Source: Marine Group I thaumarchaeote (GTDB lineage: Archaea; Thermoproteota; Nitrososphaeria; Nitrososphaerales; Nitrosopumilaceae). Taken from it: a stretch of DNA of 38,089 nt. Below, piece by piece: positions 1 to 38,089 of this stretch (positions within the stretch are counted from its first letter, which is position 1; each line of letters starts with the position of its first letter). Position numbers and translations under genes: made by a program. The notes beneath the pieces are model-generated. The model saw nothing but the letters and a program-made list of their open reading frames with translations. It searched no databases and was not told the origin of the DNA. The stretch lies in NCBI GenBank assembly GCA_013390785.1, contig JACASW010000008.1, forward strand, positions 1 through 38,089. The letters run 5' to 3'.

Positions 1-194
1 TTACAATTGCAGGACGTGGAAAACGTATAACTCAGGCAATTGATGTTTCTCAAATGATTGTAAAACGGATGAATGAAGTTGGTTATGAAATTGGTGATAT
101 TCGTATATCTTCTGATTCATTAGTATCCAAGGATAGACGTGAACGTAAGGTGTCAAAAATTGAAATTGATTTAAAACATACTTCTGGTAATTAA
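1..194 (+). CDS. albA: DNA/RNA-binding protein Alba (C-terminal part)
   Basis: The frame beginning at base 3 is open from the window edge to TAA at 192-194 and gives about 63 residues. It starts TIAGRGKRITQAIDVSQMI, matching the Alba-family segment in which a basic Gly-Arg-Gly-Lys loop is followed by a helix of the type 'ISKAVDVAEI'. The end, with IRISSD and KVSKIEIDLKH, matches the last beta hairpin of Alba. Alba dimers coat and bridge DNA and also bind RNA in archaea. The N-terminus, including the usual acetylated or modified lysine region, lies outside the window. Identity is fairly certain despite truncation. Confidence 0.85.
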   Translation, partial: TIAGRGKRITQAIDVSQMIVKRMNEVGYEIGDIRISSDSLVSKDRRERKVSKIEIDLKHTSGN

Positions 195-214
195 ACAGAA
201 CTTGCTATAGTTTG

Positions 215-1153
215 TTATTTCAACTTTGAGAGTAATGCAGAGTATAAGAATGGTAAAACAGTTGTTACTTCAGCATGTATTGTTGTTTCTTTTGCATTCT
301 GTGTTACTTTTCCCCAGGATATTGCTTCGCGGACTAATGCACCACTTAAACTCCCATCAAATTCTTGTGCAGTAGTAATGTACACAGCAAAATCTAGTCC
401 GTCTCTATATTGGTTCCACCAAAGTGTATGGTGTTTTGATATTCCTCCACCAATCATTAGCGCTCCAGATTTTTTTGCCTTGAAGATTATACCCGAAAGT
501 GTGTCAGCGTCTTTCATCATGTTCAGTTTGAAATCTGAATGCTTCTGTGAAAACAACCAAATCTGACTACCTACGGCACCATCCATAATTCCTGGAACTA
601 TTACCCTTACATTATTCTTAAACGCAGAATAAAGAAACGAGCCATCACCTAGATGCTTTCCAATCATTTTACATATATCTTCAGTTGACATTTCTTTGAT
701 TCCATTGTTATACTCTTCTTCTAAAAATGCCTGCATTTTTTTTTCAATGAGTGGACCATAACTCTCTGTTGGCACCAAAACATTACCAAGTCTGTGAAAA
801 TTTTCCTCTGCTAATTTTGCATCATCCAAAGTAAACGAACCTTCATTATAATTTGAAAAATATCTAGCAATATCATGATCTAGTGCACCGCATGTTGTAA
901 CAACTACATCAAACCATTTGTTTTCTATCATGTCTTTTATTATTCCTCTTAATCCAGTTGATATGATAGCTCCAATAAATGATAGAAAATTAATGCATTT
1001 ATCATCGCTGATCATTTCAGTCAGTACAGAAAGACCATCAGCCAGATTACGTGATTCAAACCCTCCAGATTTTGACATCTTTTCAAAAATTTTCTCGATT
1101 GGCATTCCTTTATCTACGGAAATATCTTGAATTGGTTCACCAGGTTGAATCAT
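215..1153 (-). CDS. dys: deoxyhypusine synthase
   Basis: This enzyme transfers the aminobutyl group of spermidine to a lysine of translation factor aIF5A in an NAD-dependent reaction. The C-terminal third holds the family core: GGGISKHH, the stretch AVYITTAQEFDGSLSGA, and EAISWGKV, whose lysine corresponds to the catalytic Lys329 of the human enzyme. The protein is about 312 residues, shorter than eukaryotic forms. A TTG at 1162 would add three residues (M-W-S), but I prefer the ATG at 1153. It is divergent from the inositol phosphate synthase gene with only nine bases between the ATGs. Several archaea carry DHS paralogues that act on other substrates, so exact specificity is inferred. Confidence 0.88.
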   Translation of the reverse strand: MIQPGEPIQDISVDKGMPIEKIFEKMSKSGGFESRNLADGLSVLTEMISDDKCINFLSFIGAIISTGLRGIIKDMIENKWFDVVVTTCGALDHDIARYFSNYNEGSFTLDDAKLAEENFHRLGNVLVPTESYGPLIEKKMQAFLEEEYNNGIKEMSTEDICKMIGKHLGDGSFLYSAFKNNVRVIVPGIMDGAVGSQIWLFSQKHSDFKLNMMKDADTLSGIIFKAKKSGALMIGGGISKHHTLWWNQYRDGLDFAVYITTAQEFDGSLSGALVREAISWGKVTQNAKETTIHAEVTTVLPFLYSALLSKLK

Positions 1154-1162
1154 TGACCACAA

Positions 1163-2260
1163 ATGACTGAAAAAATCAAAGTTGCATTAGTTGGTATAGG
1201 CAACTGTTTTTCTGGATTAATTCAAGGAATAGAATACTACAGGCAAAATCCTTCACAGCAGGTAATTGGAATTATTCATGAGAAATTGCGTGATTATGGA
1301 ATACGTGATATTGATTTTGTAGCAGGCTTTGATGTTGGTGAAAACAAGATTGGTAAATCAATCAATGAGGGAATTTATGAATACCCAAACATGGTTGATT
1401 GGATTCCAAAGGATAAGATGCCAAAGACAGAATCCATGATTTATGAGAGTCCCGCTCTAGATGGAGTAGGTATTTGGGTAGAAAATAGGGTAAAGCCAAT
1501 TCAAAGCGGGAAAAATGAGGTTGATCTAGAAAAGGAAATCAAAGGTATCCTAAAGGATACTGGTGCTGAAATAGTAGTCTCATATTTACCTGTAGGATCT
1601 GAGAAGGCAACCCAATTTTGGGCTCAGATTTGTCTCGATACTAACACAGCTTTTGTGAATTGTATGCCTGCATTCATTGCTTCCAACGAAGAGTGGGCAC
1701 AAAAATTTACTGATAAGAATATTCCTGTTGTTGGTGATGACATAAAAGGCCAAGTTGGTGCTACAATTGTTCATAGAACTCTTGCTAGATTGTGTAATGA
1801 TAGGGGAACGAAGATAGAAAAAACATATCAGATCAACGTTGGAGGCAACACAGACTTTCTAAATATGAAGGAACAGGAGCGCCTTGTAAGCAAGAGGATA
1901 TCTAAAACCGAGAGTGTTCAAAGCCAGCTTGATGAGCGTCTTGATGATGACCAAATTTACGTTGGCCCTTCCGATTTTATTCCATTTTTGGCTAATACCA
2001 AGTTAATGTTCATGAGGATCGAAGGAAAACAGTGGGCAAACATTCCATATAACATGGAAGTTAGGCTTGAGGTTGATGATAAAGCAAATTCTGCTGGTAT
2101 AGTAATTGATGCAATTAGACTAGCAAAGATTGCTCTCGATGACGGTGTTGGTGGACCAATCATCCCGGCAAGCGCATATCTTATGAAACATCCTATAAAA
2201 CAAATGAGTGACCCAGAGGCAAAAACTGCATGCGAAAAGTTCGTTGCTGGCAATGATTAG
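1163..2260 (+). CDS. ino1: myo-inositol-1-phosphate synthase
   Basis: The enzyme converts glucose 6-phosphate to L-myo-inositol 1-phosphate using tightly bound NAD. The product feeds archaeal inositol phospholipids. The N-terminus has a Rossmann dinucleotide motif (VALVGIGNCFSGL, about residues 7-19). The middle has GDDIKGQVGATIVHRTLARL (about 191-210) and GGNTDFLNM (about 227-235), both hallmarks of the archaeal/actinobacterial short form. At 365 residues it has the normal length for that form. The ATG at 1163 is nine bases from the opposing deoxyhypusine synthase ATG, so its promoter must lie inside that gene's 5' end. Confidence 0.93.
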   Translation: MTEKIKVALVGIGNCFSGLIQGIEYYRQNPSQQVIGIIHEKLRDYGIRDIDFVAGFDVGENKIGKSINEGIYEYPNMVDWIPKDKMPKTESMIYESPALDGVGIWVENRVKPIQSGKNEVDLEKEIKGILKDTGAEIVVSYLPVGSEKATQFWAQICLDTNTAFVNCMPAFIASNEEWAQKFTDKNIPVVGDDIKGQVGATIVHRTLARLCNDRGTKIEKTYQINVGGNTDFLNMKEQERLVSKRISKTESVQSQLDERLDDDQIYVGPSDFIPFLANTKLMFMRIEGKQWANIPYNMEVRLEVDDKANSAGIVIDAIRLAKIALDDGVGGPIIPASAYLMKHPIKQMSDPEAKTACEKFVAGND

Positions 2261-2354
2261 AAAACACTATTCGTAAAATATCCATAATTGTTCTTAGTAT
2301 AGTCAACTAAACTTGTTAGAATTTGATATTCGTTGTGTGCGATCAATTTACACA

Positions 2355-5300
2355 TTGGTTCATATCAAAAAAGTAGATATTTTTGGCTTCAAGTCATTTG
2401 GTTTTAAAAATACAAGCGTGAACTTTGAACCAGGTTTAGTATCTATCTCTGGACCAAATGGTTCTGGAAAGAGCAACATACTAGATGCGATCATCTTTGC
2501 AATGGGTGAAAATAAGGCCAAAGTCATGCGTGCACCAAATCTTAGGTCACTCATACATGATATTGATGGAAACAGACATGGACCAAAACTCACACGTGTT
2601 AGAGTTCAATTTGATAATTCTGATAGGAAGATTCCTGTTGATTCTGATCTAGTTACTATTACGCGTGAAATGAGTGATAAGGGCGAAAGTGATTATCATC
2701 TTGAAAATAAAAAGATCAATCGAAACCGACTTCGAGATATATTTGAAGTGGCAAATGCTGATCTCAGTCAATTAAATGCAGTGCAACAAGGTACAGTTAC
2801 GCGTATTTCTGAGATGTCAAATGAGGAAAAAAGGAAGACGATTGAGGATTTAGTCGGCCTCTCATATTTTGATGAAAAAAAGGCTGAATCTGTAAAGCAG
2901 TTAACTGAGGCTGATCAACGTTTGGAAATTGCAATGGCAAAAATGGGTGAAGTAAAAAAACAGATAGATGAGTTAGAGATTGGCCGAAATCTGAAACTAC
3001 GCCATGAATTGATTGGACGAGAATTAGATCGATTAAGAGCTGTTGACGCAGCAAGAAAACTGAGAGAAGTTAAGAGTGAAAAGATACTGAAAGAGGAGAA
3101 ATACAATAATGATTCATCCGAGACTGAGGAATTGGAAAAATCACAATCAACGTTAAAAAGTGAAATTTCGACAATTGACGCAGAAAAATCAGCTTTTACT
3201 GTGAAGCTGGATGCTTTCCAACAAGCTAAATCAGATATTGAAAAAGGGCTGAGTACTGAACAGGAAAAATCTAACAATGCTATAAGCCAAATAGGAATTT
3301 CAGAAAAAAGACTACTTCAAATTCAAAATAGACTTCCGAATATAGCAACCGAGCTTGAAAAAATGAATCAAGACCAAGGTGAAGTGGATTCAGAACTTGA
3401 AGAGGTAAAGAGTTCTATTCACAAACTAAATGGCGAGAAAAATCTTATAGATGAAAAAATTGAAAGTAATGACTCTAAAATTGAATCTGTTTTGGGTCAT
3501 CAATCAGAATTAGTTGCGAAAAAAAATGTAATAGATAAAAAAATCCAAGTTCTTCAAGATGAATTACATAATGCAATAATAACAAAATCACAAACTACAT
3601 CACAGAAAAACACTATAGAAAATAAAATCAATGATAACATTAGTAGACATAAGATTATTGATAACGAATTAACAAATCTTAAACGATCCTCTGATAAATT
3701 TTCTCAAGCAACTTCTGATAAACGTTCTAGAGAAATTGAATTAAAAATATCAAAACTTTCTGAACAAAGAAAAAAGATGGAAAACGATTTAGTGGAACTA
3801 GAATTAATTTTAGATAAATCATCAAAGGCTGGACATCGTTACAACGAAAAGATAAAACTTGTTAAGGATGTAATGCACGAAGATTATACAATATCTCAAT
3901 TAAAAGGCGACGCAAAAAAACTTGGAATTTTAGGTTTTGTATATGAGGTGCTTTCTTGGAATAAACAACATGAGCGTGCGGTTTTAGCTACATGTGCTGA
4001 TTGGATCAAAGCTGCAATTGTTCCAGATTTTGAAACACTGGTGAGCTTGGCACAGGTTGCCAGAAATAGAAAATTACCTAAACTAAAAATAATTCCACTT
4101 AATGCAATACCTGAATTTAGAATGAAGATGCCAAAAACATCTGGCTTGTTAGGTGTTTTATCTGATTATGTTAAATGCGATAGGGAATATCTTCCAATTG
4201 CCAGATTTTTATTTGGAAATATAATATTAACACAAACAGGAAATGATGCACATCAATTATCAAAGGCTGGTTACAAGGCAGTATCAATTAATGGAGAATT
4301 TTTCGAATCCAAAACAAATGCAGTAACTATAGATATTAATTCAAAAATATCCAAGTTAACAAAAATTATTTCTCAGAGTTCAACGGTAGAAGGATTATTA
4401 CAAACAATCACATTATTGAACAATCACGTACAAAAGAAAAAATCAAATCTTAAAAAAATTGAAGGGAATCAGCGCAATCTTATGAAGCAGTTACAAGTAT
4501 CTGAAACGGAACGAGGAAATGCATCACACAGTCATTCTACTTTGGAATCACAAATTAAATCGAGAACTAATATGTTAGATAAACTTTCACAACGAATTTC
4601 TGAGCTAAGAATACAGGAAAAACATCTACATCCAAGAATCATCCAAATCTCATCAAGTGTTGAATCACTTGAGCAGCGAATTAGTTTAGTAAGGAAAAAT
4701 TATTCTGATGATCAACAAACTAGTATTGCCAACGAACTTTCTTTTCTAAACAAGAAAAAATCTTCATTGAATTCTGAAAGAAGTCAGATGGCGAAGAAAT
4801 TGAGTGAGGCTGAGGCAAGCATATCTGTGGTGGAGGACAGAAAAAAACTTAGAAGGAAGGCACTTCTGGATGAACAGACTTCTATCACTGAAGAAAAATC
4901 TGAGTTGGATTCCACTATTACTAAATTTAAGACCGAGAAGGATGCATCTGAGAAAGAGTTAGAAAAACTAAGAGATAAAGAACAGGAATTAATTGCCACT
5001 TCAGGAACATCTGTGTCTCAACTAACTGAATTTGATGAGAAGCTGGACGAAAGAAGAAAGAAAGAAAAGAAAATTACAGATGAAATTAACAGACTTGCAA
5101 TAGAATTAGATGGGCTTAAGCGTGATCTTGAAGTAATCAAAACCGATGAATCATCACTTAAGAAAATTCTAAACGCATTTGGATTTGATGAATTAATTGA
5201 AACGTTTGATGTTGGACCATCAATCGAGATACTAGAAAAGGAAGAAAATTCATTATCTACATCACTAAATGCAATTGCTCCTCAAAAATATGTAGAAATA

Positions 5301-5867
5301 TCTACTGGGTATCGTTCTATGTCAGACAGGAAGAATGAACTTGAGGAAGAGCGTAATGCAGTTGTGTCATTTATAGAATCGATCGAGAAGGATAAGCGAC
5401 AGACATTCTTGGATGCATTTGATACTGTTGACAAAGAAATCAGAGAGATATTTACCAAGATGAATGGTGGTAATGCGTGGCTTGAGTTAGAAAATGAAGA
5501 TGACATATTCAATGCAGGTATCTCATATTTCATACAATTCCAAAACAAGCCTAAGAGAGAGTCTACCTCAATTAGTGGTGGTGAAAAAACTCTTGCTGCA
5601 GTTGTTTTTGTTTTGGCACTACAAAGACTCAAACCTTCACCGTTTTACCTATTTGATGAAATTGATGCACATTTGGATGCACCAAACTCCCAAAGTTTAT
5701 CCAAAATTGTGGAGGAGAGATCAAAAGGAAGCCAATTCATTATGGTTTCTCTAAAAGATTCTGTTGTAGAAAAGGCGAAATTAATCTATGGTGTATATCC
5801 TAAAAATGGGGTTTCGCATGTTGTAACATACAAAGACAAAAGAATTCCTGACGGAATACCAGCTTAG
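2355..5867 (+). CDS. smc: chromosome segregation ATPase SMC
   Basis: This is a full-length SMC of about 1170 residues, the ATPase that folds and segregates chromosomes. The Walker A motif GPNGSGKSN lies at about residues 33-41. Long charged coiled coils follow, interrupted by a globular hinge at roughly 510-665 (DNA about 3885-4350), and the C-terminal head has the signature SGGEKTLAA and Walker B FYLFDEIDAHLD. The frame is open to a TTG at 2313, but homology begins with VHIKKVDIFGFKSFG, so I place the start at TTG 2355. No ScpA or ScpB gene is in the window. The stop overlaps that of the convergent ABC ATPase gene by four bases. Confidence 0.95.
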   Translation: MVHIKKVDIFGFKSFGFKNTSVNFEPGLVSISGPNGSGKSNILDAIIFAMGENKAKVMRAPNLRSLIHDIDGNRHGPKLTRVRVQFDNSDRKIPVDSDLVTITREMSDKGESDYHLENKKINRNRLRDIFEVANADLSQLNAVQQGTVTRISEMSNEEKRKTIEDLVGLSYFDEKKAESVKQLTEADQRLEIAMAKMGEVKKQIDELEIGRNLKLRHELIGRELDRLRAVDAARKLREVKSEKILKEEKYNNDSSETEELEKSQSTLKSEISTIDAEKSAFTVKLDAFQQAKSDIEKGLSTEQEKSNNAISQIGISEKRLLQIQNRLPNIATELEKMNQDQGEVDSELEEVKSSIHKLNGEKNLIDEKIESNDSKIESVLGHQSELVAKKNVIDKKIQVLQDELHNAIITKSQTTSQKNTIENKINDNISRHKIIDNELTNLKRSSDKFSQATSDKRSREIELKISKLSEQRKKMENDLVELELILDKSSKAGHRYNEKIKLVKDVMHEDYTISQLKGDAKKLGILGFVYEVLSWNKQHERAVLATCADWIKAAIVPDFETLVSLAQVARNRKLPKLKIIPLNAIPEFRMKMPKTSGLLGVLSDYVKCDREYLPIARFLFGNIILTQTGNDAHQLSKAGYKAVSINGEFFESKTNAVTIDINSKISKLTKIISQSSTVEGLLQTITLLNNHVQKKKSNLKKIEGNQRNLMKQLQVSETERGNASHSHSTLESQIKSRTNMLDKLSQRISELRIQEKHLHPRIIQISSSVESLEQRISLVRKNYSDDQQTSIANELSFLNKKKSSLNSERSQMAKKLSEAEASISVVEDRKKLRRKALLDEQTSITEEKSELDSTITKFKTEKDASEKELEKLRDKEQELIATSGTSVSQLTEFDEKLDERRKKEKKITDEINRLAIELDGLKRDLEVIKTDESSLKKILNAFGFDELIETFDVGPSIEILEKEENSLSTSLNAIAPQKYVEISTGYRSMSDRKNELEEERNAVVSFIESIEKDKRQTFLDAFDTVDKEIREIFTKMNGGNAWLELENEDDIFNAGISYFIQFQNKPKRESTSISGGEKTLAAVVFVLALQRLKPSPFYLFDEIDAHLDAPNSQSLSKIVEERSKGSQFIMVSLKDSVVEKAKLIYGVYPKNGVSHVVTYKDKRIPDGIPA

Positions 5868-6829
5868 CTAATATCCACAAAGCAAGCCACATTTCTTCCA
5901 TCACGTGTTTCAAGTATTGGTACATCATTGCATTTTTTAATTGCATATGGACATCGAGCAAGAAATCTACAACCAGAGTAAAAGTCTATGTCAAGTGGTT
6001 CATTGATACGAATTATTTTTTCTTTGTACAGGTTATCGGGATCCGGTTCAGATATTGCGTCAATTAATGCTTGAGTGTAAGGATGTCTTGGTTTTAATAA
6101 AACCTGATTTATTGGGCCAAACTCCATAATCTTACCAAGATACAAGATTATTATTCTATCTCCAAAATATCTTGCAGTTGCAAGATCATGTGTTATGTAA
6201 ATAAATGAAATGTTATTTTTTTTCTGAATGTCTTTCATCAATTCAAGAACTTCTGCACGTATTGAAACATCCAGCATGGAAACTGGTTCATCTGCGATAA
6301 TGATTTTTGGTCTTAAGACTAGTGCTCTTGCTAAAACCACTCGCTGTCTTTGCCCACCTGATAACATGTGAGGATATTTGTTTGCAATTTCTACAGTAGG
6401 TTCAAGTTTCACTTCTCGAAGAGTGTCCAAAACAATCTTTTCTCTTTCTGAACCCTGGCCAATATTATGAATCTCTAGCGGCTCAGATACAATGTCCCTA
6501 ACTTTCATTCTAGGGTTAATGGAGTCATAAGGATCCTGATGCACCATTTGACAATTCATTCTAATTTTCATCAAACTGTTTGTGTTATTTTTGATCTCTT
6601 TTCCCTGAAAAATTACTTTGCCAGAGTCTGGTGTTATTGCCCCAAGAATTAATTTTGCGATTGTTGATTTGCCTGAACCGGATTCTCCAGCAATAACAAG
6701 TACTTCGTCATTATGCAGCGAAAATGAAACATCCTCTACTGCTTTTACTATAGATGTTTTTGAACCAAACATATTTTTTTTGACAAACTGTTTGGACAGA
6801 CCTTCAACTCTTAGAATTTCATCCAACAA
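5864..6829 (-). CDS. oligopeptide/dipeptide ABC transporter ATP-binding protein (DppF/OppF type)
   Basis: This is an ABC ATPase of 321 residues with Walker A GESGSGKST (48-56), Q-loop HQD (97-99), signature LSGGQRQRV (156-164), and Walker B IIIADEP (176-182). The C-terminal extension (about 270-321), with CRFLARCPYAIKKC and a later cysteine, is the oligopeptide-transporter C-terminal domain; in some relatives these cysteines bind an Fe-S cluster. The start is TTG. In the family it energises uptake of peptides or nickel together with a second ATPase, two permeases and a binding protein. None of these partners is within the window, so the substrate is unknown. Confidence 0.9.
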   Translation of the reverse strand: MLDEILRVEGLSKQFVKKNMFGSKTSIVKAVEDVSFSLHNDEVLVIAGESGSGKSTIAKLILGAITPDSGKVIFQGKEIKNNTNSLMKIRMNCQMVHQDPYDSINPRMKVRDIVSEPLEIHNIGQGSEREKIVLDTLREVKLEPTVEIANKYPHMLSGGQRQRVVLARALVLRPKIIIADEPVSMLDVSIRAEVLELMKDIQKKNNISFIYITHDLATARYFGDRIIILYLGKIMEFGPINQVLLKPRHPYTQALIDAISEPDPDNLYKEKIIRINEPLDIDFYSGCRFLARCPYAIKKCNDVPILETRDGRNVACFVDIS

Positions 6830-6892
6830 ACCGATATTGAATGACTAGTATATCAAGAAATCATAAAAATAATTTATTTGATATCAAAAAGG

Positions 6893-6900
6893 CTTTATGA
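6893..6900 (+). promoter_or_regulatory. putative TATA element of egtD
   Basis: The AT-rich octamer CTTTATGA is centred about 26-27 bases before the ATG at 6923. That spacing fits a leaderless archaeal transcript and supports the ATG over the upstream TTG at 6878. The motif itself is weak. Confidence 0.4.
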
Positions 6901-6922
6901 GGTACAGATTTTGGTGCATTTT

Positions 6923-7951
6923 ATGAGTCAAAAATCCATCCAAAATGAATTAGAATACACAAAACATGTAGTAAGCGAACGGCTTTGCTACTATGAACCA
7001 CCAAAAAATAAATTACAAAAGACATTCGTTGAAGAATTATCATCAAGCTTAAATCAAAAACAAAAATCAATTCATCCAAAATTTTTCTATGATAAAAAAG
7101 GGTCTGAACTTTTTGAAGAAATATGTAAGTTGCCAGAATACTATCTAACAAGAACTGAAATTAACATATTAACACAACTATATGAGAAGCTTCCACCACA
7201 TCTAAACGGAGATTTTAGGCTTGTGGAATTGGGAAGCGGCTCAGCAAAAAAAACTCGAATATTTATTTCCATTCTAGAAAGATTACAAAAACATGTGGAA
7301 TATTTCCCAATAGATGTTTCAAATATACTTAAAGATAGTTCCAAAAAATTACGTGATGATTATGAAAATTTACGTGTAACTGGTATAATTGACAGCTACG
7401 AAAGTGGATTAAATTTCCTAAAACATTATGACCATGGGAATAATCTAATCATATTTTTGGGTTCCAGCTTTGGAAACTTTAGTTATGAAAATGGATTAAT
7501 ATTTTTACAAAAAATAAATTCGTCTATGAAGAAAAGTGATTTATTTTTAATTGGGTTGGATCTTGTAAAAGATAAAACAGTATTAGAGCGTGCATATAAT
7601 GATTCACAAGATGTTACTGCAAAATTTAATCTTAATGTTTTATCAAGAATTAATTCAGAATTAGATAGTGATTTTAACATAAGAAAATTTGCACATCATG
7701 CGATATACAATGAAAACCAAAACAGAGTTGAGATATACTTACGCTCATTAGAAAATCAGACAGTGAATATCTCTAAAGCTGATATGACATTACGAATTAA
7801 ACAGGATGAATTGATTCATACAGAAAATTCATGCAAATTTACAATTCCAAAGATAAAAGAAATGTTGTCAACCACTGGTTTTCAAATTAGAGATATATGG
7901 TATGATGAGAAACAGCATTATTGTTTGGTTTTATTTTCAAAAAATGATTAA
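6923..7951 (+). CDS. egtD: L-histidine N-alpha-methyltransferase EgtD (ergothioneine biosynthesis)
   Basis: EgtD trimethylates histidine to hercynine with S-adenosylmethionine, the first step of ergothioneine synthesis. The protein has the family block HPKFFYDKKGSELFEEIC, then ELPEYYLTR-type and ELGSGSAKKTR (the SAM-binding loop), then FLGSSFGNF and LIGLDLVKDK, all typical of the EgtD fold. I chose the ATG at 6923 (342 residues) because the frame's earlier TTG at 6878 adds unrelated residues and a TATA-like element lies at the right distance from 6923. Its stop interlocks with that of convergent egtB over four bases, so the two pathway genes sit tail to tail. Specificity for histidine is inferred from the family and from egtB. 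Confidence 0.9.
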   Translation: MSQKSIQNELEYTKHVVSERLCYYEPPKNKLQKTFVEELSSSLNQKQKSIHPKFFYDKKGSELFEEICKLPEYYLTRTEINILTQLYEKLPPHLNGDFRLVELGSGSAKKTRIFISILERLQKHVEYFPIDVSNILKDSSKKLRDDYENLRVTGIIDSYESGLNFLKHYDHGNNLIIFLGSSFGNFSYENGLIFLQKINSSMKKSDLFLIGLDLVKDKTVLERAYNDSQDVTAKFNLNVLSRINSELDSDFNIRKFAHHAIYNENQNRVEIYLRSLENQTVNISKADMTLRIKQDELIHTENSCKFTIPKIKEMLSTTGFQIRDIWYDEKQHYCLVLFSKND

Positions 7952-9252
7952 GCATATCCCGCACATCTAAACCCCGAAAACATCCACCTTTCATCTAGTC
8001 TGAAAAAGTTCCTATAACTTCCACGGATAGAAATTGATGGTGTGCCAAAGGAACCACCCCTTAACACTTTTTGATTTGAAAACCATTTGTCATTGTATTC
8101 AGAAAATCCCGTTTTGAATCCAGGATAACCAGAGAATTCCGTTGATGTCCATTCCCATACATCTCCAATCATTTGGTAACATCCATAATGGCTCTTGCCG
8201 TTGGGGTATGCCCCAATTTCCGAGCAATTCCAAATGTATGATTCTAACAGATTTGCATGTAGAAGATCGGGAGATTCATTGCCCCATGGGAAAATTGTTT
8301 TTATCTGCTTTTTCTCATCCCAACAGGCAGCTTTTTCCCATTCTGCTTCAGTTGGCAATCTTTTGCCTGCCCATTTGCAATATGCATCAGCTTCGTAATA
8401 GCTAACATGGCAGACAGGTTCATTCTGGTTAATCTTTCGATTCCCCAAAAAGTCACAAGTCATCCATTGTCCATCAATATTTTTCCAATACATTGGGGCC
8501 TTCCAGTTTTCATTTTGTACTTTATCCCAACCATCTGATAACCAATATTTGAAATCATCATAACCGCCATCCTCTACAAATTTCATGTATTGCTTGTTTG
8601 TAATTGGGTACGAATCAATTTCATAGTCGTCAAGATAGACTTTATGTTCTGGTAACTCAATATCGTAACAGAACTGATCACCTGGATAACCCATTGTATA
8701 CAGACCACCATCAATTTTGATTGATCTAGATTCCTGCTGTGATGGTGTGGGCTGGGTGTTTTTTGTTAGTGGTCTATATCTGTCCGCTAATAGATGTTGT
8801 AAATCATAAACTAAAAGTTCTTGATGCTGACATTCATGATTTATTGCCATAAAGAAAAGTTGTTGTGTCTTTTCATCCAACATTCCATTCTGTAAAATGT
8901 TAGTAACCTTGTCAGTCATCATATGAAAATATTCAAAAACTTGATCAACTGTGGGTCGTGTCGCCAATCCCCTCTTATCCTTATCATATGGTTCACCAAA
9001 TTGATGATAGTATGAATTCAGGTATTCGCTAAATTCCTGTGAATAAAATTCGTAGTTCTTAATGGTTTTACTCATAACAACTTCAAGAAGCCAGCTAACA
9101 TGTCCTAAATGCCATTTCGGTGGGCTCATAAAAGGAGCAGTTTGTACAACAAAATCATCCTTCTCAAGTGTTTGTACAAGGTTTAACGTCCTAGCTCTTG
9201 TTTCATTAAATTGTTCCAGAAGATTAGATTTTTGTTTTGAAACTACTGCCAT
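7948..9252 (-). CDS. egtB: hercynine oxygenase EgtB (non-haem iron sulfoxide synthase)
   Basis: EgtB couples hercynine to a thiol (gamma-glutamylcysteine or cysteine) using O2 and Fe(II). The N-terminal DinB-like domain carries the three expected iron ligands: His51 in the stretch KWHLGH, and His139/His143 in NHECQH. The C-terminal FGE-sulfatase domain ends with VLRGGSFGT, RNFFR and SGFRCAGYA. At 434 residues it is a complete EgtB without the extra methyltransferase domain of OvoA. No egtA, egtC or egtE lies nearby, so direct use of cysteine, as in some other EgtB lineages, is possible. A strong TATA element lies upstream. Confidence 0.92.
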   Translation of the reverse strand: MAVVSKQKSNLLEQFNETRARTLNLVQTLEKDDFVVQTAPFMSPPKWHLGHVSWLLEVVMSKTIKNYEFYSQEFSEYLNSYYHQFGEPYDKDKRGLATRPTVDQVFEYFHMMTDKVTNILQNGMLDEKTQQLFFMAINHECQHQELLVYDLQHLLADRYRPLTKNTQPTPSQQESRSIKIDGGLYTMGYPGDQFCYDIELPEHKVYLDDYEIDSYPITNKQYMKFVEDGGYDDFKYWLSDGWDKVQNENWKAPMYWKNIDGQWMTCDFLGNRKINQNEPVCHVSYYEADAYCKWAGKRLPTEAEWEKAACWDEKKQIKTIFPWGNESPDLLHANLLESYIWNCSEIGAYPNGKSHYGCYQMIGDVWEWTSTEFSGYPGFKTGFSEYNDKWFSNQKVLRGGSFGTPSISIRGSYRNFFRLDERWMFSGFRCAGYA

Positions 9253-9275
9253 GTCAACTCATTTTTGTTATGTTC

Positions 9276-9287
9276 ATATTATATTTT
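9276..9287 (-). promoter_or_regulatory. TATA element of egtB
   Basis: On the minus strand this reads AAAATATAATAT, centred about 29 bases before the egtB ATG at 9252. This is a strong archaeal TATA box at leaderless spacing. The remaining intergenic sequence to 9400 shows no other clear element. Confidence 0.6.
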
Positions 9288-9400
9288 TGCTAATAATTGT
9301 AACAACTGCATTTTCTAGTTTTATGTTTGATGCACCCGACAAGTCGGTGATCCTGACAGCCACAAATCATACATTTTTTCTTATTTTCACTCATCTTATG

Positions 9401-9697
9401 CTATGGCTCACAACTAGTAATCTCGTATAACCTATCCACAATTGCTTTAAGCTCCTCCTCACTTTCAGCTGCTTCAGCCTGTGCTCTCAAATTTGTAAGA
9501 AAGTTTTTTGCAAAGGAATTAAGAGATATTTCACCCAATGTTTGAGATTCTAAACAGGCATCTATTTCTTGAATGTACGCAGATTTATCAAACAAGTTGA
9601 TAGATAGGGGCTGTGTACTGAAAAAATAAGAAGATGCAGTAAATCCTATCACTACAACTGCTATAACAGCAACAGTAAATTTTACGTTTAGACTCAT
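9401..9697 (-). CDS. small membrane-anchored or secreted protein of unknown function
   Basis: This is a 98-residue protein that I do not recognise. Residues 7-26 form one strongly hydrophobic segment (FTVAVIAVVVIGFTASSYFF) after a single lysine, which fits a signal anchor or signal peptide. The rest is acidic and largely helical, with two cysteines (Cys48 and Cys96) that could form a disulfide outside the membrane. It lies 14 bases downstream of proS on the same strand and probably shares its transcript. The ATG start is clear. A similar layout of TM segment plus short helical domain is common among archaeal surface proteins, but no function follows from it. Confidence 0.7.
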   Translation of the reverse strand: MSLNVKFTVAVIAVVVIGFTASSYFFSTQPLSINLFDKSAYIQEIDACLESQTLGEISLNSFAKNFLTNLRAQAEAAESEEELKAIVDRLYEITSCEP

Positions 9698-9711
9698 AGT
9701 ATTTCACTTAT

Positions 9712-11148
9712 TCAGTAGCCACGAGCAAAGAGCACATTTGTAGTGCCTGAATTTTTACAGTAAATACATGTTTCTGCTTTAGTGTTATCAGATGGAATTA
9801 CACGTATATCTGCACCAGTCTCTTCCTTGATCTTATCTTCACAAGTTTGATTACCACACCAAGAACAATCAATCATTTTTCCATTATCTAATTCTTCTTT
9901 GAATTGTTGGTATTCAGACACTTTAACAACTCTTTCATCAAGTATTTTTTTAGCAGTATCAAACATTTCTTTCTGAATATTTTTTAGTTCTGAGGAAATT
10001 TTTTCTGTTAACGAATCCATATTAAGACTAGTTTTTGTTCGATTATGCCTTCTAACTAAAACTACTTGTTTTTTAGCAATGTCTTTTGGTCCAATTTCAA
10101 TTCGTATTGGAATTCCTTTCATTTCCCAATCATTGAACTTGAAACCTGGAGTAAGCTGTTCTCTATCATCAAGATGGACGCGCAGATCAATTTTAGATAA
10201 GTCATCTTTGATTTGATGCGCTTTTTGTATAACACTATCTTTGTCATCATTTGCATAAATTGGAATTATGACAACTTGAATAGGTGCTATTTTCGGTGGT
10301 AAGATCAATCCCTTGTCGTCACCATGTGTCATAATCATACCACCTATCAATCTCCATGAAACACCCCATGATGTTTGCCATGCAAAAGTTTCAGTATTAG
10401 TTTCATTAAGATATTTTACGTCAAATGGTTTGGAAAAATTTTGGCCAAGAAAATGAGAAGTTCCCATTTGAAGTGCTTTACCGTCAGGCATTAATGATTC
10501 AAGCGTATCAGTGTAAACTGCACCGACGAATTTATCGCCCTCACTTTTTTTCCCGGTTATTACGGGAACAGCTAGTTCTTCTTCTATAGTTTTTTTGTAC
10601 AATTCTAAAATATCTGCAACTTCTTTTTCAGCTTCATCCTTAGTTGCATGAACAGTATGGCCTTCCTGCCACAAAAACTCTGAAGTCCTTAGAAATGGTT
10701 TTGTACCTTTAATTTCTGCTCTTAATGCTGTATTCCAAAAATTAATTTTAAGCGGCAAGTCTCTCCAACTTCTTATCCACTTGGAAAAAAGTGAATATGC
10801 AAGGGTTTCAGAAGTAGGACGAAGTGCAAGTCTATCACCAAGCTCTGAATTGCCAGAGTGTGTAACCCAGAAAACTTCAGGGTTGAGTCCTTCAAAATGT
10901 TCTTTTTCTTTAGCAAGCAGTGATTCAGGTATTAGTACTGGCAAAAATCCATTCCTGTGACCAGTTTCTTTCAGTTTGCTATCGAGCGATTCTTTAATTG
11001 ATTCCCAAATAGAGTAGCCATCAGGTCTTAGTACGATTAGTCCCTTGACTGGTGCATAATCTGCAAGTTCTGCCTTGATAATTACTTGTGTATACCATTC
11101 ACTAAAATTGTCGTTTTTTGAAACAGTGATGCCAACTTCTTTGCTCAA
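9712..11148 (-). CDS. proS: prolyl-tRNA synthetase (archaeal/eukaryotic type)
   Basis: ProRS charges tRNA-Pro with proline. This 478-residue class II synthetase has LALRPTSETLAYSLFSKW (motif containing the proline-site TSE), the motif 2 region FLRTSEFLWQEGHTVH, and GGMIMTHGDDKGL in motif 3. There is no bacterial editing insertion. The C-terminal zinc domain (CSWC...C...CIYC) and the final RGY tyrosine are features of the archaeal/eukaryotic type. Translation appears to start at TTG 11148, directly at the family start (residues MSKEVGITVSKNDNFSEWY). The 98-residue membrane protein gene follows on the same strand. Confidence 0.96.
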   Translation of the reverse strand: MSKEVGITVSKNDNFSEWYTQVIIKAELADYAPVKGLIVLRPDGYSIWESIKESLDSKLKETGHRNGFLPVLIPESLLAKEKEHFEGLNPEVFWVTHSGNSELGDRLALRPTSETLAYSLFSKWIRSWRDLPLKINFWNTALRAEIKGTKPFLRTSEFLWQEGHTVHATKDEAEKEVADILELYKKTIEEELAVPVITGKKSEGDKFVGAVYTDTLESLMPDGKALQMGTSHFLGQNFSKPFDVKYLNETNTETFAWQTSWGVSWRLIGGMIMTHGDDKGLILPPKIAPIQVVIIPIYANDDKDSVIQKAHQIKDDLSKIDLRVHLDDREQLTPGFKFNDWEMKGIPIRIEIGPKDIAKKQVVLVRRHNRTKTSLNMDSLTEKISSELKNIQKEMFDTAKKILDERVVKVSEYQQFKEELDNGKMIDCSWCGNQTCEDKIKEETGADIRVIPSDNTKAETCIYCKNSGTTNVLFARGY

Positions 11149-11200
11149 TTAACCATCTACCATTAATCTGTATAATGAGCTTTACTAGTTTGATATTATC

Positions 11201-11440
11201 TTACTTATGACCAAGTCTCTTTGCCTTAACAAATTTCCAAAGTTTTTTTGTCATCTGGCTTGGCGGAATGCTAGCTTTACCAAACACTTGCTCTAATGTT
11301 TCTTTTCTATTTTTGAAGCTTATAGTGTATCCACCAAATGGTTTTTTGGTTTTAGTTTTTTTACTAACAGTTCTTTTTTTCATAGTTCTTTTTTTCACAG
11401 TTCTTCTTTTCACTGTTTTTCGCTTCTTCTTCTTAATCAA
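11201..11440 (-). CDS. lysine-rich basic protein with half a SWIB-like domain
   Basis: This is a 79-residue protein with two parts. Residues 1-33 are almost only Lys, Arg and Thr in a loose VKKRT-type repeat, resembling the basic tails of histone H1 and other DNA- or RNA-binding proteins. Residues about 47-79 (LEQVFGKASIPPSQMTKKLW then KFVKAKRLGHK) resemble the first half of a SWIB/MDM2 domain, in which a 'KKLWEYIK' helix is diagnostic; the second half is absent. The TTG start overlaps the stop of the upstream cysteine-bearing gene as TTGA, implying coupled translation. A nucleoid or RNA role is inferred from composition only. Confidence 0.72.
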   Translation of the reverse strand: MIKKKKRKTVKRRTVKKRTMKKRTVSKKTKTKKPFGGYTISFKNRKETLEQVFGKASIPPSQMTKKLWKFVKAKRLGHK

Positions 11441-11727
11441 TTTAGACTGTCACCTTTACACAAAACCTTACCCGTTACACGACTTTGGAAGTTTGGACAA
11501 ACAAAACATGGTATGAACTGTATATCCTTCTTAAGTACTGGGCAATCAACAAATTCCTGTTTCATTCTCTTTAGCATTTTGGGACTCACACCTTTAATTT
11601 TCAATTTTCCTTTTTCATCCATCATGCCAGAGCTCTTCAGTTCTTCTTTTACTTCTTTTGAAAGCATCTGCCTTTTTTCAACACTTTTTATTTCGACCTC
11701 ATACTTGAACTTGAGTTCATCTGACAT
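11437..11727 (-). CDS. unknown protein with C-terminal cysteine cluster
   Basis: This is a 96-residue protein from the ATG at 11727; a TTG at 11733 would add two residues. The first half is charged and helical (residues such as SVEKRQMLSKEVKEEL). The C-terminal part contains four cysteines in the order CPVLKKD, PCFVCPNF and VLCKGD. That spacing could bind zinc or an iron-sulfur cluster. I do not recognise the family. It is the upstream partner of the Lys-rich SWIB-like gene, with a four-base TTGA overlap, so the two products are probably made together. Confidence 0.7.
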   Translation of the reverse strand: MSDELKFKYEVEIKSVEKRQMLSKEVKEELKSSGMMDEKGKLKIKGVSPKMLKRMKQEFVDCPVLKKDIQFIPCFVCPNFQSRVTGKVLCKGDSLN

Positions 11728-11828
11728 AACCAATCTGCAAATATACCTGATTTAATATTAACTGATGCGATCTACCATTTTCTCTTAAGATTAATATTGT
11801 TTAGAACTAGTGTTAAGTCAGAAAACAG

Positions 11829-12479
11829 TTGCTAGCAATTTTTGATGTTGAGGGAGTTCTTTATGATGCAGAATATCTTCCTCTGTTAGCTGAAAAAGTG
11901 AATAAAGAAAATCAAATCTGGGAAATTACAAAAAAAGGTATAGAGGGAAAGATAGACTGGGTAAATGGACTCAAAGAGCGTGTTCATCTTCTTAGAGGTA
12001 TAGATTATGATACATGTGTTGAAGTTGCAAATTCTTTACCAATAATGACTGGTGCAAAAGAAGCATGCATTGCATTAAAAGATGCTGGCTGGAAAATAAT
12101 GGCAGTTTCTGGTGGCTTTACAATTATCACTGACAGATTAAAAAAAGAGTTAGATCTTGATTTTGTTTATAGTAACGAACTTGTATTCAAAGATGGTAAG
12201 CTTGATGATGTTATCGTAAATGTTGACGCTGATAAGGCAAAAGCAGCTATGATTAAAATCAACGAATGGAATGAGAAAAAAGAAAATATTATAACAGTAG
12301 TGGACGGCGCAAATGATGTAAAGCTTTTTGATATTACTGGTTTCGGGATAGCCTTTCGTGCTCAAGATTTAGTTAAGGATTTAGCTACAGTAACTCTTGA
12401 CGAAAAGGATCTTTCAAAAATCGTCGGTTTGATTAATACGCATTATAACCTAAAACTGGAATTACAAACACCAGTATAG
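11829..12479 (+). CDS. HAD-superfamily phosphatase, phosphoserine phosphatase/ThrH-like
   Basis: This is a 216-residue HAD hydrolase in the SerB clade. Motif I is AIFDVEGVL (Asp6, with Glu8 where most members have the acid-base Asp). Motif II is VSGG (about 94-97), motif III uses the lysine near DKAKA, and motif IV is VVDGANDVKLF. The same DxEG form of motif I occurs in ThrH of Pseudomonas, a phosphoserine/homoserine phosphotransferase. The substrate could therefore be phosphoserine or a related phospho-amino acid. Homoserine dehydrogenase is elsewhere in the window but not linked. The start is TTG. Confidence 0.8.
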   Translation: MLAIFDVEGVLYDAEYLPLLAEKVNKENQIWEITKKGIEGKIDWVNGLKERVHLLRGIDYDTCVEVANSLPIMTGAKEACIALKDAGWKIMAVSGGFTIITDRLKKELDLDFVYSNELVFKDGKLDDVIVNVDADKAKAAMIKINEWNEKKENIITVVDGANDVKLFDITGFGIAFRAQDLVKDLATVTLDEKDLSKIVGLINTHYNLKLELQTPV

Positions 12480-12520
12480 CAAATCTAAATGTTTTAACGG
12501 TACGCATTCAGAAAAATAGA

Positions 12521-13252
12521 ATGGTATTAGAAATCATTCCAATAAAAATCCAAAGAGAAATTGGAATTGATGCTAACTTTGTAGATTTGATTCTAGAATC
12601 ATCAGAAATTAACGATGGTGACATACTAGTTTTTTCCCAGAAAATAGTTTCCAAGAATGAAGGTCGTATGCTAAGTTTATCATCTGTTAATCCTTCACTT
12701 CTTGCTAATGGTATAGCTAGCTCGTATGGTAAGGATCCCAGATTGGTAGAATTGATACTTTCAGAAAGTGAAAGAATAGTAAGAATGGAAAATGGGATAA
12801 TTATAGTTAAAACAAAACATGGATTTGTTTGTGCTAATGCTGGTATTGATGAAAGTAATGTGCAAGATGGTTATGCAACATTGCTACCTAATGATCCAGA
12901 CAAGTCAGCTAGTTTGTTGAAAGAAAGAATTGAACAAAAAACTGGAAAAAATATAGCTGTGATAATCTCTGATACATTTGGTAGGCCATTTAGATTGGGT
13001 CAGACGGATGTCGCAATAGGAATTGCTGGTCTTGAACCCATATTAGATTATAGTGGCAAGCCTGACACATTTGGGAAGATTATGCAAGTGACAGCTATAG
13101 CAGTTGCTGATGAGGTTTGTTCAGCATCAGAACTTGTAATGGGAAAAGTAGAAAAATGCCCAATTGTAATAGTTCGAAATTACAACTTTAGTTCTTCTAA
13201 TGCAAAAATTCAGAAATTATTACGATCAGAACATGATGATTTATTCCGATAA
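12521..13252 (+). CDS. cofE: coenzyme F420-0:L-glutamate ligase
   Basis: CofE adds glutamates to F420-0 in a GTP-dependent reaction, completing the tail of the deazaflavin cofactor F420. The 243-residue sequence has the CofE order: N-terminal GDILVFSQKIVSKNEGR, then KHGFVCANAGIDESNV, ISDTFGRPFRLGQTDVAIGI, and the C-terminal half with ADEVCSASELVMGK. Length matches archaeal stand-alone CofE, without the FbiB nitroreductase-like domain. It starts at ATG 41 bases after the HAD gene on the same strand and may share its transcript. Thaumarchaeota are known to encode F420 synthesis. Confidence 0.93.
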   Translation: MVLEIIPIKIQREIGIDANFVDLILESSEINDGDILVFSQKIVSKNEGRMLSLSSVNPSLLANGIASSYGKDPRLVELILSESERIVRMENGIIIVKTKHGFVCANAGIDESNVQDGYATLLPNDPDKSASLLKERIEQKTGKNIAVIISDTFGRPFRLGQTDVAIGIAGLEPILDYSGKPDTFGKIMQVTAIAVADEVCSASELVMGKVEKCPIVIVRNYNFSSSNAKIQKLLRSEHDDLFR

Positions 13253-13260
13253 TTCCAAAT

Positions 13261-13269
13261 AATTATTAC
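13261..13269 (+). promoter_or_regulatory. putative TATA element of the PHP gene
   Basis: The sequence AATTATTAC is centred about 27 bases before the ATG at 13292, suitable for a leaderless transcript of the PHP-domain gene. Confidence 0.4.
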
Positions 13270-13291
13270 ACTCAAATGAATATGTACTATT

Positions 13292-14206
13292 ATGCCATTA
13301 AAAACTGAGTTACATTGTCATAATGTTTTTTCTAATGGGCATGTTGGCGTGCTAGAACCAATTCATGATTGCAATGTTACAATTCCTAAGCAATTAGAAC
13401 AGGCTCATTTGGCAGGACTTGATGTACTTTTTGTTACCAATCATAACACTATTGATGGATACAGACAGATTCTTGAATATAAAAAAAATCATCAGAAATT
13501 TGATACGTTAAGTGTGTATCCAGCAGAAGAAGTTACAACTGATAATGAATCACATGTACTAGTTTATGGTATTGATCATTCTATCAAACCAGGGCTCTCA
13601 TTACATGAGATATTAGATGAGGTAAAAAAACAGGATGCTGTAACTGTCGCACCACATCCATTTAGCTTAATGGATGCATTGCGTGAGGATTCCACATATT
13701 GTGATCTATTTGAGGTGTTTAACAGTTCTAATGTAGATGTATATTCGAATCTTAGGGCAAAAAAATTTGCAAAGGAAAAATCATTACATCTAGTTGCAGG
13801 CAGTGACTCTCATGTGCAATCTACTCTTGGCAGATCAACTAATCTAATTTATTCTGAGAATAAATTGGATAGTGTTATTGCTGCGATGAAACATCATAAG
13901 ATAACAATCGAAAACATTGGATATATACAACCCAAAGAGGCATTAGAACATATAAGATACAAGATTCAGAACTCGGCTTTTTTCATAGACAAATACACAT
14001 CACAGTTTTATCCACGGGCATTAGGATCTATTAAATTGCTTTACAAATTGTATATGATTAATCCTGAAGGCATGTTTTGGAATATGTTTTACAGAATATC
14101 TATAATTGCACTTAGGAGAATCTCTAAGAAAATAAATTTTGAGGGATATGATCACCGTCTGTTTCGAGAACGTGATTTGGGTACCATAGCAAAAATGATC
14201 TTTTAA
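13292..14206 (+). CDS. PHP-domain metal-dependent phosphoesterase
   Basis: This 304-residue protein carries a PHP phosphoesterase domain in its first 210 residues. The metal-binding motifs are ELHCH (His8, His10), VTNHNT (about His52), AEEV with a following His-Val, APHPFS, and AGSDSH. Such proteins hydrolyse phosphate esters using a trinuclear metal site. The C-terminal 90 residues are basic and aromatic (LYKLYMINPEGMFWNMFYR) and not part of the core domain; they could contact membrane or nucleic acid. The substrate cannot be read from the sequence. Nothing in the neighbourhood fixes its pathway. Confidence 0.85.
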   Translation: MPLKTELHCHNVFSNGHVGVLEPIHDCNVTIPKQLEQAHLAGLDVLFVTNHNTIDGYRQILEYKKNHQKFDTLSVYPAEEVTTDNESHVLVYGIDHSIKPGLSLHEILDEVKKQDAVTVAPHPFSLMDALREDSTYCDLFEVFNSSNVDVYSNLRAKKFAKEKSLHLVAGSDSHVQSTLGRSTNLIYSENKLDSVIAAMKHHKITIENIGYIQPKEALEHIRYKIQNSAFFIDKYTSQFYPRALGSIKLLYKLYMINPEGMFWNMFYRISIIALRRISKKINFEGYDHRLFRERDLGTIAKMIF

Positions 14207-14257
14207 TTTATTATTCGGTAAATATTCATATTAGTTAGTTTTCGTATATAATTTGAT

Positions 14258-14569
14258 TTGGTTATACTAGAACTTCATGGATCTGGCGGTCATATTTTTG
14301 CAGATGTTACCGATGAGCAAGCAAAAAAGGCAGACCTTGGCGTTGGCAAATGTTTTCTCGCTCCGATTGGTAAGCTTGAAGAGCAAAAGATGCAGAAATA
14401 TTTTTGCAAGAAATGCGAGTCTGAGTTTGGTAGCTCACCTAAAATTCAGATAGAAGAAAGCCCCAATGAACCTGTTGCAGATGGATTGATTTTGAAGGAA
14501 AGAGGTCAGTATACATGCGGTAAATGCAGTTCAATAATTGGCGAATATCGTGTATTTGAGCAAGGATAG
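14258..14569 (+). CDS. small zinc-ribbon-like protein of unknown function
   Basis: The 103-residue product has two CxxC pairs, CKKC (Cys50/Cys53) and CGKC (Cys87/Cys90), 33 residues apart, as in a zinc ribbon with a long insertion. The first 45 residues (LHGSGGHIFADVTDEQAKKA) form a separate compact part. The start is TTG at 14258; there is no in-frame ATG close by. I cannot name the family. It ends five bases before the convergent BtuF-like gene. Confidence 0.75.
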   Translation: MVILELHGSGGHIFADVTDEQAKKADLGVGKCFLAPIGKLEEQKMQKYFCKKCESEFGSSPKIQIEESPNEPVADGLILKERGQYTCGKCSSIIGEYRVFEQG

Positions 14570-14574
14570 TAAGA

Positions 14575-15495
14575 CTAGATTTTTACAAACGAATCTTCTG
14601 GTAACTGCAAATCACCAAAAACATCTGGATGAATAATGTTAGCTAGTATTTCAATGCCAGTTATGGTTCGAAGACTTGGTTTACTGAAATACGAATTTGC
14701 ATCAACTGCATAAACATTATTTTTCTTAACAGCTCTCAATTTGTTCCAATCTGTATTCTTGGCAAGCACATTATTGTATTCAGATATTGTTCGCTTGACA
14801 TCAAAGCCACACGGCATCATTACAATAATGTCGGGGTTTGCTTCATTGATCTCTTCTAACTTCATCTTCCTCGATGGCATTTTTTCTGTACTTATCAGAT
14901 TTTCTCCACCAGCAACCTCAATCATCTCTGGGATCCAATGACCCGAAGTAAAAAATGGATTCACCCATTCTATTGCAACCACCTTTGGTCGTTCTTCAAA
15001 CGTTTTGCTCTTTACAAACTCTAGTCTCTTTGATAGTGAGTCAACCAGATTATTACCCTCCTTTTCCTTACCAACCATTTTTGAGATGTCCTTGATACTT
15101 ACCAAAATTTCATCAACATCATGAGGATCCATAGTGTAAACCTCAGGCTTTTTTTCTAATATTTCCATGGCCTTTTTGACATGTTCGGTATGTGCAGAGC
15201 AGACTTCGCAAATGTTCTGGGAAATAATCAAGTCAGGCTTTGCGTTTAGGAGATTTTCTTTGTTTAAATTGTAAATCTCCTTACCGTCAGTCATTAATTG
15301 ACAAATTTTGTCATCAATTTGCTTGCTTGACATTGAAGCTGGATCAAATACAGAGCTAATAACTCGTGGTTTGGATTTAGCGTTATTTGGATAGTTACAT
15401 TCATGTGTTACACCGAAAAGTTTGTCATCTGCACCCAAGCTGTAAATTAATTCAGTTGCACTTGGCAGAAAAGTTACAATTCTTTGTGGTCCCAT
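14575..15495 (-). CDS. BtuF-like corrinoid/iron-chelate binding protein without signal peptide
   Basis: This 306-residue protein belongs to the class III periplasmic-binding fold (BtuF/FhuD, COG0614). Typical features are RIVTFLPSATELIYSLGAD at the N-terminus, KPDLIISQ, the central helix, GHWIPEMIEVAGGENL and NPDIIVMMPCGFD. It begins directly with MGPQRIV, so there is no signal peptide, lipobox or transmembrane helix, and the protein is probably cytoplasmic. A CEVC pair (Cys96/Cys99) lies in the ligand cleft region. Cobalamin or another tetrapyrrole is a reasonable ligand, but the sequence does not settle it. No permease or ATPase is adjacent. It is followed upstream by the ChuX-like gene on the same strand. 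Confidence 0.85.
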   Translation of the reverse strand: MGPQRIVTFLPSATELIYSLGADDKLFGVTHECNYPNNAKSKPRVISSVFDPASMSSKQIDDKICQLMTDGKEIYNLNKENLLNAKPDLIISQNICEVCSAHTEHVKKAMEILEKKPEVYTMDPHDVDEILVSIKDISKMVGKEKEGNNLVDSLSKRLEFVKSKTFEERPKVVAIEWVNPFFTSGHWIPEMIEVAGGENLISTEKMPSRKMKLEEINEANPDIIVMMPCGFDVKRTISEYNNVLAKNTDWNKLRAVKKNNVYAVDANSYFSKPSLRTITGIEILANIIHPDVFGDLQLPEDSFVKI

Positions 15496-15512
15496 AATTT
15501 ACCCATCCACAT

Positions 15513-15953
15513 CTAGGAACTCATTAGTTTTTTGATCTCTATTTTTTGACCGTATTTTTCCAACAAGTCATCATAAAGTTTTTTTCGCTCTATCTTGAGA
15601 TTTTTATTTTCATCATACATTTTTGTAAAGAAACAACCAAGAACTCTTTCATTATTGTCATCGAAAAACCTTACACTGAAACTAATACGCTCCGGTTTTT
15701 CCTCTATCACGAATTCTGCATGTTTTATCATGTAAGGGTTAACATGCATGTGACATGGGCCATCGTTATCTCCTATTGTTATCCATTGATCTTTTTGTTT
15801 TATGTTTAATGAATTACTTCTCATCTCGCTGGTGGCGCCGTTTGATTTTACCACCAACAAAACGTCCTCTACGCTAATTATGTCCGACAAAAGTTCTTTC
15901 AGCATTATATCTTCTAAAAACTTGTTTGTTTTTAATCTGGCTAATATTTCCAT
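15513..15953 (-). CDS. protein resembling ChuX/HutX haem-utilisation family
   Basis: This is a 146-residue protein. Its middle part, with CHMHVNPYMIKHAEFV (67-82) and ERISFSVRFFDDNNERVLG (88-106), follows the ChuX/HutX pattern, in which a 'H-h-h' strand leads to 'a-FV...SfSiqFFD..G', then a helix. In bacteria that fold binds or degrades haem. The match is by pattern only. It sits between a BtuF-like gene (17 bases downstream) and a small unknown gene whose end it overlaps by 13 bases, all on the minus strand. This suggests one operon concerned with a tetrapyrrole or metal ligand. Confidence 0.6.
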   Translation of the reverse strand: MEILARLKTNKFLEDIMLKELLSDIISVEDVLLVVKSNGATSEMRSNSLNIKQKDQWITIGDNDGPCHMHVNPYMIKHAEFVIEEKPERISFSVRFFDDNNERVLGCFFTKMYDENKNLKIERKKLYDDLLEKYGQKIEIKKLMSS

Positions 15954-16261
15954 TCGTCAGAAAAGCCATTCCATAATGGACGAAAAGGTGCTATGTCCTT
16001 CTCTATTTCACCTTGTATCCTATTTGATATTGCAAAATAGAAATTTTCTAATGCATCGACACCACCATCATCAAAGATTTCTTTGCCAACTTCGGTAATT
16101 CGCACTTTTTTTGGTTCTACTTCTGGCGAATCTGGATTTTGTAGGCAGAAAGTATAGAGATCAATCAGTTCCTCTTCTAGCATGAAATCCATGAATTTTG
16201 TATACAAAATAGCAATAAAAATCATGTAAGGTCTAAATTGATCCTCTAATCTCTTTATCAC
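15941..16261 (-). CDS. small helical protein of unknown function
   Basis: This is a protein of about 106 residues if translation starts at GTG 16261, or 94 from ATG 16225. I favour GTG because residues RLEDQFRPYMIFIAILYTKF read as one continuous helix, but this puts the start directly next to the divergent cysteine synthase ATG at 16262. The N-terminal half is hydrophobic and aromatic. The second half is acidic, with a possible winged-helix remnant (KKVRITEVGKEIF). I do not recognise the family. It is the first gene of a three-gene minus-strand group with the ChuX-like and BtuF-like genes, overlapping the next gene by 13 bases. Confidence 0.65.
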   Translation of the reverse strand: MIKRLEDQFRPYMIFIAILYTKFMDFMLEEELIDLYTFCLQNPDSPEVEPKKVRITEVGKEIFDDGGVDALENFYFAISNRIQGEIEKDIAPFRPLWNGFSDEWKY

Positions 16262-17791
16262 ATGTCTGAAGGAACTGATAACGCTCTGCTTGAACGTTTT
16301 GAACAAGAGATATGGAGCAAGGTTCCACATCTGGAAGAAGGAAGTGAGACAAAGGTTGTCAATACAACACCGCTTGTTGATATGACTGCAGATTTCAAAG
16401 AATGTGCAAAAACTGTCTTCAAACTGGACCTTGATAACGCAGACCTGAGGGTTTTCGGCAAAATGGATTCTACTTTGTTAACTGGCTCGATTAAAGTCAG
16501 ACCCGCAGCTAATATCATTCATGACGCAATTGTTACAGGAAAGCTCAAGAGTGGTCAGACAGTAATTGAAGCCACATCAGGCAACTTTGGAATAGCACTT
16601 GGATTGTTATCAAAACTTGGACTAAATGTAATTGCACTTGTTTCAAGAAAGTTACAGGAAGGAGTATTTGAGGAATTAAGAAACGGAAACATACGTACAA
16701 TGGATCTTGATATGGACATTTGCCCTGCACCAGGAATGGAAGGCAAACAAGATCTCATGATTGCAAAAGCAACTGCCGCCAACGTTCGTTCACAATTATC
16801 TAATTTTGGATTTGATACTGGTATTTTTGATAAAGAAATCTCTGAGATAGAATCACTTTTAGCTAAACAAGATATTATAAACTTGGCAAAGTTTCTTGCC
16901 AAGAAATATGGTTTCTTCTGTCCAGCGCAATATGACAACCAATTGAACATTGAAGCGCACAGGACTGTTACCGCAGCTGAGATAGACCAACAATTACATG
17001 AAAATGGTGATTCGTTGGAAAACTTCAACATCTTCTGTACATTTGGCACGGGCGGAACATCTGGTGGTTTGAGCAAATACATTTCTGAAAAATATGGAAA
17101 AAAGTCAGTGTATGTAATATTTCCACCTACCAACCAAGATGTTGCAGGAATTAGGACAAAGGCAAATGCAGATGGCTTGACATTATACGATCCTGCGATA
17201 TATGCTGAACAGCAAGAAATGGATTGGGAGAAGGCAAAACTACTCCTAAAGTTCTTTGTAGAAAAAGGTCACGATATGGGTGAAAGTAGTGCACTCGAAC
17301 TTTATGCAATATTGCAGAAGGTAAGTGCTGAAGGTGGTGGAAAGTTTGTCGCCATGATTTGTGATGGAATTGAAAAATACAAAAAGAATCTTGCAACGAT
17401 CGGACAGGAAGGTCCTATGCAGGTCTCTCTACAGGAAGCAAATGCAAGCGGTTATGATAAAGTAATTTGGATTCACGCCCAGTATACTCCACAGGAACCT
17501 GGAATAGAGTTAATTGCAAAATCTTTAGGCATTGACAAAAGTAAGATTTGTGTACCAGATGCAAGAACCGCGCAGGAACTACTAACAACGCAGCAAATTC
17601 CAGAATCATTAAGCAAAGACCTGGAAGGTGACAGTAAACCATTACTGGTCTGTATGGCTGGAAAAACCTCACTGATGGCTGCCAAAGTACTTGCAACTAA
17701 AGGTGTTATGACCGACAGCTTGATTGGTGGAATAACAGAATTACCTGAAGGAAAGACCAAACAACTTTCTGAGCTGATCAGACAGGCTTAG
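16262..17791 (+). CDS. PLP-dependent cysteine synthase-like enzyme fused to a rhodanese-like domain
   Basis: This 509-residue protein has two domains. Residues about 25-380 are a fold-type II PLP enzyme: Lys78 in TGSIKVR is the expected Schiff-base lysine, TSGNFGIALG (105-114) is the substrate loop, and GTGGTSGG (262-269) binds the PLP phosphate. This matches cysteine synthase/cystathionine beta-synthase relatives. Residues about 385-509 look like a rhodanese domain, with LLVCMAGKTS placing Cys464 in the active-site loop and a following LIGGITEL similar to the usual 'GGI-W' end. The fusion suggests sulfur is passed as sulfide or persulfide within one protein. tusA follows after 43 bases. Confidence 0.85.
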   Translation: MSEGTDNALLERFEQEIWSKVPHLEEGSETKVVNTTPLVDMTADFKECAKTVFKLDLDNADLRVFGKMDSTLLTGSIKVRPAANIIHDAIVTGKLKSGQTVIEATSGNFGIALGLLSKLGLNVIALVSRKLQEGVFEELRNGNIRTMDLDMDICPAPGMEGKQDLMIAKATAANVRSQLSNFGFDTGIFDKEISEIESLLAKQDIINLAKFLAKKYGFFCPAQYDNQLNIEAHRTVTAAEIDQQLHENGDSLENFNIFCTFGTGGTSGGLSKYISEKYGKKSVYVIFPPTNQDVAGIRTKANADGLTLYDPAIYAEQQEMDWEKAKLLLKFFVEKGHDMGESSALELYAILQKVSAEGGGKFVAMICDGIEKYKKNLATIGQEGPMQVSLQEANASGYDKVIWIHAQYTPQEPGIELIAKSLGIDKSKICVPDARTAQELLTTQQIPESLSKDLEGDSKPLLVCMAGKTSLMAAKVLATKGVMTDSLIGGITELPEGKTKQLSELIRQA

Positions 17792-17801
17792 GCGCATAGA
17801 T

Positions 17802-17811
17802 TTTAATATAA
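17802..17811 (+). promoter_or_regulatory. TATA element of tusA
   Basis: TTTAATATAA is centred about 28 bases before the GTG at 17835. tusA can thus be transcribed on its own as a leaderless message even though it follows the cysteine synthase gene. Confidence 0.6.
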
Positions 17812-17834
17812 ACCAGAAAGCAAAGCGTTGTTAG

Positions 17835-18077
17835 GTGATTGAAATTTCAGAATCAGGAAAAACATTAGACGCAAGAGGATTGTTTTGTCCATCACCTGTC
17901 ATGCAAACAAACGTTGAACTTTCAAAGATGCAGGTTGGTGAAATACTTACTGTCCTTGCTGATGATCCTGCTGCTGAAGATGATATATCAAACTGGGCAA
18001 GAAAACTTGGGCATGAAGTGGTCAAAATGGAAAAAAACGGAAATGAAATTCATTTTGAAATTAAAAAGGTAAAGTAA
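17835..18077 (+). CDS. tusA: TusA-family sulfur carrier protein
   Basis: TusA/SirA-like proteins carry a persulfide on a conserved cysteine and pass it to other enzymes, for instance in thiolation of tRNA or cofactors. The 80-residue sequence has the full signature: DARGLFCPSPVM with CPxP (Cys18, Pro19, Pro21), then MQVGEILTVLADDPAAEDDI and a C-terminal strand. Translation starts at GTG 17835. Neighbours on both sides are sulfur or thiol enzymes (rhodanese-fused cysteine synthase upstream, thioredoxin reductase convergent two bases away), which supports a sulfur-relay role. Confidence 0.94.
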   Translation: MIEISESGKTLDARGLFCPSPVMQTNVELSKMQVGEILTVLADDPAAEDDISNWARKLGHEVVKMEKNGNEIHFEIKKVK

Positions 18078-18079
18078 TT

Positions 18080-19012
18080 CTATTTCTGTTCAGCTAAATA
18101 CTTATCGGCATCAATTGCGGCCATACAACCAAATCCAGCAGCAGTTACAGCTTGCCTGTATCTATGATCATGAACGTCACCTGCACAGAATACACCTGGA
18201 ATGCTGGTTTCCGTATTATTTTTCAAAACAATATAGCCATTTTCGTCCAATTCAATCTGCCCATCAAATATTTTGCTATTAGGTTCATGTCCTATTGCCA
18301 CAAACAAACCTCCTGCCTCAAGGGTAATAGTCTCATCGTTTTTTACATTTTTTAGAATTACTTTCTGAAATTTTTGGTCACCTTGAATATCATCAACTGT
18401 GTAATTGAAATGAACTTTGATTTTTTCATTGGAAAGCGCACGCTCTTGCATTATCTTACTTGCTCTAAATCCATCTCTTCTATGTACAATATGTACAGTT
18501 GATGCAAATTTTGTAAGAAAAGTTGCTTCTTCCATTGCCGAGTCACCACCTCCCACTACAATTAATTCCTGATTTTTGAAGAATGGACCATCACACGTTG
18601 CACAGTATGAGACACCCTTGCCTGCAAACTTTTGTTCGCCATCAAGTCCAATTTTTCTTGGATTTGCGCCAGTACAAACAATTACCGAATTTGCTTCAAA
18701 AGTACTTGAAGCAGTTGACACTTTTAGAGGATTATTTTTAAGATCTACAGAGATTACTTCATCGTCAATTATTTTTGTACCCATTCTTTCTGTCTGTTTT
18801 CTCATAGTAATCATCAAGTCTGGGCCCATTATCCCCTGATCAAATCCAGGATAGTTTTCGACATCTGTTGTATTCATTAACTGACCACCAGGCAAGATAC
18901 CTGAAATTAACAGTGTATTATGGCGTGCACGTGAGCAATAAATCCCTGCAGTATATCCCGCAGGACCAGCACCAATTATTATGATATCGTACTTGGTTTT
19001 TTCCTCAGACAT
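18080..19012 (-). CDS. trxB: thioredoxin reductase
   Basis: This is a 310-residue FAD enzyme that moves electrons to thioredoxin. It has the FAD-binding IIIGAGPAGYTAGIYCSRA (11-29), the redox-active CATC pair (Cys137/Cys140), the NAD(P)-binding VVGGGDSAMEEA (about 152-163), and the FAD motif GVFCAGDVHDHRYRQ near the C-terminus. Length and order are those of the low-molecular-weight class. The HRRDGFRAS motif with two arginines after the second Rossmann loop favours NADPH. It ends two bases from the convergent tusA stop, and could supply reductant for MsrB encoded at 35 kb. Confidence 0.95.
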   Translation of the reverse strand: MSEEKTKYDIIIIGAGPAGYTAGIYCSRARHNTLLISGILPGGQLMNTTDVENYPGFDQGIMGPDLMITMRKQTERMGTKIIDDEVISVDLKNNPLKVSTASSTFEANSVIVCTGANPRKIGLDGEQKFAGKGVSYCATCDGPFFKNQELIVVGGGDSAMEEATFLTKFASTVHIVHRRDGFRASKIMQERALSNEKIKVHFNYTVDDIQGDQKFQKVILKNVKNDETITLEAGGLFVAIGHEPNSKIFDGQIELDENGYIVLKNNTETSIPGVFCAGDVHDHRYRQAVTAAGFGCMAAIDADKYLAEQK

Positions 19013-19045
19013 ACTTTCTTGAAAATAGATTCTGCTTTAAAGATG

Positions 19046-19846
19046 TTAGTTGTCAAGTAATGCTTGATGTTTGTTGCAAAGTTTTCCAATTTTTAATTGT
19101 GAATATAATAGATCCTTTTGCCAATGCGCATTATTTAGCCTACAATCCAAACTGTCACAAAACGCATCACCAGTCATGTAGTAAAAAATAGCTTGCAACA
19201 AACATCCCTCAGCTATTTTTGAAAGCCTATTGTCATGGTAATCCAAAAACTTTTCACTATATTTTTTTTTAATATCTTGTATGTCTAATCCCTGCATTTT
19301 GTATTTCATCGCCTCAAAATAATACTCTCTGGGTCTGGCAGGCGCCTCGATCATTCCTGTTGTAGATACAATCGCTGGGTTAGAGCAAATTACTGTTCTT
19401 CCATGATATCTGCTGTCAGTAGCGCCGTAGGTACAAATCAATCTGTTTGTAAAAACAATGTGTAGATTATTTGGTTCTGAGTCATTTTTCGTAATAACAT
19501 CATAAATAATATTTTGAAGTTCAAACCCGTCATACATCACAACATCCTCAATTTCTTTAGCATCCTCAACCATTGTTGTTTTTTCCATCAGTTTGGTATC
19601 TTTACAAACACTTTTCTCAAAATCAATTTCCTGTTTGTTTGGTATGTGTTTTTTAAATGGAATTTTGGGTTCAAAAATTCTACAACCAGAAATTTTTTCC
19701 ACATATTTTACATCCAGGTTATTGAAAATAGAACCTTTAATCTCTACATCAACATGAAAAGTTTTTAGAAGGAAATTTTTTAGATTAGCAATTTGTATTT
19801 CCTGAACTGCGGGTTCATCATACAGAAAAATTTTAGAAATTTTCAA
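19046..19846 (-). CDS. DUF6775-like protein, possible inactive relative of archaemetzincin metallopeptidases
   Basis: This is a 266-residue protein with an unusual cysteine pattern at the end: Cys230-x4-Cys235 and Cys257-x2-His260, spaced like the zinc knuckle that follows HExxH in archaemetzincins. The helix where HExxH would stand (about 211-222, IAEGCLLQAIFY) has no histidine. A conserved-looking core LHIVFTNRLICTYG, then YHGRTVICSNPAIV, precedes it. I believe similar archaeal proteins are labelled DUF6775 putative metallopeptidases, but this is from memory. Its ATG overlaps the thi4 stop by four bases, so it is co-translated with a thiazole synthase. Function is unknown. Confidence 0.65.
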   Translation of the reverse strand: MKISKIFLYDEPAVQEIQIANLKNFLLKTFHVDVEIKGSIFNNLDVKYVEKISGCRIFEPKIPFKKHIPNKQEIDFEKSVCKDTKLMEKTTMVEDAKEIEDVVMYDGFELQNIIYDVITKNDSEPNNLHIVFTNRLICTYGATDSRYHGRTVICSNPAIVSTTGMIEAPARPREYYFEAMKYKMQGLDIQDIKKKYSEKFLDYHDNRLSKIAEGCLLQAIFYYMTGDAFCDSLDCRLNNAHWQKDLLYSQLKIGKLCNKHQALLDN

Positions 19847-20682
19847 TCAGATTTTTTGGGAATTTTACGATCATATTCTTTTATTTTTTCGTCAGTAATC
19901 TCAGCAGCCTTTTTTCCAGAATACAGCATAGAACCAAAAGTTGGTCCCATCCTTGCTAATCCGTGTGTTTCTGTAACTGACATACCAGCAATAACAAGAC
20001 CAGGAAAAACTTCACTTGTTTTTTCAACAACATGCTCCTCTCCGTTTTCAACCCACATTGGATTCATTCCTTTCCATTCTACCATGTTTCTATCAACAAG
20101 TCTCTTGACAGCAACTGAATCATGACCAGATGCGTCAATAATCATTTTTGCTTCCAATGCAATAGGATCAACACATGTAATGTTTCTAGGTAATGCAGAT
20201 ACTGGCATCCAGTTTACAACAATCCCAGCAACTCTTCCATGTCTTAAAACTAAATCATCAAATTTTGTGAGATTTAAAAATTTTACACCTGCATCACATG
20301 CAGCTGCAATTAATTTTGATACAGCATGTGGACCAGGAGTTAAGTATAGTCCATCACCAACCTTTTTGTAAGGTATTCCAAGTTCATCCCAAATCTTTTG
20401 TGCGGGAGCTCTGACCGTAACTGGATTCATCATATATCCTCCTAACCAATAACCTCCACCAAGATAGTTATTTTGTTCAATAACCAAAATTTTGTATCCC
20501 ATTAATGATAATTCGCGTGCAGCTGTTAGTCCAGCAGGACCAGCACCAATAATTATTACATCACATTCAGCCCTATCCTGCAAAACAGTATAGAATTCCT
20601 CAGCGATAGCACGTGTTATCTCAACTTCCTTTGCATCAGCAAAAATTTTTCCTGGTCGTTGTTTATTAACAGATTCTTGCAC
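19843..20682 (-). CDS. thi4: thiamine thiazole synthase Thi4
   Basis: Thi4 makes the ADP-thiazole precursor of thiamine from NAD and glycine. The 279-residue protein has the FAD-type loop VIIIGAGPAGLTAARELSLMG (42-62), GGGYWLGGYMMNP (75-87), and the C-terminal PGLVIAGMSVTETHGLARMGP typical of the family. Cys170 in ITCVDP aligns with Cys205 of yeast Thi4, which donates its own sulfur in a single turnover; some methanogen enzymes have histidine there and use sulfide instead. The start is GTG at 20682. It lies divergent from sulfite reductase and is coupled to the DUF6775-like gene. Confidence 0.92.
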   Translation of the reverse strand: MQESVNKQRPGKIFADAKEVEITRAIAEEFYTVLQDRAECDVIIIGAGPAGLTAARELSLMGYKILVIEQNNYLGGGYWLGGYMMNPVTVRAPAQKIWDELGIPYKKVGDGLYLTPGPHAVSKLIAAACDAGVKFLNLTKFDDLVLRHGRVAGIVVNWMPVSALPRNITCVDPIALEAKMIIDASGHDSVAVKRLVDRNMVEWKGMNPMWVENGEEHVVEKTSEVFPGLVIAGMSVTETHGLARMGPTFGSMLYSGKKAAEITDEKIKEYDRKIPKKSD

Positions 20683-20703
20683 AAATGCACATCATTACAA
20701 GCG

Positions 20704-20711
20704 CTTAATAG
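20704..20711 (-). promoter_or_regulatory. putative TATA element of thi4
   Basis: On the minus strand the octamer reads CTATTAAG, centred about 26 bases before the thi4 GTG. It forms one side of the divergent thi4/sulfite reductase control region. Confidence 0.4.
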
Positions 20712-20743
20712 TTTTTCTTGTTCAAAAATTAGGTAGTACTAAT

Positions 20744-20769
20744 GTAAATTCATCATTCAGGCAATTTAC
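20744..20769. promoter_or_regulatory. inverted repeat between thi4 and sulfite reductase (candidate operator)
   Basis: GTAAATT at 20744-20750 is matched perfectly by AATTTAC at 20763-20769, separated by 12 bases. It lies midway between the two divergent TATA elements, where a regulator could act on both genes. The sequence is AT-rich, so chance pairing is possible. Confidence 0.3.
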
Positions 20770-20811
20770 AACTTGATAATTGATTGTGTTAGTCAAAATT
20801 CCTATTGTCAT

Positions 20812-20822
20812 AAATTTATAAC
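20812..20822 (+). promoter_or_regulatory. TATA element of the sulfite/nitrite reductase gene
   Basis: AAATTTATAAC is centred about 30 bases before the ATG at 20847, at leaderless spacing. Confidence 0.5.
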
Positions 20823-20846
20823 CACTGTTTAATCAATTAACTCCAG

Positions 20847-22649
20847 ATGGCACAACAGCTAAGACCATCAAAATCGGCTTCAAAAAAGCCTAAGATTGAT
20901 TGGTCGCGAAGAGAGGAAGCGGATAATTTTGCCCACACGGTAAAGCTTTACCGCCAAGGTAAAATTGATCATGATAGTTTTAGACGATTTCGTCTGCAGC
21001 ATGGTGCATATGGTACAAGAATGACCGACGATTATGCAATGGTCAGAATTAAAATTCCTGCAGGTCAGATTTATCCTCATCAGTTAGAAAAGATTGCTCA
21101 ACTAAGTGAGATGTACTCAATCGGTAGTGCACATGTATCAACTAGAGAAAATGTTCAACTCCATTGGGTTATTCTTGAAGATGTTTCAGAAATTATGCAT
21201 GGGCTTGCAGATGTTGGACTAACATCTCGTGAAGCATGTGGTAATACAGTTAGAAATGTTATGTGTAGCCCATTATCGGGAGTTTGTAATGATGAAGAGT
21301 TTGATGCAACACCATACGCAATCGCAACTGCAAGATTTCTTCTTAGAAATCCATTGAATCAGTCACTTCCACGAAAATTCAAGTTCAATTTTTCATGTTG
21401 TGAAAAGCATGGAATGACTAGGATAGTAGATGTAGGGTTAATTCCTCAAATTCGAGAACTTGATGGAGAAAAGCAGCATGGGTTTAAAATATTTCTTGGA
21501 GGCGGTCTTGGAAACAAATCATTTGTAGGTCATCAGCTTGAGGATTTTACAGCTAAAGAAGATCTTCTATACACATCAATTGCTGTTCTACAAATTTTTG
21601 ATAGGATGGGCAATAGAAAGAATATGGCCAGAAACAGAATGCGTTATCTTGTTGATGAAATGGGTTGGGACAGATTCAAAAATTTGGTTCTTAAGCAGAG
21701 AACAATTGTGAGAGCAACACAATCAGTCATTGTAAGATTAAACGTTAATCAGAAGCCAAATGAAATTAAAAGACCTATCTCTGTTTCCAGTGAAAACGGA
21801 TCAATACCTGATGGTTATGCACGATGGCTGCAGACTACTACATACAAACAAAAACAGAAAGGATATAGATCCATTTTTGTTACACTCGAGTCTGGTGATA
21901 TAACTGCTAACCAACTTCGTGCTATGGCAGAAATCACTAATGACTTTTCAGCTGAAGGCTTTGCACGTAATGGTTTCTCACAGGACATCATACTTAGATA
22001 CGTACATGAAAGTGATCTACCGAAGCTTTACTCTAGATTGCTTGAAGCAGGCTTGGCAAATTCAGGTTCATTGACCATGGCTTCACCTGTTGGTTGTTCT
22101 GGCACTTCATCTTGTAATTTGGCTCTTACAAACTCTCATAGATTGGCAAAAGAGATTCAGCGTAAATTCTTGGAGTTAAAACTAGATGAAGACGACGATT
22201 TAAGGGACGCAACAATAAAGATTAGTGGATGTCCCAATTCTTGTGGACAACATGAAATTGCCACTATTGGTTTCTTTGGTGGCGGTGCAAGAGTTGGTAA
22301 GGACATGTACCCTAACTACAGCATGTCATTAGGTGGTAGATTTGATGATCAATCCATGCTTGGAGTTACATGTATGAGAGTGCCCGTAAAACGTACCATA
22401 CCTGTAATCTTAAAGATCATTGAACTCTATAAGAAAAACAAGCAGTCTGATGATACTCTTTCTCGTTGGATTGACAGAATCGTACATGGTAATGAATCAT
22501 CGGAAGTAAAATCTGTCAGAGATATGCAGAAAATACTTTCACCACTAGTTATTCCACCATCGAAGGATGACGATCCGGACTTTTATACTGATTATGGAAG
22601 CGATACTAGCTATCACACTATGACAGGAAAAGGTGAATGTGCAGCTTGA
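20847..22649 (+). CDS. siroheme-dependent (ferredoxin) sulfite or nitrite reductase
   Basis: This 600-residue hemoprotein contains two copies of the sulfite/nitrite reductase half-repeat. Siroheme-contact residues include Arg100 in STRENVQLHW and the REACGNTVRNVMC stretch. The 4Fe-4S cluster ligands are Cys417-x5-Cys423 and Cys462-x3-Cys466, in GCSGTSSC and SGCPNSCGQHE. The family reduces sulfite to sulfide or nitrite to ammonia with six electrons. The sequence alone does not separate the two. The overlapping sulfurtransferase gene and nearby cysteine synthase favour sulfite, while an ammonia oxidiser could also assimilate nitrite. The N-terminal 20 residues are basic and probably disordered. 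Confidence 0.93.
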   Translation: MAQQLRPSKSASKKPKIDWSRREEADNFAHTVKLYRQGKIDHDSFRRFRLQHGAYGTRMTDDYAMVRIKIPAGQIYPHQLEKIAQLSEMYSIGSAHVSTRENVQLHWVILEDVSEIMHGLADVGLTSREACGNTVRNVMCSPLSGVCNDEEFDATPYAIATARFLLRNPLNQSLPRKFKFNFSCCEKHGMTRIVDVGLIPQIRELDGEKQHGFKIFLGGGLGNKSFVGHQLEDFTAKEDLLYTSIAVLQIFDRMGNRKNMARNRMRYLVDEMGWDRFKNLVLKQRTIVRATQSVIVRLNVNQKPNEIKRPISVSSENGSIPDGYARWLQTTTYKQKQKGYRSIFVTLESGDITANQLRAMAEITNDFSAEGFARNGFSQDIILRYVHESDLPKLYSRLLEAGLANSGSLTMASPVGCSGTSSCNLALTNSHRLAKEIQRKFLELKLDEDDDLRDATIKISGCPNSCGQHEIATIGFFGGGARVGKDMYPNYSMSLGGRFDDQSMLGVTCMRVPVKRTIPVILKIIELYKKNKQSDDTLSRWIDRIVHGNESSEVKSVRDMQKILSPLVIPPSKDDDPDFYTDYGSDTSYHTMTGKGECAA

Positions 22650-23446
22650 GCAATGAAATAACACACCCGACTATAGATGTAGATGCAGTTAGGGCAAAGA
22701 TCAATGACGATTCTGTGAGATTAATTGATGTGAGACGTGAGGAAGAATACAATCAGGGACATATTCCTAACGCAGTAAACTTACCACTTGCTAGTCTTCT
22801 GTCTGGAGACTCTCCAGAAAGCGTTGTAAAATTATTTGAAGAGATGGGAATTGGAGATAGTACTGAGGTTATTGTTTATGATGATACGTTTGGTGCTTTA
22901 GCATCAAGAGTGGCATGGACTCTTCAATACATTGGGCACAAAAATGTTGCACTACTTGAGGTAACTTATTTGCAATGGAAAGAGATTGGTCTTAAAACAA
23001 GTACAGAAAAACCAAACATCAAACCTGCAAAGCATTCACTTAACTTGAATTCTGATATCATGGCTACAGCAGAATATTTGGAAGGTGCTAAGGAAAAAGA
23101 TAATGTTGTTTTAATCGATAATAGAGAAAGGCTCAACTTTTTAGAACAGCATATTCCTGGCTCAATTAACATTCCATATAGAACCCTAGCAACTGATGGA
23201 AAAATTTTGAGAACAAAAGAAAGTATGAGAAACCTATTGAAAAATAGAGGAATTCCAGAGGACGCCGAAATTATAACATATTGTGGAAGTGTTGGTACAT
23301 TATCAGGTTTAGCATACTATGCACTAAAATCTATAGGCATTCCAAATGTAAAACTTTACGTGAACTCATTTAAGGAATGGAAAAAACTTGAGAAACCCAT
23401 TGGTAAACAGGAAAATGCTGCATATTGGGATCTTTCAGCTGATTAG
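22637..23446 (+). CDS. thiosulfate/3-mercaptopyruvate sulfurtransferase (tandem rhodanese)
   Basis: The 269-residue protein holds two rhodanese domains. The N-terminal one (about 12-120) has LIDVRREEEYNQGHIPNAVN but Asp in place of the catalytic cysteine (VYDDTFGALASR). The C-terminal one (about 140-260) has the active Cys216 in TYCGSVGTLSG. The CGS loop resembles mercaptopyruvate sulfurtransferase (CGSGVT) more than rhodanese (CRKGVT). The ATG at 22637 lies inside the end of the sulfite reductase gene. A TTG at 22646 would give a four-base TTGA overlap and is an equally good start. Co-translation with sulfite reductase suggests it handles sulfane sulfur made in the same pathway. Confidence 0.92.
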   Translation: MCSLSNEITHPTIDVDAVRAKINDDSVRLIDVRREEEYNQGHIPNAVNLPLASLLSGDSPESVVKLFEEMGIGDSTEVIVYDDTFGALASRVAWTLQYIGHKNVALLEVTYLQWKEIGLKTSTEKPNIKPAKHSLNLNSDIMATAEYLEGAKEKDNVVLIDNRERLNFLEQHIPGSINIPYRTLATDGKILRTKESMRNLLKNRGIPEDAEIITYCGSVGTLSGLAYYALKSIGIPNVKLYVNSFKEWKKLEKPIGKQENAAYWDLSAD

Positions 23447-23451
23447 TTTAT

Positions 23452-24651
23452 TTAATTTCCAGCTAAATCACTACGAAGTTTCTTAGTAACAGAAATCTCC
23501 ATATTTTCAAACATTGCTAACATCTTTTTCTTATTATCTTGCAAAAAGTCAACACCCTTATCCTTCAATCTTATCTTGATTAATCTAACTTCTCTATGTT
23601 CTTCCAAAAAGTCATCAATCATTTCTTGACCACATTTTTCTGTGTCAATAAATAAATTACAATATTCAATTGTTTTTTCCACTTCTTCCTCATCAATTGT
23701 GGTTCTAATCAATTGTATTGCTTCGGCAAGATTTTTTAGATTTTTTATTGGTTTTGATATGGATTTGCTTGGTATTCCTAACATACCTCTTTTTATTGTT
23801 CCAATTTTATTAGCCATTTCTGGAATAAGATCATATGTGTCTATTGTACTCCAGACTTGTCTCTTTTCATGTTTTACAACCAAACCTTTTTTCATTAGTC
23901 TAGTTAAACATTTGATTACATCTTCTTTGTCTAGAAACGTTGTCCATACAATAGCACCAATTGTATGATAACCCTGTCGAAGAGATTCTATCACAACAAC
24001 TTCAACAATTCTTTTGAATCCTTCCTCAAGTCTTACATTCATGAAGTCTTTATCTTTTACAGCTCGTTTTGCATTTTTAACATCAATTTCTATTGAACGT
24101 ACAAGACCATCAAGTGATTCCGGGATTTGGTTTAGCATAGAAAGGTAACATGCTCTATTATACCAAGCCATTCCAAACGTTGGATCAGAATCAATTGCCT
24201 TATCTGCACAATCAAGTGCCTTTCCGTAAACCTTACGTTCATAGTAAACTAAGCTCTTAAGATTCCATGCATCAGCATTTGTAACATCAATATCTAGTAC
24301 TTTATCATACGCCCTCATAGATTCAGTATAATCTTCTAAATGAAATCTACAGTATCCTAATTTCAAAAGTGCATCCACATCATTTGGGTTAATCCTTAAG
24401 ACCATCTGAAATATGTGTGAAGCATCTTCTAGTTTCTCATCTGCCATACGATTAATTCCTTTACTGAACAATTTGTTGCGGTTAAAATCTGCATCAATTA
24501 GACTGGTTTCATCCTTTTTCAGTTCTACTTCTGTCTCTTTCTTTTTCAAACCAAATGATTTTTTATCTGGTTTCTTTTTGTCTGTATTTTTTCCCTTTTC
24601 TAGGAAAAATTCTGGTATCTCATCTGATTTTTCATTTGATGTGGTGTCCAT
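23452..24651 (-). CDS. TPR-repeat protein with winged-helix-like domain
   Basis: This is a 399-residue cytoplasmic protein. Residues 1-60 are highly charged and lysine-rich, probably disordered. Residues about 60-200 form about four tetratricopeptide repeats, visible from NPNDVDALLKLGYCRF, NADAWNLKSLVYYE and PTFGMAWYNRACYL, ending with the AVKDKDFMNVR capping pattern. Residues about 215-285 look like a winged helix (GYHTIGAIVWTTFLDKEDV, then LMKKGLVVKHEKRQVW). The rest is helical. TPRs usually bind other proteins and the winged helix may bind nucleic acid. The sequence gives no more specific role. It is convergent with the sulfurtransferase gene, five bases away. Confidence 0.82.
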   Translation of the reverse strand: MDTTSNEKSDEIPEFFLEKGKNTDKKKPDKKSFGLKKKETEVELKKDETSLIDADFNRNKLFSKGINRMADEKLEDASHIFQMVLRINPNDVDALLKLGYCRFHLEDYTESMRAYDKVLDIDVTNADAWNLKSLVYYERKVYGKALDCADKAIDSDPTFGMAWYNRACYLSMLNQIPESLDGLVRSIEIDVKNAKRAVKDKDFMNVRLEEGFKRIVEVVVIESLRQGYHTIGAIVWTTFLDKEDVIKCLTRLMKKGLVVKHEKRQVWSTIDTYDLIPEMANKIGTIKRGMLGIPSKSISKPIKNLKNLAEAIQLIRTTIDEEEVEKTIEYCNLFIDTEKCGQEMIDDFLEEHREVRLIKIRLKDKGVDFLQDNKKKMLAMFENMEISVTKKLRSDLAGN

Positions 24652-24712
24652 GCTATTTTGATAATGGAAATAGATCTAGTTAAAAACTCTTTCACGAAAC
24701 ACTGTTTTTTAC

Positions 24713-24731
24713 TATAAAAAATATAAAAATA
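24713..24731 (+). promoter_or_regulatory. strong TATA region of the collagen-like gene
   Basis: TATAAAAAATATAAAAATA lies 23-41 bases before the ATG at 24754; its second half (ATATAAAAATA) is centred at about -28. This is among the best TATA matches in the window and suggests strong transcription of a leaderless message. The gap 24652-24753 also carries the upstream region of the divergent TPR gene. Confidence 0.6.
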
Positions 24732-24753
24732 GCACAACTTGTGACGAATAATA

Positions 24754-25860
24754 ATGCCTAAAGGAATTGAAATTTCAGGTAAATCGCCATTTGGAACATC
24801 CTCTGGAGTTTATGAAGTCAAAATTTCTGTATCTCAAAGTAAACCATCTAATGATAGTATAACAAACAATTCTTTCAATTCCTTATGGAAGGATAATTTT
24901 CATCTTAGAGTTTCTGAAGGGTATTTTTCTGAAATTTTGGGTAGCGATTCTAATCCAATACCTGACAATGTTTTTGATTTAGGTTCTGTATGGATTGTAA
25001 TTCAGGATCAATTTTCTCCGGTTCATACATCATTTGAATTTAAAATTTCTCAGGGTAGCAAATCTACACCTACTCCAAAAGAAAAACCTAGACGTGTTGA
25101 TACTTCGAGTGTGAAAAAAGTTAGAACAATACCTGCCAGACAAGGCCAAACTGGCTCAAAAGGTCTTCCCGGTGAACGAGGATATCCTGGTGTAAAAGGT
25201 GAGAAAGGTGGTAAAGGACCAACTGGTGACAAAGGTGACAAGGGAGACAAAGGCGTCCCAGGTCCTCAAGGCGAAAAAGGCAAAACAGGTTCTCCCGGTG
25301 ATAAAGGAGATAAGGGTATCACTGGTCCTCCTGGCGAGAAAGGTCCAAGAGGTCCAACAGGTCCTCCTGGTGATAAAGGTGACAAAGGTGTTCAAGGAAA
25401 GATTGGTGATAAGGGTCTTACTGGTACAACTGGTCAAATTGGTGACAAAGGTACTCAAGGTCCACAGGGTCGTCCAGGAGATAAGGGTCTTACTGGAATT
25501 CCTGGTCCACAGGGTGATAAGGGAGTACGAGGTACTATTGGTCCACCAGGTGAACGTGGTCCTACAGGAAGACCGGGTGAATCTGGTCTTCAAGGTCCTC
25601 AAGGAATTCAAGGTCCTCAAGGTGAACGTGGCCATAGTGGTCCACCTGGTCCACAAGGAGAAAAAGGTATTATCGGTGACAAGGGAGAAATAGGTGAACG
25701 AGGTCCAAGAGGTCCACCAGGTCCTCCCGGTGAGAAAGGTTCGCAGGGAGGAATGTCTGATGAAGGTAAAAGATTATTCAAAGAGTTGTTAGAGTTACTT
25801 GCATCAAAAAATATTATTTCAACTGAAGAACAGATCAAACTTACTAGTTATCTATACTAA
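24754..25860 (+). CDS. collagen-like Gly-X-Y repeat protein
   Basis: This is a 368-residue protein in four parts. Residues 1-100 are a beta-rich domain ([20 protein letters not shown], then [19 protein letters not shown]) similar in layout to beta-sandwich modules found before repeats in bacterial surface proteins and tail fibres. Residues 101-130 are a Pro/Lys-rich linker. Residues 131-334 are 67-68 uninterrupted Gly-X-Y triplets, with 12 GDK, 5 GEK and 6 GPP. Residues 335-368 are a helical tail. The Lys-Gly-Asp/Glu pairs would stabilise a triple helix without hydroxyproline, as in bacterial collagens. There is no signal peptide or TM segment. The biological role is unknown. Confidence 0.93.
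25144..25746 (+). repeat. tandem 9-base Gly-X-Y coding repeat
   Basis: About 67 imperfect 9-base units, mostly of the form GGTNNNNNN, encode the collagen triplets. GGT and GGA dominate the glycine codons. The variation of X and Y and of wobble bases shows an old, selected repeat rather than a recent copy-number expansion. Confidence 0.85.
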
Positions 25861-25876
25861 ATGATATATTGGAAAC

Positions 25877-25889
25877 AAAAAATATTTTT
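25877..25889. terminator. bidirectional A/T-run terminator
   Basis: AAAAAATATTTTT lies between the convergent collagen-like and DRG GTPase genes. It places T5 after the collagen-like stop on the plus strand and T6 after the GTPase stop on the minus strand. Archaeal RNA polymerase terminates at such T runs. Confidence 0.5.
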
Positions 25890-26997
25890 ACGTTCCTTTA
25901 GTTTTTATGATAGTCAGAACATCTTCATCAATTAGAATATGTTTTAATCCAACTCTTTGACCGCCAAACTTTACACTCTTGCCCCAAACAAGTCCATATC
26001 TAAAGTCTTTCTTAAGTTTTCTATGTAATTTATTGCATACTTCTAAAACAGAATCTCCATTCCTTATGATTAATGGCTCTTTGTAATCTGTTTCACCACC
26101 TTTTGGCCGCAAATAGATTCTGATAAATTTCAATTCATCATAAATTCTATCTCTCAGTTCTGCAATATTGTCATTTGCATCCGCAGAAACTGGAATAAAT
26201 TCAGTTTTGAGTTTTTTTGATACTTTCCTAAGAAATTTTTTATCAACCAGATCAATTTTGTTCAAAATAGTGATTGATTTTGCATATGTCTTATTTCCTG
26301 TGAGGAAATCCACCAATTGCTCAGAATCAATATCCTCTCGAATTACTACTCTAGCACTGGTATATCCATAAACATTAAGAATGTCTTTCACAAGTTTTTC
26401 TGACATTTTTTTTAATTTTACTTGTTGAGCAATAGCTATTCCACCGGTTGTAGATTTCTCAATTACTATATTTGGCGGTTTTTTGTTTAATCTTATACCA
26501 ATATTTGATAATTCATTTATTAGGACATCCTCGTGATACGGCTGGAATACATCAAGAACTAATAATACAATGTCAGCACTTCTTGCAACTGACAAAATTC
26601 TTTTTCCAAGACCCTTACCACTTGATGCACCTTTGATGATACCTGGTAGATCAAGCATCTGTATTCTTGCACCGCGATAATCTAAAACTCCAGGAACAAC
26701 TGTTACTGTTGTAAACTGAAACGCACCAACAGATGATTTTGAACCAGTTAATGCATTCAATAATGTTGATTTTCCAACACTGGGAAGTCCAATAAAAACA
26801 ACTGTTGCATCACCAGTCCTCCTAACATCAAATCCATCTGATTTTTTAGAACTTTTTTTAATTTGAACAGCTTCCTGCTCTCTCTTCAGTTTTGCAATTT
26901 TTGCTTTTAATAACCCAATATGATGTTCAGTTGCCTTGTTAAGTTGAGTCCTCCCAATTTCATCTTGAATAGCTTTGATCTTTTCAGGTATTCCCAT
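25888..26997 (-). CDS. DRG/Obg-family GTP-binding protein
   Basis: This 369-residue GTPase is of the DRG subfamily shared by archaea and eukaryotes, linked to ribosomes and translation control. It has an N-terminal helical region (1-60) rich in Lys, then the G domain: G1 GLPSVGKST (70-78), G2 region FQFTTVTVVPG, G3 DLPGIIKGASSGKGLG, and G4 NKID. It ends with a TGS domain (about 293-369, with RNGDSVLEVCNKLHRK and VGLKHILIDEDVLTI). The S5D2-like insertion in the G domain (about 170-230) is typical of DRG. The ATG start is clear, and the gene is divergent from the phosphoglycolate phosphatase gene. Confidence 0.94.
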   Translation of the reverse strand: MGIPEKIKAIQDEIGRTQLNKATEHHIGLLKAKIAKLKREQEAVQIKKSSKKSDGFDVRRTGDATVVFIGLPSVGKSTLLNALTGSKSSVGAFQFTTVTVVPGVLDYRGARIQMLDLPGIIKGASSGKGLGKRILSVARSADIVLLVLDVFQPYHEDVLINELSNIGIRLNKKPPNIVIEKSTTGGIAIAQQVKLKKMSEKLVKDILNVYGYTSARVVIREDIDSEQLVDFLTGNKTYAKSITILNKIDLVDKKFLRKVSKKLKTEFIPVSADANDNIAELRDRIYDELKFIRIYLRPKGGETDYKEPLIIRNGDSVLEVCNKLHRKLKKDFRYGLVWGKSVKFGGQRVGLKHILIDEDVLTIIKTKGT

Positions 26998-27030
26998 AAT
27001 CTTTCGCTAACGTTTCAGTTATTATGCTGT

Positions 27031-27744
27031 GTGATTCAAAAAGATCTGTTGGGAAAAAAGACATTTGCAGTTGATATTGATGGGACTATCACGCTGAATG
27101 GTGTGGGAACAATCCATCTTGAGGCACTGTCTAGATTACGTTCTCTGAAGGATGATGGTCATAATGTAGTTCTTGTAACTGGCAGATCTTCTGTTGAAGG
27201 ATATTTACTTTCAATATTTGGTGGATTAACACATTTGTCAGTTGGAGAAAATGGTGGTTGTATAACGTTTGGTGATAAAATTCAGCATAAATTACTTGGG
27301 AATAAGGGTGAATGTATTCACGCACTAGCAACAATTCAATCTAAACTTGACGCTGAAATAAAAGAAAAACCAGTTTTTCCTAGGATGACTGAGGTGGTAT
27401 TAGAACGAACTTTTGATATTAAGCAAGCCCAGAAAATTATTGTTGAAGACAGCCTCAATGTATCTCTAACTGATAGCGGTTATGCTTATCACATAAATTC
27501 TAAAGGTGTAGACAAAGGCTCTGGGTTTTTGGAAGCAATAAAAATGCTTGAAGTAGACGTAAATGATACAATTGCAATTGGAGATAGTGAAACAGATATT
27601 CCATTATTCAAGGCAATCAAAAATAACATTGCGGTATCTAACTCAACCGAGAACTTGAAGAAATTGGCTAAAATTATTACAACTAAAAAATCAGGAGAAG
27701 GTGTTCTTGAAGGGTTAGATATGATGGCATCGGATTTTAGATGA
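27031..27744 (+). CDS. phosphoglycolate phosphatase (archaeal HAD-IIB type)
   Basis: This HAD hydrolase of about 237 residues is of the archaeal phosphoglycolate phosphatase/SPP-like family. Motif I is AVDIDGTITLNG (Asp15, Asp17 from the GTG start), motif II is VTGRS, and motif IV is AIGDSETDIPLF near the C-terminus, with a C2-type cap between them. The frame is open upstream to 26920, but that part lies antisense to the GTPase and has no family match. I place the start at GTG 27031, with TTG 27049 as alternative. It lies three bases before argS on the same strand and probably forms an operon with it. Confidence 0.85.
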   Translation: MIQKDLLGKKTFAVDIDGTITLNGVGTIHLEALSRLRSLKDDGHNVVLVTGRSSVEGYLLSIFGGLTHLSVGENGGCITFGDKIQHKLLGNKGECIHALATIQSKLDAEIKEKPVFPRMTEVVLERTFDIKQAQKIIVEDSLNVSLTDSGYAYHINSKGVDKGSGFLEAIKMLEVDVNDTIAIGDSETDIPLFKAIKNNIAVSNSTENLKKLAKIITTKKSGEGVLEGLDMMASDFR

Positions 27745-27747
27745 AGT

Positions 27748-29619
27748 ATGGCATTTCTTAATATCATAAATCATCTTAAAGAGAGCACTTCAAAAATTAT
27801 CAGTGAAAAGGGATATGATAACGTAAACTTCGTTGTAGAATATTCTAGGAGTGGATTTGGTGATATTACTTGCAATGTTGCATTTTTACTCGCAAAAAAT
27901 TTGAAAAAAAACCCACAAGAAATTGCTCAGGAATTTGCCAGAGAGTATAATCTTGGAAATGATTTAGAAAAAGTTGAGGCACATAAAAGCGGCTACCTTA
28001 ATTTTTTCATCAATAACAATTCATTCAACAATGCAGTTTTGCCTCAATCACTAAAGGAGAATTATGGCAGTGTTAACATCGGGAAAAATTCCAAACTTAT
28101 AGTTGAACACACTTCTGTTAATCCAAATAAAGCTCTACATATTGGTCATCTAAGAAATGTTGCAATCGGGGATGCAGTTTCTAGAATTCTTTCAAAGGCA
28201 AATTACGATGTGAAGGTTTTGAATTATGTTGATGATTCTGGTCTTCAGGTAGCTGATATAATTGTCGGTTTTAAGTATGGAGGATTTTCTGAGAGTCCAC
28301 CAACTGGAGAAAAATTCGCTGATTATTGTGGTGATACTGTTTACGTCAGTACCACTTCAAAATATGAAAGTGATAAGGATTTAGAATCTAAACGACATGA
28401 AATTTTAAAAGAATTAGAGGATCCAATGTCTGATACTGCAAAATTTGGGAAAACACTTACCAGAAAAATTTTATCTGATCAATTGGATACAGTGTGGAAT
28501 ATCGGTGCATCGTATGATTGCTTAAATTTTGAATCTGAAATTATATATTCAAAACTTTGGGAAAAAATATTCGAGAGGATGAAATCTGAAAATCTTGTAC
28601 ACCTTGAGGATCAAGGTGATAATGCAGGTTGTTGGGTGCTGCCAATTGAAAATGAAGATGATAAGATAATTGTGAGAAGTAATGGGGCTGCAACGTATGT
28701 TGCAAAAGATATACCATATGCAGCTTGGAAACTTGGTGCATTAACTGATCCATTCAATTATGCGGAATATACTACGCAACCAAATGGAAGAACATTGTAT
28801 GAAACAACACTTGAGGAAACCCAAGTACCAAAACAATCTTTTGATGCTAACAAAGTCATAACGGTTATCGACAATAGACAAGCAAACCTTCAAAAAATAG
28901 TTACTAATCTTATGTCAAAATTTAATCCAGAAAGTTCTTACGTCCATCTTGGTTATGAAGCAGTTACACTAAGCGCAGAAACCGCTAATCTATTGGGTAA
29001 TAAAACTGATGGAAAAGATGTGCAAATGTCAGGAAGAAAAGGTCTTTACATTAATGCAGACGGAATCATTAGAAAACTTGAAAAACATATTTTCCTTGAA
29101 TCAAAAGAAAGGAATGATGATCTAGATGATACATCACTTAACGAAATAGCTCATAACGTTGCTATCGGAACTATAAGATACGAACTGATTAAGCCAGACC
29201 TTGGTAAAATTATTACCTTTGATATCAATACATCTCTAAAGCTTGAGGGAGATACGTGTAGTTACATTCAGTATTCGTATGTTAGAGCCGCGAGAATACT
29301 AGAAAAATTTAGTAAGGAACCAAACTTTGATACTCAATTTAGTCAATTGAACACTGAATATGAGATTAGCCTCATTAAACAAATTGGATTGTTTGAAGTT
29401 TTTGTTAATGATGCAGCAAAAAATTATTCACCGAAAGTTATTGCAAAATATTGCTACGACTTGGCAGTTGCATTTTCCTCATTTTATGAACATGTAAATG
29501 TCTTGAAGGCTGATACACCTGAATTGATTAATGCAAGAATATGTCTTGTCGTGTCATTCAAGTTAACCTTGGAAAAGTCACTTGATTTATTAGGAATTAT
29601 AGCGCCACAGCGTATGTAG
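27748..29619 (+). CDS. argS: arginyl-tRNA synthetase
   Basis: ArgRS charges tRNA-Arg. The 623-residue class I enzyme has an N-terminal Add-1 domain, SVNPNKALHIGHLRN with HIGH at 131-134, and GRKGLYINAD in place of a canonical KMSKS loop. The C-terminal DALR anticodon-binding domain follows, with CSYIQYSYVRAARI and HVNVLKADTPELINARICLV. Length and order are normal. The ATG lies three bases after the phosphatase stop. Confidence 0.96.
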   Translation: MAFLNIINHLKESTSKIISEKGYDNVNFVVEYSRSGFGDITCNVAFLLAKNLKKNPQEIAQEFAREYNLGNDLEKVEAHKSGYLNFFINNNSFNNAVLPQSLKENYGSVNIGKNSKLIVEHTSVNPNKALHIGHLRNVAIGDAVSRILSKANYDVKVLNYVDDSGLQVADIIVGFKYGGFSESPPTGEKFADYCGDTVYVSTTSKYESDKDLESKRHEILKELEDPMSDTAKFGKTLTRKILSDQLDTVWNIGASYDCLNFESEIIYSKLWEKIFERMKSENLVHLEDQGDNAGCWVLPIENEDDKIIVRSNGAATYVAKDIPYAAWKLGALTDPFNYAEYTTQPNGRTLYETTLEETQVPKQSFDANKVITVIDNRQANLQKIVTNLMSKFNPESSYVHLGYEAVTLSAETANLLGNKTDGKDVQMSGRKGLYINADGIIRKLEKHIFLESKERNDDLDDTSLNEIAHNVAIGTIRYELIKPDLGKIITFDINTSLKLEGDTCSYIQYSYVRAARILEKFSKEPNFDTQFSQLNTEYEISLIKQIGLFEVFVNDAAKNYSPKVIAKYCYDLAVAFSSFYEHVNVLKADTPELINARICLVVSFKLTLEKSLDLLGIIAPQRM

Positions 29620-29627
29620 ATAGATTA

Positions 29628-29638
29628 TTACATATAAT
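29628..29638 (+). promoter_or_regulatory. TATA element of trmI
   Basis: TTACATATAAT is centred about 26 bases before the trmI ATG at 29659 and would drive the trmI-nnrD-peptidase group. Confidence 0.55.
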
Positions 29639-29658
29639 CAAATTTAGTATCTAATCCT

Positions 29659-30513
29659 ATGGCAAAAATAAAACAAAACAGCTACGTTTTGTTCTTTTAT
29701 AATGATTCAAAAAAATGGTTAGTCAAAATTTCAAAAAATGATCAACTTCATACTCACATAGGTGTGATAAAACATGGTGATGCCATTGGACAGGAATATG
29801 GTTCCAGACTTGTTACAAACAAGGACAAGTATGTCTATCTTTTCGAACCAACTATCCACGATTTTGTAATGAAGATACAGCATGGTACTCAGATAGTCTA
29901 CCCAAAGGATTTGGGTTACATTGTTGCTAGAACGGGTCTTACTAGCGGTCAAAAAGTTGTTGAGATTGGAACAGGTAGCGGTTCATTAACATCATTTCTA
30001 GCTGGAATAGTAAAGCCACGGGGTCATGTATACACATATGATGTTGAACCAAAATTTATGAAAATTGCTGAAAAAAATATCAAAAAGGCTGGAATGTCAA
30101 AATACATTACAATGCAAGAGTTTGATTTCAAGAAAGCAAAGAAAATACCACATTCAGAAGTTGATCTTGTAGTTGTTGATCTTGGAGATTCTTGGAATGT
30201 GGTTCCGCAGGCACGAAAGATGCTAAAAGGAAGTGGTGGCTTTGTAGCAATTTGTCCTACCATGAACCAACTTGAAAAATTAGTGCATATACTGGTACAA
30301 AATGAATTTTCTGATATTGAATGCACTGAACAAATTCTTCGTCATATTGAGGCACGTGAAGGAAAGACAAGACATTCTTTTAGAGGAATTGGGCATACAA
30401 CATATCTTGCCTATGCAAGGAAGTCATTCTTTGATAAAAAACCTGCAAAAAAATCAAAAAAGGTTAAGGCTAAAACTATCAGTAAAAAGAAGATTTATTC
30501 ATCAAAAAAGTAA
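29659..30513 (+). CDS. trmI: tRNA (adenine-N1)-methyltransferase TrmI
   Basis: TrmI methylates N1 of adenines 57/58 in the T-loop of archaeal tRNA using SAM. The 284-residue protein has a small N-terminal beta domain, then IVYPKDLGYIVARTGLTSGQ, the SAM-binding VVEIGTGSGSLTS (100-112), YDVEPKFMKIAEKN, and DLVVVDLGDSWN with the catalytic Asp region. The last 30 residues are extremely lysine-rich (PAKKSKKVKAK and onward), a tail not needed by the family and likely to aid RNA binding. The stop is directly followed by nnrD. Confidence 0.94.
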   Translation: MAKIKQNSYVLFFYNDSKKWLVKISKNDQLHTHIGVIKHGDAIGQEYGSRLVTNKDKYVYLFEPTIHDFVMKIQHGTQIVYPKDLGYIVARTGLTSGQKVVEIGTGSGSLTSFLAGIVKPRGHVYTYDVEPKFMKIAEKNIKKAGMSKYITMQEFDFKKAKKIPHSEVDLVVVDLGDSWNVVPQARKMLKGSGGFVAICPTMNQLEKLVHILVQNEFSDIECTEQILRHIEAREGKTRHSFRGIGHTTYLAYARKSFFDKKPAKKSKKVKAKTISKKKIYSSKK

Positions 30514-30522
30514 GTGGGTATA

Positions 30523-31383
30523 ATGTCAAGTACCATAACATCAAAACTGGTAAAAAAATTTACTCCAGTACGAAAATCATCTTCGAGAAAGGGTGACAAC
30601 GGCAAGGTCTTAGTTCTTGGTGGGAGCTATATTTATCATGGTGCACCAGCCATCTCATCACTTGCTGCATTAAAGACAGGCACTGATCTAGTTTACACAT
30701 GTGTCCCAAAAATTAATGTACAATCTACTCGTGCAGTTTCACCGAATCTTATTGTAATTCCTTTGGTTGATTCTAAACTAACTCGTGGTGCGGTTAACAA
30801 ACTATTAGGTCAAATTCCTGTTGATCTAGATTCGGCTACTGTAGGTATGGGTCTTTCAATTCAGGATCCTGAGGCACTAAAACTGTTAGTCAAATCATTA
30901 CTAGATAGAGATGTTAGGCTTTCACTCGATGCAACTGCATTGGTAAGTTACATTCTCCCACTTTTGTCTGGAAAAAATGTGGTTGTTACTCCGCATGCGG
31001 GTGAATTCAAAAAGATGTTTGGTGAAGCACTACCAGATTCAAAGAAGGCACGTATTGCAATGGTGGAAAAATTCGCAAAAGAACATTCTATTACGATTCT
31101 ACTAAAGGGTCAAACTGATATAATTTCTGACGGTTCAAAAACTTACTTAAATCCAACAAACACTCCTGGAATGACTGTTGGTGGGACTGGTGACATTCTT
31201 TCAGGCATTATAGCGGGAATGCTTGCACGCAATAGGAATGCATTAGAATCAGCAGTAATTAGTGCATACTTTAACGGTCTTGCTGGCAAAAGTGCACAAA
31301 AGAAACTTGGTTCTCATATGACGGCAACTGATTTGTTAGATGCATTGCCTAGTGTCATGAAATCATTTGATAAAATAAAATGA
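30523..31383 (+). CDS. nnrD: ADP-dependent NAD(P)H-hydrate dehydratase
   Basis: NnrD repairs hydrated NADH/NADPH, with ADP or ATP as phosphate donor. This 286-residue protein is the ribokinase-fold dehydratase alone; the usual N-terminal epimerase domain (NnrE) is not fused. Motifs include KGDNGKVLVLGGS, ISSLAALKTGTDLVYTCVP, LDATAL, VVVTPHAGEFKKMF and GMTVGGTGDILSGIIAGML with the catalytic Asp. I use ATG 30523; a GTG at 30514 immediately after the trmI stop would add three residues. Its end overlaps the next gene as ATGA. Confidence 0.93.
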   Translation: MSSTITSKLVKKFTPVRKSSSRKGDNGKVLVLGGSYIYHGAPAISSLAALKTGTDLVYTCVPKINVQSTRAVSPNLIVIPLVDSKLTRGAVNKLLGQIPVDLDSATVGMGLSIQDPEALKLLVKSLLDRDVRLSLDATALVSYILPLLSGKNVVVTPHAGEFKKMFGEALPDSKKARIAMVEKFAKEHSITILLKGQTDIISDGSKTYLNPTNTPGMTVGGTGDILSGIIAGMLARNRNALESAVISAYFNGLAGKSAQKKLGSHMTATDLLDALPSVMKSFDKIK

Positions 31384-32741
31384 ATATGAAAAAAGTTCTG
31401 CAACATGTTGATAAAAACATGAATGTGCTTGTGAAAGATCTACGTATACTAATACAACAACCAAGTGTATCTGCTAAAAATCAGGGAATAAAAAAATGTG
31501 CAACTCTTGTAAGGAGTACTTTAAAAAAATCTGGTATAAATGCAGAAATTCTGACCATGAAAGATTATCCACCAATCGTATATGGTGAGGTGAAATCAAA
31601 TAAAAATCCAAACAAGACTTTGTTATTCTATAATCATTATGATGTTCAACCAGTTGAACCCATTGAACTTTGGGACGAGGATCCGTTTAGTGGAAAAATA
31701 AAAGGAAACAGAATCTACGGAAGGGGTTCATCTGATGATAAAGGTGAGTTGATTACACGAATAAGAGCAGTTGCATCATTTCTAAAAGTCACTGGAGATG
31801 TTCCATGTAATGTAAAATTTGTTATAGAAGGTGAAGAAGAAACTGGGAGCGCACATATTGAAGAATACCTAAAAAAATATCGAAGGAAGTTTTCTTGCGA
31901 TGGTGTGATATGGGAATTTGGACACGTTGATAGTAAAAACAGACCAATCATAGATCTTGGGATGAAAGGATTACTGTATGTTGAATTAACATTGAGAGAA
32001 TCAAAGATGGACGCGCATTCAAGCCTTGCTGTATTGATTAAAAATCCTGCTTGGCGTTTAACTGAAGCCATAAAAACACTACGTGATTCATCAGGAAAAA
32101 TCTTAATCAAGGATTGGTATAAGGAAGTACAACCTCTTGCTAAATCAGATATTAAAATTCTCAAATCATTTCCATTTGATGAAAAAGAATTCAAAAAAGA
32201 GTATGGAATTAAGAAATTCCTAGGAAACAAAACTGGGCTTGAAGTTAAAAAATCTCTAGTTGCTGAACCGACATGTAATATTGCAGGTATAGTCTCTGGA
32301 TATTATGGTGAAGGTGCAAAAACTGTTTTGCCAGCCGAGGCACGTGTAAAAATTGATTTTAGGCTTGTACCTAAAATGAATCCCAAGAAGCAGGCTATGA
32401 GATTAAAACGCCATCTAAGGAGTAAAGGATTTGGCGATATTGAAATTAAAATATACCATGGTGAAGCTGCTGCAAGGACAAATCCGAAACACGCATTTGT
32501 CTCTGATGTTACAGATGCTGCACGTAAGTCATTTGGAAAATATCTTCTAAGTATTTCTAGTGCCGGAACTGGCCCCATGCATGGATTCACAAATATTCTG
32601 AAGTCTCCAGCAATTGCTATTGGATCCACACATGTCTTTTCACGTATTCATTCTCCAAACGAGTTTACACGTATAGATCTACTAAAAAAAGCCACAAAAT
32701 GTATGTGTCTTATCTTGGATAATTTTGCTAGATCTAACTAA
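31380..32741 (+). CDS. M20-family metallopeptidase (CNDP-like dipeptidase)
   Basis: This 453-residue zinc hydrolase of the M20 family probably cleaves dipeptides or removes acyl groups. Metal-site motifs appear in order: YNHYDVQPVEP (His, with a following Asp), GRGSSDDKGE (bridging Asp), EGEEETGS (catalytic Glu and ligand Glu) and a late AIGSTHVFSRIHSPNEF with the last His. A dimerisation lid domain interrupts at about 185-310. There is no signal peptide, so it is cytoplasmic. ATG 31380 overlaps the nnrD stop by four bases; ATG 31386 is an alternative. Confidence 0.92.
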   Translation: MNMKKVLQHVDKNMNVLVKDLRILIQQPSVSAKNQGIKKCATLVRSTLKKSGINAEILTMKDYPPIVYGEVKSNKNPNKTLLFYNHYDVQPVEPIELWDEDPFSGKIKGNRIYGRGSSDDKGELITRIRAVASFLKVTGDVPCNVKFVIEGEEETGSAHIEEYLKKYRRKFSCDGVIWEFGHVDSKNRPIIDLGMKGLLYVELTLRESKMDAHSSLAVLIKNPAWRLTEAIKTLRDSSGKILIKDWYKEVQPLAKSDIKILKSFPFDEKEFKKEYGIKKFLGNKTGLEVKKSLVAEPTCNIAGIVSGYYGEGAKTVLPAEARVKIDFRLVPKMNPKKQAMRLKRHLRSKGFGDIEIKIYHGEAAARTNPKHAFVSDVTDAARKSFGKYLLSISSAGTGPMHGFTNILKSPAIAIGSTHVFSRIHSPNEFTRIDLLKKATKCMCLILDNFARSN

Positions 32742-32766
32742 TATTTTGTAAATATGTCATCGCAAG

Positions 32767-32787
32767 AACTTTTATTCTCCTGAGAAT
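32767..32787 (+). promoter_or_regulatory. putative psmB promoter with adjoining inverted repeat
   Basis: ACTTTTATTC-like sequence at 32769-32777 is centred at about -27 from the ATG at 32799. It is followed by ATTCTC-CT-GAGAAT (32774-32787), a perfect 6-base inverted repeat that would overlap the TATA box and hinder TBP if bound by a repressor. Confidence 0.35.
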
Positions 32788-32798
32788 CCAGTTGATCC

Positions 32799-33398
32799 AT
32801 GACTGCAATGTACATGCCAGGAGCAACAGCTGTTGGTATTACATATAATGACGGAGTAGTTTTTGCAAGCGAGCGTAGAATTGCTTATGGTAATTTCGTA
32901 GTTAGCAAAACTACCAAAAAAACATTCGTGATTACTCCTTATGTTGGTGCAGCATGTGCTGGATTGGTTGCTGATATGCAAATTCTTTCATTACAAATTT
33001 CAGCATTGGCTAAGATTAGAAAAATGGACATCAAGCGTGAAGTACCACCAAACACAGTTGCAAAGATGATGTCAAATATGATGTATGAAAGAAGGTTCTT
33101 TCCATTATTAACGCAGGTAATTGTAGGTGGTCTGGTTGATAAGCCTACAATATACACTTTGGATCCACTTGGCTCAGTATTACCTGATGATTATGCAGCA
33201 GTTGGAACAGGAGCGGAAATGGCATTAGGTGTTTTGGACCCACAATACAAAAAGGATCTTACTGAGGCACAAGCTGTTGAACTGGCTGTGAAATCAGTTC
33301 GTGCTGCTAGCATGAGGGATTCAGCAAGTGGCGATAACATTGATGTTTTAGTGATGAACAAAGATGGCGCTAAAGAAACTACTGAAAAAATTTCTTAG
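32799..33398 (+). CDS. psmB: proteasome beta subunit, non-catalytic (Sulfolobus beta1-like)
   Basis: This is a 199-residue beta subunit of the 20S proteasome. Active subunits are cut before Thr1 in 'GTTTVGI'; here the sequence is PGATAVGI, so the Thr1 position is Ala9 and no autocleavage or catalysis is expected. Other active-site positions remain: Glu in ASERR, Lys in VVSKTTKK, and Asp/Ser in RDSASGD. The inactive beta1 subunit of Sulfolobus has the same PATAIG start. A catalytic partner must be encoded elsewhere. It is convergent with the PUA-domain gene with a four-base stop overlap. Confidence 0.93.
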   Translation: MTAMYMPGATAVGITYNDGVVFASERRIAYGNFVVSKTTKKTFVITPYVGAACAGLVADMQILSLQISALAKIRKMDIKREVPPNTVAKMMSNMMYERRFFPLLTQVIVGGLVDKPTIYTLDPLGSVLPDDYAAVGTGAEMALGVLDPQYKKDLTEAQAVELAVKSVRAASMRDSASGDNIDVLVMNKDGAKETTEKIS

Positions 33399-33871
33399 TA
33401 TTTTATCTCTTTTTTAGATTCCCAAAAATTATCTGAAACGTAGTGCATGTTTTTTATCACTTCCCCCTTAGTTGTTTCGTCCAATTCCTTACTTGACATT
33501 TTTGCTTTCCCAACAGCTAGAAATTTTTTTTGCGATTCCTCTATAACACAAACTATCTCACCATTTTCAAAGTCAGAAAATTTTGTGATACCAGGTCTCA
33601 TTACATTTGCGCCTTTACATACGAATTTGATAGCACCCATGTCTACTGTAACATATGGAAATTTTTCTAAGATTGGTATATCATCCAAGAAAGGCAATAT
33701 ATCATCACCTATCTTTACTGCAGTTATTCCATTACCTGTTATTATAACTCCTTTTTCATCCACTTCATGCGTTTTGATATTTTTTTGTTTAGGCAACTCA
33801 ATTTTCCACTGTGAATTTATTTGCTCTAAAATTTTAGATGTTTCACTTTTTGATATAAGATTTGATTTCAA
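33395..33871 (-). CDS. PUA-domain RNA-binding protein, MCT-1/Tma20-like
   Basis: This 158-residue protein has a C-terminal PUA domain (about 75-150), with VTVDMGAIKFVCKGANVMRP, then AVGKAKMSSKEL and MHYVSDNFW. This matches eukaryotic MCT-1/Tma20, which works with DENR in ribosome recycling and reinitiation, and its archaeal relatives. The first 70 residues form the pre-PUA domain. The ATG overlaps the homoserine dehydrogenase stop by four bases, so the two are co-translated, although no functional tie is obvious. A role on the small ribosomal subunit is inferred from the family. Confidence 0.87.
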   Translation of the reverse strand: MKSNLISKSETSKILEQINSQWKIELPKQKNIKTHEVDEKGVIITGNGITAVKIGDDILPFLDDIPILEKFPYVTVDMGAIKFVCKGANVMRPGITKFSDFENGEIVCVIEESQKKFLAVGKAKMSSKELDETTKGEVIKNMHYVSDNFWESKKEIKY

Positions 33872-34878
33872 GTTTTTGTACTCTCATTTCTAATGTCAAT
33901 CAGATCACGTAAAATAGAACTTGCAGTTTCAATACCCCCTGCACCACGACCAATGATTGTTTGTGTTCCTGAGTGTTCAGATGTAAATGAAATTGCGTTT
34001 AATGTTCCACTAACACATAACGGATCAATAGACGTAATTTCTTTTGGTGCTACAGTTAATTCTTTATCGCACGAAGCAATTAATTTAATTGCACAATTTT
34101 TATCTGCGGCACGTTTTATATCAGAATTATCTATTTTTCTAATACCAGTTCTTTTAATATCAGGCATCGTAACTTTCATTCCCATTATCCAGTTTGCCAA
34201 AATTACAAGCTTAGCTGCAGCATCAAGACCATCCAAATCAAGAGATTCATCCGCTTCAACATAGCCTTTCTGTTTAGCATCATCTAATGCATCATTGAAT
34301 GACATACCATTCGCCATATTTGTTAGAATATAGTTAGTAGTACCATTTAGTATACCATCAAACGAAACTATTCGTTCACCTCTTAAACTATTTTTTGCAA
34401 AATCCAAAATCGGTGTACCACCGCCAACTGTTCCACTAAAGCGAAAAAGAACATGGTTGTATTCTGCTATTTCCATCAGCGAGGGGAATGCAAGTGCTAA
34501 TGGACCTTTGTTTACTGAAATAACATGCATTCCACGTTTCATTGCATCAACGATATGTGTCATTCCAGGTTCAGCATCTTTGTAGTTGCTTTCAGTAGTC
34601 TCGATAAGAACCTCCGCTTCTAAATTATTAATAATTTCAGTTCCTGAAATGTTATTTTCTGTATCCGAGTATTTATTTACAGAGCCATATTTTTTTTTCA
34701 CATCAATTAATTTACTAGAATCTAGACCTGAAGGATCCACAGCACTACCGTTTCTATCAAACACACCGACGATCCTTGGTTTTAGCCCATACCTTGCATA
34801 CAAATCTTCAGATCTTGATTCCAGAAGTTTTGCAAAACTTTGACCAACAACCCCAAAGCCACAAAGTATTATTCGCAT
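33868..34878 (-). CDS. hom: homoserine dehydrogenase
   Basis: The enzyme reduces aspartate semialdehyde to homoserine for threonine and methionine synthesis. The 336-residue protein has an N-terminal Rossmann loop ILCGFGVVGQSF, VISVNKGPLAL with the catalytic lysine, GTVGGGTPI, the family signature DGILNGTTNYILTNM, and DLDGLDAAAKLVILAN with the second catalytic pair. The ACT regulatory domain of longer forms is absent, so end-product inhibition through ACT is not expected. It is the first gene of a two-gene unit with the PUA protein. Confidence 0.95.
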   Translation of the reverse strand: MRIILCGFGVVGQSFAKLLESRSEDLYARYGLKPRIVGVFDRNGSAVDPSGLDSSKLIDVKKKYGSVNKYSDTENNISGTEIINNLEAEVLIETTESNYKDAEPGMTHIVDAMKRGMHVISVNKGPLALAFPSLMEIAEYNHVLFRFSGTVGGGTPILDFAKNSLRGERIVSFDGILNGTTNYILTNMANGMSFNDALDDAKQKGYVEADESLDLDGLDAAAKLVILANWIMGMKVTMPDIKRTGIRKIDNSDIKRAADKNCAIKLIASCDKELTVAPKEITSIDPLCVSGTLNAISFTSEHSGTQTIIGRGAGGIETASSILRDLIDIRNESTKT

Positions 34879-34903
34879 AGTATAGTAATTCTCAATGGAT
34901 TAT

Positions 34904-35302
34904 TTAGTCTAACTTATCTAAACGTAGAGAGACAGAGTTTATACAATATCTCAGATTAGTTGGCTGTGGACCATCATCAAAAACATGTCCCAGGTGTGAA
35001 CCACATTTTTTACAGTTTACTTCAGTCCTTAACATACCGTAACTTGTATCTTTCACAAACTCAATGTTATCATTACTTAATACCTGAGAAAAGCTAGGCC
35101 AACCAGTTCCAGAATCAAATTTTGTTTCAGATGAAAAAAGTTCTATACCACAACATGTACATTTGTAAATTCCCTTATCTTTACAGTCCCAATAAATTCC
35201 TGTGAATGGGGCTTCGGTATTTTTTTTTCTGCATATACTATATTCTTCTGCCGATAACTCGTTTTGCCATTCATTATCTGTTTTAGAAATTTTATTATTC
35301 AT
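34904..35302 (-). CDS. msrB: peptide methionine (R)-S-oxide reductase
   Basis: MsrB reduces methionine-R-sulfoxide in proteins with electrons from thioredoxin. From the ATG at 35302 it is 132 residues. Structural zinc is held by CTCCG (Cys48/Cys51) and CKKCG (Cys97/Cys100), and the catalytic residue is Cys120 in [17 protein letters not shown] and [10 protein letters not shown] are further hallmarks. The frame is open to 35374, but that stretch is antisense-free coding of the upstream thyX frame, so I reject the longer form. Its start lies eight bases inside the end of the ThyX-like gene. Confidence 0.95.
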
Positions 35303-36911
35303 TTTTTTTCCTTTTTTCTTCTGTACGTTTTTCCGACTCGAATCTTTCCAGACCATATTGATTAAGATCAACAAATTTCATGATTTTTGATAATGTTGGA
35401 TGTTTTTTATTAATCAGGCTATACATTTTTTGTACAATTTTTCTATAGTCTGCATGACCTTGTGGCACTGTTCTTAGTTCAATTAGATGTGTTGCCTCTC
35501 GGAGGTTAAAGCGCATATAATATGGATAGTTATAGGCAAAATTCACAATGTACTGAGATTGCTCCGGAAATTTATTTCTCATTTTTTGAAAAATAGACTT
35601 GGTAAAGTACATGCAGTCCTCATAGTCTTTTTTAATTCCGAGTTCTACAATTTCCTCTGATGTGTCAAAACTGTGATCTGTTGTAAGTAACTGCCTTTCA
35701 AGTGTGAGTGTTCTATGCCTATGGAGGTCTCTAAACATTCCAAAGTTTGTTATTAGATCAAATGTATAATCAGTCATTTCAAAGGCTCTTGGTGGTCTAT
35801 GCCTTCTGTTTTGTCTTGCATTGATCAACTGTTTAATAACATCAATTTTTGATTTCTTACTCATTTTTTTCACGTTTTTAAGAATTTGTTCAAATGAAAT
35901 ACTAGGAGATTGCTCAAAAAATAATGCAGTGATTATGCTGTTCATTGATCTTAATTCAGGCTCAAATTCTACTAATTTTACGCTGTTTCCAAGAGTTGGT
36001 TTACCATGAACAGTATTCCTAGATACTTTGCCTGAAATTTTTTTAATATCTGTGAAATATTTTTGTAGTGCTTTTCCATATCTGTCATTTGAACGACTAA
36101 CAAACGATTTTATTGTTTTATCCAACTCATTTTTAATTTTAAGTCCAAGTTGTTTTTCTTCAGTCAATTTAGAACCCAAAAGAATTGTTATAAGATATTC
36201 AAATGCACGCCCATTTCCAGTTATACCAACATTGGTTAGTGTTGATGCAGGTAACAGTCCACGCAAAACATCCAATGCCTTTGCTTTTGTAGCAGCGCGA
36301 TAAATCATATTAGCAGATTTTATGTCATTCTCATTTTTCAATCGTGAAATTTTTTTTTCGGTACCATCATATGCCTTAAATTTATAATTTTCAATAGGAT
36401 CATTTTCTCGTATAAGTTTTAACATTGGCTGAATGTTTTTTGTGTATGTATTGAAATCTAAATTACATGATTCTAAATAATCATCAGCAAAGCGTGATTT
36501 CATTAAAGTTGGCTCACGATAAAATTTGTATTTACCGTTAAGTTTTTTATCCCATGTTACATATCTTGAAGATTTTTCTAAATAGGATAGACCAATTCTT
36601 CTGTCCTCAATTTTTTTTACAGCAATATTTGATAATCCTTCGATGGCAATTTGTGCACTTCCTAATTCAGCAACTGAATCATCACCATATTCAAGCAAAA
36701 CACGTTTGTAAAACTCCTCTCCACGATTTTGATTTTTTAAAAACTCATCAAGAAATATTCTACGCATTGTTTTATCCGTTCTGCTATATCTAGACATGAG
36801 CGCACCACGATCAACTTGTTTAGGTGTTGTAATTACAAAAACAGAATTATCAATATTAGAAAAATGTTTTAAAAGTTTTTTTCTTTCTGACGTTGAAAAT
36901 TTTTCCTGCAT
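35295..36911 (-). CDS. tandem ThyX-like protein (FAD-dependent thymidylate synthase family)
   Basis: This 538-residue protein is about twice the usual ThyX length and has two ThyX-like halves. In the N-terminal half, [20 protein letters not shown] is followed by R104 and the motif SYLEKSSRY (109-117), which keeps Ser, Glu, Ser, Arg and Tyr of the canonical RHRxxSxNExSxRY but lacks the RHR histidine. In the C-terminal half, RHR is present (about 398-400) but the rest is [11 protein letters not shown]. The later [23 protein letters not shown] matches the ThyX C-terminus. It may form a composite active site for dTMP synthesis or may have a different role. msrB overlaps its end. Confidence 0.82.
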
Positions 36912-36935
36912 TGTTTAATCATGATTTGTGGTGTA

Positions 36936-36945
36936 ATAAATTATA
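36936..36945 (-). promoter_or_regulatory. TATA element of the ThyX-like gene
   Basis: On the minus strand this reads TATAATTTAT, centred about 30 bases before the ATG at 36911. Confidence 0.5.
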
Positions 36946-36955
36946 TCGTAATGAG

Positions 36956-36993
36956 AAACACGATCAAATTTGATCTAAAAAATATTCGTGTTT
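36956..36993. promoter_or_regulatory. nested inverted repeats upstream of the ThyX-like gene
   Basis: AAACACGA (36956-36963) pairs perfectly with TCGTGTTT (36986-36993). Inside lies the perfect 14-base palindrome GATCAAATTTGATC (36962-36975). The structure sits just upstream of the TATA element and just after the stop of the preceding gene. It could be an operator or part of a termination region. Confidence 0.45.
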
Positions 36994-37000
36994 ATACATA

Positions 37001-37303
37001 CTAGTTTTTATTTTCAGATTCTTCTTCCATTCCTTTTATTTGAACCAGATTAGGCGATTTTGGTTGCTGAGGTTTTGATTGCCATCTTATCAATACATCT
37101 TTGAATTTGTTTGCATCGTCTTCATTCTCAGTGTACATTAATGTTGTAACCCACCTACCTTTGCCAGCCGGTCCACCGAGAGAGTTCATCCAAAAATCAC
37201 TTGGTAATGATTTTAATGCCCTATTATCAGGGTCACGGCTTAGATCAGTCCATCTCTTTGAAATGAATGCCAAAATCTGGTTTAACTCGTTTTTGTCAAT
37301 CAT
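37001..37303 (-). CDS. small soluble protein of unknown function
   Basis: The 100-residue product is soluble, with no signal peptide or cysteines. Residues 1-80 seem to form one domain: a helical start (ELNQILAFISKRWTDLSRD), a Trp-rich loop FWMNSLGGPAGKGRWVTTL, and a helix with DDANKFKDVLIRWQ. The last 20 residues are acidic and probably disordered. I do not recognise the family. It is divergent from cdvA, with 134 bases between the starts, and lies upstream of the ThyX-like gene on the same strand. Confidence 0.75.
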   Translation of the reverse strand: MIDKNELNQILAFISKRWTDLSRDPDNRALKSLPSDFWMNSLGGPAGKGRWVTTLMYTENEDDANKFKDVLIRWQSKPQQPKSPNLVQIKGMEEESENKN

Positions 37304-37410
37304 AGAGTTTCTTCATAGTATTCTAATTTTAAAATTGTGAATTGTTCGTATCATTCATTATTAGTTAATTTCTTCTTACAAAAGCAGGAAACGATTTTTA
37401 CACCTTCTAG

Positions 37411-37418
37411 GTTATATG
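37411..37418 (+). promoter_or_regulatory. putative TATA element of cdvA
   Basis: GTTATATG is centred about 24 bases before the ATG at 37438. The rest of the gap 37304-37437 is AT-rich, and I see no other clear signal in it. Confidence 0.45.
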
Positions 37419-37437
37419 GTTATTTACAATACCGCTT

Positions 37438-38089
37438 ATGAGCAAGGATGAAGTTTCAATCATCGGTAAACCAGTCAAGGATATGTATGGTACAACTATT
37501 GGAAATGTTCTAGGTACACTTACTCACATTGATGGTTGTATTCAGACAGTTGGTATTGATTGTGGCTCAGAAGGACTCAAACAAATCCCATACGATCAAA
37601 TTGTATTACAAGGAGATGTTGTAATCTATGTTCCAGGATGGAGAATGGATGCGCAAAAGATTTTGAAAGAAAAGAGACTTACACTTAAACGTCTTAAGGC
37701 ATTGATGGGTATTATATCAGAAAATGACGCAACAAAGTCTGATGCAGACCTAATTCATGATACATATAAAACAAAATTAATGGAATTAGATGAAGCCGAA
37801 TCAAAAGTTAGGGATGAATTATCTACACGTTTAGATGAATTAGATGGACAAGAAAATGCAGTTAAAGTAATTTTATTCGATGCAAAAGTGCAGTTCAAAA
37901 GTGATGAAATATCTGATTATACATTTGAATCCGTAAAGAAACAATGTAACAATCTTCTTGAAAGAATGTCACATGAAAGAGTTGAAGTTAACAATGTACA
38001 ACGACGTATTGAAGAATTATCATTAGAATGTATGGAATTAACTCAGCCTAAAACGGAAATGATACAAGAATCTGCTGTTTCATATCTAT
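37438..38089 (+). CDS. cdvA: cell division protein CdvA (N-terminal part)
   Basis: CdvA binds membrane and DNA and recruits the ESCRT-III-like CdvB to the division site. The visible 217 residues begin with a PRC-barrel-like domain (about 1-70: SIIGKPVKDMYGTTIGNVLG, then PYDQIVLQGDVVIYVPGWR). A long charged coiled coil follows, with heptads from about residue 80 onward (LKRLKALMGII, ELDEAESKVRDEL). This order is that of thaumarchaeal CdvA. The C-terminal E3B motif that binds the CdvB winged helix lies beyond the window. The frame runs open to the right edge. Confidence 0.88.
   Translation, partial: MSKDEVSIIGKPVKDMYGTTIGNVLGTLTHIDGCIQTVGIDCGSEGLKQIPYDQIVLQGDVVIYVPGWRMDAQKILKEKRLTLKRLKALMGIISENDATKSDADLIHDTYKTKLMELDEAESKVRDELSTRLDELDGQENAVKVILFDAKVQFKSDEISDYTFESVKKQCNNLLERMSHERVEVNNVQRRIEELSLECMELTQPKTEMIQESAVSYL

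Follow-up and report, generated by a model that had tools for sequence, protein, structure and literature searches.

The SWIB/MDM2 domain, found in eukaryotic chromatin remodelers and in the p53 regulator MDM2, has a fold of two structural repeats. What would an archaeal protein do with one such repeat and a lysine-rich tail resembling the tail of histone H1? The question is raised by a 79-residue protein encoded in a 38,089-nucleotide stretch of DNA from a Marine Group I thaumarchaeote of the Nitrosopumilaceae (GenBank assembly GCA_013390785.1, contig JACASW010000008.1, positions 1 to 38,089; here called the window).

RESULTS

A lysine-rich tail and a SWIB-type half in one small protein

Both open reading frames described in the initial annotation of this DNA, a VKKRT-tailed protein of 79 residues and a cysteine-cluster gene coupled to it through the sequence TTGA, are present as described (Table 1). 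The four-cysteine gene is the upstream member of the pair, and its TGA stop codon overlaps the TTG start of the half-SWIB gene. The half-SWIB protein has a pI of 11.9 and consists of a tail (residues 1 to 34) and a core (residues 35 to 79, FGGY...LGHK). The tail, which had been likened to that of histone H1 and placed next to a SWIB-type half, indeed contains 15 Lys and 5 Arg but neither Asp nor Glu in its 34 residues. Among open 34-residue stretches in all six frames of the window, it ranked first for Lys plus Arg (21 at the best placement; runner-up, 15). From the stop codon of the half-SWIB gene to proS is a gap of 52 bases, indicating that the missing half of the domain is not concealed downstream.

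TABLE 1 Features of the half-SWIB locus in the window
Feature	Position	Strand	Basis or remark
Half-SWIB protein, 79 aa	11201..11440	(-)	ORF, TTG start; stop codon included
Lys/Arg-rich H1-like N-terminal tail, 34 aa, 20 K/R, no D/E	11339..11440	(-)	Composition
45-aa half-SWIB core, one beta-alpha-alpha repeat	11204..11338	(-)	Pfam, alignments A1/A3, hhalign, AF2
Four-cysteine protein, 96 aa	11437..11727	(-)	ORF, ATG start; conserved proS neighbor
Prolyl-tRNA synthetase proS, downstream neighbor	9712..11148	(-)	Pfam tRNA-synt_2b, HGTP_anticodon, ProRS-C_1

Elsewhere in the window, a second Lys-rich tail (15 Lys plus Arg in 34 residues) was observed at the C terminus of a protein named by resemblance as methyltransferase-like (29659 to 30513, plus strand). 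This archaeal window also encodes EgtB of ergothioneine biosynthesis (7948 to 9252, minus strand; NCBIfam TIGR03440 at 469.7 bits, where the cut-off is 360).

The core resembles one of the two SWIB repeats

Against Pfam at an E value of 10 or lower, SWIB (PF02201) was the sole domain match of the 79-residue protein, and the winged-helix globular domain of linker histone H1 gave no match. Residues 47 to 76 aligned with positions 7 to 36 of the 74-position SWIB profile (E = 9 × 10−4; 19.4 bits, under the curated gathering cut-off of 25 bits), and a whole two-repeat SWIB is thus not present. When the PDB was searched with the window protein itself by phmmer, no SWIB was returned (best match, ribosomal protein L1; E = 0.51). 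The family profile (alignment A3) placed the SWIB protein UAF30 first among PDB entries (E = 2 × 10−4), followed by 1v31 (E = 0.02) and 1uhr (E = 0.12). A 58-residue relative without a long tail, from the distant archaeal family f72 (L161), scored 29.9 bits against PF02201, above the cut-off, and it matched positions 4 to 38 of 74 only. Weak PF02201 matches in other relatives (for example, to positions 39 to 66, in frames of about 150 codons) were judged unrelated, and the family profile omits them.

We compared the half-SWIB with 21 full-length planctomycete SWIBs, a panel drawn from one bacterial phylum (24 of 27 fetched loci, all but L205 to L207, were compared with the motif pattern, and 3 of these 24 did not fit it). 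hhalign placed the half on the first half of SWIB with a probability of 97.8 (E = 8 × 10−13). A second, weaker alignment fell on the second half of SWIB in the same register and scored 20.0 when that half was used alone, a value compared with at most 15.4 for 60 column shuffles and 7.2 for the reversed profile. Bit scores were set against 8,991 decoy fragments, from which frames with the motif W-x-[YFH]-[IVL]-[KRQ] had been filtered out. The window core scored 29.9 bits with the profile of the SWIB first half, and the half profile scored a median of 33.3 bits on SWIB first halves; no decoy was as high in either case (0/8,991 each). On SWIB second halves the half profile scored 7.3 bits (9/8,991 decoys as high), and the SWIB second-half profile scored 5.9 bits on the archaeal and viral halves (46/8,991). 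Matched with each other, the two SWIB halves gave 1.0 bit for the first-half profile on second halves (244/8,991) and −2.5 bits the other way (2,950/8,991). The half profile is more diverse than the SWIB-half profiles, which may favor the half in this comparison.

Judged by these profiles, the C-terminal 45 amino acids are homologous to SWIB over its first structural repeat only, and the half-SWIB bridges both SWIB repeats while lying clearly nearer to the first; even the second is closer to it than to the other SWIB half. Its resemblance to both repeats fits a single-repeat form that plays both roles in a dimer or an ancestor-like form, and is compatible with loss of the second half. The earlier suggestion that the protein carries half of a SWIB-like domain is borne out by the hhalign probability, the UAF30 match, the score of the f72 relative, and the size of the family described below.

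The AF2 and Foldseek picture, at middling pLDDT, was consistent with SWIB rather than proof of it. AF2 modeled the whole protein at a pLDDT of 66 with two helices (residues 49 to 53 and 60 to 73), and the core plus one residue (49 sequences) at a pLDDT of 74 with a strand (5 to 7), two helices (16 to 20 and 27 to 40), and a short end strand. The sole Foldseek match of the whole protein was MDM2 (3iux; 1.8 Å), at a nonsignificant E value of 8.2. The core had 19 matches, none of them significant; chains of the thymidylate synthase ThyX were on top at 5 to 6 Å, and MDM2 3iux had the lowest rmsd (1.8 to 1.9 Å over 29 columns; TM, 0.47 to 0.48) but E values of 6.6 and 9.4. Over both models, the MDM2 alignments covered 28 to 29 columns. 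VIA-align of both AF2 models gave nothing at a Z score of at least 2.

Conservation of the core and distribution of the gene

A scan of named genomes found 254 relatives, of which the best 80 were kept (L081 to L160). In all 80, the core runs exactly 45 amino acids to the stop codon, which argues against a broken gene as the source of the half. The earliest codon that could serve as a start was TTG in 77 of these best 80 and ATG in the other 3, an unusual constancy for a non-ATG start. Tails were 21 to 70 residues long with a median of 46% Lys plus Arg (n = 78; L090 and L138 contain undetermined bases and were left out of these statistics and of alignment A2). PF02201 matched the same half in relatives, often with a stop codon directly after it. 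Across 24 aligned cores, that of the window included, 14 columns were invariant, and the median dN/dS was 0.15 (45 codons, 18 cores, 100 usable of 153 pairs). The 45-residue core is under purifying selection, and this result and the decoy comparison of the window core indicate that the protein is no product of chance.

At an E value of 0.01, 49 of 398 genomes of the phylum matched. The 43 strong matches all belong to the Nitrosopumilaceae, the family of the window; 3 more lie in f72 (E = 1 × 10−10 to 6 × 10−10), and 3 weak partial matches (G038, G138, and G275) were disregarded. Among the 101 genomes nearest to that of the window, the half-SWIB was present in 24, all of the same family, and within the genus of the window it was present in 8 of 31. 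This patchy distribution speaks against an indispensable chromatin protein. The named relatives are mostly from Nitrosopumilus, Nitrosarchaeum, and other Nitrosopumilaceae, and two genomes carry two copies each (G445 and the isolate PfA, the latter at L121 and L126). An archaeal half-SWIB behind a RibD-like gene was also seen in L101, titled as a Phycisphaerae bacterium; given this gene content, the contig is probably archaeal and was placed in a bacterial assembly by binning.

Half-SWIBs outside the Nitrosopumilaceae

Scans of IMG/VR yielded seven distinct contigs with a half-SWIB. In six of these the protein is 48 to 55 amino acids long and opens with no more than a few lysines; in the seventh (L214), Lys-rich stretches flank the half-SWIB on both sides within a frame of 140 codons. 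The same scans returned two full SWIBs (L216 and L217), one of which, L217, has a long Lys/Ala/Pro tail. Genes of DNA metabolism were found around several halves: a gp32-like single-stranded DNA-binding protein (SSB) gene and a RecA/UvsX gene flank the half-SWIB in L164 (3475 to 6176), L165 has the same gene order with similar sequences, and ThyX and SbcD-like genes flank it in L168. In the f72 relative (L161, 5213 to 8771), the half-SWIB gene is closely followed by genes for a FEN1-like protein and an ATP-dependent DNA ligase. Another contig, L169, encodes a peptidoglycan amidase, suggesting that it, at least, looks like a phage of bacteria. With a tail-less half-SWIB as the query, named phages matched at an E value of 2 or worse, and plasmids gave no match.

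PF02201 matched 26 of 199 planctomycete genomes, 25 of them above the cut-off, and none of these 25 was a half domain. Of the 27 individual matches, 24 spanned the profile from position 1 or 2 through position 74, two spanned 1 to 60 and 2 to 58 within longer SWIB-like proteins, and one was a weak partial match.

Gene neighborhood and the four-cysteine protein

In the four-cysteine protein, C62, C74, C77, and C90 were invariant across all 24 aligned sequences. The protein could coordinate a metal ion or a cluster. Searches of Pfam, NCBIfam, and the PDB gave no relative worth naming. The protein was present in 87 of the 101 nearest genomes, compared with 24 for the half-SWIB. In every locus examined whose fetched sequence covers both flanks, its gene lies between a divergent HAD-phosphatase gene and proS; in part of the genus of the window the half-SWIB gene is inserted between it and proS, and it stays beside proS with or without this insertion.

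The two genes were adjacent in 7 of the 24 carriers (G000, G002, G007, G010, G011, G024, and G026), all from the genus of the window. Coupling was tight in each of these 7 loci, by the TTGA overlap in the window and by a single spacer base between stop codon and ATG in its six sisters. An eighth carrier (G030) has the pair interrupted by contig ends, and in the remaining 16 the genes are far apart or on separate contigs. The four-cysteine gene was found in none of the fetched flanks of the 80 named-genome loci (the best 80 of 254).

The usual neighborhood was a different one. Among the same best 80 loci, which match a Nitrosopumilus-type query and undersample other genera, 79 have a RibD-like gene in the fetched stretch, and in 76 it shares the strand of the half-SWIB gene and ends no more than 200 bases before it, mostly with a gap of 37 to 40 bases. 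A hemerythrin-like gene lies within 400 bases downstream in 68 of the 80; these labels, like that of riboflavin gene used below, were read from the sequences rather than from a family search. The simplest reading of both neighborhoods is that the half-SWIB gene moved next to the four-cysteine gene in one subclade.

DISCUSSION

We consider it rather likely that this small protein of 79 residues binds nucleic acid, probably in association with the nucleoid. The basic tail would bind DNA (or RNA) nonspecifically, as histone-H1-like tails do, and the half-SWIB cores probably self-associate, with two copies rebuilding a four-helix SWIB fold. A dimer of this kind, with its two basic tails, could bridge or compact DNA, and the protein might act in nucleoid structure or access. 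The gene overlap with the four-cysteine protein would serve expression coupling only, in one subclade and away from the usual site behind riboflavin genes. Nucleic acid binding is suggested by the composition and charge of the tail and by the DNA-metabolism genes around half-SWIBs that have no long tail. The nucleoid reading is weakened by the patchy distribution and by the position of most relatives behind riboflavin genes, not DNA genes.

The half-SWIB might instead be a protein-docking module that binds a partner such as RNA polymerase or a recombinase, with the tail adding nucleic acid affinity only, and the protein would then be an accessory transcription or repair factor and not a packaging protein. 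SWIB domains do sit within larger machines (UAF30, SMARCD, and the topoisomerase/SWI fusion families), and the phage-like copies between SSB and RecA-like genes have no long tail; however, the archaeal family showed no linked gene for a partner of this kind, the main neighborhood there is one of riboflavin genes, and we regard this account as unlikely but not negligible. In another account the half is a degenerate remnant, a once complete SWIB whose second half was lost and which drifts and is retained by chance. While this would agree with the greater nearness of the half to the first SWIB repeat than to the second and with the absence of the gene from many close relatives, it is hard to reconcile with a 45-residue core in all of the best 80 relatives, the median dN/dS of 0.15, the 14 columns that are invariant across 24 aligned cores, and the occurrence of this half in another archaeal family and on phage-like contigs. 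We consider it very improbable.

The initial annotation had proposed that the half-SWIB and four-cysteine proteins form one complex. Tight coupling in 7 of 7 examined loci that hold both genes would favor a dedicated complex of the two, but conservation of the gene pair, on which that proposal hung, did not hold up: the genes are adjacent in one genus and unlinked in 16 of 24 carriers, none of the best 80 named loci links them, and the cysteine gene keeps its proS site irrespective of the half-SWIB. Such a complex now seems scarcely credible, and the four-cysteine protein is probably functionally unrelated to the half-SWIB.

With SWIB/MDM2 (PF02201) the half-SWIB protein shares first-repeat homology, including the helix 2 motif K-[KR]-x-W-x-[FY]-[VI]-[KR]; it differs in having one of the two repeats and ending after 45 residues, and the window protein scores below the cut-off. 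Linker histone H1 has a similar Lys-rich, low-complexity tail, whereas the half-SWIB protein is without its winged-helix globular domain. Stand-alone bacterial SWIBs (of Waddlia and planctomycetes) are likewise small, some with a Lys-rich N-terminal tail (L197 and L217), but are full length. Plastid SWIB-4 contains a whole SWIB domain. It is described as having an H1 motif beside this domain, binding DNA, compacting nucleoids, and complementing an Escherichia coli mutant lacking H-NS (PMC4154389). As described there, it resembles the half-SWIB protein in being small and basic with an H1-like motif adjoining SWIB, and it differs in its plant host and in that DNA binding was shown for SWIB-4 and is predicted for the half-SWIB. 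For the stand-alone Waddlia protein Wcw_0377, ChIP peaks are reported genome-wide, from binding that is direct or indirect (PMC6426960). In literature on SWIB in Thaumarchaeota, ammonia-oxidizing archaea, and archaea, titles and abstract openings named no such protein, and the term SWIB is absent from the main text of a survey of archaeal nucleoid proteins (PMC7613761).

A bolder extension, which we put forward tentatively and hold to be possible but doubtful, is that the half-SWIB represents an extant SWIB/MDM2 fold with a single repeat. Its homodimer would rebuild the pseudosymmetric domain, the form common to archaea and phages would reflect the unduplicated ancestor of the domain of chromatin proteins and of the p53 regulator, and in the Nitrosopumilaceae it would have become an H1-tailed chromatin protein where histones are scarce. 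The same survey gives histones as less than 0.06% of the Nitrosopumilus maritimus proteome (PMC7613761), which would leave room for another DNA-packaging protein. A conserved single-repeat SWIB with sequence features of both halves would make the duplication origin of the fold testable with a 45-residue peptide. For ammonia-oxidizing archaea, the half-SWIB protein is a candidate DNA-packaging protein.
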